Shown: positions 1 through 64,000 of the stretch, in pieces
How positions within the stretch are numbered: the stretch's first letter is position 1
How the letters are laid out: every line of letters starts with the position of its first letter
From: Thuidium tamariscinum
Lineage: Eukaryota; Streptophyta; Bryopsida; Hypnales; Thuidiaceae
DNA: 64,000 nt
Reading direction: 5' to 3'
NCBI GenBank assembly: GCA_947034885.2
Contig: OX344752.2
Coordinates: forward strand, 8,990,001-9,054,000
Position numbers and translations under genes: made by a program
The notes under the pieces: generated by a model
What the model was told of the DNA's origin: nothing
Databases searched by the model: none
What the model saw: the letters and a program-made list of their open reading frames with translations, nothing else

Positions 1-13
1 ATGAAGATAGGCT

Positions 14-342
14 GTTTGTTTGTTTGTTTGTTTGTTTGGATGTTTGTTTGTTACGTTGAGATCTCCCGGACCGTAAGTCCCCCGGGTGCATGTTTGGTAC
101 CGTTGGAAAGCCCCCGGCGAGGAAGGGTGCACGGGCTTTGATTCATGGTGTTCCAACCTACAGCATGAAAGTTATTGAGTTTTGAAGTTTCTGTATGTTA
201 TGTTGAGATCTCCCGGACCATGAGTCCCCCGGGTGCGTGTTTGGTACCGTCGGAAAGCCCTCGGCAAGGAGGGGTGCACGGGCTTTGATTCATGGTGTTC
301 CAACCTACGACATGAAAGTTATTGAATTTTGAAGTTTCTATA
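14..342. repeat. (TTTG)n tract followed by two 146-bp tandem units
   Basis: A TTTG microsatellite occupies about 14-50. It is followed by two direct units starting near 51 and 197, each opening with a GTTAYGTTGAGATCTCCCGG-type sequence and closing with GAAAGTTATTGARTTTTGAAG. The units differ by scattered substitutions, so the duplication is not recent. Degenerate copies of the same unit lie inverted at about 2757-3040. Confidence 0.85.
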
Positions 343-349
343 CATTAAA

Positions 350-1100
350 AAAATTAGACCGTGGCAATGGCACGGGCCACCCTAGTGGCTTTGAAATGTC
401 ATAAAAATAACAAAAAAGGTTGCAAAAAACACATCTATGATTGAACCTCATTCTACTAAAATAATTCTCAATCAGTTGTTACTTCTTGAATTGAATGATA
501 TGAATATAAACCACAAAAATTAGATTAGTGTACATGCAACTTTTTAAGTTTTTTGAATTAGAAATAGACATTGTATGAAGAAGAGATAAGCTGCCAAAAT
601 TCACTATAATCCAAAAGTGTCTTCATTTTGAACTTTGAATTGTCCCCAAACATTCATAACAACTTGGATTGACATGAAAATTTCACCACAATGACTAGAA
701 TTCAAGTAGAAGATGACAATTTTTTTTTAGTTTCTTTAGTTTTTTTTATTGAAAACTAACATTGAATGAAAAAGATACAAACCTCCAAAGTTGTAGCCAT
801 CAAAATGTAGTTTGGCAAACTCAAATTGAACTTGTGAACTTTGAATGTCTTTCCAAAAATCTCTACATTTTCAACTACTCTAAAAATTTTACCACACAAA
901 CTAGACTGGTATGCAAAACTCTTCCAACGTTTTATTAAATTCAAACATCAAATACAAAAGTTACAGTACTTTGAATTGGACTATTAGACTATGTGAAGAC
1001 ACTTTTTGTCCTTGTAGACAATGACAATGAGAAGTTAAGAGGTAAATTGTTGTCTTTGGTGACAATAAAAGCTTGTTGAAGGAAGTAAATCTGAGAATGA
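350..1100. repeat. Dispersed AT-rich repeat, copy 1
   Basis: This stretch holds no plausible gene. It aligns by eye with 30905-31500 (shared stretch GTTGCAAAAAACACATCT, then the same order of words over several hundred bases). Its distal part also matches 43985-44350 in inverse orientation (TTTATTGAATTTGG and AGTTACAGCACTTTGAA type words). The family is unclassified. Confidence 0.65.
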
Positions 1101-1474
1101 TTTTTTTATCCAACTTGTATTTATGCTCTCTCCTATTGTGGTGCTAGTAATTGCACCACAATACAAAAAGATCCAACAACAATTTTATACATGATCACTA
1201 CAACTCATTTATCCATGCACTAAGTTGGTTCGATATGAAAGCCTTATGCAAATGACAACTTTTTGCTTCAAGACAATTATTATCTAAAGTGAAAATGCAA
1301 GGAATAATAGTTGCATACCAATGAGTTATAATTGAAAACATCAAATTTCCTTTGAAAGTTCTAGTAAAATGTCAAGTTTGGCAATATTCCAAATCTTTGA
1401 CACCTTTCAAAACAAACCTTTTAAAACATAAATGCATACATGTCTTACACATTAGAAGATTTTAGAGGCCATTA

Positions 1475-1670
1475 GAAAACTGTTGGTTCCCGGATTGCAG
1501 GAACGCAGTTTCTTCCGTGTGAACAGAAATCCGACGTGGTCGAGAGAGTGCCACGTCATAATTTTTTGGGGGGGCTTTTTTTCACATTTCAAGACCCAAT
1601 TTTTAAAAAAAAAAATTTTGTGGTAAATGCTGGCTTGACAGTGGCCAGTAGTTCGGGAACAGTTTTGGGG
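1475..1670. mobile_element. Possible short MITE with GTTCCCG inverted ends
   Basis: AAAACTGTTGGTTCCCG near 1476 is mirrored by CGGGAACAGTTTT near 1654-1666, enclosing a short AT-rich and G-tract core. No target-site duplication was recognised, so this is a tentative call. Confidence 0.35.
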
Positions 1671-1799
1671 AACAGCCCGAAACGGCCCTTTGAAGACCTC
1701 AAATCCCCTCTAATGTTTACACTTGAGACCTTTATGTGCATACATGTCACAAATTTTAGAGCCAGAATCTTCCCAAATTCACAAAATTGACTGTAATGG

Positions 1800-2026
1800 C
1801 CATCACTACTGTATCGGCAGTAGTTTTCTTCCAGTGCAGTAGTCGGCCTGTGTAAATTTCCACAATTTCAAATCCTCATTCAGCTCCATCTTTTTTTTTC
1901 CCAAAAAGTTCCCTTGAATCCTCTCTGACTCATGGAAATGCAACGTGCCAGCCCCAGCAGGAATTTCCACGAACAGCCAGCATCTCAACGAGCTAAAACA
2001 AAAGAATTCAAACATGGGCAGATACC
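1800..2026 (+). repeat. TCCG-palindrome repeat family, left part
   Basis: It contains the modules CAGTAGTTTTCTTCCAG (compare 52380) and CCCCAGCAGGAATTTCCA followed by CAGCCAGCATCTCAACGAG (compare 3895-3930). With 2256-2660 it appears to be one repeat unit split by the TTAA MITE at 2031-2251. No protein is encoded. Confidence 0.55.
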
Positions 2027-2030
2027 TTAA

Positions 2031-2251
2031 CCCCTAAACGACGAGCCGGTGGCCGTGGAATTGAGGAATTTTGATACTGTGGGAATCACTAGTTCAAAAA
2101 AATCTAAAAACAGACGTTGGAAGTCAAAGCATTGTAGAAGATCTTCCTTTTCCACCCCTACTTCTTAGGATAAATGATTGCAATTCTGTCCTACATAGAA
2201 AGATTCCCTGAAGTTCATCGACCATAAAATGGCTTGGGCGTCGTTTAATGG
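2031..2251. mobile_element. TTAA-A MITE (piggyBac-like), copy 1, 221 bp
   Basis: It is flanked by TTAA at 2027-2030 and 2252-2255. The left end reads CCCCTAAACGACG and the right end, reversed, CCATTAAACGACG. The interior (AAAGCATTGTAGAAGATCTT, then TTCCACCCCTA) is shared with the 222-bp copy at 41428-41649. The ends match those of the 7-kb piggyBac element at 16169-23215. It is non-coding and presumably mobilised in trans. Confidence 0.85.
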
Positions 2252-2255
2252 TTAA

Positions 2256-2660
2256 TTAGTATGGTGAAGCCAACCGCAGCTACTGCTGGGAGGAGACTCT
2301 CCGAGTCTCCGACGTCGGACGGAGCTCCGCTGTTGCTGAACTTCAGCCATGGAATCCACCTTTCTGTCTTAGTCGACAGAAAGTAACGCCATTCTTCCGT
2401 CATCGGACTCTCCACTAGAGGGACTTGCAAGCTCACCTCTCAAGAGAGGACCCACTATGGTGTTGTACAACGAGTAGTTCTTCACTTCTTCCGTCATCGG
2501 AGGCTCTAGTGTTTCATAGCTGGATCGAAATCTTCAGCGTGATCATACTATGGCATGAGCGACAAATGAATGACAACGATGGAATGTTGACAAATCAGAC
2601 ACGAGTGTGTACATGCGTCCACAAAAGAGTACTATCACTCCAAGATTTTGAGGAAATTTA
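2256..2660 (+). repeat. TCCG-palindrome repeat family, three palindromes
   Basis: Palindromes lie at 2308-2319 (TCCGACGTCGGA), 2396-2407 and 2490-2501 (TCCGTCATCGGA). The sequence after the third palindrome (GCATGAGCGACAAATGAATG near 2550) is repeated at 53625 as GCATGGGCGACAAATGAACC, so this is an interspersed family and not chance clustering. No gene is supported. Confidence 0.75.
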
Positions 2661-2756
2661 GCAATTTCATCCACGACAAGGGGGAATGTATTGGACACAT
2701 ATGTATTCCATATTATATGGTCAGAACTAAAATAAAAGTACTTTTCTAATTTTTGA

Positions 2757-3040
2757 GAACTATGAAAACTTTGAAATTCAATAACTTTCACATTGTAGGT
2801 TGGAATGCCATGAAACAAGCCCTTGACTCCTTGCTGAGAGCTTTCCAATGGTACCAAGATCGTGACCAAAATATAAGTAAAAATAATTTTCTAATTTTTT
2901 TGAACCAAAAATACTCAAAAATCCATAACTTTTTCACCATGAGTCCAAATGCCACAAAACCAAGCCCATGCACCCCTCCTTGTTGAGAGCTTGCTGACAA
3001 TACCACACACGCATCCAAGGGACACACGGTCTCGAAGATC
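2757..3040 (-). repeat. Two degenerate 146-bp units, inverted relative to 51-342
   Basis: Read on the minus strand, this stretch repeats the order of words seen at 51-342: GAGATCT, GGTACC or GGTATT, GAAAGCTCT, AGGAGGGGTGCA, GGGCTT, CATGG and AAAGTTAT. The repeats therefore bracket 343-2756 in opposite orientations. Confidence 0.7.
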
Positions 3041-3569
3041 TCAAAGTGACAAACAAATTAAAAAAAAACAAAAAAAAACAAACTACCTGTTTGGAAACTT
3101 GTTTGGAAACTTAGCCTGGCTCTCAAATTTTTTCTTAAACTTTGAACATTTGTTGAAGCCATACGACATTGATAAGTTAAACTCTTTCCTGTGTGGTTAT
3201 TTTTTGAAATGTAATGCTTCTTTCCATTTCATCAAATTGGTCACAAGGAAAGGGAGGTTTCCAAGGAAGTCGATTTAGCAACACTTCTACATACACATGG
3301 CGTTGGGAGCAATTCTTTGAGCGGGCCTGCACAGTAGAAGGAAGACCAACAATGTTGAGCAGGTGAGAACCGACTACCTGGTAGTGAATTCATAACCCCA
3401 AGTAGCTACTTCCAACTGATAAGCGTTGGAAAAATGACCTTCCTCCCTCGTTCTAAAAATTATTGTTTCAAATAAAAACACAAGAAATAACCAAAAGTAT
3501 ATCCTTGGTGAAAGAAGCAATTGGCTAACTGCCTTTAAATTTGGCTGGTTCGGCACAATTACGCTCATT

Positions 3570-4190
3570 TCAGTGCACTGAACTGTTCAGTAGTAAGCAC
3601 TAGAGTGATTGCTTCCAAGTCTGCGTCAAGTTTAACAGTTTCAAGCTCCATCTGTTTCCTTCAATTCTGAAACGGGTGCTGTGTGCATGGCATCTTCTGC
3701 AAAGCAGCACATCACATGGGCTGACATCGGAGCAATCAAATTTTACGACAGATTCTCATTATCACAGTCATCGAGATGGAATTTTCAAAGTGTGAAGGCA
3801 ACGGAGGATAAAACTTCGTTAATATGTTTCTTCCGTCATCGGAGCACTCGCCTCCTCGTCCATCTGTCATGCTTCATAAAAGTGCCACGGGCCCCAGCAG
3901 GAATTTCCATGCGCGCAGCCAGCATCCCAACAAGTACAAAGCACTCAGGGCCTCCTTACATGCTGGGTGGGTGGGTCAATGCACTGTTGCATTTGCCCGA
4001 CCCCCGGTGGGCAGAAACCACCCACCCAGCATGAAAGGCACTTTCATGCTGCACCCGGTGGGTGGCTTCGGTGACCTGCACAGGCAGGCACGTTCATTAA
4101 TTAAATTAAATTAAAAACTGAAATTCCTTTTCCCTACCTGCCTGCGTTTCGAGACAGGCCATCTGTTGGAGCCCTGGCTCGATCAGTTCC
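3570..4190 (+). repeat. TCCG-palindrome repeat family, well-preserved unit
   Basis: The module order is GACATCGGAGCAATC (3726), TCCGTCATCGGA (3832-3843), GCCCCAGCAGGAATTTCCATG-type (about 3893) and AGCATCCCAACAAGTACAAA (about 3922). The same order recurs at 52340-52720 and 56820-56960. It also holds a hairpin, CATGCTGGGTGGGTGG at about 3958 with its complement ending near 4032. Open frames across it have no coding character. Confidence 0.7.
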
Positions 4191-4194
4191 TTAA

Positions 4195-4837
4195 CCCCTA
4201 ACTGAATTGCCCGAGGCACTAAACTTTGGTATTTCACAAGCTAAATAAAATCTAACCAAGTTGTTATTTTTAATAGTTTATATTTTTTGAGTGTTTTTTC
4301 TAAGGTTTGCTTTAAGTTTAAAAAAACCGAGTGTGAAAATGATGGATTATGATTTTTCTATTTAAGATTTTGTGCAAGGGTAATGATTGCAATCTTGACT
4401 CTTCATAGTCTTAAAGACTCTTGAAAATGAGCCTCAAATACACTAAAGCTTAGATTAAAAAATCACATTCAAAATTCAACCTACAAAATTGTAGAACAAA
4501 TTTTGAAAAAACAAAAATTGATTGGAGTCATGCATCTTGGACTCTTCAACCTCATATTCTTGTGGGACTAACTTCTCAAATTTTACATGTGAAAATAGAA
4601 TCAAAAGACTTCAAGTCACTTTTGCAATATTAACACCCTCACGATCAAACATTATAATCTTTCAATTTACAATTGATAATGTTGTGTTTTATTTATCCAA
4701 GTTATCTCTAAGATGTCTAGTTTGAATTTGTATGATTATAATTTTAAGAAAATTTATAAAGCATACCAAAATGTTACTTTTTGTTCAATTCAGAATGAAT
4801 TCCAAGAAGCTCAAAAAATGGCATGGACTCTTTGGGA
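4195..4837. mobile_element. TTAA-C MITE, copy 1, 643 bp
   Basis: It is flanked by TTAA at 4191-4194 and 4838-4841. The left end is CCCCTAACTGAATTGCCCGA and the right end has diverged. It is collinear, in inverse orientation, with 52903-53555 (shared words CTTGGTTA/TAACCAAG, AATGAGCCTCAAATACACTA and AATTGATTGGAGT). Non-coding. Confidence 0.75.
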
Positions 4838-4841
4838 TTAA

Positions 4842-5469
4842 CTTTGGCAAAGAAATTCAGTTTCATTTGTTTCAAAAACAAAGGACGACCATTCAATCTC
4901 TAATGTATGGACATTTCAATTCTGAATTTCAATGAAACATTTCATCATTATTATACTAGGGAGAAAACCACTTCATGTGTATCTTTTAACAAATTCAAAC
5001 TTCTGTATACGTTTTTGAAATTGTTGGGGATTTTTGAAAAAATAGTGAAAACAGTTCATATCAAATACAGAACACAATAATATATCTAAGAACTACACCA
5101 TTTGCATACAAGATATTCTAGAATAACATAGTACTAACCAAAATTTCTATGTCGAGTTGAATCAAAAAATCCATTAACTATTGCAAGTTTCTTTTTGCAT
5201 TTTCTATGAAGTACCAAAGCAATGATATGGAATATAATAGTAGTGCTCCAAATTTCAACATTCATTAATGCATTTGATAGAGAATATTAAATTAGCACAT
5301 TTAACATAACCATAATTTCATTTTCATCCAGTATACCGTATAGTGATTTCATATTTTCATTCAATTTTTTTAATTTGAAATTTTGGGTAATTTCATCCAA
5401 ATTTATACTGTTTATTTTGTAGGGACTAATTGTAAAGTCCATTTTCCTTGTAAAATGGGTTACACAATC
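4842..5469. other. AT-rich intergenic DNA
   Basis: No gene, RNA or bounded repeat was recognised between the two TTAA-C copies. Confidence 0.5.
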
Positions 5470-5473
5470 TTGA

Positions 5474-6127
5474 ACCCCTATATGCCAGATATATCATAAT
5501 CTAGTTCTTGAAAAACTTTGAAGTTAAATAAAACATAGTGAAATTCATATTTTTAATGGATTTTTTTTTTGAAAACAATGAATGTCAATTTGGTTCTAGC
5601 ATCAGAAATTTGATTTTGAAAATGGTACATTCTATTTTTTTATTCAAGACTTTGTACACATTTCTCCATTGCAATCTCGACACTCCCTAGTGGTAGGGGC
5701 TTTTGGAAATGAGTCTCAAGTACACAAGAGCTTAGAAAAAATAATGCATTGGACATTCATTTAAGAAAATTATAATATACATTTTGAGGAGCTATAAATT
5801 GATTGGAGTTTTTCATAATAGGTTCTTTGATTTAAATTTCTTTTGGTGACTAACTTGTTATGAGTGAACATGAGAGAAGAAGATTGAAAGTCTTCAATTG
5901 ACTTAAGTAGTTTCAACACCCTTATGATCAAATATTACAGTATTTGAACTATATAAGTAATATAGTTGTTTTTATTTATTTTTAAGTGATCTCTAACCTA
6001 TCTAGTTCTGATCTTATATGTTTCTTTTTTCTTAAAAATTGATTAAGCTTATCAAAATGTTGGTTTTTTTGTTTAATTTAGAAAAAAATTTAGAGGACAA
6101 TCAAGAAAGACCTTGGGCATTTCAAAA
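5474..6127. mobile_element. TTAA-C MITE, copy 2, decayed
   Basis: It is collinear with 4195-4837: AATGAGTCTCAAGTACAC near 5708, AAATTGATTGGAGT near 5807 and CCTTGGGCATTT near 6111. The left flank is TTGA (5470-5473). At the right the expected AGGGGTTAA reads CAAAAATAA, a run of G-to-A changes. It lies immediately downstream of the Harbinger transposase stop. Confidence 0.7.
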
Positions 6128-6193
6128 ATAACATCCTTCCAAGGAACCCAAGAAATTAAAAACGTTACATAATGTGAAATAGGATACAACTTT

Positions 6194-7567
6194 TTATTCA
6201 TTCAAGCGCATTGCTTCTAAAAGGTACAAGTGCCTTGCAATTGCCATTTGCAATTGTTCACCATCATTCTGTGGTGGACTTTGCACTAACTGTTGTGCAT
6301 ATCCAAAATCATGGTGTCCCCATAAAACAATTGACTCATCTATCATATCTTTTCTATCAATGATGATATTATGGAGTAAACAACATGCTACTATCAAACT
6401 TGGAATCTTTTTGAGATTAGGATTTGTAATAGGATTTCTAAGAATCCTCCACATTCCTTTCAAGATCCCAAAAGCACGTTCTATTACCATACGTGTAGAT
6501 GAATGCTTGAAGTTGTATTCCTCATACAACACTGGAAGTTGAATTCCCGGCCAAGGCACCAATAAGTTTTTGTCTCCAACATAACCTGCATCACCTATGA
6601 TGAGCTCACAAATATCAACGCCTTGAATTTCGATCGTAGATCCATTCAATCGTCTTCCTGCAATCACTTCTTTGAAGTGATTTGACATCAACAAAATTCG
6701 AGAATCATGTACAGATCCAGGAACCCCAACAAAAACATCTATAAATCGAGCCTCGTGGTCTACAATTGCTTGCATTACTGTTGAGTAGTTATGATCACGA
6801 TCATACCAATCACTTGATCTAGTATTTGCTGGTAAATCAAATCGGATGTGGGAGCAATCAAGAGCTCCACAACATTGAGGAATGCCATGTAGGTTTTCAA
6901 AACCAAGCTTAACCTCTGATAATCTTTCTCCTGTTGGCCAACTTAAATGCAAAGGTAAAGCTACCTTTATCAAAGCAGCAATGAATCGTTGACAGACTAC
7001 AACACTAGTTGAATCAGCTATGCCAAAAAGTTCACCAACTGAAACATGAGTGTCTCCAGTGCCTAGTCTTCGTAAAGCAATAGCAACTTGTTTAGGAACA
7101 TCCATCAATCTTCCAGTGATATTGATCAAACCTGGTGGTGGATTACTCTGCAATTCTTCATGAACCAGGCTACAAAGATAATGAAAAGTCGGCACTGATA
7201 AACGAAAAAATTGTCGAAATCGCTCTGGATCTTCATGCATCACCGAAGTTGAAAATTGATCCCACCAATGAATTGAACGTGGCTTGATGTAGTATAGACC
7301 ACATTCTGATCCAAAGATTTGTTTTTTCCCATGTTTTTCAACAAAAACTTGTTGAAATAGTGCATTGCATTCTAGAACCGAATGCAGAAGTAAAAATTCC
7401 TCTCCTACCAATTTTTTCTGCTTCAAATGCCTCATGCGTGATACAGTTGGGGCATTTCTTTTACTCCTTTCAAACATCCCTTGGCTAGCTAGTTGTACCA
7501 TTGTCCCCACTGATGCATTTGCAACCCCTACTACTGCAAGTGCGGCTCCAACTTCTGATTCATCCAT
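6194..7567 (-). CDS. PIF/Harbinger transposase (DDE superfamily), apparently intact
   Basis: A 457-aa uninterrupted protein of the HARBI1-like DDE nuclease family, which cuts and pastes Harbinger elements into 3-bp TWA targets. The catalytic triad is visible: D237 in GALDCSHIRFD, D326 in IIGDAGYVGD and E363 in RMVIERAFGILKG. The DNA-binding helical region precedes it (VPKQVAIALRRLGTGD, then VGELFGIADSTSVV, about residues 157-190), and the CCLLHNIII motif near residue 395 is typical of the family. Length is normal. The start at 7567 is the first Met of the frame. The partner Myb-like gene lies upstream on the same strand, the usual Harbinger arrangement. I could not find terminal inverted repeats, so autonomy is inferred from the two intact genes. 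A domesticated HARBI1-like gene is the alternative. Confidence 0.92.
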   Translation of the reverse strand: MDESEVGAALAVVGVANASVGTMVQLASQGMFERSKRNAPTVSRMRHLKQKKLVGEEFLLLHSVLECNALFQQVFVEKHGKKQIFGSECGLYYIKPRSIHWWDQFSTSVMHEDPERFRQFFRLSVPTFHYLCSLVHEELQSNPPPGLINITGRLMDVPKQVAIALRRLGTGDTHVSVGELFGIADSTSVVVCQRFIAALIKVALPLHLSWPTGERLSEVKLGFENLHGIPQCCGALDCSHIRFDLPANTRSSDWYDRDHNYSTVMQAIVDHEARFIDVFVGVPGSVHDSRILLMSNHFKEVIAGRRLNGSTIEIQGVDICELIIGDAGYVGDKNLLVPWPGIQLPVLYEEYNFKHSSTRMVIERAFGILKGMWRILRNPITNPNLKKIPSLIVACCLLHNIIIDRKDMIDESIVLWGHHDFGYAQQLVQSPPQNDGEQLQMAIARHLYLLEAMRLNE

Positions 7568-7959
7568 ATTTCACAAGCTTCACATAAACAAATACAAAAG
7601 TAAATTAGTCCTATATTCAAATTATGCATTTGTGTATAAGAAAAAAATTCACAATAAAATAGCATATGTGATGAAACAAATCTTGAACTGCATATGAAAG
7701 TGAATTCCAGCCTCCAATAGAAAAATAAATATAAATATAAATAATGAATGGTTGATGAAAAATACGAAGAAGTACACACATTGAGTTCAAATAACACTTA
7801 AAAAAATGAAATGCATTAAAATCAAACATGAAATAAGCTAGTATATTAAAATATGTAGAAGATTAAACAAATAGGTACTAAATACATTTACAAAGTTTGT
7901 GAAAAAGATGTAATTGAAGATTGTAGATTGCGAAGTTACTAATGAGGTGGTGATTTAAT

Positions 7960-8957
7960 CTACTGCCTATTAGAAAGTGCATTGCCAATTGTTTTCATGG
8001 CATCACTTAAGCTCAATAAGGCATCCACATAAGCTTTGCCAGTATTACTAGCACTCTCCATTCGCTCACGTTCAAGCCTCATTAAATCAGAGTGGCGAGT
8101 TTCTTCTGATTGCAGTTTCTGCTTGTCCAATTCTATAATTTCTTTATGACGCACATCCTCACGACTGTGCCCTGAACTTATGGCTTCTACAAACTCAAGT
8201 CTAGTTTTGTCCATTGATGCCAGTGCACCATCTGCAGCCTTCATAGATAAACGCCGTTTTTTTGTAGAAAGATTCATGGATGACTCGCCATTTTCTGCAT
8301 CAAAGAAGAAGAATTTTTTAAAAACTCAAAAATAATGCATGCAAAATTGATCAAAACATAATTATAAAATATGTTGAATGTCATCTCTATAAACTTACCA
8401 GTAGATGGAGACATTGTACTAGTATCAAGTGGAAGGTTCCCTGGATCCACAGCATTGGAGATACTTGGATACCATTCCAATAAGGCACGGTATACAACCT
8501 CATCCAAGGGAGTTCGTGGAAACCTCCTCACATGATTCTTCTTCTCCGTGGGACTCATTGCAAAATAACTTGGCTGACCAGATGGAATTTTTTTCTCATA
8601 GTCATAAACTTTTTTGAAGTCTGGGGACAACTGCTCCCATTTGTCTTGGATTTGTTGTTCATTGCGATGAACACCTTTCTCCCATAAATCATTAGCCATG
8701 GCCTTCCATCTTTTTGGTGCAGTGGTCATTTGAAGTCGTTGAGTTTGAGTTGGCCCATACTTTGCAAAGTCCAATCTCTTTGTGTGACACAAGCATAGGG
8801 TGTGTGCTAAAGACCATCTCCCAACTACATACACTCTACCATCCACTCCTCCTTGAGGCTCTCCTAGAGCCACATTAATGTCATCTTGTACCTCATCCTC
8901 GAGATGTATAGACTCAGGGTTCCAATTGAGGTCAATAGGAGTTCTTTGAGACTCCAT
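7960..8957 (-). CDS. Harbinger Myb/SANT-like partner protein, two exons
   Basis: Exon 1 is 8957-8399 and exon 2 is 8294-7960. The donor (GTAAGT at 8398) and acceptor (GATGCAG) join in phase 1 to give 297 aa. The N-terminal half carries a Myb/SANT-like (trihelix-type) DNA-binding domain: SLAHTLCLCH, then QRLQMTTAPKRWKAMANDLW, then QIQDKWEQLSPDFKKVYDYE. Next come the SGQPSYFAMSPTEKK segment and a basic NLS-like STKKRRLS. The C-terminal half, about residues 205-280, is charged and predicted coiled coil (EIIELDKQKLQSEE, RLERERMES). In Harbinger systems the ORF1 Myb-like protein recruits the transposase to the nucleus and to the element ends; I infer that role from family and neighbourhood. The frame has no stops across the predicted mRNA. 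Confidence 0.88.
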
Positions 8958-9057
8958 TTTCTACAGAAAAAATGATAAATGTATGTCGATTATGAGAAAC
9001 AATGAATGTTTTATCAAATTACTAAATTATAATAATTTATTTAGGAAAGTTCATTAA

Positions 9058-9300
9058 AAACCCTGAAAGCCTAAGGCTTTTTTTGAGCTTCATAAAATTT
9101 GCTCAAAATAAAACAATAACAATACATTTTGATGAATATGATTTAATACTTTGAATTGTGACCATCTAAATTAAACTCATTCTAGATTACAACTTAAGAT
9201 AACAATTTCAAAAACTGCTTAAGCTTTAAAAGGGTCAATTTCTTTAAATGTTGGATACTAATAGTACATGTTGTTTCATACCCTTAATAATGCTCAAATA
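9058..9300. mobile_element. TTAA-C MITE fragment (left end only)
   Basis: After TTAA at 9054-9057 the sequence follows the 52903 end with gaps: AGCCTAAGGCT, then GAGCTTCATAAAATTTGCTC, then ACATTTTGAT. Similarity fades after about 9200 and no matching right end was found. Confidence 0.55.
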
Positions 9301-10298
9301 GTGTACATTTTAGGACGTGAACCATTTTAGAGCCCTTTGCCATATCAACTTCAAAATTTTACACCTAATTATACAGAGTTTTGTAAAATATGAAACGATT
9401 TGGGTTAGATGCCAATTCCAATGGTCTTTGAAGGGAAATTTAATGGAATTTTTTTCAAGGTGTTCCATCTCCCTAAAAAAAATTTCAACCATTACGCCCT
9501 TACATGATTTATTTACGAACCAGTTACCTCAGTTCTCCCAGTGAAAACTCCCTCACAGTCTTGCACTTACACAGATTACTACTCAATTCTTCTAGTTAAA
9601 CTCATCAAAGAACATAACACTTTTACACAAAAATAGTTTCTACGTTTTTAGGAGTCTCAAATTGAACGTGTTGGTGAGTTCATAACAAGAACAAAGCGAC
9701 GAAGAATCTAATTAATAAGTCCTCACAAAAAAATCAAATTACCAAATCAATTGAAGCAGAACCCACTCAAAGTCAAACACCTCATTTATGTAAGTGGAGC
9801 TGCTCTTAAAAGAGATGAGGTACCAATTTTTTTTAATTATAATGAACAGAAGCAACGGCAAACCAAACAGCAGAAGTCACATATATTGATTCAAGTTTTT
9901 TATCATTGTGACTGTGAAGTACTATATGTGCACACAGTTTTTATTTTATTTTGTTTAAACAAACGGACCATATTCTATTGATAAGTAATACAATTGCTTA
10001 CATCAAACCAAAGTCAGAACGCATCGAACCAGAGTTACAATACATCGAACCAAAGAAGAAGAAGGTTCTGGAATTAATAAGAATATAAAGAAGTACCTCC
10101 CAATAACCGAATGACACTTCTTGTGCAAATTCCCAACCTCCAAAAAATATAATCTTGCACCCAATTCAGCGCCACAGAGCTGCACAGGCAGTATAAACTG
10201 AGCGCCACAGAGCTGCAGTATAAACTGAACGCTCCAGCTCCCAAGCTCCAAAATCTGCACTCCTACTCGAAAGCTCCGCACATCGTACCTCCACAGCA
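9301..10298. other. Intergenic, no gene recognised
   Basis: AT-rich DNA upstream of the Harbinger Myb-like gene. It holds a 33-bp imperfect direct duplication near 10166-10235 (AGCGCCACAGAGCTGCA then AGTATAAACTG, twice). No Harbinger terminal repeat was identified here. Confidence 0.5.
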
Positions 10299-10302
10299 TT
10301 AA

Positions 10303-10544
10303 ATCATACCATCGAAGGTGGGCCCCGCAGGCTGGATTTACTTAAGGAAAAAAGCTGAAATTTTTATTTTTTGCATTTTTTATTTTTTTCAAATTCAGAA
10401 TTCAGATTCAGAATCAAAGCCCCCAAATTTGCTAGCGATACCTCAAACATACCAAAAAACCCAACACAAATATAAACCCCAAATCCTTGTCAATCCCTAG
10501 TAAAATGAGATTTACCCTGCTAGGCCCACCTTCAATGGTATGAT
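10303..10544. mobile_element. 242-bp MITE with TTAA flanks and strong inverted ends
   Basis: The left end is ATCATACCATCGAAGGTGGG and the right end is its near-perfect reverse complement (CCCACCTTCAATGGTATGAT). TTAA lies at 10299-10302 and 10545-10548. The ends do not resemble the CCCCTAAA ends of the other TTAA elements, so this is a separate family. Non-coding. Confidence 0.75.
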
Positions 10545-10600
10545 TTAATGTTCAACATCACTGGGCTGCAATTGGCCCGGCTTTGTCCTAGGGATGTCTA

Positions 10601-11244
10601 GGGTAATTGGAAGAAAGGGTGATACTATTTCTTGTCACAATTGGAAAATACTTTCTTGTTGTCTGCAATAACTTTGAAGCACAGTTTCAATGAACATGAA
10701 ATTTTTAATGAACATTTATAACTTTATGGTAATAAAATTCCTTATTTTTTAGAAATTAAAATAACCATTTTAAATTTTAAATTTATTTTTTTGTTAATTT
10801 ATCATAAATTGAGGTTTAGAGGTTTACAATATGTAGGAGTTCCCAAATTTAATGACCTAGAGGTGAAGCTTTCATGGACTAATTGCATAGTAGGAAAGTA
10901 TGTCTGTACCTAAAAAAGCGTGAAAATATATTATTTTATGTCTTTCACATGAGAACAAACAACACTCCCATTGTGTGTAATTTTTGACCATTGAAGATGG
11001 TTCTTAGATCATTCTTTTGGTGAAATCTCATCACCATCAACTCTTCCCAAATGGACAATTTTAGTTCTCCTAGTTAAAAAAATGTTCTATGTTTATCCTT
11101 TCTAGAATAACTTCTTAAATGTGTAGATATGAAACATATTTTTCACTTCTTTTTTTTAATTCTATTTTTATAGTACTCATGGAGAAAAAAATGAGTAGTA
11201 TGAAAAATGCTATGCTATTTGGACGCACTTTCTTGCAATGACCC
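10601..11244. mobile_element. MITE with GGGTAATTGSAAGAAAG ends, copy 1
   Basis: The left end GGGTAATTGGAAGAAAGGGT is mirrored by the right end CACTTTCTTGCAATGACCC. The interior is collinear with 54469-55200 (for example TTGGTGAAATCTCATCA near 11020 and 54880). Non-coding, about 644 bp. Confidence 0.7.
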
Positions 11245-11479
11245 TCCGCAAGGTTATAAAAGAAACATCAATGGCTTGAGGGCCTGGCAAATTCATCATT
11301 TCTCCAGCTAGATCTTCGTTTGTTGTCCCTTCTTTTGAATTGTTCTCTCGGTCGAAGGTAGTTGATTCAAGAAATTGCACCTTCATAGTTTCTACTATTT
11401 GCGGGTGATCTCCAACTTCACAATTGGAGAAAGACATGCGTGCTTGGGTTTGTGCTCACTCTTCTGTCTCAATTTCCTC

Positions 11480-11946
11480 ATAACCATCGTTGTAGTGAAT
11501 CTTACAGTTGGACTGCAATGATCATTCGAATTCATAGCAATTAATGTCTGGCATACGCATGAGGGGAAAATTGGTTTCTAGTTCAATTCCTATGCAGGTC
11601 AGTCTCCTAGAAGATTAGATTTATCGTTGCCCATTTGCGCATGTCACATTCATTTGTAAATTTCTTAATTTCCCAGTCAATCAATAACCATCACTGCAAT
11701 GGGCTAGGCGACTAGCGACAACAAAATTTGAGTAGAAACCGTGGCATCGTCATTGGAACACTTGAGCATCAACACCATGGGTGCATTAATACTGGTTGAG
11801 TGCGTTTTTAGCTACATTGATGAACTGCTGGAAATGAAGCAGGCAGTCAATCGCATTGGAATCGTTCATTCTCAGAATTTGAGAGATAAAGTTTGCGCCG
11901 TGACTCTAATGCAGGCTTTGGATTACGTGATTTGGGACTAGGAGAC
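11480..11946 (+). repeat. 5' part of the duplicated small-membrane-protein locus, copy 1
   Basis: Collinear with 57640-58100: GTGAATCTTACAGT, then GGAAAATTGGTTTCT, CCCATTTGC, AAATTTGAG, GAGTGCGTTT and GATGAACTGCTGG. This shows that the duplication includes at least 1.5 kb upstream of the start codon, probably the promoter and 5' leader. Confidence 0.75.
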
Positions 11947-11950
11947 TTAA

Positions 11951-12873
11951 CCCCTAAAGGACTGAGGCATTTTCTGGCTTGAAAACCACTCAAAACTGCC
12001 ATGTTTGCTACTTCCTCCCAAAAAAACAAAAAAAACAATTTTATTAGAATCTAACCGTAGGATCTTGTAAATTATTTGTCTGAGATCATATGGTAAAAAT
12101 TTCATGAAGTTTGACCATACCGATTGGAAGATATTAGCATTCAAAGTTGGAAAAAAAAGTTTTTTTGAACTCTGACTTGCAATTTCAGATGACTTTGATT
12201 GCCACTTGTTGAATTTTTTTGCACTATGGACCATGAAATTAAAATTTATTATGTTGAAAATTTGAGTTGGAAATTAGGGAAAAAAATTTCAAAAAACTAC
12301 TATTTGATTTTCATTCATTAAAAAATTGTTAAGTAGAAGTAGGTCCAAGATTGAACAAAACACTAAGTTGTTAATAACTTTAAGATGGAATTGAAAAACC
12401 ATGATCCCAACGGTGAGCTTGTTCTTGCATACATCCTAAACCCTATCAAAAAAGAAAATTTGAAAAATTTGAAAAATTACATTCAAAAATGAATTCTGTA
12501 AGTTATTTTCTGAAGAAGGTGCTTAGATTGCCCGAAATTCAAGATTGTCCATAACTTTCTCATTATTAGTCCAAATAAAATGAAACAAAGCTTCAGATGT
12601 AGAAAAAAACAAAATATTCAAGAAAAAAAATAATTAATAAAAAAATAGTTTTTTTTGTGGTTTTTTTTTTCTGCCCGGCGAACTGCTTTTTGGACATAGA
12701 ATGGCATAACTTTTGCTTCCAAGCACCAATTGAAATAAAAATTATATTTTTGGAAAGCTAATCTGATTTCCTATCTTCAAAAAAAGTTTCAAAAAATAAT
12801 ATAAAAAATTCAAGTCACACAAGCCTGCCCGAAATTCCAAATGTCCCTCGAGGGGACTTCAGTCCTTTAGGGG
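11951..12873. mobile_element. TTAA-B MITE, copy 1, 923 bp
   Basis: It is flanked by TTAA at 11947-11950 and 12874-12877. The ends are CCCCTAAAGGACTGAGGC and, reversed, CCCCTAAAGGACTGAAGTCC. It is collinear throughout with 61196-62117. It interrupts the duplicated locus at a point where copy 3 (58100-58110) reads continuously, which identifies the insertion site independently of the TTAA rule. Confidence 0.9.
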
Positions 12874-13215
12874 TTAATGTAGGGGTGTCAGAGCTTCTCA
12901 TTGATTTGCACTGCTGGATTTCACAATTTCTTTCGAATTGGAGCTCTGCGCTATTTTGAACCCCAATATTTCGTCTTGCATGTGCTAGCCGCCACAAAGA
13001 GTTTTTCTAGGATTGGAACAGGGCTCAGAAGTTTCAGAACAAAAGTGCACACGATGAAAATCCAATTGAGTGGTTTCAAATTCATACAATTTAACTGGGG
13101 AGCAAGTGTTCCCTCGATTGATGCACTCTGGACGTAGTGGAAAAGGAATTCAACCAGCTGACTCTGTTCTCTTGCTTGAATTGTGTGGTACCAGGAAATT
13201 CGGTGGATTCTCGTC

Positions 13216-13665
13216 ATGGCGAGCTTTACAATCACAGAGTCAGCGGCTTCTGCGAGAGCTTTACTATCCGCTTCAAGAGAAGCTACTACATGCCATACAG
13301 CAAACTGATTAATAAAGTAAGGTGAGTACTTCATCGTCCATTTCCTAAATTCCCAAATTTTGACTTATTAGTCAGGTTTCCCTGTACAATGGGTAGCACA
13401 TCAAGTCTTACACGATCATTCATTGATTTTCAGCAGAGGAGAGCTCGCCACAGAGTGGCTCAAAATCACAGCGGTGCCGCTTCTTGTGTTTCTGAAGGGA
13501 GCTTGCGCGAGGAGCTGCGTTCAGAAATCCTCGGCATGGAGGATGCTAACCGACGACGGAGGAAGCGCACGTACTAAGGCAGCAGATTCGACATCTCGGC
13601 CCATTGACAAGAATCATGTTGCAGTAGGTGCGCATCATGGAGCTGGAACTCAAGAGCCTGTTTGA
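13216..13665 (+). pseudogene. Small single-pass membrane protein gene, copy 1, exon 1 broken
   Basis: Exon 1 starts at ATG 13216 (MASFTITESAASARALLSAS). A short insertion before the expected donor brings in TGA at 13306-13308. Exon 2 begins at about 13434 after a TTTTCAG acceptor and reads GELATEWLKITAVPLLVFLK then GACARSCVQKSSAW, the same hydrophobic segment as copies 2 and 3. Translation from the ATG ends after 30 codons, so this copy is probably non-functional. The family was not recognised. Confidence 0.7.
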
Positions 13666-14007
13666 TTTTTCTCCCTACAATGTCAATTCCAAACTTTATT
13701 TTTTATCCATCATGCATGTATACGCAAGTTGCTATTGGCTGCAGATTTGGAAGCAGGACTGGAGTTGCAATTGGCACGAGGCTGTGGCAGAGCTGAAGAC
13801 CTTAGAGTGGATTCCAGTAAACAAAGTGCTTCAGAAGCTCCCGTCACCTGTGAGAGCACCGCCTAGAACGGAGGTGTGCGTCACTGCTAACTGAGAACAA
13901 AGTATTCACGCACTACACGAGCTTCCTTTGAGGTTCCCAGTACTGTTGTAAGGGGATGCAAGCTCCGCATTGTAGTCAATAGAGATGATAGTCAGCGATA
14001 CACGAGT

Positions 14008-15194
14008 GAGGTAGGTACACCCCAAAGCGCCAGTTTTTCATACTGTATCTAGTTCCTGTTATTATGTTGTTCAGATTTTTCTTACAATCTTGTTGGTGAG
14101 TGAAAGCATGTTCCTGAATGCACTAAAGAACAGTGGATTTGGATATCGTATGCAAAAGTTATTAACAGTCAAAGTGTGTTTCTGAAAGCGCCATCTATAG
14201 TTTGGGTACATGACTGATTTTGAAAATGTATGCACGTTGTACAGGGCGCCTTAAGATCAGGTGCCATTTTGGGTGTACCTACCTTAGTACTAAACTTGGT
14301 GGTCAAGGTAGGCCAAGAGTATTTATTCTGTTTTACTTCTTGTCAGGTGCCCTGATTTGTCCAATTGGTATGTGTTACAAAATGAACTTACTAAGGTGGG
14401 TACACCCAAAAGTGCAACTGACCTTAACCCTATAATGTTGCTGTGAACAATAAGTGTCTGATGGATGACAAAGAATTCTTGCATGTAATTAAGATAAAAT
14501 TACAATTGTTCATCTTTGAAATTTTGTGCACAAAGGGGAGGTCATGAATAATAGTTTGGCCTCCAATGAATATTTTTGAATTTTTTAAAATACATGATTT
14601 GCATGGTTTCAAAAAGCATGATTTCCACTGAGACCACCTTATCATTCCAGGGTTAAAGCACTATCTTTAGTAGATATACATTTCTAAAATCATTTAGGTA
14701 CATAGATAGTAAATGGCACTTTCAAAAACAAACTTTGACCTTTAATAACTTTTGCATATTGTGTCCAAATGTTGCATTCTTTAGTGTGTTAGAATGTGCT
14801 TTCACTTGCCAACAAGACTATATAAAAATCTAAACAACTTAAAACATAAGAGGATTTTTCAGGGCTTCAGGAAACCGTTTCAGCCCTGTTCCCCTGTCTG
14901 CGAACGCGTCAGATAAAATAATAATAAAATAATAATAAAATAAATAAATAAATAAAATTTATATTAAAAATTTATTAAAAATTTTAAAAATTTATTAAAA
15001 AATAATATTAAAATATTAATTAAATATGATTATCTGATGTGGCAGCGTCTTGGCCACATCAGATCGCCTCAGTGGCAGCATTCAGAGAGTTCCCATGGCC
15101 TGATAACTCACGGTCTTCCAGAGTAGCTAAAAATCCTCTTATGATAGTTACTAGGCACAATACCAATTTTGGCACTTTTGGGTGTATCCACCTT
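14008..15194. mobile_element. Foldback element with about 30-bp ends and long inner arms
   Basis: The outer ends GAGGTAGGTACACCCCAAAG (14008) and, reversed from 15194, AAGGTGGATACACCCAAAAG are similar. Inside, 14069-14200 and 14701-14836 are inverted copies about 130 bp long (TGCAAAAGTTATTAACAGTC against its complement). The motif GGTGGGTACACCC also occurs internally at 14395. It is non-coding and hosts a nested MITE at 14845-15143. Confidence 0.7.
14845..15143. mobile_element. 299-bp MITE with perfect 15-bp inverted ends
   Basis: CATAAGAGGATTTTT at 14845 is perfectly mirrored by AAAAATCCTCTTATG ending at 15143. The core is an extreme AT tract (14915-15030). Sub-end words (GTTCCC, GATGTGG, GGCCACATCAGATC) resemble 46500-46720, suggesting a small family. 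Confidence 0.65.
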
Positions 15195-15545
15195 AATGGG
15201 TATAGTTTTTATGGGAGTGGGATGTTTTTAGCCATTGTATGTATTCTAATGATGTTCATATTGGTGAGTTTTCACAAATATCATTAGTGAAAATCTTTCC
15301 CTCTTGAGAATGATAGTCAATGGTATACAAGTAGTACCAAAACTTGGTGGTTAAGGTAGGCCAAAGTGCATTTCTACTATTTAAATTCTTATAAGGTGCA
15401 TTGACTTGTCCTATTAGTGTATATTATAAAATGAATTTATTTAGGATATAGTTTTGATGGGAGTGGGATGTTTTTAGCCATTGTATGTATTTTAGTGCTA
15501 TTCATATTGGTGAGTTTTCACAAATATCATTTGGTGGAAATCTTC
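15180..15545. repeat. Direct repeat, period about 255 bp
   Basis: GGGAGTGGGATGTTTTTAGC followed by the same 70 bases (CATTGTATGTATT, CATATTGGTGAGTTTTCACA) occurs near 15213 and 15460. Confidence 0.8.
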
Positions 15546-16164
15546 CGCTTATATGTCAATTCATGTCATAACAAGCTATAATAAAAAAAATCAATACAAT
15601 CAATACATTCAATAGTCTAGAATAGATGTAGCAATAGTTGCATAACTGCATAGTTGCATAGTTAGTGAAGCAATTGTAATTGAAATTGTTTGATTGAATA
15701 TAAATAGAACATGATTTCTATTTTTTAATTCCCTATTGTTGTTTTGGATTTTGTTCAAAGTCAAAAGGAGATTCGTAATTCTTAATCATGCATTTTTGTA
15801 CACCTAAAGCATAAGCTATGAATTTTCAAAATCGTTAGACTAGTACTGTACATGCTATGAAAGGAAGTGATGCATTTTGAAGAAGAATTTGAAGGGATTG
15901 ATTTTGCAAACATATTTAAATTTGTAGGTATTCATTTCTACAAGAATTTTTATGATTTATATGTAAGTCATGAGGAAGTTGGTACATAATCAATTTCTAT
16001 TGAATTCAAAGAATGCACATAGTCATACACTGATGCTCTCTAATTGGTGGCCTCCCCGCACTATTGATGTGGAGACGAGATATTCTTCATGAACCTATGG
16101 AAGTACAAAGAGAAAGTGGCAACGGGTAAGATTAGTGATTTGTTGGGGAATCACAAATTCTACT
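15546..16164. other. Intergenic, nothing recognised
   Basis: AT-rich DNA up to the left TTAA of the piggyBac element. Confidence 0.5.
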
Positions 16165-16535
16165 TTAACCCCTAAGCGACGCGGACGCCATTTTGTAGCG
16201 TTCAGATGAAGGAAAACAGCCAAGGGCAACAGTGAATGCAGGTTTTTCATCCATCGGTTACTTCAGTAGCTGGGAGCGTGGGTTGGGAACGTAATGGAGG
16301 GCCCAGCGCAGTCAAGCAATAATTTCAGGCTCAGATGTATTGATTTCTGCCATGAAAACGGGAGTGCTTCTTCGTACAAGACGGGCTGCTAGCCTGACCG
16401 ACTACAGTGCGCATGACATTTTTTAGATATTCTGATACTAGTGACCGAGTTGACCGTTGTCGGGTAGAGAGGAACGCACTTAGGGAACACGCGGGGTGCC
16501 TGGCTGCAAGTCGTTGAGTCAGTGACAGGTAATGT

Positions 16536-18470
16536 TGAAAACTTGAATCTTCACTCGATCTTCACTTCAATCTTCACTTCAATCTTCCATAGGCCTATCC
16601 TGTGGTGGCTCTATGGGGCCAAGGGTAAGGGTGTGTAATAAGAAACAAGGCTTCGGACGGGTAAAACGGGACGGCCAACACGAGTGACCGTCCGGATGAT
16701 GGGCCCCTAAACTTCAAACCCACGATGACCAGGAAGCGCCTTTCATCAATGGGAACAACATAAAAGATCGACCATGTGGGCCATTAACCCCACTTCGTCG
16801 CCACAAACACAGAACGGGGCTAATAACTATCATAAAAATGACTCCATAGCCCGCAACCAAGTTTACGATGCAAAAATTGAAATAACAACTAGCCTCCAAA
16901 ATCGGCTGGGAAAAACAAGAAAATCTCAACGAGCCTCCAAAACCGGCTAGGAAAAACAAGCCACAAGCCACACACACGAATCTTCAATCTTCTCCCCCCT
17001 TGAGTCCCAAATCTTCAACCTTGAGTCTTGAAAACTTCTTTTACTTTCAAACTTGAAGAAATCTTAACAAGAACTAAGTAAAACTAAGTTCCATACAAGC
17101 TGCGACCTTCCATCCACTGTCACAGGTGCTCTAGGAACTCAAATGCTAAGTGCTTTAGCAATTTAGAAAGCTAAGAGCATAAACTAATCACTCACAAAAT
17201 TTGAGCCTATTCTAAGATACTGTCCAAAAGTTATATGAGAGCAAAGTTGAGGTCCTCCTCCTTCTTTTTAAACAATCACTGCCTCTTTAAATCTCAATAA
17301 CTTTTGATTTAAAACTTCAAATACTAAGTGTGAGAGCAATTTAGAAAGCTCTCAATAATATCTATAACTTGTGAAAATATCACAATGATCTAAGATACTG
17401 TCTAAAAGTTATGAAAGGTAGAGTCTCGGCCTTCTCAAATAAGAAGGTATGAAATTCCCCAACCTTTGATACTACATAACTTTTGCATCACAACTCCAAT
17501 TCATACAAATAAACTCAATCTGGAAAGATAAAATGATGATCTATCACGTCTCAAAGTTTCAATTCCATAAAATAAACTGACCAAAAGTTGTGGGCGTTGA
17601 AGATACGGCCTCCCTCCTTCAAGTCCGAACTCCACTCCAAAGTTTGTCACCTCATAACTTTTTGATAAAAACTCTAAACGGTAAGTGTCATATTTTTTTA
17701 GAAAGATACACACAAGAACAATACACCCTCAAGATCTCAAGTCAAACAAACAAGTAATGCAAAAGTTATAGCTTGTTGAAGCCTCTACCCTCTCAATAGA
17801 GATCCTTGGGTCTTCACAATTTCAAACTCTCATAACTTTTGACTCTCAACTCCAAATTCAACTTGTGAACACTCTTTGGAAAGCTCTAAACACAAGGAAT
17901 GTCATGACAAAATTTCATTACTCAATTCTTCATGCTCAATGAGCTACATCAACCCGAAATTCGGCCAAAACTCTCCAAAACATACACACACTTCTCTCTC
18001 TCTACCCATCAACTAACCAAAAAACTCCCCTTGAAAAACTCTCCAAACTCCTCTAAGAGGAGGAAGAAGATCACTCATCAACCCTAAGTTAAGTGGGAGA
18101 TGCCCAAATGGATCTCCAAACAACTATTGGCCAAAGGAAAAGAACAAGAACATAAGTTCAAGTTTACTCTCCAAAGCCAATGAAATTCAAGATCAAACTA
18201 AAAAATAAACTAATTCTAACTCATAATCTTATCTTCTAAACATACGGATAAAATTTAAGATTAAAATGAGATATTAAACTTCAACTAAACTAAATGGAGG
18301 TAAAAACTAAAGTCAAAGAAGAATTCTAAGACTCTAAATCTCATGACTTCATAAAAACCCTCCAGTTCAACATTTTAGTGTTGAACTTCAAACTAGAACT
18401 TGAATTCTAAAATCTAATTTAAATACAAAATGCGTATACATTTTAAATAGTGTACATATTTACATCACGA
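16536..18470 (-). mobile_element. LTR-retrotransposon remnant (3' end) nested in piggyBac
   Basis: On the minus strand, 16986-16536 begins TGAAGATTCGTG and ends GTTTTCA, as an LTR would. It is preceded by a polypurine tract (AAGGGGGGAGAAG at about 17000-16987), as at a 3' LTR. The upstream part holds tandem repeats (17140-17960). No gag or pol is visible, and the far boundary near 18470 is approximate. The remnant is 5'-truncated. Confidence 0.55.
17140..17960. repeat. Degenerate tandem repeat, about 175-180 bp, five units
   Basis: Units begin near 17145, 17320, 17500, 17680 and 17850. Each carries AACTCMAAAT, TTTAGAAAG or GGAAAG-CT, a CAAAAGTTAT-like word and closes with CATAACTTTTG. The same vocabulary (AAAGCTCT, AAGTTAT) appears in the 146-bp repeats at 51-342. 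Confidence 0.7.
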
Positions 18471-19520
18471 CACCGTGCTAGCATATTCGGATGTTCCGGG
18501 CTACGCAATACTGGAAGTGGTTTAAAAACGTCATCCACTGGTTTGTATGACGTCACTAGTTTTGAGAAGTAACAGTTGTGATTTCTTGGCGGTGGTTTGG
18601 CCATAGTAACATTTCAATTTTTTATGAACCTAGCGGACCGCTTCCATGGGCACTTGCAGTACACAAAAATCTTTAGCAACATTGAAGACTAGCAATGCAA
18701 AGCGGCGACGTTGAAGCGATCGCGTACTACAAGGAAAGATCAGGTGGCGAAGGACACGGCAGCCTTTTCAACATGCACACTCACAGGTCGGGAACTGAAA
18801 ATCAATTGCTGTAATCATGTTGCTCCGGAGCACGCAAAAGAAATTTGCTCACCTTCCAAAACCTCGACCACATCCTGCGTAGAGTGATCGGGAGGTTGGG
18901 ATTATTGCCGCTCAGTTGGTTATTCGTCAGAATGCAAAGAAATGGCAGAAAAGTCTCCTAATGTCAATGCTTGATGAAGACTACTTGATGTCCCTTCCCA
19001 AATTGCCAAGTGATTAATCAGGTCCATTTTACTTTGATCGTAGTCCCAGAATTTGCGCTCACTTTGGTGCTCCTGGGCCGCTGAAGTATTGGACTAGCTT
19101 AAGATAAGACCTGCAGGACATCCTCACGGATTCTCAGCGGATGTCTACGCAGCTTTGAAGAATTGCATCTTCCCATTTCTAAAAACCAAAAGAGAATTCC
19201 GTCATGAGACTGAAGAATCTAGCGAGACGGCGATGCCACTTGCTGACGAGGACTTCGCCTTCACTTCGGAATTCACAGTCGCTGACACCACAAATTGGGA
19301 GCGAAGATGCGGAGATTAGGACGAAACAACAAAGGTCGCTAGAGATTTGGTCGGGAGAAGTAGCGACCGATCTGCGGGGAAGAGGCTCAGAGCAGAGGTC
19401 GATGGAATCAACCCCAGCACGACTGCACGAGGTGACGACGCTGCCCATCTAAAACGGTTGCATGGGCCGTGGACGCATTAGAGCGAGCCAACGGAGCTAG
19501 AGGGCTGCTTCACCTCAAAT

Positions 19521-22166
19521 GTGGTGGCAACACTCCCTCCAACACATCCGGATTCTGACCAGGTGAGAATTTCTGCATGCACCCATGACAACCTGCAATT
19601 CCGTAGGTCAAGTGAGGTAGAAGTTGTACCGGTTCGTAAAGAAATTGACCATGACAATTCAGAGGACAGTCATGATGGAATAGAGCTTTGGAGTGAGGCA
19701 CATGTCATTGGGGAGAGAGTTGATGCGTCCACAAAACACAAATACTTGCGTCTCCAATTCATCTCTAGAGAGGTGGCGGAAGTGTGCGCTGGTTCAGTGC
19801 ACCAACTACAGCTCCGTCGATGTCATCAGCGTCAAGTGCCGCACGATGAAATGGATCCCACTACGGTAGGACCTTCCCGATCCACAACAACTCATGTCCG
19901 ATTATTCGAGGACGAGGTCATGCCTGTCGATGGACATTCGTCTTCAGGAGATGCTTTCTTCAATGCTCTACATGCAGATGCATCCGCTTCAAATTCTTCT
20001 ACGTCTTGTCCTATGGAGAGGCGAGAAGAAACCACATTGATGACCGCTCCTGAGGACACGCTTTTGCGCCACATTCCAATGTCGACAGACTCCTAGCTGA
20101 CCATGTCGGAGTCGAAATACCAAGCGGCCGGAAAGCCAAAGTCACATCTGCCAAGTGGAGCTAGTTCCCAACAACAATGCACTACTACTGCTGTTCAAAC
20201 ACATCGGGGTCTGCATCCCATTGGAGAGGCTCCGACATCTTCTTCTCATGATGGGCCTGCTACCCGACGACGAAGGCGAGCCATCAGGGAGGAAAAACGA
20301 CCGTTACTTCAAAATGTCGACTTGTTGCCTGCAAATGCGAGGGAAGAGGAGGCAGCACAATTGTGGCCTTTAAGGCATGCTGACGTACCTGGCAGCGGTA
20401 ATGCGGCTTTAGATGGTGATAATGGTAATAGTGTAGACTTCAGTTCTGACTCCTAGTACCATGAGCCCAAGAAGGAGGGAAAGCGCAAGCGGAATTCAAA
20501 AAAACCCGCAGGCGTCGAAAACCGTTAGGATGCCACTGACAAGCGCAAGGTAGCTGCAGTAGTACAGGAGTTGTTGCTCCGTCGATTCGCCTCGGAAACC
20601 TGGTTGCCAGATGAGCCATGTTACAGAGCACCACTTGTGGCTTTCACTGGCGGCACAGTAGGGTGTACATATCCTTATAGCCGCCTGCCCTCAGTGATTG
20701 GCATCTTTGAGCGATTTTGGTCTTTCAAAATGCAGGAGCGCATTGTTCGTGAAACAAATCTATATGCATTTGAAGTAATTAGTAAGGACGGACAGACTAG
20801 AGGTGGCATAAAGTGGTCTCCCTTGACTTTATGAGAGTTTCGAGCGTACTTGGCAATTTCCATATATATGGGTATAAAATGAGTGCCAAACCGTCGACTG
20901 TATTGGGCGAAGGAGGACGGGCTGTTCCATTGCACTGTCATTTTGTAGATACTGAAGCGGGAGAGATATGAGCGCATCACATGATGTCTTCACGTCGCTA
21001 CTGCACCTGCACATGTCCAAGATCGTGAGAGTCCTACGTACAATAAATTGCACAAGGTCCGCTGGCTTGTAGACAAGACATGCACCAAATTCAAAGAAAT
21101 GTGGAATTCAAATCAGCAAGTGACGGTTGATGAAAGTATGGTTATGTATAAGGGGAAATACTCCCCGATACGGCAATACATGCCGAACAAACCTGTGAGA
21201 TTTGGCTTACAGGTGTGGTGTGCCGCTGATGCGTTGTCCAAGTACGTATGGAACTTCCAGATATATTGTGGGCGGCTTGGCAATCCCCATGACGAAGATG
21301 GAAGTGAAAACGATGAATTAGACAGTGCACTCACCTTTCCAGAGTGCGCAGGCAAAGGTGAAGGACTGCAAGGTCGACATGTTGTCAAGGAGCTCCTCCT
21401 GGATCTTCAACACCGAGGGCACATATTGACCACAGACAACTTCTTTACTTCTGTGCCACTTTTCTTAGACTTGTTGGACGGAGGTATTATGGCGACGGGC
21501 ACATTGCGTGCCAATCAGAAGTACGTGCCAAAGCATCTCTTCGCTAAAGATGTGACTAAAAAAGAAAGTTACGGATGGTCGAACTACCACATGCACCAGG
21601 AACGGAAGATATGCTGCTCAGTATGGAAGGATCGTATTGCTGTAGTGCTACTGTCCACCCACGCCGAGGCTGTTCCTCAAGTAGATACTAAACCTTTTGT
21701 GTGGCAAAAAATCAATGGCAAACGGAAGAAAGTCAAGACCACACCCATGCACTTGCAATACACTAAAAAAAGGCGTGGCGTGGATACGGCTGATCAGTTG
21801 AGAGGAATGTATTCATGTCTGTCACGTAGTCACAAGTGGTGGCATTGATTGTTCTCATACCTACTTGACACTAGTATGACAAATGCTTGGATTCTGCATT
21901 CAGATTTGAGTTTCCGTTTTTTCGAAGAACCTATGACGCATTTGAATTTCCAAATGCAGTTGGCGAGGGAGCTGGTGGCTAAGTGGAAGGGCCGCACGCA
22001 TGGCTTCTCAGTGTTGTCACCGCACCATCCTGCACCGCACGGTGTGAAGAGTATGGGTACCAAGCGAGGAAATTGTCGTGTCTGTCGAAGAAGAACGAAT
22101 CAAGCCTGTCCAGGCTGCGGTGGCCACATCTACCGGAATCCATGTTACTGGGACACACATTGGTAG
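19521..22166 (+). pseudogene. piggyBac transposase (DDE_Tnp_1_7 type), eight in-frame stops
   Basis: A single frame runs for about 880 codons, interrupted by TAG at 20094, 20454, 20526 and 20946 and TGA at 20832, 20880, 20982 and 21846; I see no frameshift in the core. Expected features are in order: acidic N-terminal part, basic NLS-like PKKEGKRKRNSKKP (about 20470), conserved start of the core (PYSRLPSVIGIFERFW, about 20675), catalytic Asp codons at 21129 (VDESMVMYKG) and 21435 (TTDNFFTS), and VDTADQLRGMYSC at about 21780. The C-terminal cysteine-rich zinc-binding region (CRVCRRR, CPGCGG, PCYWDTHW) spans 22070-22166. Family members are about 550-700 aa, so the true start is probably inside this frame. 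All eight stops could be C-to-T changes of CAG or CGA. Confidence 0.9.
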
Positions 22167-23219
22167 CTCCACGAAGCTAGTGTGCCCAGTTCGTAATAGA
22201 TGTTGCGTGCATGTCGACCTCATAATAGCCGGTTTAGTGTAGTTTTGTTGAGGTTGTATATTTCAAGATTGCGAATATATCATACATAAGTACTTGTAAG
22301 CACTTCCAAATCTGTATAGCCTTTTGTCACGACAGCATGAAGTTATGTTTCTTGATGCCCGGACGCTACTCATGACGTCTGCATGGCAGTGTTTTGTCGA
22401 CCGTTGTTTCCCTCGGTAGTCTAGGCAATCTAGGTACTTGGACATGCGGAAGCGGCAGTTGGAATGCTTGACAGTGAACACGCGTTGACAGGGAAGGGGA
22501 AGCGGCAGTCCGCTGTGTCAGGTGAACAATGGAGCCGAAGCTGACCGGACGCTGACAAGCTAGACGCACCTCCAGCAAGGTAGTTGCAGCGGCAGCCTAG
22601 ATGATGCGATGTATGCCTGCCCGTTCCGCCCGTCCCCTGCGGAAGGAATCTCGTACGTCGATTACTCTAGGAGCAACGGAGAGAGAATTCACCATGGATT
22701 GACGCTCTCAACAAGGTTCTTCAACTGTTCGCCAACTTCCCAGCAACTCAGCATCTCTGCTCATTGGAGCATCTCCTGCTTTGTTTTTTTTCGCACCATT
22801 CACTTTTTTCAAATTTTTCTGAACTAGGCGCATAGCAAGATCTACTGCACTTTATTTTCTGTAAATTCTAGGCAGTGCCTGTCAATTTTACTTCTTTTAC
22901 CTCAAGAGCTCTCAAAAACGCAACAGAGAGTCACCATGTACGTGATTGACAGAAATTTTTTACGACATTTCCACTCCTGCCCACTTCATAGAAACGCCGG
23001 CCGTGATGAGAATCTTTGAGACATTGAACGCCACTACACTCGCCTTCCTCCGATTTCACTCGTGCATCAGACGCCTCAACCTCCGCCACCATATCCTCCG
23101 CCTTTCCGTTGTCGTCGACTCGCCTAGGAAACAGAGTGATCAAATCTCTCCCCCCTCGCGGTCTTAGGTCCGAAGCGCCCTTCTTGTCCGCGGCTATATG
23201 TCCGTCGTTTAAGGGTTAA

Positions 23220-23815
23220 GGAGATTTCAGAGACATGGTTCAAGGTGGATGTTTGGGAAATTTTGCAAAAAGAGGGGGGTTGCTCATGTTTTTTAATGAT
23301 GCTAATGATCAAAAAGTAATCCACGATATAAGCACTTTTCAAGTTCTCCTGTTTAGAGATTTAAAAAAAAAATTCCTTTAGTAGTTTTCTTCATCTTAAA
23401 AGTGTTTACATTAGTCATATTTTTCTAAAAATTTAAATTATTTAAGAAAAATTTAAGTACTCCCAAAAAAATAAGCCAAACATAGTAAATAGTACAAGTG
23501 TTTCTTGCATTCGCCCCTGTGTAGACTCTTCCTTGAGAAAAGCATCATTGTAAATATGAACATTTTTGTGTAGTCAAGTTAATCCCTATCTTTGGGACCA
23601 TTTTCATATTACATGTGTGGAATGTATGTTGCAGTTTTAAAAATCTACTCTACTGTGACATGCCATGGCATAGTTTGCAGTCCTTTCAATGGTGTGTTAG
23701 AGTGTTTGTAGACTGACAGTCATAGTGCTAGATACACGCTTTTGCATTCTGCGCTTAATCATGCTATGTGAATGCTGGGTAGTTTTAAATTGGATGAGTC
23801 TTGTCGGAGTCATGT
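23220..23815. other. Intergenic, with one MITE end near 23480-23515
   Basis: TAGTACAAGTGTTTCTTGCA near 23490 matches the right end of the 737-bp MITE at 51191-51927 (TAGTACAGGTGTTTCTTGCA), but no partner end was found. Otherwise nothing is recognised. Confidence 0.5.
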
Positions 23816-23849
23816 CACTACTAGAAAATGGATGTTTTATGACTGCAAA

Positions 23850-24440
23850 AACATGACTGAGGATGATTAGTGACTAGTTGCAGTCATATTTTGACCTTAT
23901 ACTTCAAAAGTGTATAGTATACACCCATTGAGAACACCAAATACTTCATAGGGAACGATAGGGAACACATTTGTAGGCACAAAGTCATATTTTACAGTCA
24001 TATTTTTCCTAATCATGTTTTGCAGTCATATCTTCATAAATATTACATTTTTTTCTGTTTTGGGTAGTCCAAGGAAAATTTGAATGGGGAACATGTTTGG
24101 AAAGCATTTAGTCATATTTTTACTTCAGTCATATTTTCAGTCATATTTTTTATGAGTTATATTTTGCAATTAAATTTATTTGGTAGTAATTTGTTTTCTT
24201 TGGGGGCAGTCCAAGGTAAATTTAGCCTAAGTATATGTTGAGAAAGTGCCTAGCATATTTTTGCTCAAGTCATATTTTGTAGTCACATCTTTTTGGTAGT
24301 CATTTTTTTTCTTTTGGTGGCAAGTAAAGGAAAATTTGGGTGGAAAATATGTCTAAAGAGTGCCTAATAATATTTGTTAGTCATAATTTTGCTTCAATTG
24401 TATTTTTGTGTAAGTCATATTTTATATTCATATTTCTTTA
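23850..24440 (+). repeat. CACTA left subterminal array AGTCATATTTT
   Basis: At least ten copies of AGTCATATTTT or one-mismatch variants are spaced 20-60 bases apart. In En/Spm such repeats bind the TnpA accessory protein; that role is inferred here. Confidence 0.85.
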
Positions 24441-27400
24441 GTAATTATTTTTTTCTTTTTGATGAAGCCTAAAGAAAAGGTAGGCAATCTATAATGGGGC
24501 TTTTATATTTTGGTCCCAAGGACCATTCCTTGGATTTAAAGCATGGTTTTCTCTATAAAAAAAAACATTATATTTAGTTTTATGATTTGTTTAATACAAA
24601 ATTGATGTCAAATAATTTGGAGTGACACTTCTTTATATTTTAATGAATACCTTCAAATTTTTCATAGAACTCAATAGAGAAGCAAAAAAAATTAAGTTGT
24701 TAACAACAAGAGACAATTAAATAATTCTCTTAAAAGAATTTAGGAAAAAATTAGAAGAGATTAAAAGCGTATGGACAATATGGAGCACCAAGGTTGAACA
24801 AAGCTTGAGATTCTACAATGGAAAGTAGGCTTGCCTTAACCAACTATTGGGATTTGTTGTGAGGTTGATTGATTATGTTGATTAATTGTGATGCCTCATA
24901 CAAATTAAAAGGTAATTAGGATAATTAATACAAAATGAAATCTCATGCATTCAAATTGAAGTAGCCAACCTATTTCCAATCATTTAAGCAATTACACATG
25001 ATTAAAGTGTAGTTTTTTTAATTCAAATTTTTTTCCATGTATAGAAATAGAGTTTAGAAAAATAACATATTTTTCTAGAATTTTATTACACAAAGCATAA
25101 CTACTATGAATTTTTTATTAGAAGGTTCTTCTTGATCTATAATGGTAATATAAACCTTACTATTTTTGACCATAGACTGATTGCAAAATCAACCAAGGGA
25201 TGATTGCATTTATGAGAGCCTTAAAACCATTCATAATGTACTACAATTGCTTTGGAAGTTGCACCACAACTTCAAGGAAAAGAAGCAACCTATAGATTGG
25301 AAATGGGGGCCCAGGTGATCGGAAATGGATTGGCTACCTTAATGATGTACTACATTAGAGCTTTTGGAGCTTAAAAAAAAACATATTGCTTGAAAAAAAC
25401 CTAATCCAAAGAAGAGAAAAAGGAATGTGAGAAAATCCATACAAAAGAAGCCATAGAGTAAAGTACATCGGGAGTGCAATTTGTGTTGAATAGTTTAAGT
25501 GTTTGAAGTAGAAGTAGAAGTTTGAAGTTGCTATCCTAAGCTCTATGCATTGTTAGAAGACTAATATGATTCTTTTATAAAAGTATGACTATATATTAAA
25601 CAAAGATTGTTGATTACAATACACATGGTGGATCAAATGAAGTTGTAAGGTCCTAACTCCTAAATATATACTTATGGTAGAGGGACCCATAATCGATAAA
25701 AGAAGCACATCTAAATATGATCTAGGCTAGTGCAAGGCAAAGCAAATAATTTCAGAGGTGCAGATAGAAATGATGAAGATTGTAAAAATTTTGGTAAATT
25801 TGTCTCTTGAATTGAAATTACTATGAATTTTAAAAGGCAAAAGTTGTACTTGACCTATAACCAGCATCTAGAGTCATCGAATTTCCATCATTCAAGAATA
25901 CTTTCCCACTAATTACTTCCTACATTTATGCTCACTTATATGTCATAAACTTATTGGTCCAAGCCTTGAAAAAATACAAAGATACACATTCCAAGGAGAA
26001 AACGGATATCCATTCCAATCTTGTTTGGAATAGGGTACCCTATTTATTGTTGATGGGGCGTACATCAAGAATGGATCCCTCTACTATAATTAGCATTTAT
26101 AAGGCTTATGTCATCATAGTTGTTTGATTCCTAAAATAATTATAAACTAATTAGTAGGTATTAGTAATAGAAGTCAAAGGTTGCAATACTAAAATATGCC
26201 AAGAAAATAGAAAAAAAAAAAAAAAAATATAGAAAATAAATTGGAGAACGTCAAGAAGGGAAATATTAAAAAAATAGACCATATGCTTTAAGAAGGATTA
26301 GATCATAGATAGAATTTATATACCTTCTTTTAAAAATTGTTGTTTAAGTTGAATATATGAAGAGACAAAAAATGCAATGAAAATGGATGAAGGCAAGCCT
26401 CAAGATACACTTATAATATACATATTGGAGTATGAGCATGTGGTAGAAATGGATTATCCAACTTTAAATTCAAGATCACTTACATAAATTCTAGAATTTT
26501 TTTATAACATATAATATTTTTTTAAATTTAAAAAAATTTAAAAACATAGAATACAAATAAAAGTAGATAATTAAGAGTGCTAGTTTTAGATTGTAAATAT
26601 TAATGTTCATTTACTCTCAGGAAAAGAAAGAACCTTTCAATTTAAGTGACAATGTGACATAAAGAATTTAATTTTGAGCTTAAAAATTAACTTAGGCTAA
26701 TAGGCTAGAAGCAAATGTTGGATGAAATCTTGAAAGATGATTTAGAAATAAAACCTTATATATATTTAATTTTTTTTATAAACATTCTATTATAAATATT
26801 TTTACTATTTTAGAATAGGCATGTTGTGTTGTACAACTTATGCTTATAAAAAGTTTGAATTTTTGAAATTGGATTTGGAGAATTACAATTTTGGCCTAGA
26901 TTAGTCAAAACCATTTCAAACTTCTAACTTTTACTAATTTGTCAACTTTATTTAAGATGTAAATGACTTATAGTTTAATATTAGAAAAAACTTGTTCATT
27001 GTATAAAATGCAAAATGAACAACTTTTGAATATCTTATTAGGATTAAAAGTTCAACAATAAAGAACATGATTGTATATTCTTTCTCTCAAGGTTATAGAT
27101 AAAACTCACGTATGCCATGTATTGAAGTTTGTTTCTTTTTTAGAAAGTTTTTTGGACTTGTCATACAAGTCACTTGTAGAAGATTTGTATAGATCCTATA
27201 GAAGTTACGAAATTATTCATATGAAGATTGAAGCTCACCATGAGCACATGCACGCTTGTATTGGAATTAAAAGATAGGAATTTGGATGTTCCTACAAAGA
27301 TAAAGAATGCAAAAGCACAATCATTTGTTTTTGGCTTCAATAATTTTATAATTAGTACCGGTATGAAATACTTTTACTTTGCCACACTTTGTGCATGAGC

Positions 27401-27579
27401 TTAAATACATTGACAATTGCATGACACAAGCTTTAATATCTTTTTCATTCTATAATCATAGTTGCTTAAGGCCTTGCAACTTCCTTTTACAAATTTTGTG
27501 AAGTTGGAGTGTCAACTTGTATCCATTTTGAATCAAATTTAGATGTTTAACTAAATTAGTTATATTGTATAGCCATATT

Positions 27580-27793
27580 CACTAGTGGAAACCCTTGTTT
27601 AATGTGACAAGACTTAATTTTTCTTCACGGATTTTGCTAGACATCAAATGTAACAACTCGTGTTTTCATGTCAATATTGATGTTATGTTGAACGTTTTTA
27701 ATGGTACAAAAACATGAATTATTAATTTGATGTCTAACAAAATCTATCAAGAAAAATTGATCTTGTCACATCAAACAAGAATTTTTATTAGTG
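27580..27793. mobile_element. 214-bp CACTA MITE nested in the larger CACTA
   Basis: It starts CACTAGTGGAAACCC and ends TTTTTATTAGTG, with arms about 90 bp long that are inverted copies (TTGTTTAATGTGACAAG against its complement). The 3-bp duplication ATT lies at 27577-27579 and 27794-27796. Confidence 0.85.
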
Positions 27794-28009
27794 ATTTGGT
27801 CAATTTAATGTATATATCAAGTCTCATGACTAGAACCAATTATGTGCATGATTGGAGCAAGTCACATGACTAAAGCCAATCATGTATATGACTGAGGCAA
27901 GTCATATAACTAAGGCCAATCACAAGATTAGGGTTTTAAAATCCTAGCCGCTACTTTTTTGTAGCCACCACTAAATTAGGGTTTTGAAACTTTAGTTGTA
28001 GTCACCCCT

Positions 28010-28350
28010 TCTAAGTTGAACATTGGACTATTTTTGCTTCTTCTTTATTGTTTCTTGTTGCCTCTTAAGTTTTGCTTCTTGTTGTATTTTAGTTCTTACT
28101 TCTTTTTGTTTTTGAGTTCTTAGTTCTAGCTAATTAGTTCTTACTTCATGTTGTTTCTTAGTTCTTAATCTTTATTAATAGTTTCTTCTTGTTACCTTAT
28201 AGTTCTTGCTTCTAACTTCTTGTTTTTTTTTGTTTCTTATTTTCACTTGTTGTTTATTGTTTCTTAGTTCTTCTTGTTGCATCTTAGTTTTTCTTGTTGC
28301 ATCGTAGTTTTTACTTCTTATTATTTGTTGCATTTTATTGTTTCCTAACT
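28010..28350 (+). repeat. T-rich low-complexity repeat
   Basis: Degenerate reiterations of TTCTTGTTGCWTCTTAGTTC occur inside the CACTA element. The open frames here are compositional. Confidence 0.75.
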
Positions 28351-29099
28351 TTTATTTCTTGTTGTATCTTGAACTCTTAATTCTTCTTTGTTTTTACTTT
28401 TATTGCATCTTCATGCATTTAGTTACATCTTGCTTATTGTTAGCTCTTAGCACTTCGTACTTTTTTGCTAATTGGTCCCTCTATCACCATTGTTATTTTT
28501 TCTTCTTGTTTATTTTCAATTTTTAGGGATATAGATGTAATGAATTTTTCTTACCTTAAACTTGTGCTACATATTTTGTATTATCTTAAATTTTTAAAGG
28601 TTGAGTTTTTTTATTCATTCATTGAAAATTAACCTTTTTAATTGTATGTGTAGGCATTCAAGATTGAATGAAGTTAGTAGAAGCTACTTGCAACACTAGA
28701 GAGGCAACATCTTCACATTTTTGTAAGGAATATAGATCCTATAAGCATGCAAAACTATACATTTATAATGAGTCATTATCATATGTTTTGTATTATTGAC
28801 TAATAAATGTCATTGACAAGAGATACATTCTTTTTTGCATTACGCTTTTTATTATGATTGACTCTTGAGCATCTCAAAAATCATACTTTTTCACTTTCAA
28901 TTGGATAGACTTTTTACTTAGCTACTAAGTTTTGTTGATGCATATTGCATAATTACAATGAGATATATCTACTTAGAACATATAAAAAGTGTAATTGTAA
29001 TTTATGATAGTTTATGATTGTAATCCTCAATCATCCCATTTACAAATTACGAATACAAATGCAAGAAATTTAACTCTCCCTTATCTAGAATATCACTTG

Positions 29100-29850
29100 T
29101 TTGAGTAATATTTTACAATATATCTTAGTCAAAATATGACTAGTTGTAGTGAGATAACACTCACAATAAAGCCATAAATGTAACTCTAAATTTTTAAAGA
29201 TATGACTACATTCAATCATAAAAATATTAATAGCATCCTATATGAATTACCACATCATTAAGAAATATGATTCACATGAGTAGTATTTCACATCATCCAA
29301 AAATACAATTCACATGAGTCATATTTCACATCAACAAAAAAATACAACTCACAAGGATTATTTTTGAAATTAGAAAAAAACATGACTCACATGAGTCATA
29401 TATTAAATCAACAAAAAATATGACCCACAAGTCATTTTCTACGACATCAAAAATATGACTCATAAGAGTCACCTTTCACATCATTAGAAAATATGACTAT
29501 ACAAAGTCATATGCCATGTCAGCCAAAATATGACTCTATCTAGTCATATGCTACGTCACCAAAAAATATGATTACATCAAGTCATATGCCACATAGGAAT
29601 TTTTTTTTGCCTGGGCAGCACAAAAGAAAGTCAAGCCTTTAAGGATAGTCAACGTATACGCCATGTTGGCAAAAAAAAATGGCTAATTATGGTTAATTAT
29701 ACCCCCTAATGTATATGACTGCAAATGTGACTCATGTCCAAAATGACTCGTCGGTAATGACTGGACCCAATCATATCCTGCATCATCTACAGTGATTTTA
29801 GCATGAGTCATATTTTGAGATTTTATGACTCATTGCAGTCATATTTTGCA
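29100..29850 (-). repeat. CACTA right subterminal array AAAATATGACT
   Basis: More than ten copies of AAAATATGACTC or close variants, plus the partner word ACATGAGTCATAT. They are inverted relative to the left array. Confidence 0.85.
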
Positions 29851-29881
29851 GTCATAAAACATGCATTTTCTACTAGTGTGT

Positions 29882-30904
29882 GCATATAGTCTTGCCGAAG
29901 CTTAGAGTGACAACAAGTTAGAATGCAGTAATAGATCAGTTAGGAGAAGAAGTCCTCTTGTGTTGTGAAGGTGGTGGTTGACTACAAACTGTGTATATGG
30001 GGACTGGCAAGTGACTTTAGAAGAGCGCTTCATGAGTTTTCTAATAAGAAAAAAAATAGAGAATAAGTGGAAGACAACTAGGAAAAGATTGTAAGGTCAA
30101 GAGCGTTTTTGTTCAAGATGCACTGAATATGCTTTTACAATGCATGAGTAACTCGGATATGACTAGTATAAAGGAATAGAACGAACACAAGAATTTTTCA
30201 AATACAACTTGAAAATGACTTTCCCACAACTTACATCTTGGCTTCAACTAATTTTGCACAACTCTATTATGACTCCAAAATAACTAATGCAAGAACCGTA
30301 GTAGCCCTCCAGAAATCACTCAAAAATGACTTCTAAATGACTCAGGAGTTCACCACGTGGTAGCAGTCAAGGAATTTTTTGCTACTACAAAATGACTCTG
30401 AAATAACTCCTGATGTTGCTAACGTATATGTCCACATCAATTTTTTCGTGACTTCTCCATAACTCCAAAATGACAACAAATTAGTGAGGTCATCTAAAAT
30501 ATAGTAAAATTTTGCTTCATACGGGAAATAGACCACCTTTTCTAAAAAAATTGCCCAAAAATCCCAAGTGCCATGTAGACCCTCCCATCCTTATGTCATC
30601 CAACTCCCATATAGATGGTGATAATACATCAACAATCATTACAATCCATGACTTGTCTACAATGAATTCTGAACCCCAAGTCGACCGGAAGTCATTTTTG
30701 TTTAGAATGATTGCCTTGCAGTCGTTTATTGCAATCATTTAAATCCTGTCTTTTTTTTGTAATGAAAAACACATTTGGAGGTGAAATTTGATTTCTAAAC
30801 CAAATCAAATGAAAAAACTTTATGTTACAAAATGATTCAAAACTTGTATACAAACACATTGGTAAAAAAAATTCATTCAATTAACTCATTGTGTCTACAA
30901 AAGA
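29882..30904. other. Intergenic with scattered ATGACTCC words
   Basis: About 30180-30480 contains AAATGACT or ATAACTCC words at 20-60-base spacing, reminiscent of a subterminal array, but no CACTA end bounds it. No gene is recognised. Confidence 0.45.
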
Positions 30905-31500
30905 GCTTTGAAATGTCAAAAATCAACAAGAAAAATTGCAAAAAACACATCTAAAGTTGAACCTCCTTCTACTAGAATGCTTCTTAGTCACTCATTAATT
31001 CTTGGATCAACATGGAATTTTAGCTATACAAACTAGATTAGTATACGCAACATATTCAAAAAGAATTATTGAGAATGGAATTTGTATGAGGAAGAAACAA
31101 GTTGCCAAATTTCACTCTACTCCAATAATGGTAGGATTTTGAACTTTGAATTGCTCCCAAAAATTCAAAACAACTTGGATTGATATGAAAACTTTACCAC
31201 AATAACTATACTTCAAGGGAAACAAAATCCAACAAATTTTATTGAAAATGAGCAATAGATGAAGGAGATACAAGGCCCCAAAGTAGCCCCAAAATGTAGT
31301 TTGGTGAACTCAATTGAAGTTGTGAACTTCAATTGGCTTCCAAAAAATCAATACATCTTGGATTGATCTGAAAATGTTACCACATAAACTAAAAAAGAGA
31401 ATTCAACTTTTTCAACAAGTTTTATTGAATTTGGACCTTGGATGCAAAAGTTACAGCACTTTGAACTAGACTTAAAATTGTGTGAGGACACTTTCAATCC
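30905..31500. repeat. Dispersed AT-rich repeat, copy 2
   Basis: Collinear with 400-1000 (TTGCAAAAAACACATCT, TTCTACTA, AAACTAGATTAGT) and, in its distal part, with 43985-44350 inverted. Confidence 0.65.
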
Positions 31501-33375
31501 TCTTTGTCACTTTGGAGTTAAATCAAAAGTTATGAGTAAAATTCAAAGAGGAGTTGGCATGAATAATTTTTTTTGACATTTTTAAACAACCTCTCTGAAA
31601 TTTATTCATAAATTTTGATTGGAGACTTAAAATTGCAAATAGATTTTTTGAAATGAAAGTTAAATTGAGTTAATAACTATTCATAGTTCGAAGTTTTTTC
31701 AAAAAAATTGATTTACTATGCCTAAATGGCTTCTTAAGTTTGCTGAATTAACAAATCTATTGGGAGACAATGCAAGATGTAAATAAATTAAATTCTATTC
31801 ATTGTCAAGACACATAAGCTCTAATATATTCTAGTGTGTTCTATGCTCTAATATGCTCTAATTTGCTCTAATATGTAGGTCTAGGATTTCAACCTTGGAA
31901 GCCGCACGTTTAGGTGGCCATTGTCCATTGGTTGGACCACATAGCAAGGTGACCTATATGGCCATTTTGATGACATGGGACTTGCCATGTGGCATATTTT
32001 GTATGGTTAAATGTCATTTTTATTTTTTATTTTTTATAATTTTAAAAACTAAATTAACAAAATAATTAACAAAAAAAGTCAATACTTTTTTGTAAGAAAC
32101 TATCCAAATTAACATGTCTAAATCAACAAAAGAAAAACACTTGTGGGTTAAATTTTTGTTAATTTTGCCACTGAATTTTCTAATGGTATAGGGCTATAGG
32201 TAGGTGAGCAAGTCTATTTTGCAACCATTTAACAAATGCAAATAGTATGAAGAGCCAATGAAATGTGAGTTTTCAATGAGTTTTTTGTATGCAACTTTAT
32301 TAATAGAATGATAAGTATATTAGTGAATTTTGTTAAAGTAATGATAATAGTTGCTTTTTGACAATCTTTAGTGCAATGTTTAATAGAAATGAAAATCCTA
32401 TGTATTGTAGTTTTATTAGTACTTTTTGCTATTTCTTCTTCAAATTTTTTTTTCCATAATGGTTCTTTTTACTTGTGAATAAAACCAAAACATTGAAGCC
32501 TTTAAGTATAGATTCTACTATATATTGTTGAAAATTTTGAGAAAATCCTTATATAAATCATTTGTTGTAGTTGAAGTTGTATACCTATAACCCTTCTTTA
32601 AATATACAATGACATGGCATTTTAGTTTATATTATAATATTCTAGGCTATAATATACACCTACAAATTTTAATCTAATTTTCTATTTAATAAGAATCTCC
32701 TTCACTTTTCTTGAAAAAAATCACAATAATTTTACAATAAAAATCTAAAAATTTTAAAAACTATAAAAGGATTTTTTCTTTCATCTTTGGAAAAATATTT
32801 GAAATATTTCATTTTCAAACATTAGAAAGAAAGAGCATGTAAAGTGAAGGTTTTTGAAGTTCAACTACAATCATTATGAATGATTTTTAAAAAGAATTTT
32901 CATCAATTCAAACACTAATATCTTGTAATCTACACGGTAAAAAATTTCCAAAAAAAATTCCTCATCTTTTCAAACTAGCTTACTACAAGATCCTATAATT
33001 ACATGAGTCTTAAAAAAATTCCCTTCAAAATTCGGTATTTATATTAGAAATGGAAATTTTGGAGTTGTTTTTGTAAAAACATAATAAAGGAACTTTATTG
33101 GTAAATTTTCAAGCCTCCTACCTCAATGCTTGATGAAATTGCATATATGTAACCAAATAAACAAATTGTATATAAAGAATTAAATGGTTACATTGTTGAA
33201 ATGGCATATCACATTTTGCAAAAAATGAGATATCCAAGTAACAAAGCAATAGGAACAAATCTCAAATTACAAAACATGTATCTAAAAAAGTTATATTGCT
33301 TCATATTTCACCATTTTATAAAAACTAACAAATTAATCATTTCATTGTAATGGACTCACTTACTCTTAACAAGTA
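31501..33375. other. AT-rich DNA without recognisable gene
   Basis: No bounded element or coding region was found. Confidence 0.5.
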
Positions 33376-33379
33376 TTGT

Positions 33380-33750
33380 AGGGTGATTGCAAAAAATACT
33401 TATCCTATTTTATGTCACACCTTCAAATTGATTTGTTTTTGGGCCATAACTTTTGCATTGTGGCTTCAAATGACTTAAAATTCATAAAAAAAGGTGCTTA
33501 TGACTATTATACATTGTATAAAAAAATTTGGAATTTAAAAAAATGTTTTGCTATTAAAAATGGCTCCCCAATTTTATGTCACACTTGCCAAATTATGATT
33601 TAAAAAATTTATTGAATACTCAAATAAATGAATTTAAAGTTGAAATTTGAAAGAAATGATCTTCTAATAGACTTGTAGATATTCTATGAAGGATTTCTAG
33701 AAATAGTTTATTTTACATGTTGTAAAAATCCACAAAGTAAGCTTCTTTCT
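33380..33750. mobile_element. Fragment of the 737-bp MITE family
   Basis: GGGTGATTGCAAAAAATACT at 33380, then TATTTTATGTCACAC and GGCCATAACTTTTGCAT, follow the reversed right part of 51191-51927. The second end was not located, so the boundary is approximate. Confidence 0.5.
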
Positions 33751-34087
33751 CTTTACATTTCAAAACATGTAAATTGTAAAAAGTTATTTTGGTAACTTTT
33801 TTTGCTGAAAGTTCATCTCTACAAAGTTGCTACAAACCATTCTTATAATCTCCCTAATAACTCTTTCCTTTCATGTAGTAGTCCTTCAAACATTTAAAGC
33901 AAAAAGATACTTGGAATCCCAAACAACCCATCTTTTTTTTGTAGTGGAGATTCCTTCTTGGATGGCATCCAATAATCTTTTGAAGAATTTAATGGTATGA
34001 GTCTACAATGACTCAACTTGTTAGTATAAAAATATATTTGGTGTCATTAAAAAAATTAGCATCACTGCAAACTACTTGTTCTCTTAG

Positions 34088-34471
34088 CCCTTAAATCTCG
34101 GATGGGTAATCGTGGAGAAAAAAGGATAGTGAACAGATGCATTGATCCAGCTGACCGAAGGAAGGGACACCATTCTTTAGATGTGAACAGTGCCAACAAA
34201 GTCCGCACCACATGCTACCCTCCTTGAAATTGAAACAAGGATAGTAGGGATTTGTCCACCGTAGTTTTCAATCTCCATGCCATTTGGGTACAATCTACAG
34301 CACCTAAAAAAGGAAATGCATTCAAAGACCGTGTTTCCAACCTTCCATGACAAAGCACGTCTCTGTTATCACGTTAGAAAAAAAAATTGGATGGAAAAGC
34401 CTTTTCTACATCCACCAGTCTATTTTTTGGTCATTCATCAGACGTCAGATGTTCGCGTCAATCTTTAAGGG
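34088..34471. mobile_element. Possible TTAA MITE, 384 bp
   Basis: The right end, reversed, is CCCTTAAAGATTGACG next to TTAA (34472-34475). The left end is CCCTTAAATCTCGG after TTAG (34084-34087). Only the outer eight bases agree well. It lies just downstream of the SUMO-protease gene. Confidence 0.45.
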
Positions 34472-34607
34472 TTAAAGAATTTACCATAATACAATCAAAT
34501 ACACAAATAAGCTAAATCAATGCACAATACATTGTACTAACAACATGTCTTCTAAACCAAGATTCAAATACAACATAAAAAACCTCAATTGGCAAACACA
34601 AGGACTT

Positions 34608-35738
34608 TCAATCCTCACCAAATGAAATATCCTTAGAGTCTTCTATATCACTAATACCATCTACATATAATCCTTCACTATCAATAAGATTCAACTCATG
34701 TCTTCGAATAAAAGGATCCATTGTAAATGAAGGATTGTTATTAACAATTAAATTATTCAATAGAAGTAAGTGATCCAAATTTGGAAGTCGCTTCAACTTG
34801 GTATAACAACAATGTAAGGTATCCAAACTCACCAAGTCTTCCACTCCAGGGATCTCTTCAATGCTAGTCCAACTCACATCCAAATAAGCCAATAGCTTCA
34901 AGTGACCCAAAGGTGGAAGTGATTCCAGCGATGTGCATCCCTCAAGGTCTAACAACGTCAATAAATGCAATTCCTCTACACCACGAATCTCAATGATGCC
35001 ACTGCCCTCCAAGTCCAAGTAAGTTAGTGCCTTCAAGTACCCCAAGTTTGGTACCGTTTTCAAACTATCGCACCCCCAAACATTCAATTTCACCAATGTT
35101 TGCAATGCACTCAAGCCGTGGATGGTGGAGAGGACACTACACTCTGAAAATGACAAGACTTCCAAGAGCCTCAATGCCTTCAAATCCATGCTTTCCACCA
35201 AGTAGTGGTTGCATAAAAATTCCAATCTCCGCAATTGAACACATTGACTAAAGTTTGCAAATTGCCAAAGGGAGTAAGAATCTCCACAATTCTCAAAGAA
35301 AAATTCCTTCAAAGAGGAAGGAAATTGTATGTCAAGAAGATTGCAATAGAAAGGGCAGTTCATTATTTTAACCCATCCAAGCCCTTTGGCACCTTCCCAT
35401 CTATTCACCACCTTGAGTTTTGTACAGTCCATGATGTCAAGGCATCACAAATTAGGAAAATTTCCCAAATCAACATTCTCAAGTTCTTGACATTGATACA
35501 AACTCAAAACTTTTATTTGTTGCATTGGACATAGCTTGGTGACAATCACATCACGTAATAGACTGCAAAAAGTGTTCAAGTGGGGATTCTTGCTTAACAC
35601 TTTCCTTCCAAGTTTCTTGTAAACATCTAGATTTGAGATGTCACACCAATTGTGGTCCACCCAACAATCTCTCTGGTACCTCTTTCTCCAATGCATTTCC
35701 CGCAATGCCACCAACTTGCAATCTCGGAGTTGATAAAT
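34608..35738 (-). CDS. Leucine-rich-repeat exon with one in-frame stop
   Basis: A 376-codon frame opens after a GATTAG acceptor. Residues 1-97 (IYQLRDCKLVALREMHWRKR onward) precede TGA at 35447-35445; the same frame continues CLDIMDCTKLKVV and about nine LRRs of the plant NLR type (LKALTYLDLEGSGIIEIRGV, LVSLDTLHCCYTKLKRLPNL). The stop falls in NFPNL-stop-CLDIMDC, where an LRR would carry a residue, so it interrupts a repeat and is not a natural terminus. No TIR, NB-ARC or kinase domain is adjacent. It is either the C-terminal part of the fusion gene upstream or a separate degraded NLR fragment; in-phase splice sites favour the former. Confidence 0.8.
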
Positions 35739-38700
35739 CTAATCAGCACAACAATTTCCCATGCAAGCTAAGAATGGTAGTACATATCAGAAATGCGCAT
35801 ACCGTGTGGTGTAGCAAAAACACACTTAATGATCTAATTTTTGTTAAAATGAAGAAAATAATCCATATTGTAACCAACTATAACCTTAAGGTGTGCACCA
35901 ACAAAACTAGTTCCAATGATAATTGCAAGAACAATAATAAAAATCAAAACAAAATTCAAAAGCTAAGTAGATCAAGAACAAAAACTTACCTGCTCGCGGA
36001 TCTCCAACGGATTCTGATCTTGCACAATTGCTAACCTTCGACACAAAACTTCCAAACTCATTTCTAGGTCGTCACTATAATGTTCTTCCAACTCCATTTC
36101 AAATGACCAAACTTGAATTAAATTGAGGAAAACGTATTTCAATTCTTTCTCCAATTTATTGAATTCTTCTACAACCTGCACAACATGCCAACATTATGAA
36201 ATTGTAGTTCCATTTGTTACTCTCACAAAATCATCTTCCTAAATCAAACACAAAAGATGAATCCAAACTTACAACTTGTCTTAAAGGTGGTTTCTTGAGC
36301 TCCAATCTCTCCAAAACTAGTGGATATTGTTGCAGTGGGTTGATCGGACTTGATGCAAGCTTGTCCACATCCATATCACCCTCTACATTGGATTTCTGAC
36401 GCTTGCGGGATTGATCTTTTAAAAAAGAACGACGATTATAGATTGTATGTAATTGATTGTACCATACTTCATGCTCCTCCCCTAATGGCGTTGCCAACTT
36501 CAAGGACCGCTTTTCATTTTTTGTCACTTCACAAAATTCCTTCCCCATCATCACGCAATAAGCATTCAAATCCTTGTAAGCCTTCAATAAAGTATCAAAG
36601 CGATTTTGACATTGTTCTTTGGACCTCAAAGGCCAACCATGTTCAATGTTCTTGGCATTAATTTTTTCAACAATGAGATCCCAATGCATAGCACCCAACT
36701 TGCCCTTATTAAAATGGCCACCTTCAACTATGCATTGCAACAAAATCAAGGTCTCTATTTCTTTCCATTTTTTGCTCTTGATTTCTTTGACAACTTTAGA
36801 TGAACCTTGATGTTCATGCCTCTCCAAAGGCACTACTACAACTTCTTCTTGAAGCATGGGTTGAATGCTTAATAGATTCTCATCATCAACTTGTAACCTT
36901 TCACAAAGATGGGAGATGAGGCGTCGGATATAATTACGTTTGTCCGAAACCTCCACTTCAAAATTGGGTCGGGTAAAGTATGCACCTCCCCCCAATGAAG
37001 AGACAATCAAGTCTTGTGATGTTGACTTTGAGAGAAAGACTTCAATGTAATGCAAGATGTACAAACCGCAATCATAACCATTGCCTTGTTGTAGAACCTA
37101 ACACAAATGATGAACCCATCAATGAGAAATCCATTATAAGAGCTCTTGTAAGACTCTTATCAAACAAGGAAAATCATGCCTCCACCGAACAAGACCTCAA
37201 GTTCTATCACAAATAAACTAGGCAAAAGAATCCATACCTTAGCTTGAACATACTTCATTTGAACCAATGAATGTAATATACCAAGCAAGTTATTTGAAGC
37301 TTCAAATCTTTCCATCCATGCTTGTAATATAAAACTGCATACATAGTATAATATCCATGTTTATTGTGAGGAGAAACAATCATCTACTTCCCCATTAAAG
37401 ACATAAATATTCAATATCCATTTAGAAGTTTACAATGGCAACCATACCTTCAAGCTACAATGTGCATGACAACTTAACAAATCACTACAAGTGCATGGTT
37501 CACAAATTATTGAATAAAAACCATAAGAAAATGACCTTGTAATCACTTCAAGCCTACTCATTCTTTACAATTAGACAAAACTATAAAATAATAAGATTCA
37601 TAGGAATCATAAAACATGCATAAAACAACCATTTGTATGGTTCTCAATTCATGGTCCTATTCAAAAATTCACCTCTTCACTTGGCCTTCAAAGGACTCAT
37701 GTTTCCCTTCCATGGGGTCCAAATGAAGGATACAAGGTGAACCCTTCCTTTCACCTATCAAGAAACATCCAATTGGATAAGATAATGAAACAATTCACAA
37801 AAATGAATTTGCATGAAAAGCTTATTCAAAAGAGCAACTTACAAGGTGAGCTTGGATTTAGGCTCCCAAGATGACAAATGACAAGAAGGCTCCAATGCAA
37901 ACTGCAAACCAAAAAAAGTCCCATTGAAAAATGCAAGAGCCACAATGACTTCTCCCATTGCACAATATAAACAAGTTGGACATTCTCACTACTATCCTCT
38001 TTAAGTGCAAGGTTATACATCTTCGTAATTTCTAACAACTCTTGCAAGAACTTGTCAAAGAACAAGGACTAAACATCATCCTCAAATCAATACCTCTCGC
38101 AAGTTGCAAACCAACACAAAAAGTCATGACCATCACCTCACAATGACGGGAATGAAAACAAAGTCCTTCTCAAACAGGTTCACATCCCCAATCCACTTTC
38201 GTAACTGCACGAAATCAACCCGGCATTCATCAACGCCCATGGATGCAGTTGTCTCTAAAAGTTTTCGAAAGAAAAAGCTGTTGAAGAAGTGAAACTGGCT
38301 TTGGAGCTCTCCAGGAAGTGCATTCACTTTCAAGTACCTGCAGTGATAGCAGCTAATAGGTAATGGTTTCGAGCCACAAAAAACGTGTATTCTCTTCGAT
38401 CTATGAACTTGTTGAAATCAAACCAAGTAGCCTAAGAGTACATCAGCATTGCCATAGTCAATTATCTACGAAACCAAAATACGAGTCGAAAGCGGAATTA
38501 CTTACTTCATATAAAAGTCGATTATGTTGTCCGTGAGAAACTTCCCGGGTTGGAGACTCGCAAGATCTCTTGCTGTGATGGTCACAGCATCAGCTTCACG
38601 TTCTGGGTACGTAAGCACATCATCTGCCCCAGAAGTCGCAGCAAGTTCAATAAACCGCATTCTAAGAGTAATTGAAGATCCTTTCTTGCATCTAAATGGG

Positions 38701-39224
38701 TGATAGAAGCAATATTGATGTTGCTAAGACTACAAGTTGCAAAAATGCGTCAGGAAAAATCACCTTCACCAACCCGAGCTCTCGCCGTCACGTCTAACGC
38801 GATTCCAGAATGGGAAGAACGATTCTGGATCGGGTGCTGTGCATAGTTGCGGGGTCCAACAGAGCCACCAACTTCAAAATCTCGGTTGCTCCACGCTTCA
38901 GACCCAACTGGCCTGTCAGGGAAAGAAGCATCGCCCCAAAAGGAACACGACTTAGCTCCAAGCACATCATCCATCAACAGTTTCTTGCTGTACTATGTTG
39001 TAATTGTGCCACAATTCTCTCATATTTCAGTACCTGAAGGAGACAGCAGGGTCTTGCAAGGATGGCGAAAACAGAGGATGTTGGCCATGGAGGCCATTCG
39101 AGAAAGAAGGTTCACTTGGCTCAAGGGCAGAACCAGGAGCTGGCACATAGAACTCCTCCCTCGGCTGAATTCCCAAACTCGAGTCCAGGAGCTCTGAGCC
39201 GGAGGTGCCTGGATCTCCCATCAT
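34608..39224 (-). CDS. ULP2/SENP-like SUMO protease fused to Myb/SANT-like domain and LRRs
   Basis: Exons deduced on the minus strand: 39224-39034, 38987 to about 38764, 38723-38506, 38337-38137, 37901-37843, 37754-37673, 37334-37238, 37097-36273, 36175-35990 and 35738-34608. From 38723 on, every junction has GT-AG borders and compatible phase. The C48 (Ulp1) domain opens with DDVLTYPERE, then LQPGKFLTDNIIDFYMK, RFHFFNS-like QFHFFNSFFFRKLL and FEKDFVFIPV. Catalytic His is in LHWSLLVICH (about 37896), Asp in CILHLDPM (about 37718) and Gln and Cys in LQQGNGYDCG (Cys codon 37070-37068). Such enzymes cut SUMO from nuclear proteins. The Cys exon continues through NYIRRLISHL into a Myb/SANT-like domain (KKWKEIETLILLQC, WPLRSKEQCQNRFDTLLKAY), then exon 9 (coiled) and LRRs. 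The first two exons, the true start and the 38764/38723 junction are uncertain. TGA at 35447-35445 interrupts the LRR exon. Confidence 0.82.
35445..35447 (-). other. Premature TGA in the LRR exon
   Basis: This is the only stop in 376 codons of the frame. CGA (Arg) to TGA by one C-to-T change would restore NLRCLDIMDC, a normal LRR sequence. If it is real, the product ends after the first LRR segment. Confidence 0.75.
36273..37097 (-). CDS. Exon joining the protease Cys motif to the Myb/SANT-like domain
   Basis: One uninterrupted 275-codon exon contains both the catalytic QQGNGYDCG motif with its downstream helix (SDKRNYIRRLISHL, as in ULP2 proteins) and, about 60 codons later, the SANT-like domain. 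The fusion therefore does not depend on splice prediction. After the SANT domain come an EVWYNQLHTIYNRRS segment and a basic stretch, DQSRKRQKS, a likely NLS. Acceptor TGTTAG (37098) and donor GTAAGT (36272) bound it. Myb/SANT-like domains of this kind are common in plant trihelix-like proteins and in Harbinger or related transposon partner proteins. Confidence 0.88.
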
Positions 39225-40680
39225 TCGATCTCCTTGCTCGAATTCTGCGACACCACACCCCGTCCTGTTAAAGCAATGGGCGAACTGCAGTTGCACTCAC
39301 TACCGGGGGCCCCAAGCCACTCCACAGTCAGTCTGAAGGGAGAGAGCGAATCCCTGTAGCCCCGAGCCCTCTTCAGAAGATACCTCAAGCCAACTACGAC
39401 AGAAATAGAAACTGAAGAGCTAAGCCAATCGAGAAGTACAAACGCGTACTCCTCCCACATTTGTACCAGATAGATAGAGCATTGGACAAATTTGAGATTC
39501 AACACAGTGCCCACAAGTCGGACACGCGCTGTGCATCGAACCAATTTCGCAACCATGCGCCAAAGTAAGCAGCAGGAGGCAGAGACACTTCTAGATAGGC
39601 ATGGATGCAAGCACGAGAGAGGGAATTATACCTTGGAACGATTCAAAGCCCAAAACTGGACGCTTCTTTATTTATACAGCAAGCAGAGGGATTCTGTTTG
39701 ATCAACTACAATACATGCCACAACACAGAGAATAAGTCATAGTATTGAGGCTACCGACAAAAAAAACTCCACTTCAGAATGAAAAATGGTCCACCAGCAA
39801 GTCTGAAAAATTCGAGGGGAGATATGCAGGTAATTTCACCAGATTTTATTCAAATCAAGACTGAAAATGGGATTTAAACTGCGGGCACCTGTACGGCAGC
39901 TACGTAAACAATAGAGAATCAACAAGATTCGCCAGACTTGGCAACCTCAACCAAATTCTTGCAACCACTGAAGCGGAAATAAAAAACTCAAAATAAAGAC
40001 AAAGATAAATACCTGAGTTCTGCCTTCCAGCTGCCAAAATCCTTAAAAGTGGCACTCACGATCCTTGAAGTACTAACGTGCTCGGCAGAAAGCAGAGAAG
40101 AAGCTCCCTCAAAGCCTACTTCTTTCCTCACCGACAAAAAACAGCAAACCAACTAAGACAGAACACAAAGAAATGAGCGTAGATCGTCCAAATGAGTGGC
40201 CAGCTTGAGAAGTAAGTAATCTTCAAGGCAAGAACAAGAGACCAAAACTGATCAAGAAGTTCCACCGATCTCAGAGACACCCGTCCTGAGCATCCTGAGC
40301 ACCGTGCGCAGTGAAGCCCACGTTAGCATCAGCGCAGCTACATCAAAGCGACGGTTCACGTGAGCAAAACAGGAACAGCACGGATGTCTATCGAAAACTC
40401 ATCGAGAGCAAGCACGGGGCGACGACTCAGCAGTGCCTAGAGCAGAACAGTCACAACATAGAAAACGCAAGCATCGACAGACAATAACCCATCAAGCCAA
40501 AAGTTAACAGCAAGAAAGACAGGGATAACAAACAAGCCTGCCGAGCAAGAGCAAGGCTGTGGCTCACCGAGAGAGAGGCCCGAGCAAGAGGTAGGAGATT
40601 GCAGCGTGAAGCAACCCCAATGCCCTCAAGGGAAGCTTATGTACAGACTTTGGGGAAGCAGGTCGTCCGAAACTTCCCCT
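39225..40680 (-). promoter_or_regulatory. GC-richer 5' flank of the SUMO-protease gene
   Basis: This stretch has higher GC than the surrounding DNA and lies directly upstream of the first supported exon. It may hold untranslated exons and the promoter. Long open frames in it lack recognisable domains. No TATA box was identified with confidence. Confidence 0.35.
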
Positions 40681-41360
40681 TGAAGTGTCCGACAACGGAG
40701 CGTCTGTATTGTACTGTGCAACGCTGCCCCCTAATCCCGCGGGCAAGCCGCTTGCGCATCGTGAGGGTTCTGAAAAACTGGTAGACTGCCACACCCCACC
40801 ACTCCCACGCACCCTGCTCGTCGAGACTCGAGATTCTCCGATGTCGGAGTGAGTTTACGGGAAGTCCGCCACCATGTGATGGTCCTTGAAGTTAGTCGGC
40901 GGCGAAGAAGACGTGAAGCACGCTTCTTCCGTCGTCGGAAGTCTCATTTCTGTTCAGAGCTTCAGACTGCAGAAACTTCAGGACACCTCCTCCACGGGAT
41001 TGCGCCCCGCTTCCTCTTCCGTCATCGGAGCCTGCCTCTGGAGGCTTCGTCAGGGCTCTGTGGTGGGGTCATGCTGGAGTGATTTACTGGCGATTTTCCA
41101 GAACGTTTTGACCTCGTCACGCGTCAATACTACTCTGGAGAGACATTTTGATCGTTTCTCTGCATTGAGTGATACTGATGCCACTTCCATTCTTCCGACA
41201 ACGGAGCTGGCATCGGCCACTGATGCGATAAAATCCAGTTTCAGAGCTCTGCGCCTTTGGAGACTGGACATCCAAGTTACAATTCCTTGGACTCCGTGCA
41301 TCACTGGTCGTCAGCTGTTTTTCTCCGGCATCATGGGGCCAGATTGCACCATTTCAAAAT
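40681..41360 (+). repeat. TCCG-palindrome cluster
   Basis: Palindromes lie at 40688-40699 (TCCGACAACGGA), 40837-40848 (TCCGATGTCGGA), 40928-40939 (TCCGTCGTCGGA), 41018-41029 (TCCGTCATCGGA) and 41194-41205 (TCCGACAACGGA). Spacing is roughly 90-180 bases. It is GC-rich and no protein is recognised. Confidence 0.75.
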
Positions 41361-41427
41361 AAATGTCTTTTTTTCACCAGATAAAAGTAATCTCTATATT
41401 CACCAGAAATTATCTAGTTCTTTTTAA

Positions 41428-41649
41428 CCCTTGAACGACGCTGCAGACGTTTGGCGTCCACTAAATGACAAAGAATCTTTCCTTGTAGGATAGAAATGCA
41501 ACTTTTCATCCTCGCTATTGGGGGTGGAAAGGGAAGAGCTTCTACAACACTTTGACTTCCAATGCATATATTTGGCTTTTTCAAAGTAGGTGATGTCACA
41601 CGATATCAAAATGCATGATTTCCGCCGCCACCAGTCCGTCCTTCAAGGG
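41428..41649. mobile_element. TTAA-A MITE, copy 2, 222 bp
   Basis: It is flanked by TTAA at 41424-41427 and 41650-41653. The left end is CCCTTGAACGACG and the reversed right end CCCTTGAAGGACGG. The interior is the inverse of 2031-2251 (GGATAGAAATGCAACTTTTC, GGGGTGGAAAGGGAAGAGCT). Confidence 0.85.
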
Positions 41650-41879
41650 TTAAAATGTTGATGAAGTCACCAAAATTTAATGAAAAAGTGTATGAATATG
41701 GTGGAAAAGTGTTTTTAAGTCCAAAAGACGGATGAATGTAGAAATACAATGCTTCACCAAATTTGAAGTGATCGCCATCTTGGCACTTTCTGAAAAAGTA
41801 AAAAAAGGGCTGCTGGTCATCGACGCGGAAGCAACGAAATACTTCGACAATGATCGTCACCGTCGGACGGAGAAGCCCA

Positions 41880-42560
41880 CCGAGAACCCACACGGACGAT
41901 ATTCTTCTTCCGTCATCGGTGCCTCACCCCTCAGACTAGGGTTTTTTTTTCTAGCGATTTGGTGCAAAATTGCACCAAATTTTTTAGCGTGGCACCAAGC
42001 CTATAGGAAAAAAAACAGTAAAATTTTGGATGAAATCGCCTCAGACCAGCTCCCTTTTTCTGTGCGGGAGGGACCGTCGTGGCAGGCATTTATCCGCGTT
42101 GACATGAAGCTCAATGAACAATTGAACATCATTCAAAATTATATTTAAAAATGAATAAAATCTCGGGTAGGGATTTGATTCTGGCTCTCGCTTGGCCGGC
42201 ATCCCAACAAGTCCATTCTTCCGACATCGGAAATGATATTCTCGATCATTCTCCCGGCATCCCAACAAGTCACTTCAGTGGTTGTTGAGCGAGGGGAAAA
42301 ATAGCAGAACCTAGTGGCACCTAAAAATTGCACTTGGAAGAAAATTGATACCATAATGGAACCGATGTCGGAAGAATGGACTTGGTGGGATGCCGGCCAA
42401 GCGTGCACTAATTCAAAATAGATTAACCATGGTACATCACTGTCACACGCACTGTTAGGACATATCAATGTAGCTGGAAAATTGCTCATTTCGCATTCAC
42501 CGAAATTACCAGAGCACAGGATATGGCGCGTCTCTCTCCGTCATCGGATTGAGCTACTTC
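41880..42560 (+). repeat. TCCG-palindrome cluster with long inverted repeat
   Basis: Palindromes lie at 41909-41920, 42220-42231, about 42361-42372 (inverse) and 42537-42548. Arms 42189-42230 and 42362-42403 are 42-base inverted copies with one mismatch, separated by 131 bases. The arm contains GGCATCCCAACAAGT, a module also found at about 3922. Confidence 0.8.
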
Positions 42561-43494
42561 AATTCATTGTTACTGGGTGTGCAGAAACTGCTGGCACCGG
42601 TCGACATCCTCGCCTATGCTATAAAGGGAGCCAAGGCATGTGGCACTTGCAAGTTATGTCATGAACTCACTTCTAGCCCGGTATTGATTTTCTCCAGGTT
42701 CTCACTCTCAACTTTCGAAGCCGGTTCGATCTCCACCCAGATTGCCTTTGGTTATACTATTTTTTCGTTCAATTTCGTAAATTAATTCTAGGCCTAAGTT
42801 GTTCTGCAAAGCTCCACACTTGATTTGAATGTTAAGCTCGGGCTGCTGCTTGAGTTCGTGCTCGCGCACTCAGCTGTCTCGATTTTCGATTGGAAGTAGC
42901 ATGGTTGTGAAACTTACACTTGGGGTGCACTTGATCATTGGACTTCGCGGCAATGTAGGACAGCGAAAACAACGTTTGGGTGCAGAATCATCTCGTAGAG
43001 GAGGATTGATTGATTAGTTTCATCATACAGCATTCTGGATTTTGCGTATGTATGTGGAGTCTCGCATAGCCTAAAATCATTTCAAATCCCTGGAGTGATT
43101 TTTCGCATACACAGGGAAATCAATTTGAGTAGAAATCACGCATGCCCCTTCATTGATATATTTGATTACATCCCTCTGAGAGTCTGGGCGTGTGAACCGA
43201 CGAAGGTGATTGTGGCCTACCATCTCTGTCCAGATTGATTCATGAATTGTTGCATCGTTCGCACTGGACTCATCGTCCATGTACTTTTCCTTTTGCAATT
43301 CGAGTGACTTCGCTTGATTTGAGCGATTTCTTATTAGTGCATTTCTACTGGGACCTGGTACTCCCTTGCTTGGTCCAATATAGTCTTACTTAATCATGGA
43401 TCCCTCTCACTGTAGATCTCGTGCAACTCGTTCGAGCTGAAGTTCAATTCATTTGTTCAAAACACTGTACCGGTTCGGCGGATTCGGGCTCGTC

Positions 43495-43856
43495 ATGGCG
43501 GGGTCAGTGCCATTGGAGCGGGCTTTACTAGCTTCCAGCCCCAAGGCTTCGGGGGAAGCTGCCACCACGTGAGTACTCTCACTACCGTAGTTTGCAAACG
43601 AACTGTTCAGTCAACTGATATTTCAAATTGGGTGTTAGTGAACCTGAATCTGGGTGACGATCTGTCAATGGTCTGCAGCGGAGAGCACGTTATAGAGTGG
43701 CTGAAAATCACAGCGGTGCCGCTCTTTGTGTTCCTGATTGGAGCTTGCGTGTGGAGCTGCTTCAAAAAATCCTCGGCTTGGAGGAAGGTAACCGGAGGTG
43801 GGGGAGGCGAACGTAATGAGGCGGCAGATTCGTCTCGGTCCCTTGAAATTCTGTAG
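43495..43856 (+). CDS. Small single-pass membrane protein, copy 2, intact (83 aa)
   Basis: Exon 1 is 43495-43568 and exon 2 is 43679-43856, joined in phase 2 through GTGAGT and CTGCAG. The protein is 83 aa: an Ala/Ser-rich N-terminal part (MAGSVPLERALLASSPKASG), one hydrophobic segment (IEWLKITAVPLFVFLIGACV, about residues 30-49), a Cys pair around its end (ACVWSC), then a basic KKSSAWRK and a Gly-rich, acidic tail. The N-terminal part is rich in Ala/Ser with few acidic residues, so an organelle-targeting role is possible, but nothing proves it. The family was not recognised. This is the only one of three copies with both exons fully conserved. Same gene structure, strand and upstream context as at 13216 and 58446. 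Confidence 0.7.
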
Positions 43857-43984
43857 AGCTGTTCAGTAATTTGAGAGCCCTTTCAGACATATTGTATGTC
43901 GCTAGAGCAAAATTTAGTACAAGTATCTCCACTGACAGATTTTCATTCATTTGGCGAGGTCTTGTTGGTTGGATTGTTCTTCAA

Positions 43985-44350
43985 CATTTGAATTTTTAGA
44001 AATGTTCTCTGATGTGATCCCAAGTTAACTCCTAATCAGCCCAAGAGGACCAAAAGTGTCCTCACCTAGTCTAGAAGTCCAAATCAAAGTGCTGTAACTA
44101 TTGCATCCAATGTCTAAATTTAATAAAACTTATTGGGTAAATCTGAGCTCTCTCTTCTAATTTCTGTGGGGAAATTTTCAAATCACTCCAAGATATACTG
44201 ATCCACTTCATCTACATGTACACTACAAGAGTGTACGATTGAAATTTTTTTTACCTTAGACATTATACTTCAAAAGCAATGATGTTATTAAACCCAAATA
44301 GGCCCGGGACATATTTGGGTGAAGGCTCTGCCTCCAGTAGTTTCATTAAA
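43985..44350. repeat. Dispersed AT-rich repeat, copy 3 (inverted part)
   Basis: The reverse complement matches 31370-31510 and about 900-1010: AGGACACTTT, AAGTCC, AGTTACAGCACTTTG-like and TTTAATAAAACTT. Confidence 0.55.
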
Positions 44351-46495
44351 GCAGAAGTCTCAGGAAATTTCGGTTCTGCATGACCACAGAGGGATATTGA
44401 GGCACAAGATACCTTGATGCAGAAACTTAGAACCTTGAAAAGAGAATGGCTGTCTTTTTTTCAATCTGTGAATGACTAAGTAAGAAGGAAATGACTGGTA
44501 CTCCCAGACCAAATTATCGAAAGATTGTTCTCATCTCTTTGTGATTTTGCTGATGGAAATAATCTCAAAATTGATAGATCTGTTTTAGTGAAAATTGGCA
44601 CTCTTTTGGACGACATCCGATTAGGAATGCAGATCTATAACACTTCTAGTTTTCAGTGAGTGCTCTTTGCATTAGTTTTCCAGAATTTTGGTGGTTTGAA
44701 ACACACCATTTTATCAAATATGAGTATAACTTCGACTCTACTGTTCTGAAAGAGTCTGTTCTGAATGATGTGGTAGGATTCGTACAATATGGAAACTTAA
44801 TTCGTACTGCAACAGTTCTAAACAATAACAATTCAGATCGAGTATCTTATTCTATCTTATTCTAAGACTCTAAACCCTCCTCTGGAGCATAACACACAAA
44901 TTTGCGAAACACATATGAACTGGAAATCAATGCAGACCTGCTTCGACCACACCAATTGCAGTATTGTCCGTTGAGTTGGAGAATGCAAGCGCAGGCCTGG
45001 AAGAAGTGGTTGGTTGTGGCTCCAGGTGCTGAAAATTCTAAGCCAGCTGCAAGCACATTCATGTCTTAACCCATGAGGACAAAGAATTCTAGGTTTCAAG
45101 AGGGAATATGATCATCAAGCAACTATTGCAAGAATGGTCACTTCAGGAATTGCCTCTCAAAACAAATATTGTAGGTCGCACGTTGTTCAATTGAGTAGGA
45201 GAGCGGCAGTATTATGCTCAAGCTTTGCAATCATGAGATTATATCAAAGTTTGCTTTAAACAAACAACGAAAGAAATGATGAAGATAAGAAATGAGAGAA
45301 GTCTGATCAACAAGAACTCTAATGAAACACAACGAAGGTTGTATTTCTGCTATACACTAGTGGTTGGTGCTTGTTATGTTATGCAATCATCATTAGAATT
45401 TAGAAAATTGATATCATGAAAGCTCAAATTTCACAAAAGCACTAAATCATAGAAGCGCAAAGAAGCGTTAAGCCAAGAAAACCAATGGATTTGCTACCTC
45501 TATTAAATCTTCTTGTGGATCCTCTTTAATATTACCTTCATTGCAACAACTACATTATTTTTATAATATCACTCTTTGTAAAAAATGATATTACAAAAGT
45601 GATTGCAAATTGCTACTCCTTTTCTGTAATATCACATTGTGTGACAATAAGATTTTCATGTATTCATGATTGAAAACATTCTTATAAAATACTTAAAATA
45701 ATTATTTTAAGGACTTATTGAAATCAATATCATGCATTCTATTCAAATATATAATTTTTTTATTAATATGTGATACAGTGAATGCATAGCATACCAAGCA
45801 CCAGCCCCTAGTATTAATGGTAGCATTTGTGACATTAGAAAGGGAGTTATGATTTTAGTAGTATGATAGCCTATCTGATTCTAGAGCCAAAGGCAATTCA
45901 TCTAGCTGCTACGAGAAGGGAAACTCGTCCCAAAACTCGTATATACAATATAATACCCCTGAAGAAGGAACTTGACAAGTACAGATTGTTCCTTAATTGG
46001 AAAAGCCATAAGACTCGTAAACGTTTATGATTAAAATCTGTTAGCAGCAATCAGAACTACTCATTAGATAGAACAAAACACCAAATAAAATGTTATTGAC
46101 CTATGTGATAGCACCCTCTTATGCTTGCAAATTTGCAATGTATGAATTGCAATTTTAACCAATCCATACAGAGGTCAAAGTTCTAGAAGCTGTACAAAGC
46201 TCGAATAATCACAGCCAAAGAGTAGGAGGCTTAATACATGCCCAACAAGTCTCAAATGCAAATGAAAGTATTTGGCCACCAAAAAATTCAATGTTTCTAT
46301 TTCATTACTTACAAGATGATGTTTTCTCATAATATATTTACTTGTAAGGTTGAGATTGTGAATACTAGCTTTAAGCACTTGCAAATTCTATTGCCATGAG
46401 ACTTAGGGATTACATAAGCCATTGTTGTTTTTATAAAGAAGCAACATTGTGCTACGAAAGTTGTGGTTGTTCTTTGAGAGCATTAACTTACTCCA
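44351..46495. other. Intergenic, no gene supported
   Basis: Short open frames on both strands near 44650-45100 show no domain or codon signature. Nothing else was recognised. Confidence 0.45.
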
Positions 46496-46499
46496 TTAG

Positions 46500-46720
46500 A
46501 TGTTTTTTTCAGGGATTAGAAGAGTGCTTTAGGCCCATTCCTAATGTTGTGAACAGTCAGAATAAATAATAAAAAATAATAGTTTTAATAATAGTTTTTA
46601 AAAATTAATTCTTTAATTTTCTAAATATTATTATTTGATGTAGAAATCTCTCAGCCACGCCAAATTGCATATGTGGCAATTCCCTATAGTGTTCCCACAG
46701 TCGGGAACTTGTAATCTTCT
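46500..46720. mobile_element. Possible relative of the 299-bp MITE at 14845
   Basis: The order is similar: GTTGTGAACAGTCAGAATAAAT, an AT core, GATGTAGAAATC, CCACGCC, TGTGGCA and GTTCCCACAGTCGGGAAC. A short palindrome GTTCCC-GGGAAC lies near 46690-46710. Ends are not well defined. Confidence 0.4.
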
Positions 46721-48710
46721 AATGGGTAGAAAAAATATCTAATTCCACAAATTGCACTTTGAAGCTCGCTTTCAATACGATTCTCTTCTCAAAACTTATA
46801 TGGTAGGAGGTCTAGAAAGCGACCATGTAAGAAGAAGAAGACTTCTATGAAGAAATAAAGGCACTGGATGAATATTTTCGAAATTGAAATGCAAAGGCAA
46901 ATCAGTGATGTAGCATTTGCAACCTCCATGAGAATTTCTTGAGCTAGGAAATATAAATTACAAATTTTTGAAGGAAGAACACAATAGGTACCTATTATTG
47001 TTTATATATAAAAGTTATAATGAGTACACCAATCGCAATGTGGAAACGAAGGACATCCTAAAATGTATGAAAGCATTGCCAATAAAGCTTTCAAGAAGTG
47101 CTCATGAATAAAGTTTGGCATACAAGCAAAAATGGATCGTTTTGTATGTGGCCTGAAAATAAGGACTCTTGACAGTTGACATTAAATACACATAATTGTG
47201 CTTCTAATAAAAAAACATGTGTTTCAAATTTATTTTTATAATGTATTTCAATTACCACCATAACTTGTTCACAAAATGAAACTGAACTACAGTTTCAATG
47301 ACCTTACAAAAGGTGCTAGAAGGACTCACTTTCGTTCAAATTGGGCCCATAGTCCAAAACTCAAGGAGAAATTTTAGACATGCCATGCCCCATTTTCTAC
47401 CCTTCTATAGGAGCGATTCACAATAATTGGTCAGTTTTCGAACTTCCTATCATAGTACTTGTAGGTATGAGTAGTTGTAATTCCAAAAGGCATCATAGTT
47501 CTAGGTCCAAATTCTAAACAGATTGATTGTATGGTGTGCTGGAAAATTAAGACTCAATCTTAGCCTACAAGATTGATATTTTTATCATTGTGAGTGGCAA
47601 TTTCTAAAGTGATCAATCTTGCAATAGTTGCTTGACGATCAAGTAATGATATTTGTTTTCTAATACTACAAATCAAAAGAAAAAAATTTCAAAAAATAAA
47701 GCCAAGTCATTTGGAGGTGGGAGGAAGAGAGGCTCAAGAAGGAGGTGGGAAGAATGACTCGAGCAAGACAGAGAGGGCACAGGATGGGCACATGATGGGG
47801 AAAAAAAAGAGGGGGCCATGGAAACAATCTTCATTGCCCCCATCCTCCTCATCAATCCATGGGGAGGGGCAATAAGGAGGTAGTTCACCTTGGCCACATG
47901 CTAAAGGATGCAAAAAAATGGTTTTTCATCCTAATAATTACTTTAGGGTTCTTATTTCTTATTTTCATGCATTGAAGAAGTTCACTAGGGATAGCTTGCT
48001 TATCTTCATACACAACTAGATGTGCATGTCATGAATCACCTTGTGGTATCTTTTACAACCTCTTTTTGCTTACTTTTAAATTTTGATCATAAAATTAATC
48101 TTCTTAAAAATTTGAGCCCAAATTCATTACATCTACATTTCAATCTATTTTGAAACATGTTAAAATTGAACATTATATTGCAATTGGAATTTAGGACCTA
48201 TATTGAATGTTTTATTAAATTTTTTGCTTTATGTCATAATATTCTACACCATAGTATAATACTTCACATTTTGAAATAAATTTTGTATTTGGCATGAATT
48301 TTATTTATTTTTTCCTCAAGATGATTTAGTAGTTCTATAGTATCACCAACTAATTTTTTGTAACTTATAGCACATATGTACAATATCATCTATTGAATGC
48401 AAAGAGTGCTAAAACCAAAAAGTAGTATGGATCTACATTCCTAGTAGGATGTTGTTTAAAAGTGTGACAAACGCACATACATTTTGAGGGAATATATGCC
48501 AATTGCATTGTGGATACCCTAATAAAATAAATATTAATAGTAAATGAATATAAATATAAGAGTTTAACAAAAATACTATATCAATTAAATTGGGACTTCA
48601 AAGACTTCAAAGTGACCATTTTAAATACTATAAATATCCTATATTTATCCAGATTTAATACTACAAATAATTACCAAAGGTCCATATGTAAATCACATAC
48701 GTTATTAATA
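46721..48710. other. Intergenic, no gene supported
   Basis: An AG-rich patch at 47690-47820 gives an open minus-strand frame of low-complexity sequence. Nothing else was recognised. Confidence 0.45.
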
Positions 48711-48714
48711 CACA

Positions 48715-48830
48715 CACTACAAGAGAAAGGGGTGTTTTAAGTAGTGTCCTTGACATCACGTCTTTTAAGTAATGTCTTTTAAGTAAGGTTTAAAGTAAAA
48801 TTTTACTAAAAAGACAGTCCTTTTAATGAA
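48715..48830 (+). mobile_element. One-ended CACTA terminus
   Basis: CACTACAAGAGAAAGGGGTG followed by three near copies of TTTTAAGTARTGTC resembles a CACTA left end with subterminal repeats. No matching right end lies in the window, so it is truncated. Confidence 0.55.
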
Positions 48831-49059
48831 CGGGGAGTACCAGCATTTAGTTACAAGTTAGCCGGTTGAAATCCAGAATTTCCGAATGAGAAAAAATCTG
48901 ATAATTTTAGAGGAAAAAAAAAGAATATTCTTTATTTTCTTAAGGCCTAGCCGAGAGTATTCTCCAAGCAACTGGTTAGTGCAAGAAAATGTAGGATTTT
49001 TGCCGGTTAAGCTAAAATTCTTCCCGGACTGTGGCGCCAACTAGCTCTACCTGGCTTGG

Positions 49060-49380
49060 TCTCAATTACAGTCCGTCGGTCTGCAATGCCATGCCATGCG
49101 GATCGCGAGACAGGCCGAGAGTCTCCGTTGTCGGAGAGAGCGACTGAAGGCCGAAGTGCAGAGTCCACCGGCAGCAGGAATCCGTCCTTTGGTTTCTTGG
49201 CTGCCGTCAGTTGAAAAGTGGCCTTCCAGGTCCTCCGTCATCGGAAGCTGCTCCTGAGGTTTTCCCGCTGTAGATGGATCTTCCACGTTGCGAGCTTGCC
49301 ATGCCCTGGCTACATGAGGCTCACGCAATCGACAATCAAGGGACTGTACAGTGGAAACACCCAAAACCGTCCAAATAAGG
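49060..49380. repeat. TCCG-palindrome repeat fragment
   Basis: Palindromes lie at 49124-49135 (TCCGTTGTCGGA) and 49234-49245 (TCCGTCATCGGA), 110 bases apart, as in the better-preserved units. Confidence 0.65.
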
Positions 49381-49399
49381 AATTCAGCATGGTTGGAGG

Positions 49400-50700
49400 C
49401 ATCTTTTTCTAAAACTGATATTTTTCTAGTATTAGCGAGAGAAAATAATGAATATTAAAAAAAAATTAAATTTTTTGGAATCAGTATGTAATTTCTACAA
49501 ATTTTCAAAGAGTTGGCTCCTTAGACCACTGGAAGTGTCCTATAGGTGTACCCTAAACTGAACTCTGCTGAAATCAGTTGTCAATAAATGAAAATTATAC
49601 ATGTGTTTTACATCCGCGTTAGAAAATTAGAGTTAAACATTTGTATGAACGCTTATGGACAGATTTAGTGACACTCTAGGAACTAGGAATAGGTACAGGG
49701 ACGGAAATGGGTATTTCTCCCTTAGAGTATAGAAGAGCCATCATTACGAATTTGCCCTCATGCCACAGCTGAATTTTATTAAATACTTTCCTTACATAAA
49801 GACAATTGTGAGGAATCATTATGGCAAGACCGATTGAAATTATATTATTTTGGACGAAGTATGAATTTCTTATGTGTATTGATGTAGCCTGTGAGTTATA
49901 TTTGCAGCGTCAGGCTATGGCATTCTCTGGTGATTCAGGTCATGAGAGTGCCCCCCGAGGCCCCGACTAATGAAGGGGGTTCGGGCACGCCTTCCGTGGC
50001 ACCGGTTGATTAGTAAGTAACTACAGTACAGTCATGGGTTCTTGCCATCGTGGCTACAGATCTCTAGACTACCCAAAACCAACAAAAAGTGTATCAATAA
50101 TAGTCATGTTACTCACTTAAAGCAATTGCAATATTTCTTAAGGTGGTCACTGTAATACAAAGGCTTAAAAAAGTCATTTCCTTACAATAAATTTTCACTC
50201 AAAAATTGGAAGTTCTTATATATAGAAGTTCTTAAATTAGTCTCTCCATTATTTTCATCTAAAACATAGTTTGTAGCCCATAACTCATTATTTGAAAAGT
50301 AACCCATGATGACTTATTATCTTTAGGACTTAGGAGGTGTTTGTCATGGGCCTTTTGACCATAACCCCCAAAAGACTATGTCACATTTAAGACAAAAATT
50401 GTGAAAAAAATATTACTTTTGAGGACAATGAGGAAAAATCGAAAACCCCCCCAAAAAACTCAACCATACAAATTTGAACTAGATTACTATAGGAATGTGT
50501 AGAAAAATTTCAAAATCTTTGACCACACAGATTGAAAGATTACAACATTTGAAGTTAAGAGAAAAAATATTTTTTGACCTTGCTTGATAGGGCCAATAGC
50601 CTATAAGTACTCCTAGGGTGAGATATTTTTATACTACAAATGGTTAGTTTTTTGGTCATTTGCATCTTAAATCATGTCAATTACTTACTTGCCAAACTTC
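49400..50700. other. Intergenic, nothing recognised
   Basis: AT-rich DNA with a small GC-rich patch at 49940-50010. I see no gene or RNA. Confidence 0.4.
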
Positions 50701-50701
50701 A

Positions 50702-52015
50702 TAAATAAAGAAGGGAATTTGCAGAATCTGCCTAGAGTTACAGAAGGTGCCCTAATAAAAATTCAAGGCACACACAACCATTAGAGAAAATTTGGACTCT
50801 CTAGAGGGCCACCTAACTTTGTCAAGCCGGTTCATATAAAGAGTGCGATTTCTATATAAAGAGCCCGATTTCTGATAGAAGATGCAATTCAACTTGTATG
50901 TATATCTTCATTGCCATGTAAAATATGTCAATTTTTTACAACTTTCATCCAATGAAACTGAAGAGCTCGTATTTCAAAGCTCTGACGTATTTCAAAGAAG
51001 GAAATTTGCAGAAGCTACCTAGAGTTACAGAAGGTGCCCTAATAAAAATTCAAGGCACACACAACCATTAGAGAAAATTTGGACTCTCCAGAGGGCCACA
51101 TAACTTTGACAAGCCGGTTCATATAAAGAGCGCGATTTTGTATAAAGAGCCTAATTTTTGATAGAAGATGCAATTCAGCTTGTGTGCATATGGGTCATTG
51201 CAAAAAACACCTGTCCTATTTGTTGTGTTTTCCAACAATACTCATGATTTTTTCAGTAGTACTATAAAATTAGAAAACTAATTTAAAAAAAATTTAAAAT
51301 ATAGGAATAATGTATATACCTCTAAAATGAAGGTTTTCTCCAAAGGAAATTGATAGAAAAATTCTCTAAGTAGGAGAACTTGAAAAGTGCCAAATCTCAA
51401 GAAAATAGGTACTTTGATTCAAAAATTAGGGAAAAATAGTAAAAATAAGTATTTTCAAAAAATAAAAAGTGGCCATTTGCAAAAACTTTATGGAGATGGT
51501 CATTCACAAAAAAAACCACCATAATAATATTTTATATGTTTCAAAATACAAGCAGAAGGGAGCTCACTTTGTAGACCTCCGCACCTCACAAAATTAACTT
51601 TTTTAAAAAATCCTTCCCTGGAGAGCTATAAATCTACTAGAAGACCATCTCATCCAAATTTCATCTCAAAATCATTAAAAAAAGGTATAGCTCAGGTACT
51701 AAAAAAACCCTAAACTGCCAAGTGTGACATCCAATCGGGGTCTATTTTTGGATAGTAAACTATTTTCGAAAATTATGAAAAAATCAAGGAAGGTGTATAA
51801 TAGTTATTAGTACCTTCCCTATAAATCTTGAGTCATTTGGAGCTAAAATACAAAAGTTATGGCCAAAAAATTGATCAACATGCAACGTGTGACACAAAAT
51901 AGTACAGGTGTTTCTTGCAATGACCCATATCTTCACTACCACGTAAAATATGTCAATTTTTTACAGCTTTCATCCAATGAAACTGAAGAGCTTGTATTTC
52001 AAAGCTCTGATGTTT
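50702..52015 (+). repeat. Tandem duplication, about 285 bp, second copy split by a MITE
   Basis: Copy 1 is about 50702-50988. Copy 2 is about 50989-51190 plus 51930-52015. Shared words include AGAGTTACAGAAGGTGCCCT, GCCGGTTCATATAAAGAG and CATCCAATGAAACTGAAGAG. The uninterrupted copy gives the empty site for the MITE. Confidence 0.88.
51191..51927. mobile_element. 737-bp MITE with TA (or TAT/ATAT) duplication
   Basis: The left end TGGGTCATTGCAAAAAACAC is mirrored by the right end GTGTTTCTTGCAATGACCCA. The inverted similarity continues for about 38 bases (TATTTTGTGTCACA side). Flanking TA at 51189-51190 and 51928-51929 fits a Tc1/mariner-type insertion, but 3 or 4 bp fit equally. No coding region. 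Confidence 0.82.
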
Positions 52016-52339
52016 GGCTGCACTGTTGAGCACATGACACTTGTACATCACAATTGTAAGGGGGAAATTCTACCTCATGCTAAATAAATGTAATGAGGAG
52101 TCCCTTCCGCCACTTCTTAGCAGCCCTATTGAGAGTCCAGATTTCTCTAATGCTTTTGATCCAATCACCCAATCATAAATAAAAATTAAATTTTCATAAA
52201 GAAGTTTGATGTGTACATATTGTGTCTAAATTTCAAGAACATTCCAACCCAAAATGACTTTGTAGGAACCTAACTTGTCTACATTGAGCAGACACTTGGT
52301 CCTTTAATGGTCGATGGGTTGCTCTACCTTACCTTAGGT

Positions 52340-52860
52340 ACAAAGTAATTTTTGTTACAAAGACACCGCTACAGTCGTGACAGTAATTTTCTTCCAGACG
52401 TGAGTGAGCGCCTCCTCCAGCCAGGCTGGACATCGGAGCAATCACTTCCTACGCTGGCCAGGAATATTCTCTTCTAAATGATTGTCGAGACAACAGAAAA
52501 TGTTTGTCGATGGAGACTGCCATGTGGCGTAGCTTCCGCCTGTTTCTTCCGTCATAGGAGCTCAGCTGTGGTGACGGAGTCTGCGCTGAGGCCCCTGTCC
52601 ATTCCGTCCTGCTTGATTGATCGAGGTTTGGGCCACGTGAAGAAGCCGGATGCAATACGAAAAGTTACTGCAGGAATCAACAACCAGCATTTCAACAAGT
52701 GCTTACTACTCCGGAGAATTTCAGAGCACTTCGCTCAAATAAATCAACTTAAATTAGCATTCATATTCTGCCTTGGTGCCTGCACGCCTGCCAACCCTGG
52801 AAGGAGACTCTCCGACGTCGGAAGGAGGGCGCGGTTCCTCAGCACTGCAGTTCCAACGAA
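52340..52860 (+). repeat. TCCG-palindrome repeat, long unit
   Basis: The order is CTACAGTCGTGACAGTAATT, TTTTCTTCCAG, GACATCGGAGCAATCAC (52428), TCCGTCATAGGA (52548-52559), CAGCATTTCAACAAGTGC (about 52686), then GGAGACTCTCCGACGTCGGA (about 52803). It matches 1800-2320 and 3570-3940 in order. Confidence 0.7.
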
Positions 52861-52902
52861 CAGATCGACCTTTCCGCAGGCCTTTCTCTGGCAGTAAGTT
52901 AA

Positions 52903-53555
52903 CCCCTAAATGCCCAAGGCTATTATGAGCTTCTTGGAATTTGCTCTAAGTTGAACATTTTGCCAACATTTTGATAAGTTGTATCAGTTTTTTTGAACTG
53001 TAACCATACAAATTCAAACTAGACATATTAAAGATTGCATAGGAAAAGAAAACACAACAATAGCACTTATGGAGTGAAAGATTATAATGTTTGACCGTGA
53101 GGGTGTTAAAATTGCAAAAGTGATGTAAAGTGTTTAGACTATCCTCTTTTGGCAAGTTAAATCTAAAAATTGGGTGACCAAAAAAATATGAGGTGAAAGG
53201 GCCTAACATGCATAACTCCAATCAATTTTATAGCTCTTCAAAATCTACAAACTCTACAATTTTTGTAAATGAATTTTGAATGTGATTTTTTCTCCAAGAT
53301 CTAGTGTATTTGAGGCTCATTTTCAAGAGCTCTCAACACTATGGAAAGACAAGATGGCAAGGGGTACCCTTGCATGAAATCTTGTGTAGAAAAATCACTA
53401 TCATTTATTTTCTAGATCGGATTTTTGGCACTAAAACTAGGCTTCTAGAAGAACTTTCTAAAAATACAAATTACTAAAAATAGCAACTTGGTTAAGTTTT
53501 GTTTAACTTCAAAGTTTTAGAAACACCAATTTCTAGTGCCTTAGGCAGTTAGGGT
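52903..53555. mobile_element. TTAA-C MITE, copy 3, best-preserved, 653 bp
   Basis: It is flanked by TTAA at 52899-52902 and 53556-53559. The ends are CCCCTAAATGCCCAAGGC and, reversed, ACCCTAACTGCCTAAGGC. Collinear with 4195-4837 and 5474-6127. Non-coding. Confidence 0.8.
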
Positions 53556-53579
53556 TTAAGGTTTGGTGGAAACATGGAA

Positions 53580-53950
53580 AGGATCTCAACACCATTCTTC
53601 CAGCATCCATCATCGGAGCCTATGATTGGGCATGGGCGACAAATGAACCAGCAATATGAATGTCAATTGATTAGTCATCCAAAAGAAGGGCACAAGATTT
53701 TGTAGGAGTGGGGGTGATTTAATTAACATAAATTAACAAAGGAGTCATAAAATTCTACTTTTGTTTGAACCCTAGAACTACTTGGGGGCAATGTGGATAT
53801 CATCCTTTTTGAAATTGTAGAAAATCAATCATTGGTATAAAAGAAACCAAAAGAAGTCATTTGAAGTTAAAGTACTAGAAAAGATTTTTACTTTCCACCC
53901 CTAATTTTGACGATAAATAATTGCATTTTTGTCCTATGCAAGAGAATGTA
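53580..53950. repeat. TCCG-repeat tail plus TTAA-A interior fragment
   Basis: TCCATCATCGGA (53606-53617) and GCGACAAATGAACC repeat the 2490-2570 order. At 53860-53945, TTTCCACCCCTAATTTTGAC and GCATTTTTGTCCTATGCA match the interior of TTAA-A MITEs, but without ends. Confidence 0.55.
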
Positions 53951-54465
53951 TGGAATAACTAATATAATACTGTAATTAACATATCATTAAAATTAAACCC
54001 ACCTTCCCCCCACCAAAAAAAATGTGAGTCAAGAGTTATTTCAAAATAGGGTAACAAATTTTTTGAAGAAAATAGACATTTTGATTTTAAAATGATTAGA
54101 AATTTTAAAAGTAAAAGAAACATAATTTTTTTTAGATTGGAAATTTGTGAAGATTTGATGGTGATCAAATTTCCCCAATAGAATGAAATTGAAATCATCT
54201 TCAATATTGATAAGTGTGTTAACTATTTTCACAAATATAGTGGACGTAAAATAATTTATTTTTAGATGTCTTCAAATAAAACATTTCTAGGCTATTGTGA
54301 AAATAAAGCTCAAATAAAACTATTAGCTTCAGATTATTAATTTGGGGTACTTGAAAGTATCCAAAACCACTACCTTGAAATTGTAACAAATTAGCAAACT
54401 AAACTTTTAGGTTTAAAATTTTTTCTAAAAAATAAGGGGCATGATTTTTTTTCTTAAAACATCTC
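53951..54465. other. Intergenic, nothing recognised
   Basis: AT-rich DNA without bounded repeats or coding signal. Confidence 0.4.
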
Positions 54466-54468
54466 CAA

Positions 54469-55200
54469 GGTGATTGCAAGAAAGGGCTATACTATTTGGT
54501 GTCACAATGGAAGTGACTTTCATGCCATTGGTTATAACTTTTGGGGAATTAGGCCAATTTACTTGAAATTTTTATTGAAGATAGCCAACTTGACAATAAG
54601 TAGATTTCTAATTTTTTTTAAATTTCCAAAAGAATTTTTCTAATTAAATTTTAATTTAGCTAATTTGTCACACTTTGCCATTTAGAGGTTTTTAGTACTA
54701 TGGAGTATCCAAAATTAGTGATGTAGACTTGGAATTTTTGTGGTCTATTCCTACACTAGAGAGTCATGTTTTTGCCAAAAAGAATTTAAAAATACAATAT
54801 TTTATATCCTCCACATAGATGCAAATAGGGACCCCTTGCACATGCAATTGTGAACATTGAAAATGGTTTCAAAATTATTTCTTTGGTGAAATCTCATCAT
54901 CATCAATCCTTCCCAAATTGCTGGTTTTTAGTTTTTCTTAAAATTCCTTTTCCTATTTTTTACAAATTAAAATATAAAAATACTCATTTTCATGAGATTT
55001 TGCACTTCTCTAGTTTTCCTAGTTAGATAATTTTCTTGAACTTTTCCTTCCTAGTGTACCTTCTTCTTAAAGGTGTATTCATTGAAATTATTTTTCTCAT
55101 TTTTTAAAAATTGATTTTCTAATTAAATGGTACTCTTGAAAAAATTATGAGTATTATTCAAAAGAAGACAAAAAATGGAAGGCCTTTCTTGCAATTACCC
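54469..55200. mobile_element. MITE with GGTGATTGCAAGAAAGG ends, copy 2
   Basis: The right end, CCTTTCTTGCAATTACCC, mirrors the left. Collinear with 10601-11244. CTCCA borders both ends and may be the target duplication. Confidence 0.68.
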
Positions 55201-56640
55201 TCCAATAAAGAAAATTTAGCTTCATTGGGGAGGAGGGAGGGGGGAGCTTCAAAAGTCATAGTAGATTATAGATTTGTCAAGCTATGTGTGACATAAAAAA
55301 AGATTGATGTTTCTTACAAACACCTATTAAAGAAGCATTTGAATTTCTAGTCCAATACCTTCAAAAGTTGAATGACCAAAATTTTTTATTGACATTATTA
55401 GAAAATTCAAGAAAAATGCAACCCAAATAATTTTGTAATTTTTGAACATTACGGTGTTATTTTCCAAATTTTCAAAGTTGAAAATATAGGCCTTGGTAGC
55501 TTATAATTACCACTAATTTTACCTTTGAATGAGCACCATTAACTACTCAACACTTGACAAGATATAGATTGAAAGTGACATTTTTTTCCATTGCTACTTA
55601 GATGAAAGCTATTCAAATTTGTAGAGATTCTTTTTTGAGTTATTTTGCTATCTAGTAGCTGGATTTGGTGTTAAAACAATAGCCATATTTTCTAGAATTA
55701 TAATTGTAAAAGTATATGAAGTAGTTGACCAAGCCAAATTTGGATTGATTCTACTTTAGAATTGAATTTTCAAAAATTAGGTTATAGATTTAAAAACACA
55801 TGAATTCAAAATATTGCCATGGCGAGAGAACCTCATTGCAAATCCATTTCTACAAAATTTTAACTCAAAAAGTGACGATATTTTGCTTGTAATCAAATTT
55901 AGGAGGAATTTTGAAAATTTCCTTTCAAAATTTATTAATAAATATTGATGATAGAATTGGTGAATCTAATCCTAGGGATGGAACCTAAAATTCAAAATCT
56001 ATAATTATTATTTGTATGCCACTTCCAAAATATTCTTCCACATTATACTTCATAATGATTTTTCTCAAATCTTCCATTCTTGATAACAATCTTTATGTTA
56101 AGGGGCTAATACACAAAATTTCTCAATTTTAGTCATTGCTTTAAGAAAATTCTTCACCTTCATTATTTGCTTTTTGAAAAGTTTTGATGGTTTGAGCCTT
56201 GAAATTGTCCCTTTAAGACTATTTTTTCTCGTGTACATGAACAAAAAGTGTCACTTTTATAAGGCGTTGTTAACTTATGGTAAGGCACTACAATCAATTT
56301 GAAATATTTTTCAATAAATTTCCTTAGAAGATGAATGGAATTAGCATGTAACCCAACTAAAATCATTTATATTCATTTTTTTAAACTTCATAGAATTAGT
56401 TATCAATATTTGAAGTTGAAATGCAATGATCATTAAAAGTTTCCACATGTAAGGTATCCAGTATGTTATTTATCTATAGATGCATTGAGAAAGTAAAATG
56501 TAGCTTTTTGTTAGAGGGCGCTTGTGGAGTCCATGCGCTTTGCACAACCCCTTCTTTTACTTTTTAGAGTACTAACTTTAGGTCTGCCCGTAATGTTTTA
56601 GTTAGTTCAAGCTCCACCGGGGCGCTGCGAGTTGTGAGCA
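55201..56640. other. AT-rich intergenic DNA
   Basis: No gene or bounded element was recognised. Confidence 0.45.
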
Positions 56641-57300
56641 TGGAATCTTTAGCTAGTTAAGCACCGCATCCCCAAGTTCCGTCAACGGAGCAACAAAATT
56701 CTTGCACAGACTGATTTTGTTGATCACAGTCAAATGAGATTAATATTCAATATGTAAAGAAAACGGTGCCGGGATGTTTTGAGGGCAGTGTGTAGAAAGC
56801 TATTAACCCTAGAGCGCGATGTCTTCCGTCATTGGAGCCTGGCCTCTTGGTCTATCAGCCCTACCTCAAGAAACTGCCACGAGCCCTTGGAAGATCATCC
56901 ATTTTTCAAGCGCAACCAACAACTCAACAAATACAAAGCACTTAGACTCTTCCGATGTTGGAATAGTTGCCATCATGGTTGCCTATTTTTAGCTCCAGAA
57001 TATTTGGAGAATCAGTCATAGAAAGAAATCATTTGATTTTTGGTGATTTCGGTCGGGGTGAACTGACCCCACGGCCCTCTCCAAGTCATTTCAGGGGTGC
57101 CATTATGAAAAAAACCTATTTCGTGCTTGATTACTTCACCGAGTTTACCCCTTCAAGTTAATTTGGGGCCGCTGATTGCACATGAGTTCAAAATTTGCAG
57201 TTTTTATCGTGAGCGGAAAATAAAAGATTTCAGCGTTCTTCCGAGAGGGTGACAGTTCACGCCGGTCGGACATGGTTATCAATTCCATCATCGGAATATA
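56640..57300 (+). repeat. TCCG-palindrome repeat unit
   Basis: Palindromes lie at 56678-56689 (TCCGTCAACGGA), 56825-56836 (TCCGTCATTGGA), 56951-56962 (TCCGATGTTGGA) and 57284-57295 (TCCATCATCGGA). CAACAAATACAAAGCACTTA (about 56924) corresponds to CAACAAGTACAAAGCACTCA at about 3928. A TTAACCC junction lies at 56803. Confidence 0.68.
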
Positions 57301-57639
57301 ATAAATTCAGCCTCGTAGGACTCGGCCCGGTCAGGCACTCAGGCGTCCAACGGGGTATAAGAGAGTGTAAATTGCTTGTGGCTCTGGCAAACTGTTTCTC
57401 CAACAAGATCTCGGTCTGCTCCCTCTCTTTTGGTACTAGTTCAATTCGACGGTTGTAGCTCCCAACTACCACATTCTCAAAGTCGAATAGTTTGATCTCC
57501 ACTCACACCTTATCGACACAATCACTCTTTCGTAGAACTCTTCTACGATTCCGTAGTCTCAAGCTCCACGTACAATTTGAGCGGGACAGAGCTTGGGTTA
57601 GTTCTTTCTTCTGTCTTGATTTCCTATTTGCTGTCGTGG

Positions 57640-58445
57640 AAGTGAATCTTACAGTCGGGCTGCTATCGGATCGTTCGAATTCGTCGTAAGTAAGTCATCA
57701 ATATAGGACAATGAAATCAACGTTCTCTGATGTGCGAGGAAAATTGGTTTCTGGTTCTTGTGCTAATTGGTTCTCGAGAGGATTAGATCCATCACTACCC
57801 ATTTGCACGTTTCACATTGGTAATTTCTTAGTTTGTCGGCTGACTAGTAGTCACCATTGCTAATGACACCAAATTTGAGAAGTAACCGAGGCACCGTTAT
57901 TGGAATTTCAATCCACCCACTATGAGTCTCGCAAAGTTGAATTATTATTGATTGAGTGCGTTTCTAGTGAGGTAGATGAATTGCTGGGTATGAAGCAATT
58001 AGTCCGTCGCAATGGATTGACTCGACCATTATTTTCAAGATAAGAGTGACGAATTTGCGATCGAGCTGGTAAATTGCAAGTCTTGCTTTCGGAGACTTGA
58101 TTTAGGAGACCAATGTGTCAGAGTTTCTAATTGATGTGCATTGCCAGATTCCACCAATTCATTCGGAATATGGCTGTGCTCCATTCGAGCCCAAAACTTC
58201 GTCTCCAAATGCTTGCCCCTACGTAGAGTTTTCTAGTATTTGAACTGACTGCAAAAATTTTGGAACCGAAAAGCTCATATGTACATTGTAAATCCAATTG
58301 AGCTGTTTCGAATTCATGCAATCGAAAGCAAGCTCTCCCTTCTCTAATGCACTCTGGACGTTTTGAGTAAAGGAACCCAACAACCTGACTCTGTTTTCTC
58401 GCTTGAATTCGAGTGGCACCAGGTATAATTCCGTGGATTTTCGCC
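57640..58445 (+). repeat. 5' part of the duplicated small-membrane-protein locus, copy 3
   Basis: Collinear with 11480-11946 plus 12878-13215, and lacking the TTAA-B MITE. The uninterrupted junction GGAGACTTGATTTAGGAGAC lies at about 58088. A minus-strand open frame across 58127-58537 is an antisense shadow. Confidence 0.75.
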
Positions 58446-58821
58446 ATGGCGGGCTTTACAATCCCAGATGCAGCGACTTCCGCGAGAGCTTTACTATCGG
58501 CCAGCCCTCCTGCTTCAATAGAAGCGGCTACTGCCACGTGAGTCCTTCATCATTCAATTTCAATGTTCTTTAGACTTATCAATCAGGTTTCCCTGTAAAT
58601 TACGCAGCATTTGAAGACTGTCCATGATGACTGATCGGTTGTTTGTCAGTAAAGGAGAGCTCGTCACGGAGTGGCTCAAAATCACACTGGTGCCTCTTCT
58701 CGTATTTCTGATGGGAGCTTGCTTGTGGCGGTGCACTCGGGTGGGTCACTCTTTGTATATTTTATACCCCCCGTGCGGCAAGGGGGTATTTTATGGGGGG
58801 CTATTTATCCCAAAGGCTTAA
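58446..58821 (+). CDS. Small single-pass membrane protein, copy 3, divergent C-terminus
   Basis: Exon 1 is 58446-58537 (MAGFTIPDAATSARALLSAS onward) and exon 2 is 58650-58821, in phase 2 through GTGAGT and TTGTCAG. The hydrophobic core TEWLKITLVPLLVFLMGACL is conserved. After LWRC the sequence leaves the family: codons for the KKSSAWRK tail are replaced by sequence holding a C/G hairpin at 58764-58789, giving RVGHSLYILYPPCGKGVFYG. The product would be about 87 aa. It may be an active variant or a copy truncated by an insertion. Confidence 0.6.
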
Positions 58822-59535
58822 ATAGATGGTACCCTATAATTACATAATTTAAAAAAAGGTCCTATATTATGGCACCCTTACTTATTTATATTATGTAGGT
58901 GAAAATAATTTTTTCTAGGGTATTTTCTTTATAAGGAAAAAAAACTAATTGAAGAGAAAGTTTGAAGGAAGGTTAGAAAAGAAGACTTAAAAAATTCCCA
59001 AGGAAAGTTGTATTCTTAATTTAGCTGAATATTCTTTTCACACCTTCCTTTGGTTCACAGAAATTAACAAATTGAACTAGAAAGCCCATGACAATTTGGC
59101 CACTTCTAGTACACAAACATCCACAGATTCAATGCATAATAACTACAGCAGTTCATAGAAAACCAACTTCAGAAATTCTATATCCAAAAACTTCTGTAGT
59201 TCATAGAAAAACCAGTTGTAGAATGGATGAAATGCAAACACAAGAATTACAATTTACACAAATTGCAATGCATTAAAGAATGAGAGAATGTTATTCACAT
59301 GCTCTAAATGACAATGAATTTCAAGAAACCATTGAAGAGAACAAACGGCACTGTCTTTCACATGCTATGGCAGAGTGGTTGACAAAATGCAGTAGAATAT
59401 GAAAACAACCAAAAAATCTGAAAGAAAAGTATATGCCAAAAATGCAGCATTTACAAATGCTTGAAAAACGAAAGTTACAATACGGCCTCTGCAATCCGAG
59501 TTCCTGCATTCACACACAAAACTACAAGGAAATTG
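58822..59535. other. Intergenic, possible 3' region of the gene at 59541
   Basis: AT-rich. Short duplicated words (AACTACAGCAGTTCATAGAA and TTCTGTAGTTCATAGAAAAA) occur near 59130-59215. No gene is supported. Confidence 0.45.
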
Positions 59536-59540
59536 GACTT

Positions 59541-60035
59541 CTATCTAAGCAATGGTGTTATCCAAACACCAGGATTTGCCAAGTTGCAACCAAGACGGGA
59601 GACGGCATAATCCATTTGCCACCCCACTGTCAAGCACTTCCGAAGCTCCATTAGATCTTCGGTGTCCAACTCTACAAATGACAAAGACCTTAGATGAGGT
59701 GCCATCTCCCCTCCTATAACCCATGAGCGACAAAACAATGCCACATTCTCATCAACCTCGCTCACCCTTACAGGCTTCAACTGAGCCATTCCGTGAACCT
59801 CATGGTGAACCACCCTGCATGCTGCGAATTCAAGAGTCTTCACCACCGCGTCATGAATTCGGCGGTTGATACCTGCACACCTAATGAAGACTTTCAGCGC
59901 TTCCACCCACTCTGCATGCGTGATTTGTAAGGCTTCCCACCCAAATCTGGGCTGAAATCTCTCACCCAGCCATAGCATGAGACACTCCAACACCTGCATT
60001 GTAGTTTCGTGTCCAGCTTTCTTGTACTCTGCCAT
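59541..60035 (-). CDS. Unrecognised 164-aa soluble protein
   Basis: An open frame starting MAEYKKAGHETTMQVLECLM and ending VWITPLLR, with balanced composition, many charged residues and no long hydrophobic run. Its base composition is higher in GC than the flanks. Likely helical segments include LMLWLGERFQPRFGWEAL, EWVEALKVFIRCAGINRRIH and DTEDLMELRKCLTVGW. Upstream, a TGCTTTAG acceptor at about 60050 and a GTACGT donor at about 60541 suggest an intron in the 5' leader, with a GC-rich first exon towards 60950. No family was recognised and no neighbour suggests a role. Confidence 0.6.
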   Translation of the reverse strand: MAEYKKAGHETTMQVLECLMLWLGERFQPRFGWEALQITHAEWVEALKVFIRCAGINRRIHDAVVKTLEFAACRVVHHEVHGMAQLKPVRVSEVDENVALFCRSWVIGGEMAPHLRSLSFVELDTEDLMELRKCLTVGWQMDYAVSRLGCNLANPGVWITPLLR

Positions 60036-61000
60036 TTCAGACCTAAAGCAAGACCAAAAAACAATGCAATGAGGGTTATCAATTTCGTATAAAACTTCAA
60101 GGGTGCAGGTTTAGCCTACTCTCAATCTGTTCAAGTGCAATGACAATGCAAAACTGAAGAACGAAAAAACCAACATGAAGACACTGACGTTCCACAGACC
60201 AGAGAAGAAAACAAAACATACAGAAATCGATGAAAGAAACCTTACTTCAGTGAGAGGTTGGGAAACGGGGCACCCTGAGACGCTGGAAATCACAGCACAA
60301 CAGAAAGCTGAAAACGGCAAACCTGATTACACATCACAGCGCAACAAAAAGCTTCAGAAATGGAGAATCCTAAACGTTTAAGCACTTGTTTCAATTTGAC
60401 ACCAACAACAGCATTGTGACTCCATCAATTCCAAAATTGCACTTCACCTGCTACAGATCATGGCGCACTCAAAAGCAAATACAGGAAACTCTCGAAATTC
60501 AAACATACTAAAGCACAAATGTGCACAAAGACAGACGTACCGAGCAGCTGAAACCCTGGTCAGCGACGGCTACCTCGACTTCTGCTGCTTCCCGATTGCG
60601 CACGCGACTTCTTCTGTGGCAAAAATCAATTGGATTCAAAGCAGGGTTTAGGCTTCACGGCGCGCGCACAGGTGGGAGCGAATTCAAAAAACAAAATCAT
60701 GAAGCGGATTTGCAAAACTGAAAGCAGCGAACTTGGCAAGCGCACAAGCGCTGCGCATCCACCAGCGCTTCGCGTCCAGAATCGCCAATCCAACACGCGA
60801 CGGAGATTTGGCCTTTGTGCAAGCGGTAGCAGGAGAATTGGCTCAGAATAACACGCAAGCGGACCCTAAGCGCACAAGGAGTAAAACCAAACTCCAAATC
60901 TCAACTCCCATTCATAGAAAACGAAAAAAATGGGGAGCATTTTGAAACCCTATAGCGCCCTTCCCGATTCATACAATTGGGCGAATTGACAGACATAGAA
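60036..61000 (-). promoter_or_regulatory. Probable 5' leader and promoter of the 164-aa gene
   Basis: It contains the inferred leader intron (about 60541-60050) and a GC-rich block at 60540-60860. No core promoter element was assigned. Confidence 0.3.
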
Positions 61001-61195
61001 CCCTAAACCCACAAAAGGAAATCAAAGACAATCTCAAAAAATCTCAAAAAATCTCAGAGAAATGAAGCGAGAAATGAAGTCCAACAGCCATCCATGAGTT
61101 GAAATCTCAAAATCATCTAATCATAATCAGTCACACTGAAAACTGAAATAGTGCCATCACTTCCTGGAAGGCCAAAATAGGGTTTAGGGATTTAA

Positions 61196-62117
61196 CCCCT
61201 AAAGGACCAAGGCCTTTTTTCTGCCAAAAACCTCTCAAAACTGCCATTTCTGCTGCATTCACCCAAGAAAACAAAAAAAATAATTTTTTAAGAATCTAAC
61301 CGTAGGATCTTGTACTTAACTTGATTAAAATCATGTGGTAAAAATTTCATGAAGTTTGACCGTACAGATTAGAAGATATGAGCATTCAAAGTTGGAAATA
61401 CAATTTTTTTAAAACTGTGAACTGCAATTTCAGATGACTTTGATTGCCATTTGTTGAAGTTTTTTGCACTATAGACTTTGAATTAAAAAAATTTTGTGTT
61501 TAAGAATTGAGTTGACAGTCTAAGAAAAAAAAATTATACAAAAAACACTTGATTTTCATTCTTTAAAAAATTGTTAAGTAGATGTAGGTCCAAGATTTAA
61601 AGAAAAACTAAATGGTTAATAACTCTAAGGTGGGATTAAAATACAATAATCCCAATGGTGAGATTGTTCTAGCAAGTGAACATAACCTTGTCCAACAATT
61701 TTTTTTGAAAAAATGTGAAAATTGCATTCAGAAATGAATCCTATAGGTTATTTTTTTGAGAAATTGTTTAGATTGCCCGAGAAATAAGATTGTCCATAAC
61801 TTTCTCATTATAAGTCCAAATAGAATGAATCAAAGCTTCACATGTAGGCAAAAATATATTGTTTCAGAAAAAAAAATTAAAAAATTAAAAATTGAATTTT
61901 TGAAAAAAAAAATTCTGCCCGCCGAACTAAAATTTGGGCTTTTTGTGGTATAACTTTTGCTCCCGGTCACCAATTGAAATAAAAATTACATTCCCACCAA
62001 GCTAATCAGTTTTTCTATCTTGTGAGAAAGTTTCAAAAGGTTTCACCAAAAATTGAAGCCTACGGTACTTGCCCGAACTCCAAATTGTCCCCCGAGGGGA
62101 CAATGGTCCTTTAGGGG
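61196..62117. mobile_element. TTAA-B MITE, copy 2, 922 bp
   Basis: It is flanked by TTAA at 61192-61195 and 62118-62121. The ends are CCCCTAAAGGACCAAGGC and, reversed, CCCCTAAAGGACCATTGTCC. It is the same length (923 and 922 bp) and collinear with 11951-12873 (AGATTGTCCATAACTTTCTC-type words, CCGTAGGATCTTGTA). Non-coding. Confidence 0.9.
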
Positions 62118-62121
62118 TTAA

Positions 62122-63100
62122 GCTGGAAATTCACTTCACCTCATTTCGATGATTGACAAGAGAAAATTAAAAGGCTTCACACTTGAATCCTCAAATGCAT
62201 GAGTCACCATGTATGTCTTGGGAAAAAACTTCACAGTCAAGAAAAACACTGAAATGAGCCTCAGTTATTCCTGCAGAAATGTGCGCAGTTTAGGGACTAC
62301 CATACGATAAAATTGCCTCTACCATATGATGCATTTTGTATTTGCCTACAATATCAAATTCAATGAATCCAAAACAAAAAACTTAAAAAAAAGAACAACA
62401 CACAAGGGCTTCAATCGGTATACCTCTAACTGTAGACATGAAGGCTTTGAAATGGAGTAGCACCGCCCAGAACTTCAACACTCCCAAGAAGGAAAGTGAT
62501 TCACCTGCATCATCTTGGAAATATAGGTGCCTTGATGGATACCAACAAAAGTGTCATTTCTAGAAGAATACAAAATCCAACAAATAACACAAATTGAGCT
62601 CAATGAGGCAGGGTCAGGAATGTCTTGAACTTACCAATTATATGCCCCCTTACTATTCATTACAGGTAGCACCTTCACACCCTTGGTAGTTTGATTCAAG
62701 CTTTTCGACTATTGACAAATTTGTTCAATTCTCGGGAATCATTTCTATCCAAAGAATAAACTTCATTGGTAAGATTGTATGTCATGGTAATTGTACAAAT
62801 TATGCAATCTATATCAATCCACTTACTATCTGTGTGGTCATATTTGAATTTGTCTCTCCCAACATGTTTTCGGTAGTATTGTAGCAGGACCTCAATGTGT
62901 GGATTCTATGGCTTCAATCTCCCATTTTCCTCCACTCTTCCAAGAAGGTCCACAGGTTGCCTTATGTGGGCGCTTCATTCCCACCCTTGGAATTAAGCGA
63001 TCACAACCAGGCTCTTATTTACCAATCTACTCCTACGGGTGTCTAAGCGTCAAACCCATTGTACCTTCCAAGCAATGGATCTTTTGCTACTCTAATTATC
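62122..63100. other. Intergenic, nothing recognised
   Basis: Mixed-composition DNA. A plus-strand open frame from 62899 runs into the low-complexity repeat and is not convincing. Confidence 0.45.
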
Positions 63101-63104
63101 CTAG

Positions 63105-63670
63105 GTGTGTACTTGTTTCGTTCTCTTGTCCTACTTCTAGTTGCTTTCTTACCTTATGTGTTTCGTTCTCTTGTCCTATTTCTAAGTTTTGTTCTTGTTT
63201 ATCCTACCTCTACGTGTTTGGATTTGTTTTAGCCCACTTTACGTATGGTATTTCCTACCCCATCTCTACGTCTTTGTATCTTTATCCTATTCTACGTATT
63301 GGTATTTACCTTAACCTACTTATACGTCTTTGTATTTGTCTAGTCTACCTCTACGTATTGGTATTCTTTTAATCTACACTACGTCTTTGTATTTGTTTGG
63401 GCCTACTCTACATATTTCCTTTGATCTACTCTACGTGATTGTATTCCTTTACTCTACTTCTACGTATTTGTTTTAATCTACGTCTTTGTCTTTGCTTGAT
63501 TCTACTCTACGTATTTGTCTTCACTTTATTCTACTCTACATATATGTATTTGTCTTAGTCTAATCTACGTCTTCTTCTACTCTATGTATTCTTCTACTCT
63601 ACGTATTTGTATTCTTTTTAATCTATTCTATGTATTTGTATTCTTTTTATTTCTATTCTAGTTGTGGTTG
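63105..63670 (+). repeat. Pyrimidine-rich degenerate tandem repeat CTACTCTACGTATTTGTATT
   Basis: Roughly 25 degenerate units of about 20-25 bases with the core TCTACGTATTTGTAT. The open frame across it is compositional. Confidence 0.8.
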
Positions 63671-64000
63671 TCCCCCTATTTGTATTTGCTAATTACCGGA
63701 CCTTAACCTCACCGGGGTTGCTAATCCTTTCCTACTAATTAATTCCTAATTGCATTAACAAATTAAATCAAAAGAGAGTTTTAGAGACCCACCTCCTTTC
63801 CGTGTGTGCCCCATGCTGGGCCTCCTTGTGCCATGCCGCCTCCATAACCTCCGCCATTGTGATAGTTAGCCCTTTATTCTCAATTTATTTCCCTTCCTTT
63901 TACAATTGTGCTCCTAGACTACCTTTTATGATTGTTCTTGATTTGGGTCTCACTCCTAGACTATTTCTACACTAATCTCCTAAACTATTTCTACACTATT
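63671..64000. other. Unassigned sequence at window end
   Basis: No bounded feature was recognised; it may be the edge of a larger repeat. Confidence 0.4.

Follow-up and report, generated by a model that had tools for sequence, protein, structure and literature searches.

The DNA analysed here (the window, a 64,000-nucleotide stretch from the moss Thuidium tamariscinum) raises the question of whether a SUMO protease, a Myb/SANT-like domain and leucine-rich repeats (LRRs) are joined in one gene, and what such a protein would do. SUMO proteases are few and the SUMO targets of plants are many; how specificity arises is therefore an open question. A protein that combines a ULP2-type protease with a domain of DNA-binding type and a variable module for recognition would offer a direct and testable answer.

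Gene model and domains of the window copy

Our model places ten exons on the minus strand, from 39224 to 34608, with junctions that are all GT..AG and in phase, and it orders the domains as C48 protease, Myb/SANT-like domain, linker and LRR (Table 1). Two phase-0 exons, 9 and 10, take the exon with the catalytic Cys on into the LRRs. The ATG with exon 1 and the choice between the two donors of exon 2 are uncertain; the boundaries of exon 1 hold in the tandem paralog described below, where the query protein was itself taken from the window model. A 288-codon open frame is longer than any found in 300 first-order Markov simulations of the same strand of the region, in which the longest frame averaged 86 codons and reached 224 at most.

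Table 1. Features of the modelled gene (window coordinates)
Feature	Position	Strand	Content and basis
Exon 1	39034..39224	-	Model; N-terminal extension, proposed ATG at 39224, start uncertain; intron 1 only 46 nt
Exon 2	38770..38987	-	Model; alternative donor gives 38764; paralog 97% identical
Exon 3	38506..38680	-	C48 catalytic domain begins; SENP7/Ulp2 alignment
Exon 4	38137..38337	-	C48; Pfam Peptidase_C48 3.7e-4 on exon frame, just above its cut-off
Exon 5	37843..37901	-	C48; catalytic His 37897-37895; model and SENP7/Ulp2 alignment
Exon 6	37673..37754	-	C48; catalytic Asp 37719-37717; model and SENP7/Ulp2 alignment
Exon 7	37238..37334	-	C48; model
Exon 8	36273..37097	-	Gln and catalytic Cys 37070-37068, then Myb_DNA-bind_4 36773-36558; Pfam
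Exon 9	35990..36175	-	Linker; model; similar linker in diverged copies
Exon 10	34608..35738	-	Leucine-rich repeats, interrupted in window copy; Pfam LRR families; exon fully open in paralog
In-frame TGA in LRR exon	35445..35447	-	Genome LRR match C4:9024611-9025738 with 1 TGA; sense codon there in paralog

The preliminary description had reconstructed a ULP2/SENP-like catalytic domain with His, Asp, Gln and Cys spread over several exons, and had proposed a Pfam search, which now matches both Peptidase_C48 and Myb_DNA-bind_4. The C48 profile is found in exon 4 and in the Cys exon (2e-4), and the catalytic residues follow in the order His-Asp-(Gln)-Cys. The spliced domain aligns with SENP7 among PDB entries (1.5e-25), mostly over the residues up to the catalytic His, with the Cys half as a weak second stretch, and with yeast Ulp2 over almost the full length of the domain (1.1e-13); scores on the ULP1 side are lower (SENP1 1e-11, yeast Ulp1 1.2e-8). 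By score, rather than by tree, the predicted catalytic domain is nearer to ULP2/SENP6-7 than to ULP1/SENP1-2. Eight of the nine loci in this genome that carry both C48 and SANT keep His, Asp and Cys, and in the ninth the catalytic Cys is replaced by Ser.

That the Cys exon runs without a stop into a Myb/SANT-like domain had also been noticed, and here the match to Myb_DNA-bind_4 (9e-9, 36.1 bits against a curated cut-off of 27) places the window copy among trihelix/Myb-SANT-like proteins. Five other exons of the family score 25.8-39.6 bits with the same profile, the lowest value (C4:17.30 Mb) falling below the cut-off. The SANT segment had no sequence match in the PDB up to E = 1. Single-frame Pfam searches found no relevant family in exon 3, exon 9 or the 97 codons of exon 10 that precede the stop (35445-35738). 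Further SANT matches lie at C2:38.1-38.2 Mb, at C4:17.26 Mb and on C3.

Pfam LRR families match in 34608-35444, the best being LRR_R13L1-DRL21 (8.5e-9); judged by this profile only, the repeats are of the plant resistance-protein type. The LRR exon had been described as joining in phase, which is correct at the splice (35990 to 35738); however, 97 codons into exon 10 the frame meets a TGA that had been overlooked, and the matched LRR frame lies beyond it. Because of this stop, the window copy is probably cut inside the LRR. Its product would be either a faulty transcript or a protein that breaks off in the LRR, 775 residues long according to the model. Splicing out the TGA by means of a 48-nt in-frame GT..AG stretch (35448-35401), found by eye, would lose one repeat and use poor-looking signals, and we gave it no weight.

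Related loci and the fate of the window copy

The window locus is not alone in having the fusion. At a distance of 43 kb lies a tandem paralog with ten matching exons and an open LRR: there are no gaps relative to the window model in 3,165 coding nucleotides, GT..AG is kept in all nine introns, and the open protein has 1,054 amino acids. Four diverged loci in the same genome, whose LRRs are 37-45% identical, show the same succession of C48, SANT and LRR, and LRRs stand in order at six of the nine C48+SANT loci. The LRR loci were drawn from the top of the 178 matches found in the genome. One of these matches, at 10.73 Mb, is listed with three TGA, yet within query residues 1-308 its frame reads without a stop. 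For the diverged copies, splice alignment gave models that are imprecise around the linker; four short exons that the aligner added past the LRR of one locus (L015), taken as spurious, and the far exons of another (L056) were ignored.

The domains differ in how they have diverged. Between the window copy and the paralog, dN/dS is 0.39 for exons 1-8 (with a bootstrap interval of dN-dS below zero), 0.11 for the 125-codon SANT domain and 1.00 for the LRR exon; the interval for C48 just touches zero, and in the Cys segment of this domain the ratio is 1.15, from two synonymous and seven other changes. The contrast between a low SANT and a high LRR ratio is similar in two further clades, and across copies SANT pairs range from 0.11 to 0.60 and LRR pairs from 0.56 to 1.07, with ranges that overlap slightly and pairs that share sequences within a clade. 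For the hydrophobic scaffold of the LRR the pooled ratio is 0.34 (Fisher p 2.7e-4), a low value that is partly built in, because the scaffold columns were picked on the same alignment. At the remaining LRR positions the ratio is 0.94 (p 0.68 for a difference from 1), which fits weak constraint and adaptation alike. At the level of sequence, these comparisons demonstrate constraint on the SANT domain and the LRR scaffold and faster change elsewhere in the LRR.

The tandem pair, with an LRR open in one copy and cut in the other, is a natural comparison. It is probable that after the tandem duplication the window copy began to decay as a pseudogene, or to become a shorter C48-SANT protein, and that only its sister is functional. 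In addition to the in-frame TGA, the LRR tree points in this direction, with a branch of 0.215 for the window copy against 0.096 for the paralog; the window copy accounts for 20 of the 74 amino-acid differences between the two LRRs and the paralog for 10, with 44 unassigned. However, the window copy has no frameshift, the TGA may be a base error of the assembly, and exons 1-8 are conserved, although a pairwise ratio cannot tell which copy is constrained. This explanation concerns the window copy and is compatible with the account of the family that follows.

A putative chromatin-directed deSUMOylase family

We give about an even chance to the reading we prefer, in which the loci form a multigene family whose ancestral protein combined an SPF/ULP2-type SUMO protease with a trihelix-type Myb/SANT domain, a linker and an LRR, its members being SPF-type deSUMOylases built for retention at chromatin and equipped with a fast-changing LRR recognition arm. 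The SANT domain would keep the protease at specific sites on DNA or chromatin, the LRR would bind a protein partner (a substrate, an adaptor or a foreign protein), and the C48 domain would strip SUMO from nearby factors; the full function would reside in the tandem paralog, whose frame is uninterrupted. We infer that one transcript covers the exons, that the protein cleaves SUMO and binds DNA and a partner, and that the three domains act jointly in one protein. The preliminary description had suggested a DNA-tethered deSUMOylase with the LRR as sensor or scaffold. The domains and the pattern of selection agree with this suggestion; for the window copy it needs amending, as its LRR is probably truncated, and while the LRR does change rapidly, its role would be that of a putative sensor.

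The plant ULP2-type SUMO proteases SPF1 and SPF2 resemble the window gene in having a ULP2-class C48 domain at the centre of a longer protein; in the cited account, however, their C-terminal part is described with modification motifs and without the Myb/SANT domain and LRR of the family studied here (PMC6117582). An "SPF-like" ULP2 group is reported only from bryophytes, lycophytes and ferns (PMC11371177). It is ULP2-type, as is the window gene, a likeness by description rather than by tree, and in the main text of that paper no word starts with Myb or leucine. The open-access literature covered here yielded no description of the C48+SANT+LRR architecture, which does not imply its absence in print overall. 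The bacterial effector XopD combines a DNA-binding domain, EAR motifs and a C48 SUMO protease (PMC8415633). The family would share with it the logic of a tethered deSUMOylase, a DNA-binding part and a SUMO protease in one polypeptide; however, XopD is bacterial, its domain order is reversed, and LRRs are not mentioned in the part of the source cited, so that we treat the likeness as an analogy and claim homology for C48 only.

The LRR suggests a second comparison. Domains integrated into angiosperm NLR receptors include Peptidase_C48 and Myb_DNA-bind_3 (PMC4759884), and in such receptors, as in the family, a plant-type LRR is joined to a C48 or SANT-like domain. It is conceivable, if unlikely, that the family consists of immune sensors without NB-ARC, in which C48-SANT acts either as bait or as the output module, and foreign proteins are recognised by the fast-evolving LRR. 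The LRR evolves faster than SANT in three clades, neighbouring copies are clustered, and the LRR resembles those of NB-ARC-bearing open frames, e.g., a 1,459-codon frame at C10:13.75 Mb. However, the ratio at non-scaffold LRR positions does not demonstrate positive selection, and the family, as far as the source describes the NLRs, differs from them in combining C48 and SANT in one gene. With 125 of 170 first-look candidates scored, none of the 126 listed NB-ARC matches falls at a family locus, the nearest among them lying about 30 kb from the gene at C5:12.34; the family loci are therefore not NLRs. Returning to the chromatin-directed deSUMOylases that we prefer, the family offers a possible path by which chromatin regulation could lead to the sensing of pathogens with no nucleotide-binding switch involved. 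Rather doubtful is the more far-reaching proposal that these are receptor-like chromatin enzymes of the lineage's own, in which a diversifying LRR, without NB-ARC, would sense a partner, possibly foreign, and guide a SUMO protease anchored to DNA so that transcription nearby is switched; such enzymes would be the plant's own counterpart to effectors like XopD, or a decoy for them.

The locus could also hold two genes, a C48-SANT gene and an LRR gene downstream of it, which we consider very unlikely. Three of the nine C48+SANT loci, where no LRR was detected in the approximately 2.3-2.6 kb examined downstream of SANT, agree with two genes. However, as far as resolved, the succession of SANT, linker and LRR recurs in distant copies with phase-0 junctions at like places: a phase-0 GT stands at the expected end of the SANT exon in all 11 copies inspected, of 12, and a phase-0 AG precedes the LRR frame in seven of nine LRR copies, the remaining two being ambiguous. 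The linker is common to the copies, and SANT and LRR occur together even at three loci on C2 at which no C48 was detected.

Least credible of all is a C48 gene borne by a transposon or assembled from transposon-derived domains: plant transposons with internal ULP-like genes are mentioned in the literature (PMC6117582) and the window contains Harbinger- and piggyBac-type ORFs, one neighbouring ORF having its own Myb/SANT domain, but neither terminal inverted repeats (searched at high sensitivity in 30-46 kb) nor a transposase was found with the gene, all 20 window ORFs of at least 120 codons having been scanned with no transposase match between 33 and 43 kb. The sole long inverted pair that spans the gene (61 nt, 31413/44075) belongs to a dispersed repeat that has other copies too, and a single transposon was rejected on this ground and on the ORFs near the gene, which lack a transposase match. 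The Harbinger-associated ORF was likewise rejected as the direct source of SANT, the similarity being weak (17% identity, E 2.8). The two piggyBac-like inserts that flank the gene are missing at the paralog, and the multi-exon C48 of the family shares the exon junction before the catalytic His with two C48 genes that have no SANT match nearby (C7:22.75 and C2:0.38 Mb).

A predicted fusion of SUMO protease, SANT and LRR domains

The fusion of a SUMO protease domain (C48), a Myb/SANT-like domain (SANT) and leucine-rich repeats (LRR) in the window gene is supported by sequence comparison at the genome level, where it recurs across a small family whose layout is shared and old. We found no description of this fusion in the open-access literature searched. 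Pfam scans of each exon translation matched Peptidase_C48 in exon 4 (3.7e-4, where 20.8 bits just exceed the cut-off of 20.7) and again where exon 8 begins (2e-4), Myb_DNA-bind_4 within exon 8 (9e-9; 36.1 bits against a cut-off of 27), and LRR families at 34608-35444 (best 8.5e-9); no relevant family was found in the exon-3 frame, the exon-9 frame or 35445-35738. The preliminary description had claimed the residues His, Asp, Gln and Cys, all of which are found in the model, and a Cys exon that runs into the SANT-like domain without an intervening stop, which is borne out; both families it named, Peptidase_C48 and Myb_DNA-bind, were matched in the scans of single exons. By score the spliced catalytic domain is of the ULP2 class: its matches to SENP7 (1.5e-25, chiefly in the front half) and yeast Ulp2 (1.1e-13, almost full length) outscore those to SENP1 (1e-11) and yeast Ulp1 (1.2e-8). 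Judged by sequence, the known enzyme type to which the family belongs is the ULP2/SPF SUMO protease (SPF, ULP2-type plant SUMO proteases). The length of a 288-codon open frame was unmatched in 300 Markov simulations of the same strand. The weakest section of the model is exon 1 with the start codon; intron 1 has 46 nt, and exon 2 has two candidate donors.

Features of the window and family loci elsewhere in the genome
Feature	Position	Strand	Remarks
Window gene model	39224-34608	-	ten exons, GT..AG junctions in phase
Catalytic His	37897-37895	-	window gene
Catalytic Asp	37719-37717	-	window gene
Catalytic Cys	37070-37068	-	window gene; Gln stretch also found
piggyBac-like short inserts	34084-34475 and 41424-41653		flank window gene; TTAACCCTT-type ends
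piggyBac-type transposase fragment	20985-21848	+	DDE_Tnp_1_7, 2.9e-44
Harbinger-type transposase and adjoining ORF	6194-7570 and 8274-8960	-	DDE_Tnp_4 1.1e-30; adjoining ORF Myb_DNA-bind_4 6.8e-11
C48 + SANT + LRR loci	C4: 4.60, 10.73, 10.755, 10.78 Mb	one strand	same order; genome searches
C48 + SANT loci	C4:6.62, C5:12.34, C4:17.30 Mb		genome searches
SANT + LRR loci L058, L042, L044	C2:45.12-45.15 Mb		neighbouring; Pfam scan on L058 alone

Family members and the probably truncated window copy

Three portions of the window gene protein served as queries in searches of the genome (363 Mb, 19 contigs), in which the window occupies G000:C4:8990001-9054000. They located L014, a tandem paralog some 43 kb from the window gene and on its strand, which aligns with no gaps across 3,165 coding bases, keeps GT..AG at 9/9 introns and reads 1,054 codons with the LRR open. 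A splice-aware aligner returned the same exons from the L014 protein on its own locus, a consistency check and not independent proof because that protein was derived from the first model. In the window copy, the LRR exon had been thought to join in phase; the junction of exons 9 and 10 is indeed phase 0, but the frame meets a TGA at 35447-35445 (minus strand), 97 codons into exon 10, and the LRR frame of 34608-35444 sits past it. As read, the window copy would terminate inside its own LRR, and it is probably a truncated family member. Its LRR branch is longer than that of its tandem sister (0.215 versus 0.096) and has more assigned changes (20 versus 10, with 44 unassigned), as would be expected if constraint relaxed once the stop was there.

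The LRR is found at six of the nine loci with C48 and SANT; at the other three it was not detected within 2.3-2.6 kb downstream. Compared with the window gene or its sister, the distant C4 loci have 47-50% identity in SANT and 37-45% in LRR. The LRR match at 10.73 Mb has three TGA in the match listing, yet its frame is open across query residues 1-308. His, Asp and Cys are retained at eight of the nine loci. The exception, a C48-SANT relative at C4:17.30 Mb (L060, G000:C4:17299001-17304500), carries Ser at the catalytic Cys position and is possibly a pseudo-protease; its long open frame, of no recognised type, continues past the SANT domain. The C2 trio, where C48 is absent among the matches listed, shows that more than one domain combination is in use.

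A phase-0 GT lies at the expected SANT exon end in 11/11 copies inspected (of 12, all but the one at C4:17.30 Mb), and a phase-0 AG precedes the LRR frame in all seven of the nine LRR copies that could be resolved. In resolved copies the linker edges are phase 0 at the acceptor in 5/6 and at the donor in 4/6 tried. Since these junctions are common to copies at about 40% identity, we argue for a single ancestral SANT-linker-LRR gene. The exon junction just 5' of the catalytic His is also common to the C48 genes at C7:22.75 and C2:0.38 Mb, which have no SANT match nearby; this shared junction suggests an ordinary SPF-type gene as ancestor.

Unequal constraint

Between the window copy and L014, exons 1-8 have a dN/dS of 0.39, with a bootstrap interval for dN-dS of -0.080 to -0.019. 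C48 has 0.50 (interval barely reaching zero) and its Cys segment 1.15 (from 9 changes). The ratio is 0.11 in the SANT domain (125 codons), or 0.20 over all of exon 8's SANT part, against 1.00 in the LRR exon; the stretch ahead of the stop gives 2.97, with only 3 synonymous changes. Within the 4.60/10.7-Mb clade and the C2 trio, SANT pairs range from 0.23 to 0.60 and LRR pairs from 0.56 to 1.07, ranges that touch and come from non-independent pairs. With four separate pairs pooled, the LRR's hydrophobic scaffold columns come to 0.34 (p 2.7e-4) and its other columns to 0.94 (p 0.68), a contrast that is partly built in because the scaffold columns were picked on the same alignment. Our reading is that the LRR fold would be maintained while its surface changes freely; the ratios do not amount to evidence of adaptive change.

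Possible function and alternative readings

What the sequence shows is an active site with ULP2-type residues, a domain that its profile match places in the trihelix type, an LRR, the domain order and unequal constraint. In such a protein, SANT would anchor the protease at DNA or chromatin, a partner would be selected by the LRR, and C48 would strip SUMO off nearby factors. A precedent for a SUMO protease and a DNA-binding domain in one protein, by analogy only, is the bacterial effector XopD, as described in PMC8415633. The SPF-like ULP2 protease group is reported as restricted to non-seed plants, and the main text of that source names no Myb or leucine-rich domains for it (PMC11371177). An immune use of the family is conceivable, because Peptidase_C48 and Myb_DNA-bind_3 are among the angiosperm NLR-integrated domains on record in PMC4759884. 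The family LRR resembles LRRs of open frames that bear NB-ARC; the family itself does not consist of NLRs, since none of the 126 NB-ARC matches listed in the genome, the defining domain of those receptors, lies at its loci.

A transposon origin seems unlikely: neither a transposase (in ORFs of 120 codons or more) nor terminal repeats (looked for at high sensitivity in 30-46 kb) were found accompanying the gene, the inverted pair flanking it belongs to a dispersed repeat, and among all 20 window ORFs of at least 120 codons transposase matches occur only at 6.2-7.6 and 21.0-21.8 kb. The two piggyBac-like inserts, the 34084-34475 one ending in TTAG on one side, probably arrived after the duplication, because L014 has empty TTAA sites at both positions; the piggyBac-type transposase fragment is a possible source of their mobility.

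A small hydrophobic coding-like segment, EWLKITAVPLFVFLIGAC..., is repeated on the plus strand of the window (43668-43853, 13435-13593 and 58645-58740). All nine matches listed in a genome-wide search fall in C4:8.98-9.18 Mb, eight on the same strand, so these segments form a local array of a putative small protein gene.
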